This document shows positions 1-64,000 of a stretch of 64,000 nucleotides of DNA, piece by piece. Origin of the DNA: Campylobacterota bacterium (GTDB lineage Bacteria > Campylobacterota > Campylobacteria > Campylobacterales > Nitratiruptoraceae); assembly GCA_015494715.1 (NCBI GenBank), contig WGAT01000068.1, positions 1 to 64,000 on the forward strand. Reading direction: 5' to 3'. Below the pieces are notes generated by a model, which had not been told where the DNA came from, did not search any database, and saw only the letters and a list, made by a program, of their open reading frames with translations. Position numbers and translations under genes: made by a program. The number at the start of each line of letters is the position of its first letter. Within the stretch, counting starts at the first letter, position 1.

Positions 1-96
1 AAACTGCTCTATTTGGGCATACAAAATGCCCAGAAAAAGTGGACTATGCCCATACGAAACTGGAGCCTTACTCTCTCTCAATTGGCTATATTCTTT

Positions 97-189
97 GAAA
101 GGAGGTTGGATAAATATTTGGAAGTTTAAGTTGGAGGTGTAACAACCAAAAAGGTGTTACTAATAGGTACTTGACACGGAGTTTTGAAC
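97..189. repeat. 93-bp direct repeat, copy 1
   Basis: gaaaggaggttggataaatatttggaagtttaagttggaggtgtaacaaccaaaaaggtgTtactaataggtacttgacacggagttttgaac; matches 1448-1540 with one mismatch by eye. Confidence 0.95.
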
Positions 190-990
190 GGTTCCCAAAT
201 GTTAAAAGCGTTTGTATTTCTTCGTTATTATAGTTTTGTATAATATTTCTCCTTGCCATTTTATGTTTTTTCTCATCGAGCATTTCTATATTTTTAGCTT
301 CGTTTTCGGAAACAAGTTTTCGCTTGACTGCAAAGTCCAAAAAGTTTTTTAAATAACTAATATGTTTATTTACACTCCGAGGACTTAGTTTCTTATCGGT
401 GAGGAATTTTTGGAATTTTTCGTAATCTTCTAATTTTAACTGCTCAATTGGTTTGTCATTAAAAAACTTAATGAGATATTTAAAAGTTGTTAAATAAGCA
501 TTTATGCTTCCTTGCCCAACTTTTTTTGTTAATTTTTTAAATTCAATAAATTTAACTTGTAAATTTTGAAAAGTCAATGTAGGGATATTTTCAATAGCTT
601 GTACTTTTCGTTTAGCTTCTCTATATTGCTCAAGTTTTCGAAATTTTTCAAGCTCATAGATTTTCTCTAAAGCTATTTTGAGTTCTTCTTCTGTTTCATA
701 TTCAAAGTATATTTTCAGGTCATCGTATTCTAATTGAAACATCTCTTCCTCGCTTAAAAGGTCTAATAGTTTTTTTCTTGCTAATGCGACTTTAAAATTC
801 TTTGTACGAAGTGATATTCGAAACAATTTATATTTTATTCGCCGCCTATAGTAATAAATTTTACCAACTTTATAGAGCCTTTTCCACTGTTTGGAAGATG
901 TATCATAGTTTTTTGGTTTTGTATCATAGTTTTTGGTATTTTTTGAATCAGAAGATTGACTCTTATCGAAGAATTGGGAGATAGATAAAG
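190..990 (-). pseudogene. Truncated tyrosine recombinase/phage integrase (arm-type and SAM-like core-binding domain; catalytic domain missing)
   Basis: Part of ORF 86..1159: ...LYKVGKIYYYRRRIKYKLFRISLRTKNFKVALARKKLL... and ...INAYLTTFKYLIKFFNDKPIEQLKLEDYEKFQKFLTDKKLSPRSVNKHISYLKNFLDFAVKRKLV; ORF runs into repeat copy 1 before any R..HxxR..Y motif; lies directly 3' of tRNA-Asn. Confidence 0.75.
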
Positions 991-993
991 AAG

Positions 994-1068
994 TGGCTCC
1001 GGATGCAGGATTCGAACCTGCGACCAACCGGTTAACAGCCGGTTGCTCTACCACTGAGCTAATCCGGA
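994..1068 (-). tRNA. tRNA-Asn (anticodon GTT), CCA encoded
   Basis: TCCGGATTAGCTCAGTGGTAGAGCAACCGGCTGTTAACCGGTTGGTCGCAGGTTCGAATCCTGCATCCGGAGCCA; acceptor TCCGGAT/ATCCGGA, GTTCGAATCC T-arm. Confidence 0.97.
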
Positions 1069-1100
1069 ATCTTGAGAGTTGCCCTTGATTTGTGAGTAGA

Positions 1101-1129
1101 ATTATAAGCAAAAAAATTTTATTTGTCAA
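1101..1129 (-). promoter_or_regulatory. Consensus sigma70 promoter of tRNA-Asn
   Basis: Minus strand TTGACA - 17 bp - TATAAT, about 32 bp upstream of the tRNA 5' end. Confidence 0.85.
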
Positions 1130-1447
1130 GAGTGTGTATAAGTCCAATACATATGGCACTCTTTGTAATTTTCAAGGAGATATTGTACCGAAGATTTGTA
1201 ATTTAGGGAAGAGTGAGGGATTTTTGTGTTGTAATCGATAAGCCATTTGGCGAGATACTTGTTCAACTCATCCAAATCAGTAAAGAGGAGGTCTTCATAG
1301 TAATCGATAAACTGTTCTTGAATAGTTCTATTAAAACGTTCATTGTGGGCATTCATTTTAGGGCTTCTTGGATATGTCCAGTAGTGTGTGAGGCCTTTTT
1401 GCTCAATGAGTGCGTCAAACTCTTTTTTAAATTCGCTGCCATTATCG
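1126..1447 (-). pseudogene. C-terminal fragment of DDE (rve-type) IS transposase
   Basis: Minus-strand translation NLLSDNGSEFKKEFDALIEQKGLTHYWTYPRSPKMNAHNERFNRTIQEQF...LNKYLAKWLIDYNTKIPHSSLNYKSSVQYLLEN; N-terminal half replaced by repeat copy 2 with an in-frame TAA. Confidence 0.8.
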
Positions 1448-1540
1448 GAAAGGAGGTTGGATAAATATTTGGAAGTTTAAGTTGGAGGTGTAACAACCAA
1501 AAAGGTGCTACTAATAGGTACTTGACACGGAGTTTTGAAC
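1448..1540. repeat. 93-bp direct repeat, copy 2
   Basis: Same 93-bp sequence as 97-189 with one T/C difference. Confidence 0.95.
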
Positions 1541-1550
1541 AATCCCCTAT

Positions 1551-1646
1551 CTACTGCTTAACTGAATACCCTAAAATTTTTTCAATCTCCTCAAGCCTTT
1601 CTTCAAGCTTTCCTACCCTCTCTTCCAAATTTTTTTCGATTTCCAT
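1551..1646 (-). CDS. Possible 31-aa coiled-coil microprotein
   Basis: ATG...TAG gives MEIEKNLEERVGKLEERLEEIEKILGYSVKQ; AAAGGA RBS-like sequence upstream of ATG; heptad-like pattern. Confidence 0.4.
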   Translation of the reverse strand: MEIEKNLEERVGKLEERLEEIEKILGYSVKQ

Positions 1647-1721
1647 AAAAAAATCCTTTGTAAAACATAACAATTTTTTTTTCAATTGACTCAAGATTAG
1701 ATTTAGTAACCAAACAGGAAT

Positions 1722-1741
1722 TATCAAGATTAATCTTGATA
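1722..1741. other. Perfect 20-bp palindrome
   Basis: tatcaagattaatcttgata is its own reverse complement. Confidence 0.9.
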
Positions 1742-1769
1742 CTCCACCTCATTTACAGGGTGAAGTATC
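1738..1769 (-). terminator. Hairpin just downstream of the multiheme cytochrome gene (possible terminator/3' stabiliser)
   Basis: gatactccacc-tcatttacag-ggtgaagtatc, 11-bp stem with one G-T wobble, 4 nt past the stop codon; overlaps the 20-bp palindrome. Confidence 0.5.
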
Positions 1770-1773
1770 AATT

Positions 1774-2853
1774 TCAATAAATAAAGACCGCTTTTTTGAG
1801 AATAAAGGACTTGGTGGCGAGGGGATCTTTGATATTCAGCTTTTTGGCCAAAGGCGGTTTGACCAATCTATATCCAAGCAGAGCAATCACTCTATCACCA
1901 GACTCAAGTTTGAAATCGTAGAAAAAATCTCTCTTTTCGTTGGCTTTGAGCATCGTATCTTTGACCACTGCACGAGCGAGCCAAGGAGGGGTCGGTTTGC
2001 CATTGGCCCCAAGGATTCGTACCAGTTTTTCTACCTTTGTAAAGACCTTTTTACCTCCTCGCTTGACGATCACTTTCAAAAAAGCTACACGGGCAGGATG
2101 CAAAAGCATAGCGTGGGGAATGTGGGAGTTGAGTGAGATTTCAAAGCCTTTGAGATGTGGCAAAAATTCGATATCTACATATTTGGCCAACATTTTGGAG
2201 TGGGCGTGGGCCCCTGCAAATCCGTGAAAAGCGTGGGTGGCAGTTTTTCGTAGAATCGAGACACTCCCTTGTACTTGTGGCATATGGCAGCTCGTACAGC
2301 GGGTATTTTCTAGCTCTCCTTTTTCATTTGTGGAGCACACATTAAGGCCAAATTTGTTTCGTTTGTGGGAGTGGCATCCCATACAGACATTTCCTTGTAA
2401 AAAATTTGGATTGGAGGTATCGATCTGGTGATAGGGGGAGGCGATGTGATCCTTTCTAGCTCCAAAATATTTTTTGGGCTCTGGGCTGATGATATTCTTA
2501 TTGGTTATAAAGCCTGATTTGATTTTTTTGATGCGGTGGCAATAAGCACAGGCGACGGCATCATTTTGGGTGGGATTTTTGGGATCGGGGCCTATGCCAT
2601 TGGGCGCTATGAGCTCTTTCATGTTGTTGGCTGCGGGAGTATGGCACCTAGCACATCTGTAGGCCCCTTTTTTATGTAGAGGATTTTTGAGCCAGACTGC
2701 CTTGTGGATAGGATCTTTGAAGATCGTAGCATTGGCGTGCATACTACTTTGGTACTCTTTGAAGATTTTGGGATGACAGCTTTTACAATCGCTATTGGGA
2801 GCGAATTTGGCAAAAACGAGGGTAGTACTTAGTAAAAGTATCCATTTTTTCAT
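1774..2853 (-). CDS. Periplasmic multiheme c-type cytochrome (5 CxxCH)
   Basis: Signal-like N-terminus; CKSCH, CARCH, CAYCH, CMGCH, CTSCH. Confidence 0.88.
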   Translation of the reverse strand: MKKWILLLSTTLVFAKFAPNSDCKSCHPKIFKEYQSSMHANATIFKDPIHKAVWLKNPLHKKGAYRCARCHTPAANNMKELIAPNGIGPDPKNPTQNDAVACAYCHRIKKIKSGFITNKNIISPEPKKYFGARKDHIASPYHQIDTSNPNFLQGNVCMGCHSHKRNKFGLNVCSTNEKGELENTRCTSCHMPQVQGSVSILRKTATHAFHGFAGAHAHSKMLAKYVDIEFLPHLKGFEISLNSHIPHAMLLHPARVAFLKVIVKRGGKKVFTKVEKLVRILGANGKPTPPWLARAVVKDTMLKANEKRDFFYDFKLESGDRVIALLGYRLVKPPLAKKLNIKDPLATKSFILKKAVFIY

Positions 2854-3108
2854 CAGTTTTTTCAGCGTTCGCAGACTCCGCTATGGATGGCAGAAAGGAG
2901 AACGCCTACTTTCCTCCTATCTTTTTTTGCATAATGTATCTATGGAAGCAAGACGCACGCAAAGAAACCGCTTCAGACTAAAATGGAGGCTATCAAAGCG
3001 ATGAGCCTTATTGGCAAAGCCAACAATCAAAACTTTGTCAATATTCCTTATTACAAATTCAAACAAAAGCGTACCTCCAAGCCTCCCCCTTTACGGGGAG
3101 GTAGTTGA

Positions 3109-3297
3109 CTAGTAACCTCTTGCTTTTCTCTTTTTCTCAATCTCTTCGCGGCGTTTAAGCGCTTCGTTGGAGGGAGTGTTTGGATTGCTAAAAAGAGCCT
3201 TGCCATAAAGCACACACCCCTTATCTCCCGGATCACAGGTTTTTTTGAGTAGATCACAATACTCGCCTATTTGATGCGAACAGGTCCAGCCGCTCAT
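3109..3297 (-). CDS. Small Cys-rich conserved-type protein (62 aa)
   Basis: MSGWTCSHQIGEYCDLLKKTCDPGDKGCVLYGKALF... Confidence 0.7.
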   Translation of the reverse strand: MSGWTCSHQIGEYCDLLKKTCDPGDKGCVLYGKALFSNPNTPSNEALKRREEIEKKRKARGY

Positions 3298-3339
3298 GAA
3301 TGCTCCTTTTTGTTATAATTTCGCAAAAAAGGATAAAGT

Positions 3340-3678
3340 ATGAAAAAAGCGCTTCTTCTTGCTATTGTAGCATTTTTTCTAGCGGGTTGTACCCAAGAGA
3401 CCCAAAACAAACTTGGACGAGCCATCGTCAATTGGACCGGTACCAACGGAATTTTGGAGATATACAGCGGCGGGAAAGTGGTCAGGCGCATAATGGATAT
3501 CGACAAGATCTCTACCGCCTATGGTACGGATGACAATCGTCCCAGACCCTATCGTTACGGGTATGGTTATATCGATCTTAATCTTGATGGCAGGCTAGAA
3601 AAAGAGGAGAGACGCAAAAAGGTCTATTTTGAGTTTAGCGACTACTCTACGCAATATCTTTTTTACGAGCATCCTTAA
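3340..3678 (+). CDS. Putative lipoprotein
   Basis: Lipobox LAGC after signal peptide; abuts dapE. Confidence 0.75.
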   Translation: MKKALLLAIVAFFLAGCTQETQNKLGRAIVNWTGTNGILEIYSGGKVVRRIMDIDKISTAYGTDDNRPRPYRYGYGYIDLNLDGRLEKEERRKKVYFEFSDYSTQYLFYEHP

Positions 3679-4772
3679 TGGAAATAATCAAGCTTTTTAA
3701 AAAATTGTTGAGCTTTCCCAGCATTACGCCAGATGATGCGGGCAGTCTTGATTTTATCCGAGAGTATTTGGGTGCGTATGAGGCTCTTTGGTTGAATAAA
3801 AATGGAGTAAAAAACCTCTTTTTGTACAAACAGTTTGGCGATGGGGAACATCTTTGTTTTGCCGGTCATGTGGATGTGGTGCCTCCGGGTGAGGGATGGC
3901 GTAGCGATCCTTTTGAACCGGTAGAAAAAGATGGCTTTATCTATGCAAGAGGTGCCCAAGATATGAAGAGCGGAGTAGCGGCTTTCGTACAGGCGGCCAA
4001 AGAGACCCAAAATTTCAATGGCACCCTCTCGCTTTTATTAACGAGCGATGAAGAAGGGGAGGCAAAGTGGGGAACGAGGTACGCTTTGCAAGAGTTGGAG
4101 CGTATGGATATGATCCCCGATTACGCCATTGTGGCCGAGCCTACCTGTGAGGAGCGTTTTGGCGATGCGATAAAGATAGGGCGGCGAGGCTCGATAAATG
4201 GCGTGATCGAAAAGATTGGCAAGCAAGGCCACGCGGCCTATCCCGAAAAAGCGATCAATCCCATCCACAAAGTGGCTCAAGTGCTTCCCCATATGGCTGG
4301 AGTGGATTTGGATGAGGGGGACGAATATTTTGCTCCGAGTAAATTTGTCATTACCGACATCCGAGCCGGGATGGAGGTGACTAATGTGACGCCTGGGAAG
4401 CTGAAGATGATGTTTAATGTGCGTAATAATACCCATACCACGATGGAGGATATAGAGCGATTCGTACATCGCTACTTTGATGGGATGAACTACTCGCTGC
4501 GTCTGAGCCAAAGCGCCAAACCCTTTATGACCGATCCAAACAGCAAGATCGTGCGCCTTATCGATCAAGCGATCCAAAAGGTTACGGGCATCACTCCAAA
4601 ACACTCCACTGCGGGCGGAACGAGCGATGCGAGATTTTTGGCCGAATATGGCGTCAAGACGATAGAGTTTGGTGTCAAAAACGACACGATCCACGCACCA
4701 AACGAGCGTACAAGCAAAGATGAGGTGGTCAAGCTTTACGAAGTATTTAAAGAAGTGATTAAAGATTTTTAG
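3678..4772 (+). CDS. dapE: Succinyl-diaminopimelate desuccinylase
   Basis: M20 peptidase motifs CFAGHVDVVPPG, GAQDMKSG, SDEEGEA; GGTSDARF. Confidence 0.93.
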   Translation: MEIIKLFKKLLSFPSITPDDAGSLDFIREYLGAYEALWLNKNGVKNLFLYKQFGDGEHLCFAGHVDVVPPGEGWRSDPFEPVEKDGFIYARGAQDMKSGVAAFVQAAKETQNFNGTLSLLLTSDEEGEAKWGTRYALQELERMDMIPDYAIVAEPTCEERFGDAIKIGRRGSINGVIEKIGKQGHAAYPEKAINPIHKVAQVLPHMAGVDLDEGDEYFAPSKFVITDIRAGMEVTNVTPGKLKMMFNVRNNTHTTMEDIERFVHRYFDGMNYSLRLSQSAKPFMTDPNSKIVRLIDQAIQKVTGITPKHSTAGGTSDARFLAEYGVKTIEFGVKNDTIHAPNERTSKDEVVKLYEVFKEVIKDF

Positions 4773-4793
4773 GGGCGAGAGAGAAGCCCCCAA

Positions 4794-5600
4794 TTATTGC
4801 AATGCGGAAGAGACGGCCTCTTGAGCGGAGGAAGCCATACCTTTGATTTGACCAAGAGCCTTTTGCGCTTTTTGCATCAAATTCTCAGAGCTAGAGCTTT
4901 GAGAGCTGCTAGTTGTCTGGCTGCTTGTTTGACTCTTTGTGCTTGAGGAGCTTTTTTCTTGTGCCACACTCGCTTGGCTGCTACTGCTGCTAGAGGCTTC
5001 GCTGCTGCTCGATACGACAGGAGCTTTAGTGGAGCTAGAACTGGTTGTACTTTTTTTGTTGAGGCTGCTCTTACAGCTTTGCAGCTCATCTTCTAGATCC
5101 ATTATCTTATCGTCCATTACGCTGACGGCTTTGACATTGGCTCCATAAGTGTAAACAAGCTCTCCGCCTTCTTTGCCTTGTTTGAAAACAAAACCCAAGA
5201 AAACGGCCAAAACGATAATAAAGAAAAGCTTGGCCAACATACCTTGAAAAGCGGCGACGATAAGGCGCAGGATAAAAAGCGCTCCCATACCATAGAGCAG
5301 ATAAATACCAAGCATCTTATGCTCTTTGAGCTCGGCTTTGCCGTCGGCATTTAGAAGCGAAAAAGTTTCGCTGCCATCGTGTTTACCCGTCATTACCGCA
5401 GCAAAATAGACGCCAAGGGCCAAAAGGAGTAAAAGGGTAGAGATCACGCCCACACATTTGCGTTTGGTAAAGAGATTGACGATCTCTAAAAGCATGACGA
5501 TCACGGGGATCGCTATGGCAAAGTGTACCGTCACAGGGTGTAGAAGCAGTGGTATCTCCACCGGTAGTTTGATCGAGTCGATAAGTCCAATCAGATCCAT
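4794..5600 (-). CDS. DUF2231-like membrane protein with Ser-rich C-terminal tail
   Basis: PLLLHPVTVHFAIAIPVIVMLLEI... plus TM segments, then SSSS/T low-complexity tail. Confidence 0.75.
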   Translation of the reverse strand: MDLIGLIDSIKLPVEIPLLLHPVTVHFAIAIPVIVMLLEIVNLFTKRKCVGVISTLLLLLALGVYFAAVMTGKHDGSETFSLLNADGKAELKEHKMLGIYLLYGMGALFILRLIVAAFQGMLAKLFFIIVLAVFLGFVFKQGKEGGELVYTYGANVKAVSVMDDKIMDLEDELQSCKSSLNKKSTTSSSSTKAPVVSSSSEASSSSSSQASVAQEKSSSSTKSQTSSQTTSSSQSSSSENLMQKAQKALGQIKGMASSAQEAVSSALQ

Positions 5601-5704
5601 CGTTGCATCCTTTCGTAGATGTTTCGATTCGATTGTAACATAAAAATTTTTTATCCCACCTAAAAAGGGCCTTTTGGTATAATTTTAGGCAAAAAGGAGA
5701 TAGT

Positions 5705-6082
5705 ATGCAAACTATTCATACCGATAAAGCACCAGCCGCCATTGGGCCCTATTCTCAGGCGATTTGTGTAGATTCGCTGCTTTTTACCTCCGGTCAGATC
5801 GCTTTAAAACCCGATGGGAGCGAGGAGATATTGTCCCAAGGAGTGGAGGCCCAAACCAAGCAGGTGCTGCAAAATCTAAAAAACGTGCTCGAAGCTGGGG
5901 GAAGCGGACTGGATAAAGTCATCAAAACAACCATTTTTTTAGTCGATATGGAGGATTTTGGGGTAGTCAATAGAATGTATGGTGAGTTTTTTGGCTCCCA
6001 TCGTCCGGCTAGAAGCACCGTCGCCGTGAAAACCCTACCCAAAAACGCTTTGGTGGAGATCGAAGCTATAGCCAAAGTTTAA
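5705..6082 (+). CDS. ridA: RidA family 2-iminobutanoate/2-iminopropanoate deaminase
   Basis: [12 protein letters not shown]...LFTSGQIAL...[24 protein letters not shown]. Confidence 0.92.
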
Positions 6083-6143
6083 ACAAACTTTAATAAGCCT
6101 TTGGCTATCATTCGCAACTAAAATCGGCAAAGGATCGGCTAAA

Positions 6144-6452
6144 ATGTATGCAATTATTAAAAATGGCGGAAAGCAGTATAAAGTCCAAGAGGGTGATATC
6201 CTCAGACTGGATAAAATGGGATTGGAGCCAAAAACGAAAGTAGAGTTTAAAGAGGTTTTGGCCATCAACGATGGTGAGCTTAAAGTAGGAGCTCCATATC
6301 TTGAGGGAGCCGTAGTAGTTGGCGAAGTCATTAATGAAGGACGGGATAAAAAAGTCCTTATCTTCAAAAAAAGAAGAAGAAAAGATTCTAAGCTCAAGCG
6401 AGGATTTAGAAGAGATTTTACTCGCATCAAAATCACAGCGATCAACGCATAA
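6144..6452 (+). CDS. rplU: 50S ribosomal protein L21
   Basis: [18 protein letters not shown]...[23 protein letters not shown]. Confidence 0.97.
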
Positions 6453-6461
6453 GGAGAAGAA

Positions 6462-6719
6462 ATGGCTCATAAGAAAGGTCAGGGGAGTACCCAAAATAAC
6501 CGCGATAGTGCGGGTCGTCGCTTAGGCGTGAAAAAGTTTGGCGGAGAGTTCGTACGAGCGGGCAACATCATCATCCGACAAAGAGGCACCAAAGTCCATC
6601 CGGGCAACAATGTCGGTCTTGGAAAAGACCATACCATCTTTGCCCTCATCGATGGATTTGTCAAATTCGAGCGATACGGCAAAGATAGACAAAAAGTCTC
6701 CGTATATCCTGCAGAATAA
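6462..6719 (+). CDS. rpmA: 50S ribosomal protein L27
   Basis: [48 protein letters not shown]. Confidence 0.98.
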
Positions 6720-6774
6720 GCCTTCTGGCTTATTCACACACCCACTTCTTTCTTCATTTTTTAAGGATTATTCC

Positions 6775-7878
6775 ATGTTTATAGATAGCGTCGAACTCAC
6801 CGTCCATTCAGGCAAAGGCGGCCAAGGGGCTGTAAGTTTTCGCAGAGAAAAGTTTGTACCCAAAGGCGGACCCGACGGAGGGGATGGGGGCAAAGGAGGG
6901 GATGTCTACTTTGTGGTGGACAAAAATACCCATACGCTATCCCACTATAAGGGAAAAAGAGTGCTCAAGGCCCAAAACGGCCGTCCGGGTGAGGGGCGAC
7001 GCAAACATGGGAAAAACGGCGAGGATTTGGTACTCATCGTACCTCCGGGTACACAGGTGCTTGATGCGAATACGGGAGAGCTGCTGCTTGATTTGGTAGA
7101 AGATGGTCAAAAAGTGCTCTTTTTAGAGGGGGGGAAAGGAGGCAAAGGGAATTGGCACTTTAGAACCGCTTCCAACCAGCGCCCCACCTACGCTCAGCCC
7201 GGGCTTCCGGGCAAAAGCCGCCATATTAAGCTAGAGCTCAAACTCATCGCCGATGTGGGGCTGGTAGGTTTTCCCAATGTGGGCAAATCCACCCTTATCT
7301 CCACCCTCTCCAACGCCAAACCTGAGATAGCCAACTATGAGTTTACGACTCTTACGCCAAAGCTGGGTGTAGTGCGAGTCAGCGAGTATGAGAGCTTCGT
7401 GATGGCCGATATTCCCGGTATCATTGGAGGGGCCAGCGAGGGTAAAGGGCTTGGACTGCAGTTTTTGCGCCATATCGAGCGCACCAAGAGCCTTTTGTAT
7501 ATGATCGATATCTCAAGTTATCGAGATCCGATCGCTCAGTTTAAAACGCTTCAAAAAGAGCTTAAAAATTTTAGCGAAGAGCTGGCCAAACGAGATTTTG
7601 CCATCGCTTTGACAAAGATCGACACTTTTGATGTAGAAGAGGCCAATGCACGGATTCAACGCTTTATTGAGGGCCTTGGCTTACGGCCCGGGGGTGAAAA
7701 TCGCTATGGACTGGATGAGCGCTATTTGTATTATCTGCAAGAGCTACAAAATTACGATCCGATCAAGCCCTACTTCATCTTTCCTATCTCCGCAGTGGCC
7801 AAGATCAATATCGAACCTTTGAAGTACGCTCTGTACGATCTGGTCAAAAAGGCGAGGGATGAGAAGAGTCGTTCTTAA
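6775..7878 (+). CDS. obgE: GTPase Obg
   Basis: [53 protein letters not shown]; start placed at 6775, not the 6538 ORF start. Confidence 0.96.
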
Positions 7879-8629
7879 AGTCGGTAGTGCGGTCCTGACG
7901 GAAAATGGAGGGCTGGCCAAAGAGCGGATGAGCAATCTGGTGGAGCTTTTGGCCAAGCTGGCCAAAGACAAAGAGGTGATTTTGGTCAGTAGCGGGGCGG
8001 TGGCGGCCGGCTACACCCTCGTACCTTTAGAGCGATCCAAAGTGGCCAACAAGCAAGCCCTTGCGGCTATTGGTCAGCCTCTTTTGATGCGCAGTTACCA
8101 AAAAAAATTGGAGCGTTTTGGCATTCCCGTGGCGCAAGTCCTCCTGAGCGCGGATGATTTTGATAGCCGCAAGCGCACCCATCACGCCAAGCAAGCGATC
8201 GAGGTATTGCTACAAAACAAGGTAATCCCCATCATCAACGAAAACGACGTGACGGCAACCGAGGAGCTCGTCTTTGGCGATAACGACCAGCTCTCTGCTC
8301 ATGTGGCCTACTATTTTGATGCGGATATGCTAACGATTTTGAGCGATATCGATGCGCTGTACGACAAAGACCCCAATAAATATCCAGATGCCAAGCCCTT
8401 GCGAGTGGTGGAAAAGATTCCCCAAGAGCTTTTGGAGCAGCGCTGCAATCCCAACCACTCCTTTGCCACGGGAGGGATCGTTACCAAACTCAAAGCCGCC
8501 AAGTTTTTGACCAGACGGGGCAAGCCGATGTTTTTGGCCAGCGGGTTCGATCTTAAAGACGCTCAAAACTTTTTGCTTAAGGGCCGTCACGAGGGAGGGA
8601 CGCTCTTTTTGCCCGAGCGGTGCGGATGA
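7859..8629 (+). CDS. proB: Glutamate 5-kinase
   Basis: [18 protein letters not shown]...VSSGAVAAG...[24 protein letters not shown]. Confidence 0.95.
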
Positions 8630-9594
8630 GAAGTTATCTCGTTCCTTCTCGTATCGACTTTTCTTTTCATCAAACCCCTAAAAGCTTTTTTGTCGAGGAG
8701 ATACCGGCTAGAAATTTTGGACAAAAGGGGCGGTTTGCCATACTCAAAGTACAAAAAGAGGGACTCTCCACATGGGAGATGATAAAGATTCTAGGCTCTT
8801 TTTTGCAAGAGCAGATCGGCTATGCCGGGCTTAAAGATAAAAACGCCACGACAATCCAGTATGTGAGTTTCCCCGCATCTCATCTTAGACAACTTGCCAA
8901 ATTTTCCCACCCTCGTATCAAAATCCTTCAAATACAAAGAAGCAATAGACCTCTTCGTATGGGAGATCTGTTGGGCAATCGGTTTGGTATCTGGATCGAT
9001 AGAGTCGATAACAAAAAATTTGGCCGGCTTCAAAAAGCTTTGGATAAGATTGCGCAAAAAGGCTTGCCCAACTATTTTGGCTATCAACGTTTTGGGCAAA
9101 AGGCTCTTGAGCAAGCCCAAGCCTTGATTGAGGGAAAATTTTTCACAAGGGACAAAAAACTGGAGCGCATGCTGCTTTTTGCCTATCAGAGCGATCTTTT
9201 TAATAGATGGCTGGATGAGCGGGTGCGCATCAGCCAAGATGGGCGCTTTAAACTTTTACTCGGAGATGTATACCAAAAAGGATCCAAACTCTTTACCCCC
9301 ACCCAAATTCCTCTGGAGAATTTCTTGGCCAAAAAGATTATGGTTACTGGACTGCTGCCCGGCTCCAAAGTCTATTTAGCTCAAGGGGAGGCGAGAAAAA
9401 TAGAGGCGAAATATGAGGAGTTTTTACCTTTGCGGGGTCAAAGACGAGCCGCCCTTGTCTATCCTCAAGATGTAAAAATTCGCCATATCCAAGATCGAGC
9501 CTATCTTGAGTTTATCTTACCCAAAGGGAGCTACGCTACCATTTTGTTAGAAAACTTAGCCGGTACAACAATCGATCACAAAGGATTAGAATGA
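8620..9594 (+). CDS. truD: tRNA pseudouridine synthase D
   Basis: [27 protein letters not shown]. Confidence 0.9.
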
Positions 9595-10499
9595 GAGTCG
9601 TTTTTATGGGAACGCCCGAGTATGCGACGAGGATTTTGCAAAGTCTGCTCAAAAGCGTTGAGATCGTGGGCATATTTACCCAGCCAGACAAGCCGGTAGG
9701 ACGCAAGCAGGTCCTCACGCCTCCAGACGTAAAGCGGTTTATATTGGAGAATGGATTGGATATCCCGCTCTTTCAGCCTCCAAATCTCAAAGATCCACAG
9801 ATTGCGCAAGAGATTGAGAAAGTACAACCCGATTTTTTAGTAGTGGCGGCCTATGGGCAGATCTTGCCAAAAAGTATCCTCTCCATCGCCCCTTGTATCA
9901 ATCTCCACGCCTCTTTACTTCCCAAGTACCGAGGAGCGAGTCCCATCCAGCAAGCACTGCTTGATGGGGAGAAGATCACTGGAGTAACTGCGATGCTTAT
10001 GGACGAGGGGCTTGATACCGGGGATATCTTGGCCTATTCGGCCTATCCAATCGCTCCAGAGGATACGGCGATCACTCTTTTTGACACACTTGCCGATCTG
10101 GCAGCCAGACTCGCTCCGCAAGTGTTACAAAGATACGAAAAGCTTCAAGCATTGCCCCAATGGGAGGTGGATACGAGCTACTGCAAAAAGATTAAAAAGA
10201 GCGATGGACTCGTGGCGTTTGAAGATGCCAAAAAAATCTACAACAAATACCGAGCTTTTATCCTCTGGCCCGGGATCTTCCTCAAAAACGGATTAAAGCT
10301 CAAAAAGATCGAGCTTGTCGATACCGCCAGCTCCAACACTCCTGGAGAAATTTTGGCAATCGAGCCAGATGGCGTAGTGATAGGATGTGCCAAAGGTCGC
10401 ATCAAAGTGCTTCGCGTGCAGCCCCCCTCAAAAAAGGAGATGGCAGCACTCGATTACATCAGAGGCAAAAGGATCGGTGTTGGAGATACGCTGGTTTGA
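9591..10499 (+). CDS. fmt: Methionyl-tRNA formyltransferase
   Basis: [60 protein letters not shown]. Confidence 0.96.
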   Translation: MRVVFMGTPEYATRILQSLLKSVEIVGIFTQPDKPVGRKQVLTPPDVKRFILENGLDIPLFQPPNLKDPQIAQEIEKVQPDFLVVAAYGQILPKSILSIAPCINLHASLLPKYRGASPIQQALLDGEKITGVTAMLMDEGLDTGDILAYSAYPIAPEDTAITLFDTLADLAARLAPQVLQRYEKLQALPQWEVDTSYCKKIKKSDGLVAFEDAKKIYNKYRAFILWPGIFLKNGLKLKKIELVDTASSNTPGEILAIEPDGVVIGCAKGRIKVLRVQPPSKKEMAALDYIRGKRIGVGDTLV

Positions 10500-11115
10500 T
10501 GTTTTGGATTCGACCCAAAAAAGACTAATCGAGGATATCAAAGCAAAAAACGCTCAACCGCCAATAGCCTACGCCACCACCCATCAACAAGCCGGTATCG
10601 GCAGTCGAGGCAATAGCTGGATAGGTCAAAGAGGCAATCTCTTTTTCTCCTTTGCCCTGCGGATGAAAGATATTCCAAGCGATCTGCCGCTTCAATCGGC
10701 AGCTTTGTATTTTATGTTTCTTTTTAAAGAGATTTTGGCGCAAAAAGGCTCTCAGGTCTGGCTCAAATGGCCCAACGATTTGTATATCGATCGCAAAAAA
10801 TGTGGTGGATGCGTCACCCATACAATAGGCAAGACTCTCATTTGCGGCATAGGGCTCAATAGCCGTGGGGCTCCTGAAAATTTTGGAGTACTAGATATCC
10901 AAATAGAGCATCACGAGCTTTTAAAAGAGTATTTTGATCTCTTGGCCTCTCAAATTCCATGGAAGCAAATTTTTAGCAAATATAAGATAGAATTTCAAAA
11001 AAATAGAGGATATACGACGCATATTGGCGATCGGGTGGTAACGCTTCAAGAGGCCTCTTTAGCCGAGGATGGTGCTTTGATACTCAAAGGAGAAAGGATA
11101 TATACCCTAAGATGA
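10477..11115 (+). CDS. birA: Biotin--[acetyl-CoA-carboxylase] ligase (GTG start proposed)
   Basis: VLEIRWFDVLDSTQ; QQAGIGSRGNSW; WLKWPNDLYI...KKCGG. Confidence 0.87.
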   Translation: MLEIRWFDVLDSTQKRLIEDIKAKNAQPPIAYATTHQQAGIGSRGNSWIGQRGNLFFSFALRMKDIPSDLPLQSAALYFMFLFKEILAQKGSQVWLKWPNDLYIDRKKCGGCVTHTIGKTLICGIGLNSRGAPENFGVLDIQIEHHELLKEYFDLLASQIPWKQIFSKYKIEFQKNRGYTTHIGDRVVTLQEASLAEDGALILKGERIYTLR

Positions 11116-11903
11116 GAGAGATCATAGCCATAGCCAATCAAAAGGGGGGAGTGGGGAAGACGACCACGGCGGTCAATCTGGCGGCTTCCTTGGCCAAAGA
11201 GGGCAAAAGCGTGCTTTTGATCGATGCGGATCCACAGGCCAACGCTACAACGAGCTTGGGGTTTAGTAGAGCCGACTATGAGTTTAATATATACCATGTA
11301 ATGATTGGTACCAAAAAGCTCTCTCAAATTATTCTTAAAACCGGCATGCAAAATCTCTTTTTGGCTCCTTCAAATATAGGTTTGGTAGGGATCGAGAAAG
11401 AATTTTACACTCAAAGCGAGAGGCGAGAGCTTATGCTCAAAGAGGCGATATCGGAGGTCATAGGAGAGTATGATTATGTCATCATCGATTCCCCTCCCGC
11501 CCTTGGTCCTATGACAATCAACGCTCTTAGCGCCGCCCATTCGGTCATTATCCCCATCCAGTGCGAATTTTTCGCCCTGGAGGGGTTGGCGCAGCTGCTC
11601 AATACCATACGGCTTATTAGAAAGACCATTAATCCTAGTTTAAAGCTCAAAGGTTTTTTGCCTACGATGTATAGCCGTCAAAACAATCTCTCCAAACAAG
11701 TGCTAGCGGATTTGACCCACCACTTTAACGATAAACTTTTCAAAGACAAAGAGAATGCCGCATATATCGTCATACCGCGCAATGTCCGGCTTGCCGAAAG
11801 CCCAAGCTTTGGTAAGCCCGTCATAGAGTACGACAAGAATTCTACGGGCTCTTTGGCCTATAGGACTTTAGCAAAAATCATTTTGGAAAATGCCCATGAG
11901 TAG
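11112..11903 (+). CDS. parA: ParA/Soj chromosome partitioning ATPase
   Basis: IIAIANQKGGVGKTTTAVNLAASLA; DADPQANATTSLG. Confidence 0.95.
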   Translation: MREIIAIANQKGGVGKTTTAVNLAASLAKEGKSVLLIDADPQANATTSLGFSRADYEFNIYHVMIGTKKLSQIILKTGMQNLFLAPSNIGLVGIEKEFYTQSERRELMLKEAISEVIGEYDYVIIDSPPALGPMTINALSAAHSVIIPIQCEFFALEGLAQLLNTIRLIRKTINPSLKLKGFLPTMYSRQNNLSKQVLADLTHHFNDKLFKDKENAAYIVIPRNVRLAESPSFGKPVIEYDKNSTGSLAYRTLAKIILENAHE

Positions 11904-12738
11904 AAAAAAAGGTCTTGGTAGAGGTTTGGGAGCTATTTTGGGCGAGGTGCGTAGCGCCTATGAAAAAGAGATCCCCAAAAAAGAGATGGTAGAGATCGAT
12001 GTAGACGCCATACGGACCAATCCGTTTCAGCCAAGAAAGCATTTTGACGAGGAGTCGTTGCAAGAGCTGGCCGAATCGATCAAAAGCCACGGCCTCTTAC
12101 AACCGGTGGTGGTCATAGAGGATTTAGACGGCTATGTGCTCATAGCCGGGGAGAGACGCTTACGGGCAAGCAAGATAGCCGGACTCTCTAAGATCAAAGC
12201 AGTGGTAGCGGAGATCGATAAAGCGAAATTTCGAGAGTTTGCCCTTATAGAGAATATACAGCGAGAAGATCTCAAACCCCTCGATCTTGCCCAAAGCTAC
12301 AAAGAGCTGATCGAGGAGTATGGCATTACGCAAGAACAGCTCGCCTCGATCGTAAAAAAGAGCCGCACCCATATTACCAATACGCTGCGACTTTTGGGAC
12401 TTTGCGACTATACCAAGAGCGCTTTGCAAGCAGGCAAAATTACTCCGGGCCACGCCAAAGTGTTGGTGGGGCTTAAAGAGAGTGAGCAAAAGATTCTCAC
12501 CGATACCGTCGTTGACCAAAAATTGAGCGTCCGGGAGTTGGAGGGATTGATCCGAAAAATCAAAAAAGCTCGCACTGTTACAAAAAGTGATAATGCGACC
12601 CTCCTCTCCAAAGAGCTCCAAAGTTTGGTAGAAAGGCTTCAAAACCTCGGTTTTAAGGCTAAAGCGCTTAAAAACGGGGTACAAATACTTTTTGAGAGCG
12701 AAAAGGATATGGAGCTTTTTCGTAGCCATTTTTCATAA
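11896..12738 (+). CDS. parB: ParB/Spo0J partition protein
   Basis: GLGRGLGAILGE; NPFQPRKHFDEESLQELAESIKSHGLLQP; IAGERRLRASKIAG. Confidence 0.95.
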   Translation: MSRKKGLGRGLGAILGEVRSAYEKEIPKKEMVEIDVDAIRTNPFQPRKHFDEESLQELAESIKSHGLLQPVVVIEDLDGYVLIAGERRLRASKIAGLSKIKAVVAEIDKAKFREFALIENIQREDLKPLDLAQSYKELIEEYGITQEQLASIVKKSRTHITNTLRLLGLCDYTKSALQAGKITPGHAKVLVGLKESEQKILTDTVVDQKLSVRELEGLIRKIKKARTVTKSDNATLLSKELQSLVERLQNLGFKAKALKNGVQILFESEKDMELFRSHFS

Positions 12739-12800
12739 TTTAATCTTTTTATATAGTTAAGTGTGATAAAATCCGACCAAATTTGAAGTAAGGGAGAGGT

Positions 12801-13223
12801 ATGTTAGATATCAGTGTGGGACTGATGGTTTTTGTCGCTGTCGTCTTTTTCGTTTTGCTCTTTTTGCTCAACGGGTGGCTGTATCGTCCCCTTTTGCGTT
12901 TTATGCAAGAGCGGGAGGAGAGCATACGAAGAGATCTTGAGAATGCGCAAAGCAGCGAATCTGGAGCGCAAGAGCTTTTGGAAAAGGCCGAGAAAGTTTT
13001 GAGCGATGCAAAGCATCAAGCCTCTGAGATGAAGCAAAAGGCTTTAGATGAGGTCAAAGCCCAAATCGCCGAGCAGATCGAAGCAAAAAGAGCCGAATTG
13101 GCCAAAAAAGAGGAGGAGTTTTTACAACAACTCGCCCAAGAGGAGAAGAATATCAAGAGTGCCCTGATCTCTCAAATGCCGCTTTTTAAAGAGGCGCTCA
13201 AAGCCAAATTTAACAAACTATAA
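12801..13223 (+). CDS. atpF': F0F1 ATP synthase subunit b'
   Basis: N-terminal TM then coiled coil; first gene of the atp operon. Confidence 0.88.
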   Translation: MLDISVGLMVFVAVVFFVLLFLLNGWLYRPLLRFMQEREESIRRDLENAQSSESGAQELLEKAEKVLSDAKHQASEMKQKALDEVKAQIAEQIEAKRAELAKKEEEFLQQLAQEEKNIKSALISQMPLFKEALKAKFNKL

Positions 13224-13231
13224 AAGGAGAG

Positions 13232-13744
13232 GGTGTGAATATTCGATTCGTCTATGTGCTCCTTTTCGCTTCGAGCTGGCTCTTTGCCAGTGAGAGCGGA
13301 GGGACCGATTTTGTACCAAGGACGGTGAATTTCCTCATTTTCGTAGCTATCTTGTACTATCTTGCGGCCGAGCCGGTCAAAAATTTCTTTAAAAACCGAA
13401 GCGCTTCCATAGCGGCGCTGTTGGAAGAGGTGCAAACCAAGCTCAAAAAAGCCAAAGAGGAAAAAGAGCTCGCTCAAGCTAAACTAGCCGAGGCGGAGCA
13501 GTTGGCCAAAGAGATTTTGGAGACAACCAAAAAAGAGATAGAGATCATGACCAAAGAGCTCAAACAGCACGCCGAACAAGAGATTGCCGTGCTCGAGCGC
13601 TCTTTTGAAGAGAACTTGGAACTCGAACGGCGTAAGCGGGTACGCCAGATCGTACAAGAGGTTTTGGAAGAGCTTTTTGAAGATAAACAGATGGCTTTGG
13701 ATAAAGAGAAGTTTATCAACCTGATTGTGAAGAAGGTGGCGTAA
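13232..13744 (+). CDS. atpF: F0F1 ATP synthase subunit b (GTG start; exact start may be 13235)
   Basis: Signal/TM plus coiled coil; position between b' and delta genes. Confidence 0.87.
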   Translation, partial: GVNIRFVYVLLFASSWLFASESGGTDFVPRTVNFLIFVAILYYLAAEPVKNFFKNRSASIAALLEEVQTKLKKAKEEKELAQAKLAEAEQLAKEILETTKKEIEIMTKELKQHAEQEIAVLERSFEENLELERRKRVRQIVQEVLEELFEDKQMALDKEKFINLIVKKVA

Positions 13745-14274
13745 TGGAAGAGTTGATCGCAAAGCGGTATGTCAAAGCCTTGATAGAGAGCTGTGACGAA
13801 AAGGAGCTAGAGGAGATTGAAGCCTATTTGATGGCTTTGGCCAAGCTTTTTAAAAATTGGAAAGTCAAAGAGGTCCTTATCTCTCCTGAAGTACGCCAAG
13901 AGGAGAAGCTCAAGCTTTTGCTCGAACCTTTGCAAGGAGCGAACAAGAAGCTTGTCAATCTCATCAAACTTTTGGCTGAAAAAGGGCGTCTAAACATTAT
14001 TCCGGCAATGGCTAGAGAGCTCAAAGACAAATTAGCCCTGATGAAAAGAAGCTTTGAGGGTCGGGTATATTCTGAGTTTGAACTCTCCAAAGATGAGTTG
14101 GCCAAGATAGAAGAGGCTCTTGAGAAGAGGTTACAAGCAAAAGTGACGCTCTTTCAAGGGAAGCAGAAGTATGACGGTATCAAAGTAGAAGTGGACACCG
14201 TGGGCGTAGAGATAGAATTTTCCAAAAGCAAGATCAAAAAACAGCTAATCGAAAATATACTCAAAGCAATATAG
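13744..14274 (+). CDS. atpH: F0F1 ATP synthase subunit delta
   Basis: IAKRYVKALIESC...LINLI-type pattern; operon position. Confidence 0.92.
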   Translation: MEELIAKRYVKALIESCDEKELEEIEAYLMALAKLFKNWKVKEVLISPEVRQEEKLKLLLEPLQGANKKLVNLIKLLAEKGRLNIIPAMARELKDKLALMKRSFEGRVYSEFELSKDELAKIEEALEKRLQAKVTLFQGKQKYDGIKVEVDTVGVEIEFSKSKIKKQLIENILKAI

Positions 14275-14286
14275 AAAGGAGAAAAC

Positions 14287-15804
14287 GTGGCACAAAAGTT
14301 ACAAGCGGACGAGATCAGTGCGATCATAAAAGAGCGTATTGAGAATTTTGAACTCAAAATCGATGTGGAGGAGACCGGGAAAGTCATCTCTTTTGGCGAT
14401 GGCGTGGCGAAAGTCTATGGCCTGAACAATGTCATGGCCGGAGAGATGCTTGAGTTTGAAAATGGCGACAAAGGGATGGCTTTAAACCTTGAAGAGGCCG
14501 ACGTGGGCGTGGTTGTCCTTGGCCGGGGCGAGGGTATTAGAGAAGGCAGCAGCGTCAAAAGGCTTGGCAAACTGCTCAAAGTCCCCGTAGGTAAAGAGAT
14601 GGTAGGACGCATCATCAACGCCATTGGTGAGCCGATTGATGGCAAAGGGCCTATTGAAGCCAAAGAGTACCGATACGTTGAAGAAAAAGCACCTGGTATC
14701 ATGGCCAGAAAATCTGTTCACGAGCCGCTCCAAACCGGTATTAAGGCGATCGACGCCCTCGTACCCATCGGGAGAGGGCAGCGAGAGCTCATCATCGGGG
14801 ATAGACAAACAGGTAAGACTACCGTGGCGATCGATACGATTATCAACCAAAAAGGTCAAGACGTCATTTGTATCTATGTAGCCGTAGGTCAAAAGCAATC
14901 CACCGTAGCGCAGGTGGTCAAAAAACTCGAAGAGCATGGAGCGATGGATTATACTATCGTGGTCAACGCTGGAGCGAGCGAACCTGCGGCCTTGCAATAT
15001 CTAGCGCCATATACCGGAGTAACTATTGGCGAATATTTTAGAGACAACGCTCAGCACGCTTTGATCGTTTATGACGATTTGAGCAAACACGCCGTAGCCT
15101 ATCGGGAGATGTCATTGATTTTACGACGACCGCCAGGACGAGAGGCGTATCCGGGAGATGTTTTTTATCTGCACTCCAGACTTCTTGAGCGAGCGGCGAA
15201 ACTCAACGACAAACTGGGCGCTGGAAGTTTGACGGCTCTACCTATCGTCGAGACACAGGCTGGAGACGTATCCGCATATATTCCAACAAACGTCATCTCC
15301 ATCACAGATGGTCAGATCTTTTTGGAATCCGATCTTTTCAACGCGGGTATCCGACCGGCGATCAACGTAGGTCTTTCTGTCTCACGAGTCGGTGGTGCCG
15401 CTCAGATCAAAGCGATGAAACAAGTGGCCGGTACCTTGCGACTCGATCTGGCTCAGTATCGAGAGCTTGAGGCTTTCGCCCAGTTTGCGAGCGATTTGGA
15501 CGAAGCGAGCCGAAAGCAGCTTGAGCGGGGTATGCGAATGGTTGAGATCCTCAAACAGCCCCCTTACTCTCCACTGCCTGTAGAAAAACAAGTAGTTATT
15601 ATTTATGCCGGAGTCAACGGCTATCTAGACGATATTCCAGTCAGTGCAGTGAGTAAATTCGAGCAAGAGCTTTATAGTTTTATCGAGGCTAAATATCCGC
15701 AAATTTATGAGATGATTCGAGAAAGAAAAGCACTTGACGATGAGATTAAACAGCTTCTCAACAAGGCGATCGAAGAGTTCAAGGCGGGCTTTAGCGCCGA
15801 ATAA
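14287..15804 (+). CDS. atpA: F0F1 ATP synthase subunit alpha
   Basis: [50 protein letters not shown]. Confidence 0.98.
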
Positions 15805-15813
15805 GGATAGAGT

Positions 15814-16698
15814 ATGGCAAATCTAAAAGATATCAAAAGAAAGATCGGTAGCGTCAAGAATACGCAAAAGACCACTAGAGCGATGAAGCTGGTCTCTACG
15901 GCCAAACTTCGCCGCACCGAAGAGGTGGCAAAAAGAAGCCGATTTTTTGAAGATGCGATCAATCAAACGCTCAGCGAAATTGCCGCATCGATCAACCAGT
16001 ACAAGGTAGGCGGCATTAAGGGGCGCTATTTTGAAAAGCCCAAGATTCAAGGGGTGGTGGATATCGTCTTCATCACCGCCGATAAAGGGCTGTGCGGCGG
16101 TTTTAACTACCAGACCATCAAGACCGTTCGCAATCTTCTCCAAGAGTATGAGAAAAAGGGGACTAAAGTTCGTCTAAAAGCGGTAGGTAAAAAAGGGATC
16201 GAGTTTTTTAGCTTTCAAGGGTATGAGCTAGCCGATAGCGTCATAGGTCTAAGTTCTAGTCCCGATTACAAAGAGGCGGCTACTTTTATATCCCGCTCGG
16301 TGCAAGATTATCTAGATGAAAAGATTGATGGCGTAGTACTGGTGCACAACGGCTATAAAAATATGATCACGCAAGAGATCAAAGTAGTCCATCTCTTGCC
16401 TATCGATACGAGTAAATTTGAAGGAAGCGCTCCTTCTTCTTTGATTGAACTAGAGCCTGACGAGAGCGAAAAAGTGCTCGAGTCTTTGATTAATAAATAT
16501 ATCGAGTTTAATATGTATTATGCGCTTATCGACTCTTTGGCCGCAGAGCATAGTGCAAGAATGCAGGCGATGGACGCGGCGACCAAGAACGCCAAAGAGA
16601 TGGTGGAATCTTTGACGATTTCTTACAACAAAGCACGACAAGAATCCATTACCACAGAGCTTATCGAGATCATCAGTGGTATGGAAGCAATGAAATAA
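15814..16698 (+). CDS. atpG: F0F1 ATP synthase subunit gamma
   Basis: IKRKIGSVKNTQKTTRAMKLVSTAKLRR; GLCGGFN; C-terminal RQESITTELIEIISGMEAM. Confidence 0.97.
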   Translation: MANLKDIKRKIGSVKNTQKTTRAMKLVSTAKLRRTEEVAKRSRFFEDAINQTLSEIAASINQYKVGGIKGRYFEKPKIQGVVDIVFITADKGLCGGFNYQTIKTVRNLLQEYEKKGTKVRLKAVGKKGIEFFSFQGYELADSVIGLSSSPDYKEAATFISRSVQDYLDEKIDGVVLVHNGYKNMITQEIKVVHLLPIDTSKFEGSAPSSLIELEPDESEKVLESLINKYIEFNMYYALIDSLAAEHSARMQAMDAATKNAKEMVESLTISYNKARQESITTELIEIISGMEAMK

Positions 16699-16701
16699 TA
16701 A

Positions 16702-18123
<1,422 letters not shown>

Positions 18124-18164
18124 TTATAAACTCTTGGCTTTCTAGTCTATAAAGGATAGGATGG

Positions 18165-18554
18165 ATGGATACTTTAAAACTTGAAATCGTTACGCCCGAG
18201 GGTCTTATCTTCCAAAATGATGTCAAAAGCGTAACGTTTCCCGGAGAAGAGGGAGAGTTTGGCGTACTGCCCAAGCACGCCTCGCTCCTCTCCTTGCTCA
18301 AACCCGGGGTGATCGAAATCACTCTCCCCGATGGCAAACAAGAGTCCATCGTCATCAACTGGGGCCATGTAAAAGTAGATGAAAACAAAGCGGTCGCATT
18401 GGTCGAGGGTGCTATTCCTTTAGCTGGCGGAAGTGAAAGTGAGATCGCAAAACGTATAGAAGAGGCGAAAAAACTGCTTGAGAGTGCGAGCGAGAGCAAA
18501 GCGGCCTTGGCGGCGGTGGAAGCTAGAATAGAAAAAGCGGCGAAAATTATTTGA
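18165..18554 (+). CDS. atpC: F0F1 ATP synthase subunit epsilon
   Basis: LEIVTPEGLIFQNDVKSVTFPGEEGEFGVLPKHASLLSLLKPG. Confidence 0.95.
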   Translation: MDTLKLEIVTPEGLIFQNDVKSVTFPGEEGEFGVLPKHASLLSLLKPGVIEITLPDGKQESIVINWGHVKVDENKAVALVEGAIPLAGGSESEIAKRIEEAKKLLESASESKAALAAVEARIEKAAKII

Positions 18555-19117
18555 TGAACCGATCCTTTGCACTACTACTTGATTATATCGACAAAAGTAA
18601 CGCCATTACGATAGGAGTTTTGATTCTCCTATCGTTGTATTTCATTTTGGTTAATTCGACATTTTTGTATCGTTATCTTCTGCTTCGGATGCGTTTGCAA
18701 AGAGAAAAGCTCTCACTAGAGACGATCCAGATGGGAAGTAAACAGCCTACCATGAACTCTTTTTTACATCGATGCTTGGCCAATATAAAGCTTGATGCCA
18801 AAGGTGCTGAGTACTGCATTTTTAAAGCCACTACGGAAAATACCAAGGGGCTTACTTTTTTATCGATCGCCGCTTCTACATCCCCTTTTATTGGACTTTT
18901 TGGCACGGTCGTCTCCATTTTGGAAACCTTTTTTGTTATGGGCTCTTCTCAAGCGAGTCTAGCCACTATCTCCGCTTCCATTGGCGAGGCGCTCATCGCT
19001 ACGGCCGCAGGCATATTTGTAGCCGTTTTTGCTTATACCTATCATCTGCTTTTGAAAAGAAAAGCTTTTGAGCTTATCTCCTACCTGCGTATGCAGCTTG
19101 ATCTTTTAATGGGATGA
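18551..19117 (+). CDS. MotA/TolQ/ExbB proton channel protein
   Basis: STSPFIGLFGTVVSILETF...ASIGEALIATAAGIFVAVFAYTYH; followed by ExbD/TolR. Confidence 0.9.
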   Translation: MMNRSFALLLDYIDKSNAITIGVLILLSLYFILVNSTFLYRYLLLRMRLQREKLSLETIQMGSKQPTMNSFLHRCLANIKLDAKGAEYCIFKATTENTKGLTFLSIAASTSPFIGLFGTVVSILETFFVMGSSQASLATISASIGEALIATAAGIFVAVFAYTYHLLLKRKAFELISYLRMQLDLLMG

Positions 19118-19512
19118 AGATGCTGTTTGACTGGGAGGAAAAACCCGAGCTCAACATTACTCCTTTGGTAGATGTGATGCTGGTACTTTTGGCGATACTG
19201 ATGGTGGCTACTCCGGCTATCGTCTATCAAGAGGACATCAATCTTCCCCAAGGCTCAAAGACTAAAGCCTATGAGAAGCAAGCGAGTATCAAAATAAAAA
19301 TTAATGCCAAAAAAGAGATATTTATTGGGAAACAGCGCTTTGATTTTACCAATTTTGCCGATAGTTTTATCCTGTACGCCCAAAGTATGGATAGGAAAAC
19401 CCCTGTCTATATCAGTGCGGACAAAACGCTTTCGTATGGCGATGTAATGTATATCCTCAAAACCATCAAAGAAGCGGGATTTTCAAGGGTTTCGCTCATT
19501 ACCAATGGATAG
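19114..19512 (+). CDS. ExbD/TolR biopolymer transport protein
   Basis: LNITPLVDVMLVLLAILMV; DKTLSYGDVMYILKTIKEAGFSRVSLI. Confidence 0.92.
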   Translation: MKMLFDWEEKPELNITPLVDVMLVLLAILMVATPAIVYQEDINLPQGSKTKAYEKQASIKIKINAKKEIFIGKQRFDFTNFADSFILYAQSMDRKTPVYISADKTLSYGDVMYILKTIKEAGFSRVSLITNG

Positions 19513-20212
19513 ATTGTATAAATTTCTTTCGTTTTTCGTATCGTTCATTTTCTATTTTGCGATAGTAAGTTTTCTTACCGCCCATTTTACGACCAGCCAG
19601 TCTATTAAAAAAATCGAATGTAAGGCCCAATCGATCGACGTTTATTTGAGCCCACCTACTCCAAAGCCCCAAAAAGTACTCCCCAAAAAACCTCCCAAGC
19701 CAAAGCCAAAGGAGAGGATAGCGGCAAAAAAAGAGGGTTCAAGTACACCAAAACAAACCCCCTCTTTGAAAGATCTGTTTGCCTCTATCGATACGAAGCG
19801 TCTAAAAAGTCATAAAACGCCACGGAAAAAAAGCGTACGGCCAAGTAGACTAAGAGGAGAAGGCTCGAAAAAGGCGCAAAAACTTTTGGATCAGCTTCGT
19901 CTCAAAGAGTACCGGCCCTCTGCGAAACGATCCATAAAATCGATCCAAGGGGAGAAAGATCCATATTTACAAAAAGTGTACAAAATATTATATACGTACT
20001 GGATCCCATCGCAATTGAGTGCGGGCAACAGAGCAAAAGTTAAAATTACTATCTATCCAAATGGGCAGATGCGCTACAAAGTACTGCGCTACTCCTCTAG
20101 CGAAATTTTCAATCAAGAGCTGGATCGGTATTTAGAGATTATGCGGATGCAAACATTCCCCAAGCCGAGTCGACCAAGAGAGTTCGTAGTCTATTTTGAA
20201 GCAAAAGAGTAG
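19505..20212 (+). CDS. TonB/TolA-like periplasm-spanning protein
   Basis: TM, PKPQKVLPKKPPKPKPKE, TonB-type C-terminal fold. Confidence 0.82.
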   Translation: MDRLYKFLSFFVSFIFYFAIVSFLTAHFTTSQSIKKIECKAQSIDVYLSPPTPKPQKVLPKKPPKPKPKERIAAKKEGSSTPKQTPSLKDLFASIDTKRLKSHKTPRKKSVRPSRLRGEGSKKAQKLLDQLRLKEYRPSAKRSIKSIQGEKDPYLQKVYKILYTYWIPSQLSAGNRAKVKITIYPNGQMRYKVLRYSSSEIFNQELDRYLEIMRMQTFPKPSRPREFVVYFEAKE

Positions 20213-20253
20213 GTTAATTTTTTTATGTTACAATCTATTAAAAAAGAGGTGCC

Positions 20254-21513
20254 ATGCGTCTATTTATTGTAATTTTGTGTATGACTCTTTCTCTTTTCGC
20301 CTCAGATCTGACTTTAGAAATCGTAAAGGATGTGGGAAATCTCCCAAAAATCGCTATCGAAGTATCTCCTGAGAGTATTGAGGGGAAAATTGGCCAAAAA
20401 TTTTTTAAACTGCTACTTGGAGATCTTAAAGTAACATCCCATTTTGATACGATTTCCTCCTCGATAGAATATGCAAAAATTCTTGATCCCATCGATTATG
20501 CAAAGTATAAAGATGTAGCGTATCTTTTGCGCTATAAACTCTTTTATGATGATTTTGGCGATTTAGAGGCTAAAGCAGTCGTCTACGATATCAAAACCTC
20601 CGAGCCTCTTTTTCAAAAGCTCTATCGTCTTAGGGATAAAAAGCGCTATCCTTTCATCGCGCATAAGATCGTATATGATCTAAACGAGGCTCTCCATTTC
20701 CCCGATGTGGCTTTTTTGAAAAGTTTTGTCATATTTGCCAAGTATATAGCTCCAAAGCGTTCGGATATTGTGCTAAGCGACTATACCCTTACGTACCAAA
20801 AAACTATCGTGCACGGAGGGCTCAACATCTTTCCAAAATGGGCGGATAAAGAGCAGCGATCCTTTTACTACACCGATATGCAAGGGCGTCCTACTTTGTA
20901 CAGAGTCGATATCTACAAAGGGGTGCGCACAAAAATTTTAAGCGGCGATGGGATGCTGGTCTGTTCCGATGTGAGTGCGGACGGGAGTCGATTGCTTTTG
21001 ACTATGGCCCCTGACGATCAGCCTGATATCTATGAGTACAACCTCCATACCCACACTTTGCGACGGGTGACGAGATATCCGGGGATCGATGTCAATGGCA
21101 ACTATATCGAAGATGGGTCGAGGGTAGTGTTTGTTTCCGATCGTTTGGGCAATCCCACCATATTTGCCAAGCGCATAGACTCCGATGCGGTGGAGCGGAT
21201 CGTCTATCATGGCAAAAACAACAGTGCCCTAAATAGTTTTGATCACTACATCGTCTATTCAAGCCGTGAGAGCGATAACGCTTTTGGCCCAAATACCTTT
21301 AATCTCTATCTTACCTCCACTACGAGCGATTATATCAGGCGTCTTACGGCTAATGGAGTCAATATTTTCCCAAGATTTTCGAGTGATGGCGAGACGGTAC
21401 TTTTTATCAAGGAGTTTCAAAGACAAACGGCTCTTGGCGTAATTCGTCTTAAATACAATAAAAGTTATCTGTTTCCTTTGTATACCGGTAAGATTCAGTC
21501 GATTGACTGGTAA
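20254..21513 (+). CDS. tolB: Tol-Pal system beta propeller TolB
   Basis: Signal peptide; repeated S.DG..L...; location between tolA-like and pal. Confidence 0.88.
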   Translation: MRLFIVILCMTLSLFASDLTLEIVKDVGNLPKIAIEVSPESIEGKIGQKFFKLLLGDLKVTSHFDTISSSIEYAKILDPIDYAKYKDVAYLLRYKLFYDDFGDLEAKAVVYDIKTSEPLFQKLYRLRDKKRYPFIAHKIVYDLNEALHFPDVAFLKSFVIFAKYIAPKRSDIVLSDYTLTYQKTIVHGGLNIFPKWADKEQRSFYYTDMQGRPTLYRVDIYKGVRTKILSGDGMLVCSDVSADGSRLLLTMAPDDQPDIYEYNLHTHTLRRVTRYPGIDVNGNYIEDGSRVVFVSDRLGNPTIFAKRIDSDAVERIVYHGKNNSALNSFDHYIVYSSRESDNAFGPNTFNLYLTSTTSDYIRRLTANGVNIFPRFSSDGETVLFIKEFQRQTALGVIRLKYNKSYLFPLYTGKIQSIDW

Positions 21514-21564
21514 TTTAGGTATGTTTTTGATAAAATAGATAAAATTTGGTAAAAGGATGGATTA

Positions 21565-22125
21565 ATGATAAACAAAAAAAATTTATGGTTTGGTTTATTT
21601 GTAGCGGCTTTTTTGATTACAGGATGTGCAAAAAAAAGCGTGGAGATAGAAGCTCCTCAAGGCCACGCTCCTACTCAGGAGCAGGCTAGCGAAGTGAACG
21701 AGGGGTCTGGTATCAAATCGGTAGGGGAGATGTCGGAGGAGTCTATGACGCAAGAGGAGAAATTGCGACAGATGAAAATGATCGAATCCCAAGCTAAAAA
21801 GATCTACTTTGATTTTGACAAATACAATATCCGGCCCGATCAGATGCCCCGAGTAGAGTATGATGCGCAACTTTTTAACAAGCCCGAGGCTAAGCCTTTT
21901 GGTATCAAAGTAGAGGGCAACTGCGACGAGTGGGGGACGGATGAGTACAACTACGCTTTGGGACTCAAGCGGGCAAAGAGCGTACGGGATGCGTTGGAGG
22001 CCAAAGGGGTCGATCCTAAGCGTATGAGCATTATTAGTTATGGAGAGAGTAATCCAGTATGTACCGAACACACCAAAGAGTGTTGGGCCAAAAACCGACG
22101 GGTCGAGTTTGAACTTATTCCATAA
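21565..22125 (+). CDS. pal: Peptidoglycan-associated lipoprotein
   Basis: LITGCAK lipobox; IYFDFDKYNIRPD; EGNCDEWGTDEYNYALGLKRAKSVRDAL; NRRVEFELIP. Confidence 0.95.
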   Translation: MINKKNLWFGLFVAAFLITGCAKKSVEIEAPQGHAPTQEQASEVNEGSGIKSVGEMSEESMTQEEKLRQMKMIESQAKKIYFDFDKYNIRPDQMPRVEYDAQLFNKPEAKPFGIKVEGNCDEWGTDEYNYALGLKRAKSVRDALEAKGVDPKRMSIISYGESNPVCTEHTKECWAKNRRVEFELIP

Positions 22126-22141
22126 TAGATAAGCGTTATTT

Positions 22142-23005
22142 ATGAAAAAGCTACTCTTTATAGGTATTGCCTTTGCTTTTGCTCTTTTTGCCTCTGAGCC
22201 CTCGGCTTTTGAGGCGGGCGATATCAACGCCCCCAATCCATATGGATTGACCAAAGACGAAAAGGCGATTTGGCAAAATAGACAAGAGATAAAAGAGCTC
22301 AAACAAAAACTCTATCTTTTGCAAAACAAAACCAATACTTTAGAACAAAAGCTCTTGGGACTGCAATCGGTAGTAGAGGGCGTGGATGAGCGGTTGAGAA
22401 AGATTGAAAAAAATCTCTCCAATCCTCAAGAGGATCTCAAATTCCAAGTAGCTCGCATGCAAAAAGATCTCAACACCACTATCAGCGTCCAAAAAGAGAA
22501 TTTCACCCAGATTAAAAAGATACTCAAAGAGCTCTCTTCAATGATCGACAAGATCAATACCAGCTATGTTTCCAAATCAGAATTTCGCTCCGAGTTAAGA
22601 AAACTCTATGGGATGATAGGGAAAAAAAGGCTCTCCTCCAAAAGCGGGGCCCAGCTTTTCAAAGAGGCAAGAGGGGCATATCGAGCCCATAGATACGATA
22701 AGGCCAAAGAGCTTTTTGAAGCCACTCTTGCAAAAAGATACAAACCGGCTTCTAGCCATTTTTATTTGGGGGAGAGCTGCTATTATACCAAGCAGTATCA
22801 ATGTGCGATAGAGCACTATAAAAAAAGTGCCTCTTTATATGCAAAAGCTTCTTATATGCCCACGCTTTTGTTACATACGGCTGTTTCTCTTGAGCGGCTT
22901 GGTGATAAGAAAAACGCTAAAAAGTTTTATGAAAATCTTCTTAAGCTCTATCCCCACTCCAAATCGGCCAAAATTGCCAAAAAGCATCTTGAAAAGCTAA
23001 AGTAA
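22142..23005 (+). CDS. YbgF/CpoB-like TPR protein of the Tol-Pal cluster
   Basis: Signal peptide, coiled coil, TPR-like HFYLGESCYYTKQYQCAIEHYKKS. Confidence 0.85.
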   Translation: MKKLLFIGIAFAFALFASEPSAFEAGDINAPNPYGLTKDEKAIWQNRQEIKELKQKLYLLQNKTNTLEQKLLGLQSVVEGVDERLRKIEKNLSNPQEDLKFQVARMQKDLNTTISVQKENFTQIKKILKELSSMIDKINTSYVSKSEFRSELRKLYGMIGKKRLSSKSGAQLFKEARGAYRAHRYDKAKELFEATLAKRYKPASSHFYLGESCYYTKQYQCAIEHYKKSASLYAKASYMPTLLLHTAVSLERLGDKKNAKKFYENLLKLYPHSKSAKIAKKHLEKLK

Positions 23006-23071
23006 GTTGTTAATAGTAGTACAAGGTTAATTTGTTAAAATCATCCTACAAATTCACAAAAAGGTAATTTT

Positions 23072-23578
23072 ATGGCAATTGCAGACAACAACGTAGTGGG
23101 CATCGAGTACACCGTCAAAGATGCCAAAACCGGCGAAGTGATCGATAGCAACGTAGGTCAAAAGCCCCTCAAATTCATTATGGGCAAAAATCAGATCATT
23201 CCGGGTCTTGAGAAAAAAATCAAAGAGATGAATGTAGGGGAAAAGGCTGATGTGCTCGTTCCTGCCGAAGAGGCTTACGGCCAAAAAGATGAGAATGCGG
23301 TACAAACTCTTCCAAGAGAGCAATTTGCGGGGATCGATCTACAAGAGGGGATGACTCTGTATGGTCAAGGCGAAAACGGCGAAACCGTACAAGTGAGCGT
23401 TAAATCTTTCAACGACAAAGAGGTAACAATCGATTTCAATCATCCTTTAGCCGGTAAAGATTTGATGTTTACCGTAGAGGTCAAAGAAGCTAGAGAAGCC
23501 ACTCCTGAAGAGGTGATGACCGGACAAGTACAAGAAGACGAACACTGCGGCAGCGGCAACTGCGGTTGTAGCCACTAA
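23072..23578 (+). CDS. slyD: FKBP-type peptidyl-prolyl isomerase, SlyD-like
   Basis: VGIEYTVKDAKTGEVIDSN...PGLEKKIKEMNVGEK...PAEEAYGQ; C-terminal CGSGNCGCSH. Confidence 0.9.
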   Translation: MAIADNNVVGIEYTVKDAKTGEVIDSNVGQKPLKFIMGKNQIIPGLEKKIKEMNVGEKADVLVPAEEAYGQKDENAVQTLPREQFAGIDLQEGMTLYGQGENGETVQVSVKSFNDKEVTIDFNHPLAGKDLMFTVEVKEAREATPEEVMTGQVQEDEHCGSGNCGCSH

Positions 23579-23663
23579 TTTCTTGGGCCTTTGGCCCATC
23601 TTTTTCCTCCAATCCAATCTTCAAAACCAAACTGCTATAATACTCCTTAAAAAAGGAGTTTTG

Positions 23664-24596
23664 ATGAAACGCATCGTACTGCTGTATCCCGGTCAGGGAA
23701 GCCAAAAAGTTGGTATGGGAAAAGATTTTTACGATAACTCCCCTTTGGCCAAAGAGATGGTCCAAAAGGCGAGCGATAGACTCGACCAAGATATGACCAA
23801 ACTGCTTTTTGAACCAAACGATACTTTGAACCAGACCCAATGGACCCAGCCCGCTATTTTGCTTGTGAGCTCTATTGCCACGGCACTACTCAAAAATGGA
23901 GTGGATGTAAATGCTCAGTACGCTTTGGGGCACTCTTTGGGAGAGTTTAGCGCCCTTGTGGCCGTAGGGGCTTTGGAGTTTGCCAACGGAGTCGAGCTGG
24001 TGCACAAAAGAGGAGAGTTTATGACCCAAGCGGCTAGAGGCGAAGACGGAGGTATGATGGTGGTAATGGGTCTTGGGGATGAGGAGGTAGAGCAAATTTG
24101 TACACAGGCGCGCAATGAGGGCAAACGGGTCTGGCCGGCGAACTATAACAGCGATGGTCAGATCGTTATAGCTGGAGTCAAAGCGGACTTAAAGGATATG
24201 GAGAGCCATTTTAAAGAGCGAGGAGCCAAACGGGCGATGGTACTTAATATGAGCGTAGCAAGCCATTGCCCCCTTATGGAAAAGGCAAGAGAACCTTTAC
24301 GAGACTATCTTGAGCGTTTTATCCAAGAGAGCTTTCAAGCCCCTGTTATCTCCAATGTGAGTGCGAAACCTTATAAAAGTAAGAGTGCGGCGGTAGAACT
24401 CTTGGATCGCCAACTCGTAGAGCCGGTACGCTATAAGCATTCAATCAAAAATATTGAAAAGGATGTAGACCTTTTTATCGAACTGGGCGAGGGTAATGTC
24501 CTCAAAGGCCTCAATCGCCGTATCACGAAAGTGCCTACCATCAATATCTCGGATATGAAAAGTCTTGAAGAGGCAATGGAGACAATTTATAAGTAA
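23664..24596 (+). CDS. fabD: Malonyl CoA-acyl carrier protein transacylase
   Basis: MKRIVLLYPGQGSQKVGMGKD; ALGHSLGEFSALVA; start at 23664 rather than ORF start. Confidence 0.95.
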   Translation: MKRIVLLYPGQGSQKVGMGKDFYDNSPLAKEMVQKASDRLDQDMTKLLFEPNDTLNQTQWTQPAILLVSSIATALLKNGVDVNAQYALGHSLGEFSALVAVGALEFANGVELVHKRGEFMTQAARGEDGGMMVVMGLGDEEVEQICTQARNEGKRVWPANYNSDGQIVIAGVKADLKDMESHFKERGAKRAMVLNMSVASHCPLMEKAREPLRDYLERFIQESFQAPVISNVSAKPYKSKSAAVELLDRQLVEPVRYKHSIKNIEKDVDLFIELGEGNVLKGLNRRITKVPTINISDMKSLEEAMETIYK

Positions 24597-24614
24597 TGTA
24601 TAAGAGGAGTTGTA

Positions 24615-25184
24615 ATGAAAAAGATAGCCCTATCTCTTTGTGCGGTAACGCTGCTTTTTGCCCAGATGCAGCCAAAAGAGGCTTTCGAGTATATGAAAAA
24701 GGTATTGCCGGGCGTCTGGACCCTCTCGCCAGCCAGCAAGCAAACAGGTACCACCGGTGCTCATAACCATCCAGCCGTTAAAAGATTGCTTGGCACCGAT
24801 AGGACGGGAGTAGAGTATCAAGTCATCGGCCGGGGATCTGCCATCAAAGAGGAGCTTTTACCCCATACCGTGCGTTGGATGGTGACGATGTACCATTGTG
24901 ATGATTATCATCAATGTAAAGAGCTTCGAGCCACCCACTATTGTGCTAAGCAAAATCAGCCAAGTTTCATCTTCAATACCAAAAAGAGTACAAAGCATAG
25001 ATTGGTTTTTGATTGTGACGAAGAGCGAAGCGAAGTGTGCGACAGCGATGAGCCCCATGTACACCATATCATTTTGGAGCTCTCCAACAATGCCCGCCAT
25101 CTCAAATCCTCCTATATCGTCTACAAAAACGGCGAGCGGGCTACGCATCATTCCATCTACCATTTTGACAAGAAAGAGCCTTAA
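24615..25184 (+). CDS. Hypothetical exported His/Cys-rich protein
   Basis: Signal-like MKKIALSLCAVTLLFA; MYHCDDYHQCKELRATHYC, DEPHVHHI. Confidence 0.7.
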   Translation: MKKIALSLCAVTLLFAQMQPKEAFEYMKKVLPGVWTLSPASKQTGTTGAHNHPAVKRLLGTDRTGVEYQVIGRGSAIKEELLPHTVRWMVTMYHCDDYHQCKELRATHYCAKQNQPSFIFNTKKSTKHRLVFDCDEERSEVCDSDEPHVHHIILELSNNARHLKSSYIVYKNGERATHHSIYHFDKKEP

Positions 25185-25226
25185 GGCACACTTGGGTATA
25201 ATTGCCCAAAACGCCAAGGAGAGGGG

Positions 25227-25967
25227 ATGAAAATAGCGATTTTGGGAGCAATGATCGAGGAGATCGAGCCGGTTTTGGCCAAAATCGAACAACTCCCGCC
25301 CCATAGTGAACTCGATTTTATTTTAGAGCATATGGACCACATTCAACTCCACACAATTGCCAACAATCGCTACTTTGAGGCCAAATACAAGGGTGTGGAT
25401 GTAGTGGTGGCCTATAGCAAGATTGGCAAAGTCTATGCGGCGCTGAGCGCTTCGGTATTGATCCAGCACTTCAAAGTAGACCGACTCCTTTTTAGCGGGG
25501 TGGCTGGCGCGCTGAGCGAGGAATTACATATTGGCGATTTGGTATCGGCTACGAAACTATGCCAGCACGATCTAGATATTACCGCCTTTGGCCATCCGCC
25601 GGGTTACGTGCCCGAGGGTAAAATCTATGTCCAGACCGATCCTGCGTTACGGCTTTTGGCCAAAGAGGTGGCTAAAGAGCAAGGAGTAGAGCTCAAAGAG
25701 GGGATCATCGCTACGGGAGATCAATTCATTGCCGATCCCAAGAAAAAAGAGTGGATAAGAAAAACTTTTGGAGCCGACGCGATAGAGATGGAGGGGGCGG
25801 CCGTAGGTGTGGTGTGCGATGCTTTTGACGTCCCCTTTTTCGTGCTTCGCTCCATTAGCGATGCGGCCGATATGGATGCCTCCTTTGATTTTGACGAGTT
25901 TTTGCGACACTCTTCCAAACGAAGCGCAGATTTTATCATGGCGATGGTGGACCGGATCATTCGATGA
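25227..25967 (+). CDS. mtnN: 5'-methylthioadenosine/S-adenosylhomocysteine nucleosidase family
   Basis: MKIAILGAMIEEIEPVL; FSGVAGALSEELHIGDLV; EMEGAAVGVVC; RSISDAAD. Confidence 0.92.
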   Translation: MKIAILGAMIEEIEPVLAKIEQLPPHSELDFILEHMDHIQLHTIANNRYFEAKYKGVDVVVAYSKIGKVYAALSASVLIQHFKVDRLLFSGVAGALSEELHIGDLVSATKLCQHDLDITAFGHPPGYVPEGKIYVQTDPALRLLAKEVAKEQGVELKEGIIATGDQFIADPKKKEWIRKTFGADAIEMEGAAVGVVCDAFDVPFFVLRSISDAADMDASFDFDEFLRHSSKRSADFIMAMVDRIIR

Positions 25968-26725
25968 AGCGAGCGGAGCTAAGCAAGAAGCTGATCAAAC
26001 AAGTAGCCAGAACCAATGTGGAATTTGAGCTGATAAAGCCAAATGATAGAGTGCTTGTGGGTCTAAGCGGAGGCAAGGACTCCTTGACGCTGGTGCATGC
26101 GCTCAAACATATCCAGCGGGTGGCTCCATACGATTTTACTTTCAAGGCGGTTACGATCGTCTATGGTATGGGAGAAAATTACGACTTTTTGCGGCGCCAC
26201 TGCGAGGAGTACGGGATTGAATATGATGTATACGAGACCGAAATTTTTGAGATTGCAAAAGAAAAAATTCGTCAAAACTCCTCCTATTGTAGCTTTTTTT
26301 CCAGGATGCGACGAGGAGCGCTCTATACCTATGCCTTGGAGAAAGGCTTTAACAAGTTAGCCCTTGGGCACCATCTAGACGACGCCATCGAGAGCTTTTT
26401 CATGAATATGTTTTATAACGGCACGATGCGCTCCATGCCCCCGATCTATAAGACCCAAAAGGGATTGCACGTAATCAGGCCCCTCATCGAAGTGCGGGAG
26501 GCTCAGCTGACCGGATTTGTGAAAAAAAACGGCTTTATGGCCGTAGGGGACGAGGCCTGTCCGGCGATGCGTTTTGATATCAAAGAGCCCTATGTCAGAG
26601 AGGATATGAAGCGCTTCGTCAAAGAGCTGGAGGGGCGTTTTAGGGATGTGGTCAAATACATCAAAGCCTCCTTTCGCCATATCCACGACGATACCTTTTT
26701 TGATAAAGAGCGCCTAAAGGTCTGA
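25964..26725 (+). CDS. ttcA: TtcA-like tRNA thiolation PP-loop protein with altered CxxC
   Basis: LVGLSGGKDSLTLVHAL; YCSFFSRMRRGALY; LGHHLDDAIESFFMN. Confidence 0.85.
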   Translation: MKRAELSKKLIKQVARTNVEFELIKPNDRVLVGLSGGKDSLTLVHALKHIQRVAPYDFTFKAVTIVYGMGENYDFLRRHCEEYGIEYDVYETEIFEIAKEKIRQNSSYCSFFSRMRRGALYTYALEKGFNKLALGHHLDDAIESFFMNMFYNGTMRSMPPIYKTQKGLHVIRPLIEVREAQLTGFVKKNGFMAVGDEACPAMRFDIKEPYVREDMKRFVKELEGRFRDVVKYIKASFRHIHDDTFFDKERLKV

Positions 26726-26808
26726 TGGTATGAATCAAGCCCGCTTTTTTTGTTGTCAAACTATTCTTTTTTCTATACAATAAAAAAATTAACCTCTAAG
26801 GAGAGTCG

Positions 26809-27495
26809 ATGGGAATTATTAGTGTTAAAGGTGCCGCTAAAGTGGTGCGTTTGTACAACGTGACCAACATGCAGATTGAGGGACTAGATGTAGAAGATTA
26901 CGATCTAGAATCAAGAGAAGATGTACGAGAGCTCTTTGAGCGGGTAAGGGAGTTTGTGGAAACGGGTGAAGTGGAAGCCTTTGAGCCGCCCATCGAACTA
27001 CAAGGCGTAGATCCTGAGGAGTGTAGCATTAAAGTGGGGGAAAAGACGCTCTATCCCGACGAGATCACCCTTAAAAACCAAAATATTATCGATTTACTTC
27101 CACAAATCCAGGAGAGTGCAGAGGGGGAGATCTACTATATTGAGTCCTTGGAGGGCGATGGTCTTTGGGATATTGATGCAGAAGAAGAGGATATTGATCC
27201 ATCTAGCCTGAGTATTGGGTATGTGGACTGCTCGGTTTTGTTTGATCAGTACGATATTTTGCGAGAGGGGTATTTGGATGTGATTTGCGATACGATTTTG
27301 CCGCCTACTCTTGAAGCCGGAGACATTGCAACGGAAGTAGAGGATTTTGTTTTTCATCCCGTACAGGTCTACGCACAGCTCTACGAGGTCAAGAGCGATC
27401 CCGTGACTGGAGTGAAAATTTTGCAAAAGGTAGATTTTGGTGGACGATTTCTTGCCGGAGCCGACTTTTTGGTAGACGATTTTGAAGAAAATTAA
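26809..27495 (+). CDS. Acidic hypothetical protein (228 aa)
   Basis: Isolated ORF with RBS aaggag; no recognised domain. Confidence 0.75.
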   Translation: MGIISVKGAAKVVRLYNVTNMQIEGLDVEDYDLESREDVRELFERVREFVETGEVEAFEPPIELQGVDPEECSIKVGEKTLYPDEITLKNQNIIDLLPQIQESAEGEIYYIESLEGDGLWDIDAEEEDIDPSSLSIGYVDCSVLFDQYDILREGYLDVICDTILPPTLEAGDIATEVEDFVFHPVQVYAQLYEVKSDPVTGVKILQKVDFGGRFLAGADFLVDDFEEN

Positions 27496-27501
27496 GAGGG
27501 A

Positions 27502-28116
27502 TTAGAGTCCCTCTTGCACTATTTGCCACAACGCCTCTATCTCTTCATCCTCCAAAAATTGCCCATCGCCAGAGCGCATCAAATAAGCAATCTTTTTTTT
27601 ATCGAAGCTTCTTTTTGGAATGCAAGAGCCGTGTGCGCTCAAAAAGGCCCGTACCAAAACCGGATTCTCTTGGATAGGGGCTTCGCACACGAAGCACTCA
27701 AAAGAGTCGTGTAAACGTCCCTCAAATCTTAAAAGCTCTATGTAGCTCTCGACCAGTACCCGTTTGGCATCTTGTTTGGTAAGTTTTTTGGCCATTTTTT
27801 GCAAGAGCTCAAAATAGAAAGGATCGATCCTTTCTATACCCTCAAGATGGGAAGCTAAGAGAGTGATAAACTGCTGCCATAGCAGCGCCTTGGGTAAAAT
27901 TTTGAGCCAACTATATCCTAGATGGGTGATACGGCGAAGTTTTGGCATATTGCCTAGCGTGTATTCGATCTCAAAATCTATCTTGTACCCAAGATTGATG
28001 GTGCTGTGTCTTGCTCCATAAAAGCGGTAGAGGGTGTGGATAGCGTTTGGGGTAAGGACTTTGACGATGAGATCTTCCTCTTTTAGAGGCGTTATCTTAA
28101 GAATGTATCCTTGCAC
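27502..28116 (-). CDS. recO: Recombination protein RecO
   Basis: MQGYILKITPLKEEDLIVKVLTP; OB-fold and Cys-containing mid-region typical of Campylobacterota RecO. Confidence 0.8.
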   Translation of the reverse strand: MQGYILKITPLKEEDLIVKVLTPNAIHTLYRFYGARHSTINLGYKIDFEIEYTLGNMPKLRRITHLGYSWLKILPKALLWQQFITLLASHLEGIERIDPFYFELLQKMAKKLTKQDAKRVLVESYIELLRFEGRLHDSFECFVCEAPIQENPVLVRAFLSAHGSCIPKRSFDKKKIAYLMRSGDGQFLEDEEIEALWQIVQEGL

Positions 28117-28215
28117 GATCCACTCTTTATAAGTAGATATTAACGAAAAAGTGGATAAAATACAAAATCTTATACTAAAAACAATATTAAAACTGGTTTA
28201 AAAGCCTGAGAAAGG

Positions 28216-31200
28216 GTGGATTCAATGGATCTCTTGACAAGCTATAAAGACAACTGCGGGTTTGGATTGCTCGCTAGCATCGACAACAAACCCTCCCACC
28301 AAAACGTGGAAGATGCAATCCGTTCTCTTGAGCGGATGATGCACAGAGGCGCCATCGCCGCAGACGGAAAGAGTGGAGACGGGAGTGGGCTCCTTTTTTC
28401 CATGCCCCATAAGTTTTTCAAAAAACTCTCCAAAAAAGAGGGTTTCGTTTTGCCTTCGATCTACGCCGTGGCAATGGTCTTTTACAAAAATGATTCAAAT
28501 CTCGAAGTTTTTAAAGAGCAGTGTCTTAAAAACGATTTGCGGGTACTGCATATAAGAAAGGTGCCCGTAGATACGAGTGCCCTAGGCGAGCAGGCTTTGC
28601 AGACATTGCCCAAGATCGCTCAGATTTTCGTCTCCCCAAACTCCCTCATCGCCACCAAGCGCTTTGATGCACTGCTGTATTTAACAAGAAGAGAGATCGA
28701 AAAGGCGCTAGAGGGGGACGAGGATTTTTATATCCCAAGTTTTTCCAGCAAGACCATCGCCTACAAAGGGCTTGTGATGCCCACCTACATCAAGCAGTTC
28801 TATCCCGATTTGCAAGATAGGGATTTTGAAGCGAGCTACGCCCTTTTTCATCAGCGCTTCTCTACCAATACTTTGCCAAAATGGAATCTCGCCCAACCTT
28901 TTCGTATGATTGCCCACAATGGAGAGATCAACTCCATCGCCGCCAATCGCTACAATGTTTTGGCCAAATGCGAAGCTCTTAAGAGCGAAGTGTTTACTTC
29001 CGAGGAGTTAGATCGGATATTGCCCCCTTTGGAGCCAGAAGCCAGCGATAGCAAGAGTTTGGATAATTTCTTTGAGTTTTTGATCGTCAATGGCGTGGAG
29101 TTTTTCAAGGCGGCCCGTGCCTTGATCCCGGCACCTTGGCAAAACGCTCCCCATATGGATGCGAAGCTTCGCGCCTTTTACGAATATACGAGTACCTGTT
29201 TTGAAGCGTGGGACGGCCCGGCTGCGGTGAGTTTGTGCGACGGACGCTATATTGGATGCGTACTCGATCGAAACGGATTGCGGCCGGCCAAATATATCAT
29301 CACCAAGGACAAGCGTCTCATTATCGCTAGCGAATATGGAATCTTGGGCGTGCCCGAGGAGAATATCCTAGAGCGAGGCCGTTTGCAAAGCGGGGAGATG
29401 ATCGCTCTGGATCTTAAATATGGGGTAGTGCTCAAAAACAAAGATATCAACGACTACCTCAAAAACTCCAACCCCTATGACCAGTGGCTCAATCAAAACA
29501 TGGTCTACTTGCAAGAGCACATCGAAACGCCTTTTAGCGGTCTAGAGGAGTATGAGCTCGAAGACATCGTACATAAGCAGCGCTACTATAATGTTACGCA
29601 CGAGCTGATCGAACAGGTCATCGAGCCGATGATCAAAGAGGGCAAAGAGGCCGTAGGCTCTATGGGCGATGATACTCCAATGGCCGCTTTTAGCGACAAA
29701 CAGCGGGCTTTTACCGATTTTTTCAAGCAAAAATTTGCCCAAGTTACCAATCCGCCCATCGATCCCATACGAGAAAAGATCGTCATGAGCCTCAACACCG
29801 GTTTTGGCGAGATCCACAATATTTTGGACGAAAATCCCGATCACGCCATTCGTCTCAAAGCGATCTCCCCAATTTTGATCAAAGAGAAGATGGATGTGCT
29901 GCGCTCTTATGGGGACGAGAAACATCCACGCTATCGGGCTTGTTATAAAAACAAAACTTTCTCCACCGCTTTTGAAAAAAATCTCAAAAGAAGTTTAGAG
30001 GAGCTTACCGACGAGATTGTACGCTCGGTCAAAGCGGAGGGTGTACGCATCGTCTTTTTGGATGATAGACAGCTTAGTCCCCATCGCAAGACGATACCTA
30101 TGGCTATGGTCATAGGGCGGTTGAATAAAAAGCTGCTTGATGCGGGGGTGCGTCATCTCGTCTCCATGGTAGCCATCACCGGTGAGGTACACGACTCCCA
30201 CTCTGCGGCGGTGATGGTAGCGTATGGAGCCAGTGCGGTTTATCCCTATTTGCTTTTTGCCACGGTATACGAAAAGCTCAAAAAGCAAGAGCTCACCTCT
30301 TTTGAGTTTCGCAATCGATTTAAAAATGTGATCAACGCTTTGAATGGCGGATTTTTAAAAATTATGTCCAAAATGGGAATTTCCACTATCGCTTCGTATC
30401 GAAACTCCGGGCTTTTTGATGTATTGGGGCTGGATAGAGAGCTTGTGCGTGAATGTTTTGCCAACTCGCAAGCCCTGCTACCCGGACTCACCTATGAAGA
30501 TATCGAGGAGCGGCTGGATCGCTACCACAAAAAAGCGTACGAGATCGATCTTGAAAAGCGAATCTTCCCACTAGAGCTTGGAGGCTACTACAAATACATA
30601 GATGGCAGCGAGTACCACGATTTTGCTCCAAACACCGTCAACCAGATCCACAAGGTTTCCGTAACTGGAGATGAGCGAGACTATCAAGAGCTCAAAAAGA
30701 TGGTAGATGGCAGAGGTCTTAAATTTATCCGTGACTTTCTTGCCCTGCACAGCGACAAAGAGTCGATCCCTTTGGATGAGGTAGAGCCTGTGGAGGATAT
30801 ATTCAAACGCTTCGACTCGGCGGCGATGAGTCTTGGCTCCATCAGTCCAGAGGCCCACGAATGTATCGCCGAAGCGATGAACAAGATCGGAGCCAAAAGC
30901 AACTCCGGCGAGGGTGGTGAGGATCCAAGACGATTTGGCACTATCAAAAACTCCAAAATCAAACAAGTGGCCAGCGGACGCTTCGGTGTGACGCCCGCGT
31001 ATCTTAGAAGCGCCGAAGAGATCCAGATCAAGATCGCCCAAGGGGCAAAACCGGGTGAGGGTGGACAGCTACCCGGTCACAAAGTCACCGCTCTTATCGC
31101 CAAGCTTCGCCATACGATGCCCGGAGTCACCCTCATATCCCCGCCACCGCATCACGATATCTACTCCATCGAGGATCTGGCTCAGCTCATATTCGACCTC

Positions 31201-32649
31201 AAACAGGTCAATCCAGAAGCCAGAGTGGCGGTCAAGCTCGTATCTACCGCAGGTGTAGGCACGATTGCCGCGGGCGTGGCCAAAGCGTATGCGGACAAGA
31301 TCATCATTAGCGGCGGCGAGGGCGGTACGGGAGCCGCCCCTTTGACCTCCATCAAATTTGCTGGAAATCCTTGGGAGCTGGGACTCACGGAAGCCCACAA
31401 CGCTTTGAAGCTCAACCATTTGCGCCAACTCGTGGAGCTGCAGACCGACGGCGGACTCAAAACGGGTCTGGATATCGTCAAAGCGGCCCTTATGGGAGCG
31501 GAAAGCTACGCTTTTGGTACGGGGGTGCTTACGATTTTGGGATGTAAGATTTTGCGAGTTTGCCATCTCAACAGATGTACCGTCGGGATCGCTACACAAA
31601 ACGAATTTTTGCGAGAGCACTATGTAGGGACCGTGGATCGGCTCATCAACTATTTTACTTTGGTGGCCGAGGATGTGCGAAAGATATTGGCCCATCTTGG
31701 CTATAAGCGGCTCGAAGATGTGATCGGGCGTACCGATTTATTGGAGGTAGTCAAAGCCGATTTGGCCAAAAAGTTCGATTTTTCCAGCATTTTGCGCAGA
31801 GTCGATGGAGTCGATACTTGCCAAGTGCCTTTTAACGAACCTTTTGATAGTAACGAGTATGAAAAGCAGATCCTCAAAGAGGTCTACCCGGCTATCGAAA
31901 ATCCAAACCACTCCGTGATCGTCAACAAACAGATCGCCAACATCAACCGAAGTTTTGGAGCGCGTATCAGCGGCGAGATCGCCAAGTATTACGGCGATAG
32001 CGGTCTCAAAGACGACGCTATTCGTATCAATCTCAAAGGCGTGGCGGGACAGAGTTTGGGCGCCTTTCTCATCAACGGAGTAACCATCAATCTCGTAGGT
32101 GCGGGCAACGACTATGTGGGCAAAGGGATGAATGGCGGTAAAATCATCATCACCTCCAAAACCGGCAAAGAGAACTTCAGTCTCGCTGGCAACACCTGTC
32201 TGTATGGAGCAACCGGTGGGACACTCTTTGTAGCCGGAGAGGTAGGCGAGCGTTTTGCCGTGCGAAATTCTGGGGCGTTGGCCGTGGTAGAGGGTACGGG
32301 CGATCATGCCTGTGAATATATGACCGGCGGTATCGTAGTAATCTTGGGCAAAACGGGTATTAACTTTGGGGCCGGTATGACGGGCGGTCTTGCTTTTGTT
32401 TATGATGAGGACCACACCTTTATAGAAAAGATCAATCAAGAGCTCATAGAGGCTAGGCGTATCGATATCGACGAATTTGACGAAGCTCGCCACTATCTTA
32501 AAAAACTTTTGCGCACCTATTACGATGAGACCGGCAGCAAAAAGGCCAAAGAGTTGTTGGATAACTTTAGAATGCAGATCAGAAATTTTTGGATGGTGCG
32601 GCCAAAAGAGCTTCGCAAAGTGCCTTTGAATCTAGAGGAGGGGGAATAA
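28216..32649 (+). CDS. gltB: Glutamate synthase large subunit
   Basis: DNCGFGLLAS amidotransferase N-terminus; SNSGEGGEDPRRF; PGEGGQLPGHKV. Confidence 0.97.
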   Translation: MDSMDLLTSYKDNCGFGLLASIDNKPSHQNVEDAIRSLERMMHRGAIAADGKSGDGSGLLFSMPHKFFKKLSKKEGFVLPSIYAVAMVFYKNDSNLEVFKEQCLKNDLRVLHIRKVPVDTSALGEQALQTLPKIAQIFVSPNSLIATKRFDALLYLTRREIEKALEGDEDFYIPSFSSKTIAYKGLVMPTYIKQFYPDLQDRDFEASYALFHQRFSTNTLPKWNLAQPFRMIAHNGEINSIAANRYNVLAKCEALKSEVFTSEELDRILPPLEPEASDSKSLDNFFEFLIVNGVEFFKAARALIPAPWQNAPHMDAKLRAFYEYTSTCFEAWDGPAAVSLCDGRYIGCVLDRNGLRPAKYIITKDKRLIIASEYGILGVPEENILERGRLQSGEMIALDLKYGVVLKNKDINDYLKNSNPYDQWLNQNMVYLQEHIETPFSGLEEYELEDIVHKQRYYNVTHELIEQVIEPMIKEGKEAVGSMGDDTPMAAFSDKQRAFTDFFKQKFAQVTNPPIDPIREKIVMSLNTGFGEIHNILDENPDHAIRLKAISPILIKEKMDVLRSYGDEKHPRYRACYKNKTFSTAFEKNLKRSLEELTDEIVRSVKAEGVRIVFLDDRQLSPHRKTIPMAMVIGRLNKKLLDAGVRHLVSMVAITGEVHDSHSAAVMVAYGASAVYPYLLFATVYEKLKKQELTSFEFRNRFKNVINALNGGFLKIMSKMGISTIASYRNSGLFDVLGLDRELVRECFANSQALLPGLTYEDIEERLDRYHKKAYEIDLEKRIFPLELGGYYKYIDGSEYHDFAPNTVNQIHKVSVTGDERDYQELKKMVDGRGLKFIRDFLALHSDKESIPLDEVEPVEDIFKRFDSAAMSLGSISPEAHECIAEAMNKIGAKSNSGEGGEDPRRFGTIKNSKIKQVASGRFGVTPAYLRSAEEIQIKIAQGAKPGEGGQLPGHKVTALIAKLRHTMPGVTLISPPPHHDIYSIEDLAQLIFDLKQVNPEARVAVKLVSTAGVGTIAAGVAKAYADKIIISGGEGGTGAAPLTSIKFAGNPWELGLTEAHNALKLNHLRQLVELQTDGGLKTGLDIVKAALMGAESYAFGTGVLTILGCKILRVCHLNRCTVGIATQNEFLREHYVGTVDRLINYFTLVAEDVRKILAHLGYKRLEDVIGRTDLLEVVKADLAKKFDFSSILRRVDGVDTCQVPFNEPFDSNEYEKQILKEVYPAIENPNHSVIVNKQIANINRSFGARISGEIAKYYGDSGLKDDAIRINLKGVAGQSLGAFLINGVTINLVGAGNDYVGKGMNGGKIIITSKTGKENFSLAGNTCLYGATGGTLFVAGEVGERFAVRNSGALAVVEGTGDHACEYMTGGIVVILGKTGINFGAGMTGGLAFVYDEDHTFIEKINQELIEARRIDIDEFDEARHYLKKLLRTYYDETGSKKAKELLDNFRMQIRNFWMVRPKELRKVPLNLEEGE

Positions 32650-32650
32650 G

Positions 32651-34030
32651 ATGCAAAATTTCATTTTTAACGAGCGTATAGAGCCAAGAAAGCGTGCCGT
32701 CAACGAGCGGATAAAGGATTTTAGGGAGATTTATGAGATATACAATCCCAACGAGGCTTCTATCCAAGCCGATCGTTGTGTGCAGTGTGGGGATCCTTAT
32801 TGTCACAACGCCTGTCCCTTGCACAACTTCATCCCCCACTGGCTAAAAACCGTGGCCGAGCGGGATTTGGAGCTTGCCTTTCGTATCTCCAACGAATCCT
32901 CTCCCTTTCCCGAAATTATGGGAAGAGTCTGCCCACAAGATAGACTTTGTGAGGGGGCATGTACTCTCAATGAAGGGTATGGAGCCATCACTATCGGGGC
33001 TATCGAGACTTTTATCAGCGAAGAGGGGTTCAAAAAAGGGCTGCGACCACAATACGAGGAGAAGAAGACTGGGAAAAAAGTGGCAATCATCGGAAGCGGC
33101 CCGGCGGGGTTGAGTTGCGCTACCTATCTTTTGCGCTCAGGCATTGAGCCCCATGTCTTTGAGCGAGCCGATAGGGCCGGAGGATTGATGACCTATGGCA
33201 TTCCCAACTTCAAACTGGATAAAAAAGTGGTCCAGCGCCGCATCCAATGGCTCGAAGAAGCCGGTATGAAACTAAACACCAATATCGAGGTGGGGAAAAA
33301 TCTCGATTTTGAAGAGCTTTTGGAAAACTACGACGCTATTTTTCTTGGGATAGGCGCTACGAAACCACGGCGTGCCGGGATCCCCGGTGAGGATGCCAAG
33401 GGGGCGATGTTGGCGATGGATTTTTTGACCAATATCCAGCATAAACTCTTTGGCGATCCGTATAATAAAGACAAAGAGGTCAAAGACAAAACGGTCATCG
33501 TCATCGGAGGCGGCGATACGGCGATGGATTGCGTGCGTACCAGTATCCGAGAGGGGGCTAAAAAGGCGATTTGTGCCTACAGGCGAGACGCCGCTAGTAT
33601 GCCCGGTAGCCGCAAAGAGGTCAAAAACGCCGAGGAAGAAGGTGCGGAGTTTGTCTACAATGTAGCCCCTACGAGAATTATCACGGGTGATAACGGCGAA
33701 GTAGTCGCCGTGGAGTTTGTACGCACCATCTCCACTATCGCAAAAGATGGCACGAGAAAGCTTGAAATCGTCAAAAATAGCGAATTTACGATGGAAGCGG
33801 ATGTTGTGATTTTCGCTTTGGGTTTTGAAAACACTCCCTTGGAGTTTCTCTCCAAACACGGCATAGAAACCAATAAGTGGGGAGCGATCAAGGTAGATGG
33901 CAATTACGAGACTACCAAACCCGGCGTCTTTGCGGGAGGGGACTGCTACCGAGGGGCCCATTTGGTGGTAACGGCGGCGTATGACGGCAGGGAAGCGGCA
34001 AAATCGATCGTACGAAAGCTTATAGGATAG
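32651..34030 (+). CDS. gltD: Glutamate synthase small subunit
   Basis: RCVQCGDPYCHNACPLHNFIP; GSGPAGLSCATYLLRSG; GGGDTAMDCVRTSIR. Confidence 0.96.
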   Translation: MQNFIFNERIEPRKRAVNERIKDFREIYEIYNPNEASIQADRCVQCGDPYCHNACPLHNFIPHWLKTVAERDLELAFRISNESSPFPEIMGRVCPQDRLCEGACTLNEGYGAITIGAIETFISEEGFKKGLRPQYEEKKTGKKVAIIGSGPAGLSCATYLLRSGIEPHVFERADRAGGLMTYGIPNFKLDKKVVQRRIQWLEEAGMKLNTNIEVGKNLDFEELLENYDAIFLGIGATKPRRAGIPGEDAKGAMLAMDFLTNIQHKLFGDPYNKDKEVKDKTVIVIGGGDTAMDCVRTSIREGAKKAICAYRRDAASMPGSRKEVKNAEEEGAEFVYNVAPTRIITGDNGEVVAVEFVRTISTIAKDGTRKLEIVKNSEFTMEADVVIFALGFENTPLEFLSKHGIETNKWGAIKVDGNYETTKPGVFAGGDCYRGAHLVVTAAYDGREAAKSIVRKLIG

Positions 34031-34770
34031 TGGAAGAGTTTTTCAAAGATCTCAAAGCCTGCTGCCAAGAGATCTACCATACCATACACTCTGGGATGAA
34101 GAAGAGCTTTTATAGCTATGAGGGGCAAGGGGCGGGCGGCGATCTCTCCTCCAAGATCGATCTTTTTGCCGAGAAGATCTTTATGGATAGACTCCGCAAA
34201 TATGGCTGCATCAATTCCGAAGAGAGTGGAATCGTAGGGGCGGGGGAGCGTACCATTATCCTCGATCCCATCGACGGCAGCGACAACTTGCTCTCCTCCT
34301 TTCCCTATTACGGCGCCTCGATCGCTCTTAAAGATTCAAAGACGCTTTTTTCTTGTATCGTCAATTTTGCAAACGGCGACTTTTTTGTCAAATGGGATTC
34401 TTTATACAAAAAAGGTTCCTTGCTGGATGATCGATTAGAAGACGTACAGCCAAATCCGTATAGCAAAATCGGTATTTTTGAAAAAGCCTACGCCAATCCT
34501 CTCATCGTCAAAAAACTCCAAGAGCATAAACTCAAGTTTCGCAGCCCCGGAGCCGTCGCGCTCTCCTTGGCTTATGCTAGGTATGTGCGTTATGTCCTTT
34601 TTATAGGCAAACTTCGTCCTTATGACATAGAAGCGGGTCTGCATCAGTGCGAAGGGCTCTTTTTGTATTTGGATGAGTCGACGATACTCGTAAGCAAAGA
34701 GCGTCAAATTTTTGATATGATACAAGATATCCTTATAAAGGAAAAAGATGGGTCTAAGCGATCTGTTTAA
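34030..34770 (+). CDS. Inositol monophosphatase/FBPase-family phosphatase
   Basis: [44 protein letters not shown]. Confidence 0.82.
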
Positions 34771-35641
34771 AATTAGAAAATCCCAACCAAGTACCACCCA
34801 AAAGCCCAGCCACTGGGTCAAGTGTCCCAGCTGCAACGCTTTGATGTACTACAAAGAGGTGCAAAACCGCTTCAATGTCTGTCCAAAGTGTGGCTACCAC
34901 TTTCGCATAGGAGCGCAAGAGCGTATCAAGATACTTTGCGACGAGGGGAGTTTTATCGAGTATGACGCCAATTTGGAGCCCGTGGATCCTTTGAAGTTTG
35001 TGGATAAGAAAAGCTACAAAAAGCGGGTGGAAGAGAATAGAAAAAAGACAGGTAGACCAAGTTCGGCCATCAGTGGAGAGTGCACCATAGAGGGGACGCC
35101 TACTCAGATCGTGGTGTTTGACTTTGCCTTTATGGGCGGAAGTCTTGGCTCGGTAGAAGGAGAAAAGATCGTTCGGGCGGTACAGCGAGCCATTGAAAAA
35201 CGTCAACCTCTCGTGATCGTAAGTGCCAGCGGGGGGGCGAGGATGCAAGAGAGTACCTTTAGTTTGATGCAGATGAGTAAAACATGTGCGGCTTTGGCCA
35301 AACTGCACGAGGCCAAACTTCCCTATATCTCCGTACTAACCGATCCTACGATGGGAGGTGTGAGCGCCTCTTTTGCGATGATTGGCGATATTATTATGGC
35401 CGAGCCCGGCGCTTTGATAGGCTTTGCGGGACAAAGAGTCATCAAGCAGACCATTGGCGCCGATCTGCCCGAGGGGTTTCAAAGAAGCGAATTTTTGCTT
35501 GAGCATGGTCTTATCGATATGATCGTAGACAGACCCCAGATGAAAAGGACAATAGGCGATCTGTTAAAAATTTTGCTCCCCGGGCCCGTAGACGCTCTAG
35601 AGCCACAACCCGAACAGGGGCAAGGGGAAGAGCATGATTGA
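34748..35641 (+). CDS. accD: Acetyl-CoA carboxylase carboxyltransferase subunit beta
   Basis: [49 protein letters not shown]. Confidence 0.96.
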
Positions 35642-36230
35642 GGATATTTATGCGCTTTGCGATATGGAGCTGCTCAGGCGCTTTGATTTGACGCTGGAAG
35701 ATTTTGTGCGCATTGCAAAAAGATTTAACGCCTCGATTTTGCAATATAGAGATAAACACGCTTCTCCAAGAGAAAAAAACGAGCGCCTTAAGCGTTTGCG
35801 AGCATTGTGGAAGAGGACGCTGATTATCAATGACGAAATAGCCTTGGCCAGATTTTGCGACGGGGTGCATATAGGGCAGGAGGATCTTCAAAAGGTGATA
35901 CTTGGATTTGGAGCAAAAAGCAAAAGCGAGGCGATCGTAATCATCAAAAAACTGACCGGCGCTAAGATTGTGGGGCTTTCTACCCACACCCTCCAAGAGA
36001 TACAAGAGAGCAACGGATTGGATGTGGATTATATCGGTCTTGGGGCCTATAGAGCTAGTCAAACCAAAGAGGTGGAGCATGTATTGGGATCAGAGCTTAG
36101 CCGTTTGGCAAAACGATCAAGACATAAGGTAGTCGCCATTGGCGGGGTACAGCTTTTTGACCATATAGAAAACGTCTGGAAAAAGGCGATTGGCACCGAT
36201 CTTGTGATCAAGGCCCTCACCTATGCATAA
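35634..36230 (+). CDS. ThiE-like thiamine phosphate synthase family protein
   Basis: [43 protein letters not shown]. Confidence 0.78.
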
Positions 36231-36681
36231 AATTGCCGTGTATGCCATTGGCAAAAAAGAGAATAGATGTTATGAATGCGTCTATGAGGAGCTGATAAAA
36301 AATGCTAAAAAGTACGCCACCATCAAAATGGTGGACATTTTCAATAAAAAGATCAATCAAGCGCAAAGTAGCGGCCTAGCCAAAAAATCCTATACGCTCG
36401 CTTTAGAGCCCTATCTTGCTCAAGACTATTTTACGATCGCCTTGCATCCCAAGGCCAAGGAGCCCGATAGTTTCGAGTTTGCCCAAATTTTTCAAGAGCA
36501 TAGTAAGATCGCTTTTTTTATAAGCGGAGCCTATGGATTTGAGGAGGAGTTTTTGAGACGCTGCGATAGGAGCGTTAGTCTTAGTCGTCTTACTATGAGC
36601 CATAAAATCGCCAAGATCGTGCTTTTGGAGCAGATATTTCGAGCTCTTGGCATCTTGCACAATCATCCATACCATAAATAG
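36223..36681 (+). CDS. rlmH: 23S rRNA pseudouridine1915-N3-methyltransferase
   Basis: FFISGAYGFEEEF...SLSRLTMSHKIAKIVLLEQIFRALGILHNHPYHK. Confidence 0.93.
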   Translation: MHKIAVYAIGKKENRCYECVYEELIKNAKKYATIKMVDIFNKKINQAQSSGLAKKSYTLALEPYLAQDYFTIALHPKAKEPDSFEFAQIFQEHSKIAFFISGAYGFEEEFLRRCDRSVSLSRLTMSHKIAKIVLLEQIFRALGILHNHPYHK

Positions 36682-36689
36682 GAGAGAGC

Positions 36690-37694
36690 ATGCGACTCAA
36701 ACGCTATATATTTTTGAGCATTCTTTTGATAGCTGCGGTGGGCGGACTGGTCTATCTCAAAACAGACGCTACGTACACGGTGGAGATTTTGGGCATTCCG
36801 GTGACGCTTCCTATTGCCGTATGGGTGGTGTTGCCGATGTTTTTGATGTTTTTGGCCTCCTTTTTTCATATGGCCTACTACTCTTTTATCAACTACATGA
36901 AACTTAAGCGGTATAAAAAAGATTATGATACTTTAGTGACATCTTTTGCTAATGCTTTACTCAGGGAACCTAAAAACTGGCACTACAAAACCCGTGAGGC
37001 AAAAAACTTGGGTCACATTACCGACAAATCCCATCTCATTCCCCAAGATTTTCGTATCGATACCAAAGATGAACGGCTCAAAAAGCCTTTGGAGTATGTC
37101 AAAGATATCCAAAACGGCATTTATGTAGAGATTGAGGGATTTGAGCTCTCGCCAAAAAATCCTTTACTCGTCCAAAATCTGCAAAACAGACTCAAAAAAG
37201 AGCCCACATTTAGCGGCGTGATCTTGAAAAAGTGTCAAGATTATCCTAAAGATTTGTGTCAAAAGGCTTTGGAAGTTTATATGGATTTTAGCGATATCTC
37301 CAAAATCAAAGAGTACGCCTCCGTTTTTACTTTTGAGACACTCTTAAAGCTAATCGATAAAGCGGCACAAAAAAGGGAGCATATCCATTATCAAGATCTT
37401 TTGTATATCTTGCAAGAGGCAAAGATGGAGTTGGGGCAAAAGGAGTATATCGAGCTTGCCAAAAAGATCAAAAATATCATGGCTCCAGATGATAGACTGA
37501 GATTTTTTGAGCTGCTCAAGGAAAAAGATGAAAGAAGCGAGGCGGGCTATGTGTATACTTTGTTGGATTTAGAGATGGTGGATAAGGCGAGGGACTTTTT
37601 GGAAACAACGAATGAGGAGGAGCTGCAAAATTTTAAAGCCTATTTAGAGCTTAAAGATTGCGGCAAAAACTATCCTTTAGATCTGTTTGCGTAA
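36690..37694 (+). CDS. Hypothetical membrane protein with long cytosolic C-terminal region
   Basis: Two N-terminal TM segments then soluble region. Confidence 0.75.
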   Translation: MRLKRYIFLSILLIAAVGGLVYLKTDATYTVEILGIPVTLPIAVWVVLPMFLMFLASFFHMAYYSFINYMKLKRYKKDYDTLVTSFANALLREPKNWHYKTREAKNLGHITDKSHLIPQDFRIDTKDERLKKPLEYVKDIQNGIYVEIEGFELSPKNPLLVQNLQNRLKKEPTFSGVILKKCQDYPKDLCQKALEVYMDFSDISKIKEYASVFTFETLLKLIDKAAQKREHIHYQDLLYILQEAKMELGQKEYIELAKKIKNIMAPDDRLRFFELLKEKDERSEAGYVYTLLDLEMVDKARDFLETTNEEELQNFKAYLELKDCGKNYPLDLFA

Positions 37695-38638
37695 TGAAGC
37701 TCGATTTTTCCAAGCCGCTGTATGTTTTGGCTCCCTTAGCCGGGTATACGGATCTGCCCTTTCGCAGCGTAGTGAAAAAATTTGGAGCCGATTTGACCAT
37801 CAGCGAAATGATTAGCTCCAACGCTTTGGTGTATGATAGCCAAAAGAGCTACAAAATGCTTGAAAAATCTGCCTTGGAGGATCCCTATTTCGTCCAGATT
37901 GCCGGAGCCGACGAAGAGATTGTGGCCAAAGCGGTCGAGCGGCTCAACGAAAAAACAGGGATCGACGGGATTGATTTGAATGCCGGATGTCCGGTGCCAA
38001 AAGTGGTACGCCAAGGTGCCGGAAGCGCTTTACTCAAAGATCCGGAACATTTGGCCAAAATTGTGCGTACAATCAAAAAGCACTCTACCAAAACCTATAC
38101 GAGCGTTAAGATACGATTAGGTTTTGAGCGCAATCAAGTGGTGGAGCTCGTCCAGGCTGCCCAAGATGCCGGAGCCGATTTTATCACGATCCACGGCCGC
38201 ACCAGAAGCGGAGGTTTTAAATCTCGTGTAGATTACGATGCGATAGCGCTTGCCAAGCAGAGCGTCTCTATCCCCGTAATCGCCAATGGTGATATCACCG
38301 ATTTTACCAAAGCCAAGTGGGTCTTAGAGCATACCAAAGCCGACGGGGTGATGATAGGCAGAGGAGCGATAGGCAAACCTTGGATCTTTTATCAGCTCAA
38401 AAACGCTCAAGAAGAACTCGCCGATGCCATCAAAAAAGAGGTGATACTAGAGCATTTTGATCAAATGATCCATTTTTACGGGGAGCGAGGGGTAGTGCTC
38501 TTTCGCAAGCATCTGCATACCTACTCTAAAGGCTATCCGGGTGCCACACAGTTTCGTCAGCGTATTAACGAGTTAGAAGATATCCAAAAGGTGCGAGAGC
38601 TAATTGGGACCTTTTTTGCCCAAACCACAAAGCTCTAA
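37694..38638 (+). CDS. dusB: tRNA-dihydrouridine synthase
   Basis: LAPLAGYTDLPFRSVVKKFGADLTISEMIS; DLNAGCPVPKV; IHGRTRSGGF; IANGDI. Confidence 0.93.
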   Translation: MKLDFSKPLYVLAPLAGYTDLPFRSVVKKFGADLTISEMISSNALVYDSQKSYKMLEKSALEDPYFVQIAGADEEIVAKAVERLNEKTGIDGIDLNAGCPVPKVVRQGAGSALLKDPEHLAKIVRTIKKHSTKTYTSVKIRLGFERNQVVELVQAAQDAGADFITIHGRTRSGGFKSRVDYDAIALAKQSVSIPVIANGDITDFTKAKWVLEHTKADGVMIGRGAIGKPWIFYQLKNAQEELADAIKKEVILEHFDQMIHFYGERGVVLFRKHLHTYSKGYPGATQFRQRINELEDIQKVRELIGTFFAQTTKL

Positions 38639-38667
38639 ATTTTTGCTGATTTAAAAATTTTTTATGG

Positions 38668-38673
38668 TATAAT
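38668..38673 (+). promoter_or_regulatory. -10 element of tRNA-Leu
   Basis: ggTATAATc 12 bp upstream of tRNA 5' end. Confidence 0.5.
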
Positions 38674-38684
38674 CTTATTTCAAA

Positions 38685-38771
38685 GCGGACGTGGCGGAAT
38701 TGGTAGACGCGCCAGATTCAGGTTCTGGTGGGAGTGATCCCGTGGAGGTTCGAGTCCTCTCGTCCGCACCA
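38685..38771 (+). tRNA. tRNA-Leu (anticodon CAG), CCA encoded
   Basis: gcggacgtggcggaattggtagacgcgccagattcaggttctggtgggagtgatcccgtggaggttcgagtcctctcgtccgcacca; long variable arm. Confidence 0.97.
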
Positions 38772-38887
38772 CGGCACCACGGCATTATACTTTTTTACTG
38801 CTCTTTTTGTTTTGGATAGAATGGAGCACTATCAAATAAACTTCCTTCGTATTAAAACTCATATTTAACCTCTTTAATTTTGATGAT

Positions 38888-39799
38888 TTAAAGATCGCTT
38901 TCAATGAAATCCACACCCCCTACTTTAATCTTTTTAAGCTTCTTTTCTTGTTCTAGTTGATGAATGATAGCTTGGCTTTGCTCATCAAAAAGACAAGCAA
39001 TATCCTCTTGGCTCAAAGGTCTATGGGCAAGGAGATCCAAAATCTCCCTTTCGCTCAGATTGGTAAAGTATTTTTGGCCAAAATTGCGCGAGACGATACT
39101 AATAGGCAAAGGGCCAAGTTCAGATGAGAGCTCAAAAAGCCGCTCATAGCTTACTGGTTCTACTTTGTATGCGGGCGGTCGGTCAATCGTCCCCACATCT
39201 ATCCTGTCGGGTCGGATGTGGCGTAGTATCTCGCCAAGTTTTGCAAACTCCTCTTTTGTATCGTTGATCCCTTTGACAACCAGTATCTCTACTACCAATA
39301 AACCGCCGTACAGCCTGCTAAATCGCTCCATGCCCTTGATGATTTTATCTAGCGAAATACTTTTTAATGGTCTATCGAGTCGCTTGAAACATCTTGGAGT
39401 CGCACAATCTAGCGAGAGTTTGACGATATCAAGCTTGGCCAAACTTGTTTGGATTTGGGGTTCGTGGATACGACTGGCATTGGAGAGGATGAGGAGCTTT
39501 TTGTCTTGCTTGATTTTGTTCAATGCATCGATCAGTTCGTCAAGATAAGGATAAAGCGTGGGTTCCCCATTAGCAGTGATGGTAATGACTTGGGTCTGTG
39601 GAAATTTTCGGAGTGCCTCTTGGACTTTGGTAATTACTTCTTGTACCAAAGGGGGATGTGGAATGCGATCCGTTGGCTTGGCTGGCTCAAGTTCGCAGTA
39701 GAGGCAATCAAAATTGCAAGCTTTGGACTCTGGGCTTAGATCTATACCAAGAGAAAGCCCAAAGCGTCTAGATGGGACCGGGCCAAAGATGACACTCAT
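38888..39799 (-). CDS. Radical SAM protein
   Basis: [33 protein letters not shown] (CxxxCxxC variant). Confidence 0.88.
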
Positions 39800-40818
39800 C
39801 GTCTGGTTAGGTCGTGGACCAGTTCTACGAGATATTTGGCATTTTCTACGGGGAGGTCGGGTAGCATTCCGTGACCGAGGTTGAAGATGTGGCCAGGTTT
39901 TGCGCCCATGACCTCGATAATCTTTTCGACCCCTTCTTTAGTCGCCTCTTTGGAGTAGAGTCTTGTTGGCTCCATATTACCCTGTAGTACATAGCGCTCG
40001 CCCAGTTTTTCTTTGGCTAATTCCATTGGCGTTCCCCAGTCTACGCCAAAAACATCGAATCTGCCATAGATATCGTCCAAGTATCCCGCTATTCCTTTTG
40101 GAAAAAGAATAACGGGCACTCCCGGATAGCGCTCTTTTAAAAACTCGGCAATATCGATCATATAATCCCAACTAAACTCAAAAAACTTATCCTTTTCCAG
40201 TGCGCTGGCCCAGCTATCAAAAATTTGCACGGCGTTTACTCCAGCTTCTATCTGTTCGACAAGATAGGCTTTGACCGCTTCTGTAATTTTAATCATAAGA
40301 GCGTGCATAAACTCGGGCTCGGTGTAGATGAGTTTTTTGATAGCGGCGTAGGTCTTGGAGCCGCTCCCCTCGACCATATAGGTAGCCAGCGTCCAAGGCG
40401 CTCCGCTAAATCCTATGAGAGCCTTGTCTTTGGGGAGTTTTTTGCGGACGATTTTGATGGTTTCATACACATAGGTAAGGCGCTCTTCGGGAAATTCGTA
40501 GAGCTTCTCCATATCCTCCCATGTGCGTATGGGATGGGAAAACACAGGCCCCTCTCCCTTTTCAAACCGCAGCTCCATCCCCATCTCCAGAGGAATGACT
40601 AAAATATCGCTAAAAAGGATCGCCGCGTCCACATCCAAAATCCTTACTGGCTGGAGTGTCACCTCTGCGGCGAGTTCTGGATTTTTACAAAGACTCAAAA
40701 AGTCTCCAGCCTTTTGGCGCACTTCCATATACTCAGGCAGATAGCGGCCCGCTTGGCGCATCATCCAAATAGGAGTGTAGGGGGTCTTTTTGCGAAAACA
40801 AGCGTCGATAAAAATCAT
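39796..40818 (-). CDS. hemE: Uroporphyrinogen decarboxylase
   Basis: [56 protein letters not shown]. Confidence 0.97.
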
Positions 40819-40827
40819 AATCTATCC

Positions 40828-41346
40828 TTAATGTGTTTGTGAACCTTTATGCATGAAAAAAAGAGCCAACCCAAGGGCTAGAATGGACAAAGAGAGATAG
40901 AGCATCTCCAAAGGCCCGTGGTACTCCATATTGATCACCCGCTTAAAGAAGCTGACGATAAGTACCATAATGATCACTTTGGCCAACTTATCCTTGAGCT
41001 GATCGAGGTCTTTTATCTTTAAGATACCGCTTGACTCGCTATTTTCGGCAGGGTCGATCTTTGATATGAAAAGCTCATACAGCCCAAAGCTAAAAAGTAG
41101 CATCACTACGGCAATGAGATACAAATCCACCGCACCGATAATATCGCCTACGATCTTTTCATGGAAATTGGTAGGATGCTGATGGCTGCTCATCACCCCA
41201 TAGGTATAGTGCGCCACCTCATAGATATCTACGCTTGCCACGACAAAAAGGATGATCGCTCCAATCATCCCAAAAATGACGGCTGTAAGGATAAAAAGCC
41301 GCCCTTCCCATAATAGCCACTCAAAAGCTTGCTCTATATATTTCAT
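40828..41346 (-). CDS. UPF0114/YqhA-family membrane protein
   Basis: [44 protein letters not shown]; several TM. Confidence 0.83.
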   Translation of the reverse strand: MKYIEQAFEWLLWEGRLFILTAVIFGMIGAIILFVVASVDIYEVAHYTYGVMSSHQHPTNFHEKIVGDIIGAVDLYLIAVVMLLFSFGLYELFISKIDPAENSESSGILKIKDLDQLKDKLAKVIIMVLIVSFFKRVINMEYHGPLEMLYLSLSILALGLALFFMHKGSQTH

Positions 41347-42371
41347 TGGCTCTCCATCTCCAGCCACTTTTGCGCAATCCGCACTGCGTTGGTCGCGGCT
41401 CCGACTCTTAAATTGTCCGCTACGACCCACATGTGGAGCACATTGTCTTTGTAGATATCTTTTCGTATGCGCCCTACGAAAGTCTCGTCCTTATCCACTA
41501 CCATTACGGGCATGGGGTAGAGCTGGTTGGCCGGATCGTCTACGACTAGGATGTTTTTGCCATTTTCCAACGCCCGCCTGGCTCCCTCGGCATCCACATC
41601 TTTTTCGCACCACACCGTCACCGCCTCGCTGTGACCTCTGAGCACCGGCACACGCACACAGGTGGCCGAGACCTCGATATTTTTGTGCATAATCTTTTTT
41701 GTCTCATTGACCATCTTCATCTCTTCTTTAGTGTAGCCGTTGTCTAGAAACTTGTCTATTTGGGGAATAACATTCAAAGCTATCTGATGGGGGAATTTTT
41801 CGTGTTTGCTCTCATCAAGTTTAAAAGCAAAAAAGTCTTTCATCTGCATGACCAACTCTTCCATAGCACTTTTACCGGCTCCACTGGTGGCTTGATATGT
41901 AGCCACGTCTACGCGCTTGACCCCATACGCATCGTCAAGGGGTTTGAGGGCTTGGACCATCTGGATTGTAGAGCAGTTTGGATTGGCGATGATACCTTTG
42001 TTGTGCCAAGCGGCGATATCCTCTGGATTGACCTCTGGCACGACCAAAGGGACCTCAGGGTCCATACGAAAATGACTCGTATTGTCGATCACCACGGCTC
42101 CAGCTTCTACCGCATAGGGGGCGTAATGTGCCGAAACGCCCCCACCGGCGCTAAAAAGGGCGATCTCGACATCCTCTTTTTCAAAAATATCTTCGGTAAG
42201 CTCTTTGACTATAACTTTTTGCCCTTTAAACTCTATCTCCTTGCCTGCACTTTTGGCACTAGCAAGAGGGACCAGCTTATGAACGGGAAAACCCACCTCT
42301 TCAAGGACTCGTATCATCTCCTCGCCTACGGCACCTGTGGCACCGACTACGGCTACGTTAACTCTCCTCAT
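41343..42371 (-). CDS. asd: Aspartate-semialdehyde dehydrogenase
   Basis: [46 protein letters not shown]; start placed at [10 protein letters not shown]. Confidence 0.95.
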
Positions 42372-44817
42372 TTTTCTCCTCCTCTTTTGGACATTTTGCG
42401 ATACTAACGACCCTATCCCCACTCTCTAGGCGCACGATCATCACGCCACTGGTATTTCGGCCTGCTTTGCGGATACTTTTCATATCGACTCTGATCATCT
42501 TGCCGCTGGATGTGAGTACCATAAGATCTTTACTCTCCTCCACCGTTACTACGCCTACCACATCGCCGGTTTTGTGGGTGAGCTTCATGGCAATGACCCC
42601 TTTGCCGCCGCGGGATTGCTCTCTATACTCTTTGGCTTCGGTGCGTTTGCCAATCCCCTTTTCGCTGACGGTCAAAAGCTCTTGCTCCTCGCTTTGGATC
42701 GTCTCGGCTCCCACTACCCTATCGGCCTCATTTTTAAATCGAATACCTCGAACGCCTCTGGCCGTTCGTCCCATTTCCCGAACATCTTGGACCGGAAATC
42801 GGATACACATCCCTTTTTTAGTGATGATAAAGAGCCATTTGATTTCTGGCTTGATGATTTTAGCCTCTACCAGCTCGTCGTTTTCATCGAGGGTAATGGC
42901 TCGCACGCCACGGCTGCGGATATTGCTAAACTCGGCTAGATTGGTGCGTTTGACAATCCCATTTTTGGTAAAAAAGGCTAAAGATTTATCTTGGCTAAAG
43001 TCGGTAGTGGGGATGATCGCTTTGATCTTTTCATTTGGCTCTAGCTGCAGCAGATTGACCACCGCTTTGCCTTTGGCCGTTCGGCCCGCTTCTGGGATTT
43101 TATAAACTTTGAGCCAATAGAGCTGACCGCGATCGGTGATAAACATCAGCGTATCGTGGGTGTTGGATATGAAAAAATCCTCGATAAAATCATCCTCATA
43201 AGTCGTTACGGCCGTTTTGCCTTTGCCGCCTCTTTTTTGTTTTTCATACTGCTTTAGAGGTACCCGCTTGATATAGCCTCTGTGGGTGATGGTCACGACC
43301 ATCGGCTCGTTGGGGATCAGATCCTCGATATCGATCTCTTCGTAGCTCTCTACGATTTGAGTTAGCCTTGGGGTCGAAAATTTCTCCTTGACCTCAAGAA
43401 GTTCTTCTTTGATGATCTCGTTGAGTTTGGCTTCGCTTTTTAGTATGGCACTCAGTCGATTGATCTCTTTACGGAGCGCTTGGTATTCATTGTCGAGTTT
43501 TTCACGCTCAAGACCTGTGAGGCGCTGGAGCTTCATATCCAAGATGGCATTGGCTTGGATTTCGCTGAGCTCAAACTTCTCTACCAAGTTGACACGTGCG
43601 CTCGGGGTGTTTTCACTCGCCTTGATCGTTGCAATCACTTCGTCGATATGCTCGAGGGCTTCGAGCAGACCCTCTAGAATATGGGCTTTGGCTCTCGCTT
43701 TTTCCAACTCGTGGATAGTACGGCGGATGACGACGGTGCGTCTATGGTTTAAAAAGAGGTGCAAAAGCTCCAAGAGAGTAAAGACTCTTGGCTCTTTATT
43801 GACGATGGCCAAAAGAATAATCCCAAAGGTTACTTCCATCTGCGTCGATTTAAAAAGATTGTTCAGCACAATCTCGCTCATTGCATCTTTTTTAAGTTCG
43901 ATCACCACCCGAATCCCCTCTCTGTCGCTCTCGTCTCGTATCTCGCTAATGCCCTCGATCTGCTTTTCGCGTACGAGCTGGGCTATTTGTTCGATAAGTC
44001 GGGCTTTATTGACTTGGTAGGGGAGCTCGTCGATGACGATCGCCTCTTTATTTTTAAGCTTTTCCGTATGCGTTTTTGCTCTGATTTTGATACGCCCCCG
44101 TCCACTTTTGTAGGCGTTGAGGATGCCTTGCTTGCCAAATATGATACCGCCAGTAGGAAAATCGGGCCCTTGGATATGACTCATCACATGAGCGAGCGTA
44201 GCTTGGGGATTATCAATAAGCAGCAATAAAGCCTCAACAAGCTCGTCTAGACGATGTGGCGGGATATTGGTCGCCATCCCCACGGCAATACCGCTAGAGC
44301 CGTTGAGCAACAGATTTGGCACTCGGCTTGGGAGTACATCTGGCTCTTGGAGGGTATCGTCGTAGTTTGGGATGAAATCAACGGTATCTTTGTTGATATC
44401 TTTTAACAGCTCCTCCGCCAAAGGGGTCATACGAGCTTCGGTATATCGCATCGCCGCCGCGCTGTCTCCGTCTATGGAGCCAAAGTTGCCCTGACCATCG
44501 ATGAGGGGGATACGCATACTAAAGTCTTGCGCCATCCGTACGAGGGCCTCGTAGACGGCCGTATCGCCGTGGGGATGGTACTTACCGATAACATCCCCTA
44601 CGATCCTCGCACTCTTTTTATACGGAGCTCGACTGCTCAGTCCTAGTTCATTCATAGCATAAAGGATACGCCTATGCACTGGTTTGAGTCCATCTCTCGC
44701 ATCGGGGAGAGCTCGGCCGATGATGACGCTCATAGAGTAATCAAGGTAGCTATCCTTGACCGACTCTTCTATATCTATCTCTTGGATATCTTGATTTTTT
44801 TCAAAGAGATCTGCCAT
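42358..44817 (-). CDS. gyrA: DNA gyrase subunit A
   Basis: [56 protein letters not shown]. Confidence 0.98.
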
Positions 44818-44880
44818 CGCTTCCTCATACTTTTAAATTTTTGGATATTATATCTTTTTTAGACTTGCAAAGGAATTAAT

Positions 44881-45099
44881 ATGGAGCTTGAAAAAAGAGT
44901 TTTGCTTTTGGCTTTATATAAGCATCCAAACCTATCAAAACAAGAGATTCTTACAATGTTGGCAAACGCCAAACTTTTCACCCTCAAAGAGGGCAAAAAG
45001 CTTTTAAAAGAGCTCAAAACACAAGAGTACATCTCCTCTTCTCTTACGCCAAAAGGGGTGGCTTTGGCTCAGAGTATAGAAGAGGAATTTCGCCTATAG
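44881..45099 (+). CDS. Small hypothetical (possible winged-helix) protein
   Basis: 72-aa ORF immediately upstream of and co-oriented with 45108. Confidence 0.65.
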   Translation: MELEKRVLLLALYKHPNLSKQEILTMLANAKLFTLKEGKKLLKELKTQEYISSSLTPKGVALAQSIEEEFRL

Positions 45100-45107
45100 G
45101 AGCATAG

Positions 45108-45821
45108 ATGCAGAGCTTTATCGCTAGATCCCAAAGCAGTAAAAAACTGCTCAATACCTTACGCATCTCGGCAAATCTGCCCGTTAATATTTTGATAGTG
45201 GGCGAAAGGGGCAGCGGCAAACGCACATTGGCCAAAGAGGTTTTTGGGGAGCTGGAGTTTTGCACTCCCCATCAAATCGAGCAGATGCAAAACTATCCCG
45301 CCACATTGGGAATAGAGGGGATAGAAAAAGTAAAAAATCTATCCTCTTTATTTACAAAACTCCAAGGACATCGCGTCATAGCGCTGGGCGAAGAGCTGCA
45401 TCCAGAACTTGAGGAGTATTTTCCCGTGATTTTACATCTGCCGCCTCTTTCCCAACGCCCCGAAGATTTTGAAGCCCTCAAAAGCCACTACATCCACCAA
45501 GCCCAAAAGGATTTAGGCCTAGAAGAGTTTAGCTGTGCCATAAGTAATAATCTCAATGCCATCGAGCTGCGTAAAGAGATCTATAAAAAAGCGGTGATGC
45601 AGACGCTGACAGATAGGGAAGTGATGGAATTTTTAGAGGAGTTTTTTGACCAAAAGCTCCCTCAAGAGTATAAAACTTTTATGCAATATCTTGACATCCC
45701 TTTGCTCAAAGCCGCCAAAAAGCGCTACGGCAGCGTATTGGCTATGGCTAAAGCTTTGCACCTCAATCGAGCGACTCTAACAACCAAGCTCAAAAAGTAC
45801 GGCCTAAAGGATAAAAGGTAA
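45108..45821 (+). CDS. Reduced sigma54-activator-like protein: Walker A plus Fis-type HTH
   Basis: LIVGERGSGKRTLAKEVFGE; LPPLSQRPEDFEAL; C-terminal LLKAAKKRYGSVLAMAKALHLNRATLTTKLKKYGL; no receiver domain or GAFTGA visible. Confidence 0.75.
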   Translation: MQSFIARSQSSKKLLNTLRISANLPVNILIVGERGSGKRTLAKEVFGELEFCTPHQIEQMQNYPATLGIEGIEKVKNLSSLFTKLQGHRVIALGEELHPELEEYFPVILHLPPLSQRPEDFEALKSHYIHQAQKDLGLEEFSCAISNNLNAIELRKEIYKKAVMQTLTDREVMEFLEEFFDQKLPQEYKTFMQYLDIPLLKAAKKRYGSVLAMAKALHLNRATLTTKLKKYGLKDKR

Positions 45822-46481
45822 CTCGATATGCACGCCCTTTGGCGTCGCCGATACCAAAAACTCCTTTTCATCTTTTATAAGCGTATGCAACTCTTGGGGC
45901 TTTATACCCTCTGGCTCGATGTCTACGGCTACGACGGGATACTTTTTAGACTCTATTTTGATATAACGGCCAGCACTAAAGACCACCTTGATAAAAATCG
46001 TGGGACTTTTTTTGATGGAGCGAAAGATTTTATTGAGAAGTTTTAAAAAATGGTCGATATCGATTTTGAATTCGGGAATGGATATGTCATACTCCAATCG
46101 CAATCGAGACTCTTCTACCATATTAGAGTTTATGGCGATATCAAGCAGCGTAAAGATGTCGGCTTTTTGAAGCTGATCGGTGATCGTAAAGGTTTGGCGA
46201 CAGATGTTTTTGTGCAAAGTTATGGCTATTTTTTCATCATCCGCATAGCCTACGCTAATGGCGCAAAAACTTGCCTGCGGAAAATTAAGATCTATAAAGG
46301 TGTGCTTAAATCCTCGAAAATAGGCGGCATTTTCGAGGGCTAGCTGGTAGATCTGTTCTTTTGGCACGAACGAGAGCAAAAACTCCGCCTCTTGATTGTA
46401 GTCAATCAGCTCCCCCTCGTTATCAAAAAGAAAAAAGGGATTGATCGAGTATTCGATACTTTGATAGTGGATATCTTTCAT
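45804..46481 (-). CDS. PAS/degenerate sensor-kinase-like protein
   Basis: NPFFLFDNEGELIDYNQEAEFLLSF PAS-like; C-terminal GVHIELPFIL resembles an HATPase end; no clear H-box or N/G boxes. Confidence 0.6.
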   Translation of the reverse strand: MKDIHYQSIEYSINPFFLFDNEGELIDYNQEAEFLLSFVPKEQIYQLALENAAYFRGFKHTFIDLNFPQASFCAISVGYADDEKIAITLHKNICRQTFTITDQLQKADIFTLLDIAINSNMVEESRLRLEYDISIPEFKIDIDHFLKLLNKIFRSIKKSPTIFIKVVFSAGRYIKIESKKYPVVAVDIEPEGIKPQELHTLIKDEKEFLVSATPKGVHIELPFIL

Positions 46482-46602
46482 ATCGATATTATAGCCAAAA
46501 AGCGAGCGTATCAAAGATTGCCTAATTTTTAAACAATTACGATCTCATTTTTCCTTTGATTTGTCGTTATAATGTGATGAACACAAATCAAAAGGAGTGT
46601 AG

Positions 46603-47880
46603 ATGAAGAAGTTGAAGTATTTGCTCTTCTTGCTGCCGAGTCTGTTGTTGGCGCAAGATAAGCTCAACAGCGGGGATACCGCGTGGATGATCGTGGCGAC
46701 CGCTTTTGTCATGCTTATGACGCCTGCGGGTCTTGCCCTCTTTTACGGAGGAATGACAAGAGCCAAGAATGTACTCAACACCTATATGATGGTCTTTATC
46801 GCCTATGTCATAGGCTCGATCGTATGGGTCATGTGGGGATACTCCCTAGCATTTAGCGGCAACGGCGCAATTATTGGGGATTTGAGTAAAATCTTCCTCA
46901 AAGGCGTGACGGTCAATAGTCTTAGCGGCACCTATCCAGAATTTGTTTTCATCGCTTTTCAAGGGACTTTTGCGGCTATTACTCTAGCGATTGCCAGCGG
47001 TTCGGCGATTGAGCGTATGAAGTTCTCTACTTGGGTGCTTTTTTCCATCTTGTGGGTTACTTTCGTCTATGTACCCATCACCCATATGGTATGGGGCGGA
47101 GGATTTTTGTACAACGCCGGAGCCTTGGATTTTGCCGGTGGTACGGTGGTGCATATGAACGGGGGTCTTGCTGGTTTGATCCTAGCGCTCTTTCTTGGTA
47201 AAAGAAAAGGTTTTCCAAAAGAGCCTATGAAACCCTCTTCCATTATCCTGACCGCCCTTGGTGCGGCAATCTTGTGGTTTGGATGGTTTGGATTTAACGC
47301 CGGGAGCGAATTTGCGGCCGACGGCGTAGCGGGAAGCGCTTTGTTGATGACAAACTTCGCAGCGGCCATAGCGGCTTTGACATGGGTAGTGATCGAATGG
47401 ATCGTCTATAAAAAGCCGACCCTCCTTGGTGCCGCTACCGGTGCAGTGGCTGGACTCGTAGCGATCACTCCAGCAGCCGGTTTTGTAGATGTGCTTGGCG
47501 CTTTGGTCATTGGCATTGGCGGCAGCGTGGTAGGCTACTTTGGCATTATGCTGATCAAACGGGTATTTAAAATCGACGATAGCCTCGATGCTTTTGGCGT
47601 ACACTTTACCGCAGGACTTTGGGGTGCTTTGGCTACCGGACTCTTTGCCCTAAAAGAGCTTGCGTGGGATGGCAGCCCACTCAAAGATCACGGCGACCGG
47701 ATGGGACAAATGATCGTCCAAGGCGAGTCCGTGCTTGTCACTATGGTCTTTACCGCAGTAGTAACGGCTGTGGTCTATTTTGTTGCCAGCTTGCTCACAG
47801 GCGGCGGACGAGTGGACGAAGAGACTGAGACTATGGGTCTAGACGAAGCGGTTCATGGTGAAAGAGGATTTAATCTATAA
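46603..47880 (+). CDS. amt: Ammonium transporter
   Basis: DTAWMIVATAFVMLMTPAGLALFYGGMTRAKNVLN; GGTVVHMNGGLAGLI; DDSLDAFGVHFTAGLWGALATGLFA. Confidence 0.97.
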   Translation: MKKLKYLLFLLPSLLLAQDKLNSGDTAWMIVATAFVMLMTPAGLALFYGGMTRAKNVLNTYMMVFIAYVIGSIVWVMWGYSLAFSGNGAIIGDLSKIFLKGVTVNSLSGTYPEFVFIAFQGTFAAITLAIASGSAIERMKFSTWVLFSILWVTFVYVPITHMVWGGGFLYNAGALDFAGGTVVHMNGGLAGLILALFLGKRKGFPKEPMKPSSIILTALGAAILWFGWFGFNAGSEFAADGVAGSALLMTNFAAAIAALTWVVIEWIVYKKPTLLGAATGAVAGLVAITPAAGFVDVLGALVIGIGGSVVGYFGIMLIKRVFKIDDSLDAFGVHFTAGLWGALATGLFALKELAWDGSPLKDHGDRMGQMIVQGESVLVTMVFTAVVTAVVYFVASLLTGGGRVDEETETMGLDEAVHGERGFNL

Positions 47881-47887
47881 GGAGTAA

Positions 47888-48229
<342 letters not shown>

Positions 48230-48271
48230 GCCTCTTCGAGCTCTTTTGATTTTTGGCCAAAAGGCCCAAGA

Positions 48272-48778
48272 TCAAAGGATCTCCACCTCTTCGGCTGGAG
48301 TTTCGTCCAAGATCTCTTTGGCTTTGTTGACGATCTCCTCGTCGGCGTGGACAAGTAAAAGATATTTGCCTTGTCGTACAAGATCTTCGAGTTTTTTAGC
48401 CTCTATCTCATCCATTCCCCATTCGATCAAAGCGTCGGCTAAACTAAAGACCGCTCCGCCAGTGAGCGCTCCGCCTAAAGCTCCGCTCAAAGCCGCGGCG
48501 ATTGGGCCAGCACCCACGATGGGTCCAAATCCCGGAACGATAAAAAAGATTCCTCCGGCCAAGGCTCCAAGGATCGCTCCCCAAAAAGCGCCTTGCGCTC
48601 CCCAAAAAAGGATATCGCTATCCTCTTTTTCCATTTCGTACTTCTCTATCGCCTCTTCGTGGCCCTTGGCGATGACGGAGATCACTTTGCGATCGATCCC
48701 GCTCTGCATCAGTTTTTTTACCGCCTCTTTAACATCTTCTTTTTTGTCATAGACGGCTACGAGTAACTCTTCTCTCAT
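48272..48778 (-). CDS. DUF1269/glycine-zipper-like protein
   Basis: N-terminal YflT-like; glycine-rich hydrophobic centre ALAGGIFFIVPGFGPIVGAGPIAAALSGALGGALTGG. Confidence 0.72.
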   Translation of the reverse strand: MREELLVAVYDKKEDVKEAVKKLMQSGIDRKVISVIAKGHEEAIEKYEMEKEDSDILFWGAQGAFWGAILGALAGGIFFIVPGFGPIVGAGPIAAALSGALGGALTGGAVFSLADALIEWGMDEIEAKKLEDLVRQGKYLLLVHADEEIVNKAKEILDETPAEEVEIL

Positions 48779-48855
48779 ATTGGCTCCTTGATGTGTTTGT
48801 TTGAATACTCAATGATAGCAAACAAGACCTGAAAGTTTCAGGCCTTGAAGAAAAA

Positions 48856-50751
48856 TTAAAGGTGGATATCCATAAAAATTTCGCTAAAACGCTGGTATCT
48901 GTTTTTAGGAGCCACCATCTTGTAAACGATATTCGCCAGATCTTTGGGCAAAGAGGGGTTGAGTTTGCTTGGATGCTGTGGGATTTTGGAACCTACGGGC
49001 TGGAAATCGTGTAACTCCAAGTAGGCTGTATCGCTAGTGAGATGGCGGTAAATCTCATTACCGAAGTCAAAAATCTCCAAAGGCTCGAATTTGCCTATTG
49101 GTTTGTGTTTGGCCAGACTGAAGCGATAGTCCTGCACGCCTTGGCGTTTGAGATATGTGTTAAAAAGCATCAAAAAGCCGATGGCCCCTTTGGAGAAGGG
49201 TGCGAGCACCCTTGCATAAAAATCCTCGAAGTGCTCTTTTGGTTTTTTATGCTCTTTGTATTCGATCATTAGCTCTTTTACAAGCTCCTTGGCGTAGCGC
49301 AAAGGGACGGCTTTGAGGATCGTCTGGGCCTCTTTGGCTTTGGCAAGACTCCCTCCTAGCAATATATCGGCTCCATCGACTACTTTGCCATCCTCTTTGG
49401 CCTTGGCCCCTACGAAGCCAATATCCCCCCACTCGTGGATACCACACCCTTTGACGCAAGCGCTCCAATACATCCGCACTTTTACATCCTCCAAAGGCAC
49501 CTCTTTGGTCAGATACTCCGACATTTTGATGGCATCTGGCTTGTTGGGGATGACGCCGTAGCTGCATTCATTCTTACCGGCGCAGGCGACGAGATTGTTG
49601 AAGTAGGGGGAGTTGACATTTTTGTATTTGGCGAAAAATGGATGCTCTAAGACTTTGGTTCTGTCCGAAATATTGGTGATATAGAGATTTTGCTCTACGC
49701 TGAGACGAAGCTCTCCATCGCACTCTTTGGCGATAGTGGCCGCCTCTATCATATCGCTGCCGCTAAAGATGCCTCCGGGGACTATCGCATGCAAAGCAAA
49801 AGAGCCGTTTTTGAGCTGGATGCTGCCTTGATTGTTGTCGAAGTGCTCCATACGGCACAAGGTCTCACCGGCTCTTTTGAAAGATTGTCCTGCAAACTCT
49901 TCCAAAGCGGCCCGAAAACTCTCCATTCCCACCGATTCGATCAAAAAATAGAGGCGATTTTTGTTGCGGTTGTCCCGAAAGCCATACTCCTTGTACAGCT
50001 CGATCAGCTTTTCATAAAAGCCCACCACTTCATCGGGCCGTAAAAATATATCGGCGTTTTTGGCAATTTTTCCCACCTTGCCGCCCAGATAGACGTTGTA
50101 GCCCACCACTCCTTCTCCCATCGCCAGTACGAAACAAGCGTCGTGTCCATAGGCGTTACAGCGGTTGGTGATAGAGGAGGTGATAGCGGTGTTGAATTTT
50201 CTAGGCAGTGAGCCGATCCACTCCTCCTTTTTCAAAAAGAGCTCTTGCATCTGTCGCAAGATCGGAAAACTTTCAAAAAAATTGTCATAAGCCAAGCCAT
50301 CAAGAGGATCACTTACGATGTTTCGTAGGTTGTCGATCCCCGTTTGGTAGGTGGTAATTCCCACACTCTCCAGCCGCTCAAAGATTGTGGGTACATCCTC
50401 TATGTGGATGTAGCGCAGCTCCACCTGCATTCTGGTGGTCAAATCGATATAGTCGTTGCCAAACTCCTTGGTCACCTCCCCCAAAGTCTTGGCTTGCTCG
50501 GGAGTAAGGCGACCACCGGGGATTCGCACCCGCAGCATAAACTGCTTTGGCGTAAATTCATCTTTGTCAAAGAGTCCAAAATATTTCAAAAAAACCGCTT
50601 TGTCCTCTTTGGTGAGGCTCTCATACCCTTTTTTGCTAGCTTCCAAGAGCCGCTCCCACGCCTCTTTGGGCGAGAGGGTCTGCTTGATCTTTTCGACTTT
50701 ATTGAGTTTTTTGCTTCGTTGCTCTTTTACTTGGCGCAGTTTTTCTATCAT
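48856..50751 (-). CDS. nirA: Assimilatory nitrite/sulfite reductase (siroheme/4Fe-4S) with C-terminal extension
   Basis: Paired ferredoxin-like halves; 4Fe-4S/siroheme Cys CAGKNECSYG and CVKGCGIHEWGDIGFVG; about 100-aa C-terminal extension. Confidence 0.9.
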   Translation of the reverse strand: MIEKLRQVKEQRSKKLNKVEKIKQTLSPKEAWERLLEASKKGYESLTKEDKAVFLKYFGLFDKDEFTPKQFMLRVRIPGGRLTPEQAKTLGEVTKEFGNDYIDLTTRMQVELRYIHIEDVPTIFERLESVGITTYQTGIDNLRNIVSDPLDGLAYDNFFESFPILRQMQELFLKKEEWIGSLPRKFNTAITSSITNRCNAYGHDACFVLAMGEGVVGYNVYLGGKVGKIAKNADIFLRPDEVVGFYEKLIELYKEYGFRDNRNKNRLYFLIESVGMESFRAALEEFAGQSFKRAGETLCRMEHFDNNQGSIQLKNGSFALHAIVPGGIFSGSDMIEAATIAKECDGELRLSVEQNLYITNISDRTKVLEHPFFAKYKNVNSPYFNNLVACAGKNECSYGVIPNKPDAIKMSEYLTKEVPLEDVKVRMYWSACVKGCGIHEWGDIGFVGAKAKEDGKVVDGADILLGGSLAKAKEAQTILKAVPLRYAKELVKELMIEYKEHKKPKEHFEDFYARVLAPFSKGAIGFLMLFNTYLKRQGVQDYRFSLAKHKPIGKFEPLEIFDFGNEIYRHLTSDTAYLELHDFQPVGSKIPQHPSKLNPSLPKDLANIVYKMVAPKNRYQRFSEIFMDIHL

Positions 50752-53030
50752 TCTTGCTCCTGTTTGATTGTGAAAGTACTTTGTCGCTCCTTTGTCGCTC
50801 TTTCATACTCCAAAATTCCAGCGATCGGCTCGTGCAAAGAAATGCCTGCCGGATAGGCCTCGGAGTGGAGCTGGACGGCTGTTTGTTTGTAGTTTGGCTC
50901 GCCGCTGATGGGATCGAAAAGGCTTTGGGTGACCATGTTGATGAGCTGGGTATTGTAATGGAAAGGGACAAAAACGGTACCGGGGGCTACGAGATTGGTG
51001 ACCCGCACCACCAGATTTTCCACCTTGCCCCTAGGACTCGAGATTGCGATACGGTCGTAGTTTTTGACTCTTAGGCGTTTGGCGTCTTTTGGGTTGATAT
51101 CGATCCAAGCTTCTGGCGCCAGGTCGTCGAGGATCTTGATCTGGCCCGTTTTGGTGCGGGTATGGAAATGCTCCACCGTTCGGCCCGTATTGAGGATGAA
51201 AGGATATTTTTGGCTTGGCGGCTCTTCGAGGGGTTTGTAGTGGGCGCCGATAAATCTGGCTTTGCCATCTTCATGCTCAAAGCGCATATCTTCTCCATAG
51301 AGCCGTTTACAGCCATTGGGGTACTTTTCGTTGCAGGGCCACTGGATCCCGCCTAGCTTCTCAATTTTTTCGTAGCTCATCCCGCTATAGTCACAGAGTC
51401 TATTTTTGCTGATCTTTTTTATCTCCTCAAAGGCGTCTTTGGGCTCGCTCCACCCTCCAAAGAGCTTGTCATGTCGATCGAAATGTTTGGCGAACTCCAA
51501 AATGATGTCAAAATCGCTTTTGGATTTGGCCGGCGGCTCCACCGCCTTGTTGGCCTTGTTGCAGCGCCGCTCGCTGTTGGTGTAGCACCCCTCCTTTTCA
51601 CCCCACGTAGCGGCGGCAAAGACCATATCGGCGATCTTGGCCGTATCGCTCATAAAGGCGTCTTGGACCAGTAAGAAGTCAAGCTTTTGAAGAGCACGTC
51701 GTAGCTTCTTTTGATCTGGGAAGCTGACCAGCGGATTGGTGCAGACCACCCACAGCCCCTTGATCTCGCCTCTATCGATAGCGTCGACGATGTCGGCATA
51801 TTTGTAGCCTCGATGGTCTGGGATCCACTCTACAGGCACATCGATCAAAGAGGCGAACGCTTCTCTATCCTTTTGGCTCTCAAACTTTCTGTATCCGGGA
51901 ATCGCCGAGGTAAAGCCAAACTCCCTCGTCCCCATGGCGTTACACTGGCCCGTGATGCTAAAGGGACCAGTGCCTTCCTTGCCGATGTTGCCCGTCATCA
52001 TGGCCAGGTTGTTGATGGCACTCACCGTATCGGTGCCTTGTGCCGACTGGTTGACTCCCATAGTCCAGCAGATGAGGGTTTTGTTGTTGGCCACAAGCTG
52101 GGCGAGGCGATAGAGGGTCTTGGTATCGATGCCCGTGATATGAGCTACTTCGCCCGGCTTGTAGTGCTGGATATGTTTGACAAAATCGCTCCAGCCGTTG
52201 GTGCGGTTTTTGATGAACCGCTCATCATACCACCCTTGCTCCCAGATGATGTAGGCTAGAGCATTGAGCAAGGCCAGATCGGTTCTAGGCTTGATGGGCA
52301 GATAGATGTTGGCCAGTTGACTCGTTTTGGAGCGTCTGGGGTCTGCTACGATGATGGTTTTGTTTTTTCTGTTTTTCATCAGATGATGGACGATGATGGG
52401 ATGGTTGTCGGCCAAGTTGGCTCCAATGACAAAGACCACCTCCGCTTTTGCGATATCCTCATAACTGGCCGTAGGCCCGTCGCTGCCAAAGCTTTGCTTG
52501 TAGCCGCTCACCGCACTGGCCATACAGAGGGTGGTGTTGCCGTCATAGTTTCTCGTATCGAGCCCTAGCTGGACAAATTTGCCAAGGGCGTAGAACTCTT
52601 CGGTCAGCAGCTGTCCCGTGGAGATGACGGCAAAGGCGTTGTTGCCGTGCTCTTGCTGGATCTTTTTGATCCTTTTGGCCGCTTCGGCGTACGCTTCCTC
52701 CCAGCGCACATCGGTGAGCTGGCCCCCTTTTTTGATCTTTGGATACAACACCCGGTTGGAGGCGTAGAGCATCTGGTGCTCGCTCAGCCCCTTTGGGCAC
52801 AGAGTGCCGATATTGACATCGTGGGCGGGATCGCCTTTGGTGAGAGTCGCTTTGCCCTCCTTGACACCGATATACAGTCCACACCCCACGCCGCAGTAGC
52901 CACAGGTCGATTTGACCCAGTGCTCTGGCTTTTTGGCTCTGGGCAGTTTACCAAAGATTGGATCGTCTACCATCTCGTTCTCTTTGAGCTTGACGTCAAA
53001 TCCCAAAAAATTTTTTATTTTTTCTAGCAT
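50748..53030 (-). CDS. nasA: Assimilatory (Nas/Nap-type) molybdopterin nitrate reductase
   Basis: CGYCGVGCGLYIGVKEGKATLTKGDPAHDVNIGTLCPKG; TTLCMASAVSGYKQSFGSDGP; no Tat signal. Confidence 0.92.
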   Translation of the reverse strand: MLEKIKNFLGFDVKLKENEMVDDPIFGKLPRAKKPEHWVKSTCGYCGVGCGLYIGVKEGKATLTKGDPAHDVNIGTLCPKGLSEHQMLYASNRVLYPKIKKGGQLTDVRWEEAYAEAAKRIKKIQQEHGNNAFAVISTGQLLTEEFYALGKFVQLGLDTRNYDGNTTLCMASAVSGYKQSFGSDGPTASYEDIAKAEVVFVIGANLADNHPIIVHHLMKNRKNKTIIVADPRRSKTSQLANIYLPIKPRTDLALLNALAYIIWEQGWYDERFIKNRTNGWSDFVKHIQHYKPGEVAHITGIDTKTLYRLAQLVANNKTLICWTMGVNQSAQGTDTVSAINNLAMMTGNIGKEGTGPFSITGQCNAMGTREFGFTSAIPGYRKFESQKDREAFASLIDVPVEWIPDHRGYKYADIVDAIDRGEIKGLWVVCTNPLVSFPDQKKLRRALQKLDFLLVQDAFMSDTAKIADMVFAAATWGEKEGCYTNSERRCNKANKAVEPPAKSKSDFDIILEFAKHFDRHDKLFGGWSEPKDAFEEIKKISKNRLCDYSGMSYEKIEKLGGIQWPCNEKYPNGCKRLYGEDMRFEHEDGKARFIGAHYKPLEEPPSQKYPFILNTGRTVEHFHTRTKTGQIKILDDLAPEAWIDINPKDAKRLRVKNYDRIAISSPRGKVENLVVRVTNLVAPGTVFVPFHYNTQLINMVTQSLFDPISGEPNYKQTAVQLHSEAYPAGISLHEPIAGILEYERATKERQSTFTIKQEQE

Positions 53031-53039
53031 CTTCGCTCC

Positions 53040-54617
53040 TTATGGTCGTTGGGAGCCGGCGAAGAAGTTGCCCGGCATCCCCGTCTTGATGGCGGTGGAG
53101 TAAAAGAGCAATCGTCCGACAAACTCGCTGGCAAAGCCCAGTACCACCGCCAAGAGGGTAAACAAAAACCCAAAACCCACAGAGCCGGCGTTCAAAGCGA
53201 CGATGGCCAAAAGGGGCAGAGCCAGAGCCGCCAGCGGGAGGCTTCTTTTGCGAAAATCGTAGAGGCTTTTGAAATTTTCTCTTAGCAGTCTGGCCGAGCG
53301 CTCGATCTGATAGGCAAAGGGATTGTCTGGATCGATTCGCTCGTAAAACCTTTGAGACTCCCAAAAAAGATAGAGCTGGGCGGCTCCAAGAAGTATGGAG
53401 ATGGCCAGCAAGATATTGGCCACGTTGACTTGATGCTGGGCGATGGCCAAAAGAGCTAAAATGAGCGTGCCGATATAGCCCGTACTAAAGAATCGATAGG
53501 TGGTGGTGACTCTGTTCCATGTGGGTTTGGCCGGTACTCGGTAGATCATCGACTGGGCGTAGATGCCATAGATCCCGATAGCCAAAGTCACAGCCTCTAC
53601 CATTATGCGCAAAAAGCCGTCGATCCCTAGATAATAGAGCAAGGCCACGACACCCATGCCGGCCACGAAAGCCCCCAAAGCGGCGGCTTCACGGCTTAGC
53701 CAAGAGGTTTTGAGATTTTTCATAGCCGTTATCGCTTTGAATGGTCTGCCAAGATGCAAGGCCGAAAGTGGCAGACCGATGGCGGCCAATGCGAAGATGA
53801 CAAAGGCCATGAGAGGGCTTGGTTTTGGCAGATTGGTAAAGTGTGCGGCGATATCGCCTAAAAATAGAGCCCCAAAGCCTATGAGGCTCACTTGTGTGAG
53901 CACCGTCATAAAGACCAGCGGCCACTCTTTGTGGGCCGGTTTGATGAGATCCTCGTCCATTGGATGCAATGCTTGTGGCATATTTTTAGGCAGGGTGATG
54001 CGGGTAGTGGAGTTGGTGAGTCTAGCATCTACCAAGAAAGGAGCGTTGCCCTCCTTGTCGATATCCTCTTGAAGCCACTTTTTGGTATCGACCACCTCGA
54101 TCTCGATAGCACCCTCAGGGCAGGCCTGCACGCATGCCGGCGTCTGACCCGCTTCGATGCGATCGTAGCACATGTGGCACTTGGTGACGATGTGGCGGCT
54201 CTCATCAAAGACCGGCACGTCGTAAGGGCAGTTCCACGTACAATATTGGCAGCCGATACAGGCTTCGTCGTCGTGGAAGACGATGCCGTTGTCAAATTTG
54301 ATATAGCTGTTGGTAGGACACCCGATCAAGCAGGCTGGATCGATGCAATGGTTGCAGCTAAGGGATAAAAACATCTGCAATACGTTGGGAAACTCGCCTC
54401 CCTCCACTTCGCCCACTCGCCGCCATTTGATTTGGGCTGGATTGTTGTTTTGCTCGTTGCAGGCCACCTCGCAGCAGTGGCAGCCGATACATTTGGTAGC
54501 GTCGAAATGGAATCTATACTGTTGATTTTCTTTAAGAGGGGGCAGGTCGATACGATAACTTCCACACTGCATCCCCGTTTTGGCTTTGTACTCTATAAAG
54601 CTCTCTACCGCACTCAT
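53040..54617 (-). CDS. DmsB-DmsC fusion: four-cluster ferredoxin subunit plus membrane anchor
   Basis: CIGCHCCEVAC, CNHCIDPACLIGCP, CIGCQYCTWNCPYD, CHMCYDRIEAGQTPACVQACP, then DmsC-like multi-TM region. Confidence 0.9.
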   Translation of the reverse strand: MSAVESFIEYKAKTGMQCGSYRIDLPPLKENQQYRFHFDATKCIGCHCCEVACNEQNNNPAQIKWRRVGEVEGGEFPNVLQMFLSLSCNHCIDPACLIGCPTNSYIKFDNGIVFHDDEACIGCQYCTWNCPYDVPVFDESRHIVTKCHMCYDRIEAGQTPACVQACPEGAIEIEVVDTKKWLQEDIDKEGNAPFLVDARLTNSTTRITLPKNMPQALHPMDEDLIKPAHKEWPLVFMTVLTQVSLIGFGALFLGDIAAHFTNLPKPSPLMAFVIFALAAIGLPLSALHLGRPFKAITAMKNLKTSWLSREAAALGAFVAGMGVVALLYYLGIDGFLRIMVEAVTLAIGIYGIYAQSMIYRVPAKPTWNRVTTTYRFFSTGYIGTLILALLAIAQHQVNVANILLAISILLGAAQLYLFWESQRFYERIDPDNPFAYQIERSARLLRENFKSLYDFRKRSLPLAALALPLLAIVALNAGSVGFGFLFTLLAVVLGFASEFVGRLLFYSTAIKTGMPGNFFAGSQRP

Positions 54618-54639
54618 CTACTCTCCTCTTTTTGTAAGT

Positions 54640-56265
54640 CTATCCCAGTAACATCAAAATCAAAATAAAATTAAGCACCGCCGAAATCGTAAAAGCCGCT
54701 TTATAGACTTTGAGCGGCTCTCGCTCTATCAGTGAAGCACTAGGATCGAAATAAGGCTTGACTTTTTTTGGGTTTTCCAGCTCGTAGAGCATCTCGCTGT
54801 AGTGCTTGTAGCGTCTGTTTTTATCCCGCTCGATGGCTCGCATAATGATCGATTCTAGCCACAAAGGTACCTTTTTGTTGTAATGGGTCACCGGCTTTGG
54901 CTTTTTGAATGTGGGCTTTTGAAAAGGTTCGATCTCGCCATAGGGGTAACGGCTTGTCAGAGCCTGGTAGAGGGTCACGCCAATGGCGAATATCTCGCTC
55001 CCTTCGCTGATGGGCTCGCCCACGAAACGCTCAGGAGCCAAGTAGCTAGGAGTCCCGGCTCTAGAGGCTATGGAGAAGATCTCGACGATGGAGCCAAAGT
55101 CCACGAGCTTGAAAACCTCTTTGTCTCTTCGTTTGGTGATGAGAATGTTTTGGGGTTTGATGTCGCCATGCACCAGATTGAAGCCTAGCAGGTACTGGCT
55201 GCTGCGAAGCAAAAATTTGGCCAAATCCACCGCCTGGTCGATATGGAGTGGATGCTTGGCGATCCTTTTTTCTAGCGTATCCCCCTCAATATACTCCATC
55301 ACATAGTAGCGAAGTGTCCTATTTTTGGGGATCACGGCCTTTGGGAAAAATCCAGCTTTGAGCCGTTTGGCGTTCCACGCCTCTTGGACGAAGAGATCGA
55401 GCAGCTGAGTATCCTCGGCCGCCTCTTTGGGAGGAAATTTGAGCACATATTTTTTACCCTTATTAGTGGCGAGCCATGTGCGCTCGTTTTGGATGAGGGG
55501 CCGCTCGAGGCGATAGCCATCGATCACCTGAACTTTTGCGAGGCTTTGGGGGATAGGGAGGTTTTGCTGTTTGAGGCGGACTCTTTGGTCGATCTGCTTG
55601 ATCTGTATGGTTACCGCACTCGTGTCGTCTGGCAAATCATCCCCCACTTTTTTGCTGGCATATTTGACCAGATTGGAAGCGCCCAAAGGGAGCTTTTGGG
55701 CGATCTCTTGCTCCTTGAGTACCGCCGTGAGCCCATCGCTGCACAACAGGATATGATCCCCCGCCTTTACGAAGTTTTCAAAAAAGTAGGGTTCTACCTT
55801 TTCGCTCATCCCTATGGCTTGTGTGAGAATATGACCCTGTTCCTCGGTGGTATGGTCCATCGAAAGCTTTTGGAGCTTGCCATCTCTTAGCAAAAAAATT
55901 GGGCTATCGCCCACATTGGCCCCATAGAGCCTCGATCCTTGGATGACGATGATACTAAGAGTTGTGAGCATCTCTGGACGCTCAAACTCCAGCAGTGACT
56001 CTTTATAGAGGATCTCGTTGATGTTTTTGATAAAAGTGGCGAGGCTCTTTTCGATATCCCAGCTTTGGGGTCTGGTTTTGAAGTTGCCAAGCATATAGTT
56101 TAGGGTTCGCTGGGCGGCTTCTCGTCCAGCTTCGGCGCTGCCCACGCCGTCACAGACCACACCTACCAAAATATCCTCAAACAGCCGCACGCCATAGGCG
56201 TCGTCGCTTTGGAGCTCGCTGCCTTTTGCCAGACCAAAGGCGGCCGTTTTGTACAAGGAGTGCAT
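54640..56265 (-). CDS. Bifunctional PP2C-type phosphatase/Ser-Thr protein kinase with C-terminal TM
   Basis: PP2C: VVCDGVGSAEAGREAA, GANVGDSPIFLLRDG, LLCSDGLT, DDTSAVTI; kinase: YVLKFP, LVHGDIKPQNILI, KLVDFGS, GTPSYLAPERF. Confidence 0.92.
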   Translation of the reverse strand: MHSLYKTAAFGLAKGSELQSDDAYGVRLFEDILVGVVCDGVGSAEAGREAAQRTLNYMLGNFKTRPQSWDIEKSLATFIKNINEILYKESLLEFERPEMLTTLSIIVIQGSRLYGANVGDSPIFLLRDGKLQKLSMDHTTEEQGHILTQAIGMSEKVEPYFFENFVKAGDHILLCSDGLTAVLKEQEIAQKLPLGASNLVKYASKKVGDDLPDDTSAVTIQIKQIDQRVRLKQQNLPIPQSLAKVQVIDGYRLERPLIQNERTWLATNKGKKYVLKFPPKEAAEDTQLLDLFVQEAWNAKRLKAGFFPKAVIPKNRTLRYYVMEYIEGDTLEKRIAKHPLHIDQAVDLAKFLLRSSQYLLGFNLVHGDIKPQNILITKRRDKEVFKLVDFGSIVEIFSIASRAGTPSYLAPERFVGEPISEGSEIFAIGVTLYQALTSRYPYGEIEPFQKPTFKKPKPVTHYNKKVPLWLESIIMRAIERDKNRRYKHYSEMLYELENPKKVKPYFDPSASLIEREPLKVYKAAFTISAVLNFILILMLLG

Positions 56266-56268
56266 CGC

Positions 56269-57546
56269 TTAGATCTTTCCTCCAGCGTGCACGCCCCAAG
56301 TGGTGCGCCATCTGGTCTTGACCATACTCAGTCCTACAATGGCTAGCGCCGCAAGGGCCGCAAAGATAAAAAATCCCACGCTATAGCTATTGAAAGCCGC
56401 CTTGCTCCATCCAAGCGTTTTGACCAATACCGTACCGCCAAGCCCTCCGGCACATCCGACGATTCCGGTCATAATACCCATATCTTTGCCAAATCGCTGA
56501 GGGACGAGCTGAAAGACCGCCCCGTTGGCCATACCCAAAAAGGCCATGATGAGAAAGAGGATCAAGATAGCTATATAAAAATTGTTGACGAGCAAAGTGT
56601 TGAGGGTAGCGAGCACGGCTACACCCCCAAAGAAGATATACAAGGATTTGACACCGCCCATCTTGTCGGCGATCGCTCCGCCAACGGGACGCAGCATCGC
56701 TCCAGCGAAGATACAGAGTGCCCCAAAATATCCGGCCACTACCTGCACGTTTGGCTCGTGCAGCAGCTGCAAACCGATCTGGGCCATCTCGTCTTTGTAC
56801 ACATCCATTAAGTAGACTTTCATATAGTTGGCAAAGCCCACGAAACCGCCAAAGCTCACCGCATAAAAGAGGCTAAACCACCAAGTATCTCTATCTTTCA
56901 GTAATTTAAGGTAGTCCGAGAGCCTCTTTTTGCGTGGCTGGTAAACTGATGGAGGAGCGTCTTTGGCCAAAATAATGTAGGTAGCCAAAATGATAGTAGA
57001 GAGGATGCCTCCCACCAAAAAGACCGTAGGCCATCCCCAAAGCTCGGCGATCTTTGGAGCGAAGATATAATCGATGACCACTCCGATATTCCCAGCCCCA
57101 GCAAGTCCCAAAACCAGCCCTTGAAGCCTTGGGGGATACCATTGGCCAGCCTGCGGCAGTGCCACGGCGAAACTGGCCCCGGCAAATCCAAGACCAAAAG
57201 CCACGGCCAAAAGCTCGTAGTAGGTGATGCTCTCTCCTCGAAAGTAGGTGTAAAAGAGCGAGGCGATGACGATCGATTGGGCGATGATGGCGGTTTTCTT
57301 GGGGCCGATGTTGTCCACCAAAAATCCCAGCACGATTCTAAGGATCGCTCCACCAAGGATCGGGATGGCGAGCAGGGTCGCTTTTTGGTTGGCATCTAAA
57401 ATGTAGCCGTGTTTGGCTAATGAAGCGCTAATCTCCGTAGCTAGAGGTCCCAGCATCGTCCAGACCATAAAACTAAAATCAAAATATAAAAAAGCGGCTA
57501 TTAGCGTAGGGAGGTGCCCAGCACTCTTGAGCTCTCCTAATTTCAT
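56269..57546 (-). CDS. narK: NarK-family nitrate/nitrite MFS transporter
   Basis: FMVWTMLGPLATEI; RIVLGFLVDNIGPKK; FGLGFAGASFAVALPQAGQWYPPRLQGLVLGLAGAGNIGV. Confidence 0.93.
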   Translation of the reverse strand: MKLGELKSAGHLPTLIAAFLYFDFSFMVWTMLGPLATEISASLAKHGYILDANQKATLLAIPILGGAILRIVLGFLVDNIGPKKTAIIAQSIVIASLFYTYFRGESITYYELLAVAFGLGFAGASFAVALPQAGQWYPPRLQGLVLGLAGAGNIGVVIDYIFAPKIAELWGWPTVFLVGGILSTIILATYIILAKDAPPSVYQPRKKRLSDYLKLLKDRDTWWFSLFYAVSFGGFVGFANYMKVYLMDVYKDEMAQIGLQLLHEPNVQVVAGYFGALCIFAGAMLRPVGGAIADKMGGVKSLYIFFGGVAVLATLNTLLVNNFYIAILILFLIMAFLGMANGAVFQLVPQRFGKDMGIMTGIVGCAGGLGGTVLVKTLGWSKAAFNSYSVGFFIFAALAALAIVGLSMVKTRWRTTWGVHAGGKI

Positions 57547-57590
57547 CTACTCTCCTTTGGGTTGTTTGGGGAATTATACAAATAACATGA

Positions 57591-59382
<1,792 letters not shown>

Positions 59383-59386
<4 letters not shown>

Positions 59387-60396
59387 GACTCATACTCTGT
59401 TCACCTATGGATATGCACCTACATCTTAGAGACGGGAATATGTTGCGCGCCGTTGCACCTTTGAGCGCCAAGAATTTTTCGGCCGCTATCGTAATGCCAA
59501 ATCTCATACCGCCCGTAACGAGCGAGCAGATGGCACAAAGCTACAAAAAACGTATTTTGGAAGCGACGAAAGGGGAAGATTTCGAGCCTCTTATGACACT
59601 TTTTTTCAAATCGGACTATAACTATGACTTCTTGAAAAGAGTCAAAGAGGATATCGCCGCCATCAAACTCTATCCAGCCGGTATCACCACAAACAGCCAA
59701 GGCGGAGTGGAAAACTTCAGTCTGGAGGCTTTGGCGCCTACGCTAGAGGCGATGAGCGAGCTTGGGATCCCCCTATGCGTCCACGGCGAGACCAGCGGAT
59801 TTGTGATGGATAGAGAAGCGGAGTTCATCCCAATATACGAGCGCATAGCCAAACGTTTTCCAAATCTCAAAATCATTATGGAGCATATCACCACCAAAGC
59901 GGCGGTAGAGGCGCTTTTACGCTATGAAAACCTCTACGCTACCATAACGCTGCATCACCTCTACATTACCCTCGATGATGTAATCGGGGGACTGATGCGC
60001 CCCCATCTATTTTGCAAACCCGTAGCCAAACGCCCAGAAGATAGAATGGCTCTAAGAAAAGTGGCTTTCATGGCCCATGATAAGGTAATGTTTGGCAGCG
60101 ATTCGGCTCCCCATCCAAGAAGCGCCAAAGAGGCTCCCGGCTGTGCGGCCGGAGTCTTTAGCGCTCCTGTGGCACTGCCGGCGCTTGCTCAGCTTTTTGA
60201 GGCGGCGGACGTGCTGGAAAATTTACAAAAGTTCGTTAGCGACAACGCCCAAAAAATCTATGGCCTCACACCCCCGGCCAAAAAGGTCAAACTTATCAAA
60301 AAGAGTTGGAGAGTCCCTGATCGTTATGGGAATGTAGTGCCGATGTTTGCGGGAGAAGAGCTTGGATGGAGAGTGGATGAAGATACTGCTGCTTGA
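59383..60396 (+). CDS. pyrC: Dihydroorotase
   Basis: [43 protein letters not shown]. Confidence 0.95.
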
Positions 60397-61027
60397 GGAC
60401 GACAAGCTTTTTGGCGAGACGATCGAGGAGTTTTTGAGCGACGAGGGCTACAGCGTGGACTGGGCCCAGAGTCTAAGCGAAGCGATGGAGTTTGGCTACC
60501 ACAAGCGCTATGATCTCTATCTTTTCGATGTGAAGCTGCCAGATGGGGATGGTTTTGGATTTTTAGAAGAGCTCAGAAATATCGACGACCAAACGCCTAC
60601 TATTTTTATTACCTCCAAAAATCAAAGGGAAGATATCATCGAGGGGCTTAGTAAAGGAGCAGACGATTACTTGACCAAACCCGTGGATTTGGAGGAGATG
60701 CTGCTGCGCATCAAAGCGGTGCTACGGCGCTGCTATGGCGAAGAAATAGCGCAAATAGGCGAGTTTCGCTTCGATCTAAAAAACCTCCAGCTCCATCGTG
60801 CTCAAGAGCTCATAGAGCTCAATCCAAAAGAGCTCACACTTTTGGCCCTTTTCCTTAAAAACCGCAAAAAAATAGTGCCAAAAGAACGCATCTACCAGCA
60901 TTTATGGAAACCCGACGAGATAGTCAGCGATGGGGCTTTGCGAGTCTATATCAACGCTTTGAAAAAGATCTTTGGCAAAGAGGCGATCACCAATATCCGA
61001 GGAGTGGGCTATCGGTTTGAAAAGTAG
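60377..61027 (+). CDS. OmpR-family response regulator
   Basis: [37 protein letters not shown]; winged-helix C-terminus [34 protein letters not shown]. Confidence 0.95.
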
Positions 61028-61853
61028 CGATCTAGCCGCTTTCGTGCTGCTCTTTTTGATAGGGGTGGGGATGGTCTTTTATGTTGGGTATTTGTGGGTG
61101 GATACGATTGGCTGGAGGCATTTGTGGCTCTTGGCTTTTGTGCTTTTGGGTGTGGCGGTAGTGGAGGGGATACTCTTTGCCAGATACGCTTTGCACCCTT
61201 TGGCCAAACAGTCAAACGAGCTGGAGCGTCTACTCAAAGATACGCTGCATGAGCTCAATATCCCCGTAGCCACTATCAAAGCCAATGTCTCCATGCTCAA
61301 AAAAAGAGTCGACGACCCAAAGGATATCAATCGACTGGATAGAATAGATAGAGCCGCCGATCAGCTGCTTGAGCTTTACAAAGAGGTGGACTACACTATC
61401 CAGCAAAATATCGATCGCATCCAAAAAGAGCGTTTCGATGCGGCCAAGCTCATCGCACAAAGGGTCGAGATGCTTGCGGATCTGGCCAAGGATAAAAAAG
61501 TGGAGGTAAAACTCGAGCCCTTGTGGATAGAGGTATCCAAACAAGGATTTGCCAAAGTGATCGACAACCTTTTGTCCAACGCTTTGAAATACACACCTGA
61601 TGATGGCTTGATAAAAATCATTGCCAAAGAGGGCAAAATCGTGATAGAAGATAGTGGGATTGGCATAGATGAAAAGGATCTGGTACGGATATTTGAACGC
61701 TACTACCGGGCTACGGAGCAAGGCGATGGGAAAGGAATAGGGCTTGATATCGTCAAAAGCGTGTGCGATAGGGAAGGCATCGGTATCCGTATCCACTCTA
61801 GAAAAAACGAAGGAACGAAAGTGGTGCTAGATTGCAGCAAGGTGGCCGTATGA
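61017..61853 (+). CDS. Sensor histidine kinase with two TM and minimal sensor (TTG start proposed)
   Basis: TLHELNIPVATIKAN H-box; NLLSNALKYTP; DSGIGIDEKD; GKGIGLDIVKSV. Confidence 0.9.
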   Translation: MKSSDLAAFVLLFLIGVGMVFYVGYLWVDTIGWRHLWLLAFVLLGVAVVEGILFARYALHPLAKQSNELERLLKDTLHELNIPVATIKANVSMLKKRVDDPKDINRLDRIDRAADQLLELYKEVDYTIQQNIDRIQKERFDAAKLIAQRVEMLADLAKDKKVEVKLEPLWIEVSKQGFAKVIDNLLSNALKYTPDDGLIKIIAKEGKIVIEDSGIGIDEKDLVRIFERYYRATEQGDGKGIGLDIVKSVCDREGIGIRIHSRKNEGTKVVLDCSKVAV

Positions 61854-62284
61854 ACTGGATGGCCCATCTCAAAGAGATTATAGATTACGGGATTATCGGG
61901 ACGCTGCTTTTTATGAGTTTTGTGAGCGTCTGGCTCTTTATCGAGCGGTGGTTCTTTTTTCGTAGTGTGGATGTGCGCAAGTATCGGCACAAAGAGGAGC
62001 TAGAGATCGATTTGACCAATCATGTCTCCATCATTGCTACCATCGCCTCTTCGGCTCCGTATATCGGGCTACTCGGAACGGTGCTGGGGATCATCCTCAC
62101 CTTTTACACCATGGGCCAAAGCGGCATCGTCAATACCAAGGCGATCATGATAGGATTGGCTCTGGCTCTCAAGGCCACGGCGATGGGACTGGTGGTGGCA
62201 ATACCCGCTACCATGATGTACAACTATCTCGTGCGGCGCATCGAGGTGCTGTTGGCACGGTGGGATATTGCCCATGAGGCGTAA
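61850..62284 (+). CDS. exbB: MotA/TolQ/ExbB proton channel protein (second copy)
   Basis: SSAPYIGLLGTVLGIILTFYTMGQSG...ALKATAMGLVVAIPATMMYNYLVR. Confidence 0.92.
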   Translation: MNWMAHLKEIIDYGIIGTLLFMSFVSVWLFIERWFFFRSVDVRKYRHKEELEIDLTNHVSIIATIASSAPYIGLLGTVLGIILTFYTMGQSGIVNTKAIMIGLALALKATAMGLVVAIPATMMYNYLVRRIEVLLARWDIAHEA

Positions 62285-62648
62285 GCCTTTTGATCAGATC
62301 AATGTGATCCCTTTTATCGATATTATGCTCGTACTTTTGGTGATCGTGCTCACCACCGCCACTTTTATAGCCAAAGGAGTCATCCCTCTCGATCTGCCCC
62401 AAGCCTCCAGCGCTACCGAGCTGCCTCTTAAAAAGATTACCATCACCATCACCAAAGAGGACAAAATCTATCTGGATAAAGAGCCGGTTACTTTTGATAT
62501 TTTAAAGCAAAAACTTCAGGCAATCTCAAAAAAGAGCGCCATCTTGATCCGCAGCGACAAAAACAGCCGTTTTGAGCTCTTTATCAAAACGCTCGATATC
62601 CTAAAAAGCCAAGGCTTTGCCAATATCTCCGTCGAAACAAAAAGATGA
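62274..62648 (+). CDS. exbD: ExbD/TolR protein (second copy)
   Basis: INVIPFIDIMLVLLVIVLTTATFIAKGVIPLDLPQA. Confidence 0.92.
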   Translation: MRRKPFDQINVIPFIDIMLVLLVIVLTTATFIAKGVIPLDLPQASSATELPLKKITITITKEDKIYLDKEPVTFDILKQKLQAISKKSAILIRSDKNSRFELFIKTLDILKSQGFANISVETKR

Positions 62649-63433
62649 AACGCTCCTTTTTTCTCGCTTTGGGTCTGTATCTGCTGCTGGTAGGAGCGAT
62701 ATGGACGCTCTATGAGCCTTTGCCGCTTCCCCAAAAAAAGGCTATTCAAATTGCCAATATCCATATCCTCAAGCCAAAGCGGTGTACATGTGGCTGCCAG
62801 CAAACGCAAAAACCAAAGAACCCGCCCAAAAAAGAGCCCAGACAAAAAGTCAAACCAAAACCAAAAATACAATCCCGGCCTCGCCCAAAACCAAAAATAG
62901 GGCCAAAAGTACAATCCAAATCCAAAGTAAAACGAAAAATCAGAGCAAAAAAACATAAACCAAAAAGAGTCCTCAAAAACAAAATCGCAAAACACTCTAC
63001 TCCCAAACCCAAAAAAGCGGCTCTAGTCCCCGCCCCCAAACCATCACCGCCTACACCCCAAAAAGCGACACCCCAAAAAACGAAAATTTCCCAGCCAACG
63101 CATCCCCCATCCCCCTCTCCTACCTCCAGCAAGCCAAAACCCTCTTATCAACACCTCTATATCCAAAGCTTTTTGGATCGTATCGAAGCGGCCATCCGCC
63201 GTCATACCCACTATCCTAGGATCGCCAGGCGTACCCATCAAGAGGGGGTCGTGGAGATCTGTTTTACTTTACAGCCCAGTGGAGAGGTAACGCATCTGCA
63301 CATCCTAAAAAGTAGCGGCCACAAGATCCTCGATCGTACCGCCCAAAAGACGATCCTCCAAGCCGCAAAAGAGTTTCCCCCTCCAAAAAAGGCGGTAGAT
63401 CTGCGTATCCCTATAGAGTATCGTTTGAGATAA
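62645..63433 (+). CDS. tonB: TonB-like protein with CTCGC motif and Lys/Pro-rich spacer
   Basis: N-terminal TM, PKRCTCGCQQTQKPKNPPKKEP..., C-terminal HYPRIARRTHQEGVVEICFTLQPSGEVTHLHILKSSGHKILDRTAQKTI. Confidence 0.87.
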   Translation: MKRSFFLALGLYLLLVGAIWTLYEPLPLPQKKAIQIANIHILKPKRCTCGCQQTQKPKNPPKKEPRQKVKPKPKIQSRPRPKPKIGPKVQSKSKVKRKIRAKKHKPKRVLKNKIAKHSTPKPKKAALVPAPKPSPPTPQKATPQKTKISQPTHPPSPSPTSSKPKPSYQHLYIQSFLDRIEAAIRRHTHYPRIARRTHQEGVVEICFTLQPSGEVTHLHILKSSGHKILDRTAQKTILQAAKEFPPPKKAVDLRIPIEYRLR

Positions 63434-63486
63434 TTAAGGCATAATTAACAAAGCTGCTCTATAATCAAAAGAAAAAAGGTGGCTCC

Positions 63487-64000
63487 ATGCGTAAGTTGTC
63501 GCTTCTGCTTTTTTTGGCTCTTCTTGCTTTTGCTTTTGACAAATCGGTAGAACATCCAAAGCTTTTGCAGCAAGGGCCTGCGAAGATGTGGTGCAGTGTG
63601 TGCGGGATGAATCTGGCCAAATTTTTCAAGACCAACTATGCCGCCCTCTTGGATGACAACAGCACCAAAGAGTACTGCTCCATGCACTGCTTGGCCGCGG
63701 ATTATCCAAATATTAGAGTCCGCCTCACAAAGCTTTTGGCGGTGGATGCCAAAAGCGGCAAGTGGATCGATGCTAGGAGTGCTTGGTATGTGGTGGGCTC
63801 CAAAGTACCCGGGACGATGAGCAGGGTCAGTAAGCTCGCTTTTGCTACAAAAAAAGAGGCCGAGGAGTTCGCCAAGCGGTATGGTGGAAAAGTGACGGGC
63901 TTCGAGGAGGCTTTTGCCCTAGCCAGTAAGAGTCTGGCCAAAGAGGAGCGTATGATTAGTGCCAAACGCCACAAAATGGCACGCTTTGGCCATCTGCTCT
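63487..64000 (+). CDS. NosL-like copper-chaperone-type protein (runs off window end)
   Basis: MRKLSLLLFLALLAFAFDKSVEHPKLLQQGPAKMWCSVCGMNLAKFFKTNYAALLDDNSTKEYCSMHCLAADYPN; no stop before 64000. Confidence 0.75.
   Translation, partial: MRKLSLLLFLALLAFAFDKSVEHPKLLQQGPAKMWCSVCGMNLAKFFKTNYAALLDDNSTKEYCSMHCLAADYPNIRVRLTKLLAVDAKSGKWIDARSAWYVVGSKVPGTMSRVSKLAFATKKEAEEFAKRYGGKVTGFEEAFALASKSLAKEERMISAKRHKMARFGHLL

Follow-up and report, generated by a model that had tools for sequence, protein, structure and literature searches.

A kinase C-lobe fragment at the C-terminus of siroheme nitrite reductase, related to the PP2C-kinase of the same operon

The nas operon and the layout of NirA

The window analyzed here is a 64,000-nucleotide stretch from a member of the Campylobacterota (contig WGAT01000068.1, positions 1 to 64,000), and whole-genome searches were made in its source genome (1.69 Mb, 102 contigs, 99.87% complete). 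The window contains a nas operon of five genes, all on the minus strand, with gaps of 3 to 22 bp or a 4 bp overlap between neighbors. The operon opens with an MFS (NarK-like) nitrate/nitrite transporter (56269-57546; Pfam MFS_1), which ends 3 bp before the gene for a 541-aa protein made of a PP2C phosphatase, a Ser/Thr kinase and a C-terminal hydrophobic, putative transmembrane segment (54640-56265). These are followed by an Fe-S/DmsC-like membrane anchor fusion protein (53040-54617; Pfam Fer4_11 and DmsC), a nasA-type molybdopterin nitrate reductase (50748-53030; Pfam), and, overlapping the latter by 4 bp, nirA (48856-50751), the final gene, which encodes a siroheme/4Fe-4S nitrite reductase of 631 aa.

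The operon PP2C-kinase was the sole PF00069 match above the cut-off in the whole genome. In Methylocystis, Azospirillum, Acinetobacter and Methylobacterium, the PP2C-kinase gene adjoins an MFS, nitrate/nitrite or formate/nitrite transporter gene. A role as a defence kinase was considered and rejected, because the PADLOC models matched the protein through the generic kinase domain only.

Other features of the locus were also recorded. The 4Fe-4S dicluster/DmsC-like fusion (53040-54617, minus strand) is paired with the operon nitrate reductase, which suggests quinol-fed nitrate reduction in a seemingly assimilatory operon. Two closely similar PII (GlnK/GlnB) genes (47891-48229 and 57684-58022) flank the nas operon, and one of them lies directly 3' of an ammonium transporter gene. 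Between a PII gene and nirA, the product (168 aa) of a minus-strand gene (48272-48778) combines a YflT stress domain with a hydrophobic stretch rich in glycine.

The domain content identifies NirA as a siroheme nitrite reductase with NIR_SIR and ferredoxin-like half domains and all four cysteine ligands. It matched the NCBIfam ferredoxin-nitrite reductase model with an E-value of 2.8e-100 and 336 bits, under the equivalog cut-off of 594 bits, and matched nitrite reductases in the PDB with an E-value of 6e-66. The Foldseek match of its predicted model to tobacco nitrite reductase had an E-value of 1.1e-38. Cys 390, 396, 432 and 436, the Fe4S4/siroheme ligands, were invariant in the NirA alignment. 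The enzyme core, residues 1 to about 520 (49192-50751, minus strand), matches the full fold of the plant, cyanobacterial and mycobacterial ferredoxin-nitrite reductase NirA. It is followed by a connecting segment of residues 521-553 (49093-49191, minus strand) and by a tail of about 78 residues, approximately 554-631 (48859-49092, minus strand). The solved ferredoxin-nitrite reductases found in the PDB stopped matching at query residues 449-511, and none covered the tail. Tail-less relatives of NirA end at 519-535 aa.

Homology of the NirA tail to the lower kinase C-lobe

The initial annotation had noticed a resemblance between the end of NirA and the C-lobe region of the operon kinase (54778-54993). 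Both segments were found at their given positions, on the minus strand, and the likeness held: in the local alignment, which scored 81 and had two gaps of one residue each, 23 of about 72 columns were identical. When the tail was shuffled 5000 times and aligned to the kinase, the mean score was 30.1 (sd 4.5, max 56), and no shuffle equalled the real score (z = 11.3). Among 157 ORFs of the window, the second-best score was 47, and segments of NirA short of the tail scored 41 or less. BLASTP of NirA against the operon kinase gave E-values of 2e-6 with whole proteins and 3e-7 with the tail alone.

Profiles gave the same result. A profile of 37 NirA tails, built with no kinase sequences, was aligned with a profile of seven operon kinases by hhalign with an E-value of 5.3e-15 and a probability of 98.4. 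In the whole-genome search, the tail profile found NirA (5.7e-43) and the operon kinase (1.3e-15), with no third match at E <= 0.01, and the same pattern was seen in relatives. Against the PDB, the top match of the tail was S. aureus PknB (E 2.5e-8), and the best 60 of 127 listed matches were all kinases. Since the shuffles, the genome-wide profile, the PDB matches and the profile-profile E-value agree, the resemblance reflects homology.

We considered whether the tail might be a helical segment that resembles kinases by chance or convergence. In its favor, the tail of the NirA in the window had no PF00069 match at E <= 1 in a single-sequence Pfam search, and the protein does not reach the PF00069 gathering score. 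Of the 37 tails, 14 matched PF00069 at E <= 0.1 (best 0.001). However, the shuffling z-score, profile E-values of 1e-13 to 1e-17 in many genomes, and the presence of kinases alone among the best 60 of 127 PDB matches leave a chance resemblance with a negligible probability. The relationship is visible only through profiles and relatives and is missed by single-sequence Pfam.

To locate the homologous region, 73 long NirA sequences were scanned with PSSMs made from consecutive kinase segments. In 68 of the 73 sequences the αF matrix scored highest at residue 557 (z 7.6), and in 63 the αI matrix did so at 616 (z 6.9). For αH the top overall position was 600, which was best in 26 of the 73, and for αG position 576 was second-best overall (z 4.05) and best in 14. 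The four placements were colinear. In the NirA of the window, helix αF corresponds to residues 556-572 (49036-49086) with the motif ExxEIFxFG...Y, and is supported by both the PSSM and an AF2 helix. The weakly conserved counterpart of the αG region covers residues 576-591 (48979-49026; PSSM), and helix αH residues 602-613 (48913-48948; PSSM and a predicted helix at 603-613). Helix αI covers residues 616-630 (48862-48906; PSSM), with the subdomain XI arginine at 618 and a VF(S/T)E motif; all four lie on the minus strand. The αF and αI motifs were almost invariant across NirA tails, and E556, E559, R618, F622 and E624 were invariant in a 20-sequence alignment. Taken together, sequence comparison identifies the C-terminal ~78 residues of NirA as homologous to subdomains IX-XI (helices αF-αI) of Hanks-type Ser/Thr kinases.

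The remaining parts of the PP2C-kinase, namely its PP2C domain, N-lobe, catalytic/activation segment and hydrophobic C-terminus, have no counterpart in the tail. The αC, catalytic loop, DFG and P+1/APE matrices had no consistent placement in the 73 NirA sequences, the matrix of the kinase hydrophobic C-terminal segment had no match at the tail end in the same set, and Pfam matched no PP2C domain in NirA. Two candidate extensions of the homology toward the core were rejected: residues 521-536 (FLMLFNTYL) as the αE helix, where the scan placed no αE, and residues 536-553 as the APE/P+1 segment, which BLASTP aligned but which lie ahead of the PSSM and profile matches beginning at ~553. In the full-length model and by Foldseek, the sequence ahead of the tail is occupied by the nitrite reductase core. 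The absence of HxD and DFG motifs from the reductase, noted in the initial annotation, was thus borne out across NirA sequences, and its view of the tail as a catalytically dead kinase fragment related to the operon kinase agrees with the profiles. Lacking catalytic and nucleotide-binding elements, the tail is a non-catalytic module.

Structure prediction gave helices in the order of the kinase C-lobe. AF2 modeled the tail alone with pLDDT 85.8 and pTM 0.80. The full-length model (pTM 0.85) had helices at 521-536, the only one in the connecting segment, and at 556-572, 603-613 and 622-629, with blocks of the tail at ~83-93 pLDDT save one loop block (70) and the extreme end (67). Foldseek with the tail model gave PknB chains as top matches with a probability of 1.00, but with a weak E-value (0.025) and TMq 0.51. 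With the full-length model, ranks 1-44 were nitrite or sulfite reductases and PknB came next; kinases were the sole folds besides SiR/NiR in the top 50. Because Foldseek E-values are weak for so short a domain, the case rests on the sequence profiles.

Dead kinase domains are known as two-lobed folds, and kinase C-lobes are usually viewed as one half of a two-lobed machine. The tail resembles pseudokinases such as the kinase-homology domain of Rv3910, which was among its Foldseek matches, in being a dead module derived from a kinase. Pseudokinases, however, keep the two-lobed fold, whereas the tail consists of the lower half of the C-lobe (αF-αI) only. In open-access full-text literature, outside of which most subscription papers lie, we found no account of a metabolic enzyme that bears an αF-αI-only kinase fragment, or of a NirA with a kinase tail.

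Origin and maintenance of the tail

The kinase most closely connected with the tail combines a PP2C phosphatase with a Ser/Thr kinase, is encoded at nitrate/nitrite transporter loci and is named 'bifunctional protein-serine/threonine kinase/phosphatase' by NCBI; its helices αF-αI are homologous to the tail, and its gene belongs to the same operon. In a tree of kinase C-lobe sequences, the NirA tails formed one clade (98/95), and the tails together with campylobacterial and proteobacterial nas PP2C-kinases were split from four other bacterial kinases (98/89). With 86 columns, the tree gave no resolved branching order among the tails, the campylobacterial and the proteobacterial nas kinases. Searched against 150 genomes of the phylum, the tail profile gave E-values of 1e-13 to 1e-16 for nas kinases and of 1e-4 to 1e-5 for other kinases. 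The ExxEIF start of helix αF is common to the tails and the campylobacterial nas kinases, while the other sampled kinases mostly have D. These comparisons place the tail in the nas PP2C-kinase lineage rather than with other Ser/Thr kinases, and its identity and common origin with the nas PP2C-kinase are nearly certain.

The fragment was fused a single time to the end of a complete nitrite reductase, most simply in an ancestor within the Campylobacterota. In some genomes (G087 and G166), the kinase gene lies directly 3' of nirA on the same strand, and a deletion fusing nirA with such an adjacent downstream kinase gene would be a simple origin. The tail is widespread in Campylobacterota, and the tree of NirA cores places it in the ancestor of the sampled clade, with about five later degenerations and a single clean loss (8 sequences of 519-535 aa). 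Intragenomic NirA-like paralogues matched only to about residue 500-560 and lacked the tail. Plasmid-borne NirA had no tail among the matches listed (15 of 114), which ended at residue 511-522.

NirA sequences from 15 Hydrogenothermaceae (Aquificota) formed a single clade nested within Campylobacterota, and therefore fit a single transfer. This fits a history in which the NirA gene and its tail passed later from Campylobacterota to Hydrogenothermaceae.

Stepwise decay of the tail was seen at L094, L128, L147, L154, L155 and L056, where tails had internal deletions or had lost the subdomain XI arginine; in some decaying tails, the helix αF start and the (F/W)SE end lasted longest. Modular swapping of the tail was considered for two genomes of the same genus, G009 and G010, whose NirA cores are 98% and tails 65% identical. 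It was rejected because the DNA alignment showed an ordinary exchanged operon block with its edge inside the tail: in this pair (L198 and L197, respectively), the nas operon is mostly 94-99% identical over ~8 kb and the flanks 53-83%, suggesting recent transfer or recombination of the entire nas operon.

The dN/dS of the tail was 0.03-0.24 wherever it was computable, in both phyla and including Hydrogenothermaceae, with several pairs saturated at synonymous sites. The tail evolved faster than the NirA core in most pairs. The tail is very probably under purifying selection, and it is thus not recent junk; its decay or loss in several lineages shows that NirA can be active without it.

Possible roles of the tail

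The initial annotation had proposed that the tail ties nitrite reductase to the operon's kinase/phosphatase. In such a model, the tail would bind the PP2C-kinase, for example through C-lobe/αG contacts similar to those in kinase dimers or as a decoy for the PP2C domain, and NirA would be phosphorylated or dephosphorylated, or would restrain the kinase. The two proteins share an operon, the kinase is the only Hanks kinase above the cut-off in the genome, and front-to-front dimers of kinase domains have been described for PknB (PMC3601408). The distribution of the two genes gave partial support. Among 150 Campylobacterales genomes, 46 had NirA and the kinase, 14 NirA only, 2 the kinase only and 88 neither. 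This co-occurrence (Fisher p 1.5e-23) was not taken as proof of docking, because both are genes of the nas operon and the tail-specific p is only 0.003. The latter value, which ignores kinship, comes from Campylobacterota genomes: of 55 with a full tail, 45 have the kinase, compared with 5 of 13 whose tail is degenerate or absent. Campylobacterota tails also scored as more kinase-like in kinase-bearing genomes (medians 26.1 vs 9.8 bits, p 0.001). On phylogenetically independent pairs of tail and kinase, however, the association was not significant, the 5 informative pairs being too few, and two genomes (G052 and G044) carried the kinase alongside a tail-less NirA.

A further argument against this model comes from Hydrogenothermaceae. 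The nas kinase was found in none of the 15 genomes of the Hydrogenothermaceae clade on the tree; most had no PF00069 match above the cut-off, and one (G027) has a different kinase. In 121 Aquificota genomes, 25 had a NirA tail and 14 had weaker matches in other, shorter ORFs, which look like standalone kinases; none had both. Two Hydrogenothermaceae operons that were examined keep the MFS transporter and the nitrate reductase (NasA) and lack the kinase. Nevertheless, the tails of Hydrogenothermaceae had the greatest likeness to kinases (median 41.4 vs 26.1 bits). The value of the tail is thus not strictly kinase-dependent, and docking to the kinase as its role appears somewhat unlikely, although it may apply in Campylobacterota. 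As a separate observation, a Hydrogenothermaceae nas operon encodes a molybdopterin nitrate reductase with a C-terminal globin domain (L038:12244-14718, plus strand; PF00042 E 5.7e-12).

We favor the explanation that the tail is a kinase-derived module kept by selection for a docking or assembly role, to which, as a whole, we assign a probability of about 0.6. The tail would act as a protein-interaction module, and its main partner would likely be shared by both phyla; candidates, drawn from gene content alone, are the NarK-type transporter, NasA and NirA itself. Such docking would keep NirA at the site of nitrite entry or production. In kinase-bearing species, the recruitment would also bring NirA within reach of the PP2C-kinase, which is probably anchored in the membrane by its hydrophobic C-terminus. 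Taken by itself, the proposal that the tail docks to a kinase-independent partner is a tentative one, and the tracking of the kinase by tail quality in Campylobacterota counts against it, fitting a kinase-dependent role better.

The tail could alternatively pack on NirA itself as an intramolecular cap that stabilizes the enzyme or shapes access of ferredoxin or to the siroheme, with no outside partner. Its retention without kinases under purifying selection, the pTM of the full-length model with mostly high pLDDT in the tail, and the invariant charged residues E556, E559 and R618 are all consistent with a cap. A whole campylobacterial clade and the examined paralogues, however, have NirA without a tail, and most pairs show faster evolution in the tail than in the core. 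We regard this structural role as doubtful, and about as likely as docking or assembly. A functionless vestige, tolerated as a passenger of the gene fusion, would account for the clean loss and the five or so degenerations, but is very unlikely in view of the low dN/dS in every computable pair from two phyla and the near-invariant αF and αI motifs.

Whichever role it has, the αF-αI portion alone was selectively kept on a redox enzyme in two phyla, one of them without the nas kinase. We also entertain, as an unlikely idea, that this lower C-lobe half became an interaction domain in its own right on a core metabolic enzyme, recruiting the operon kinase/phosphatase in kinase-bearing species and being re-used for a kinase-free partner in Hydrogenothermaceae. 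If true, the recruited kinase/phosphatase would be a built-in on/off switch for nitrite reduction. Under any of these readings, the tail is a specific lead on the target of the PP2C-kinase that is widespread in nitrate-assimilation operons, and on possible post-translational control of nitrogen assimilation in thermophilic chemolithoautotrophs.
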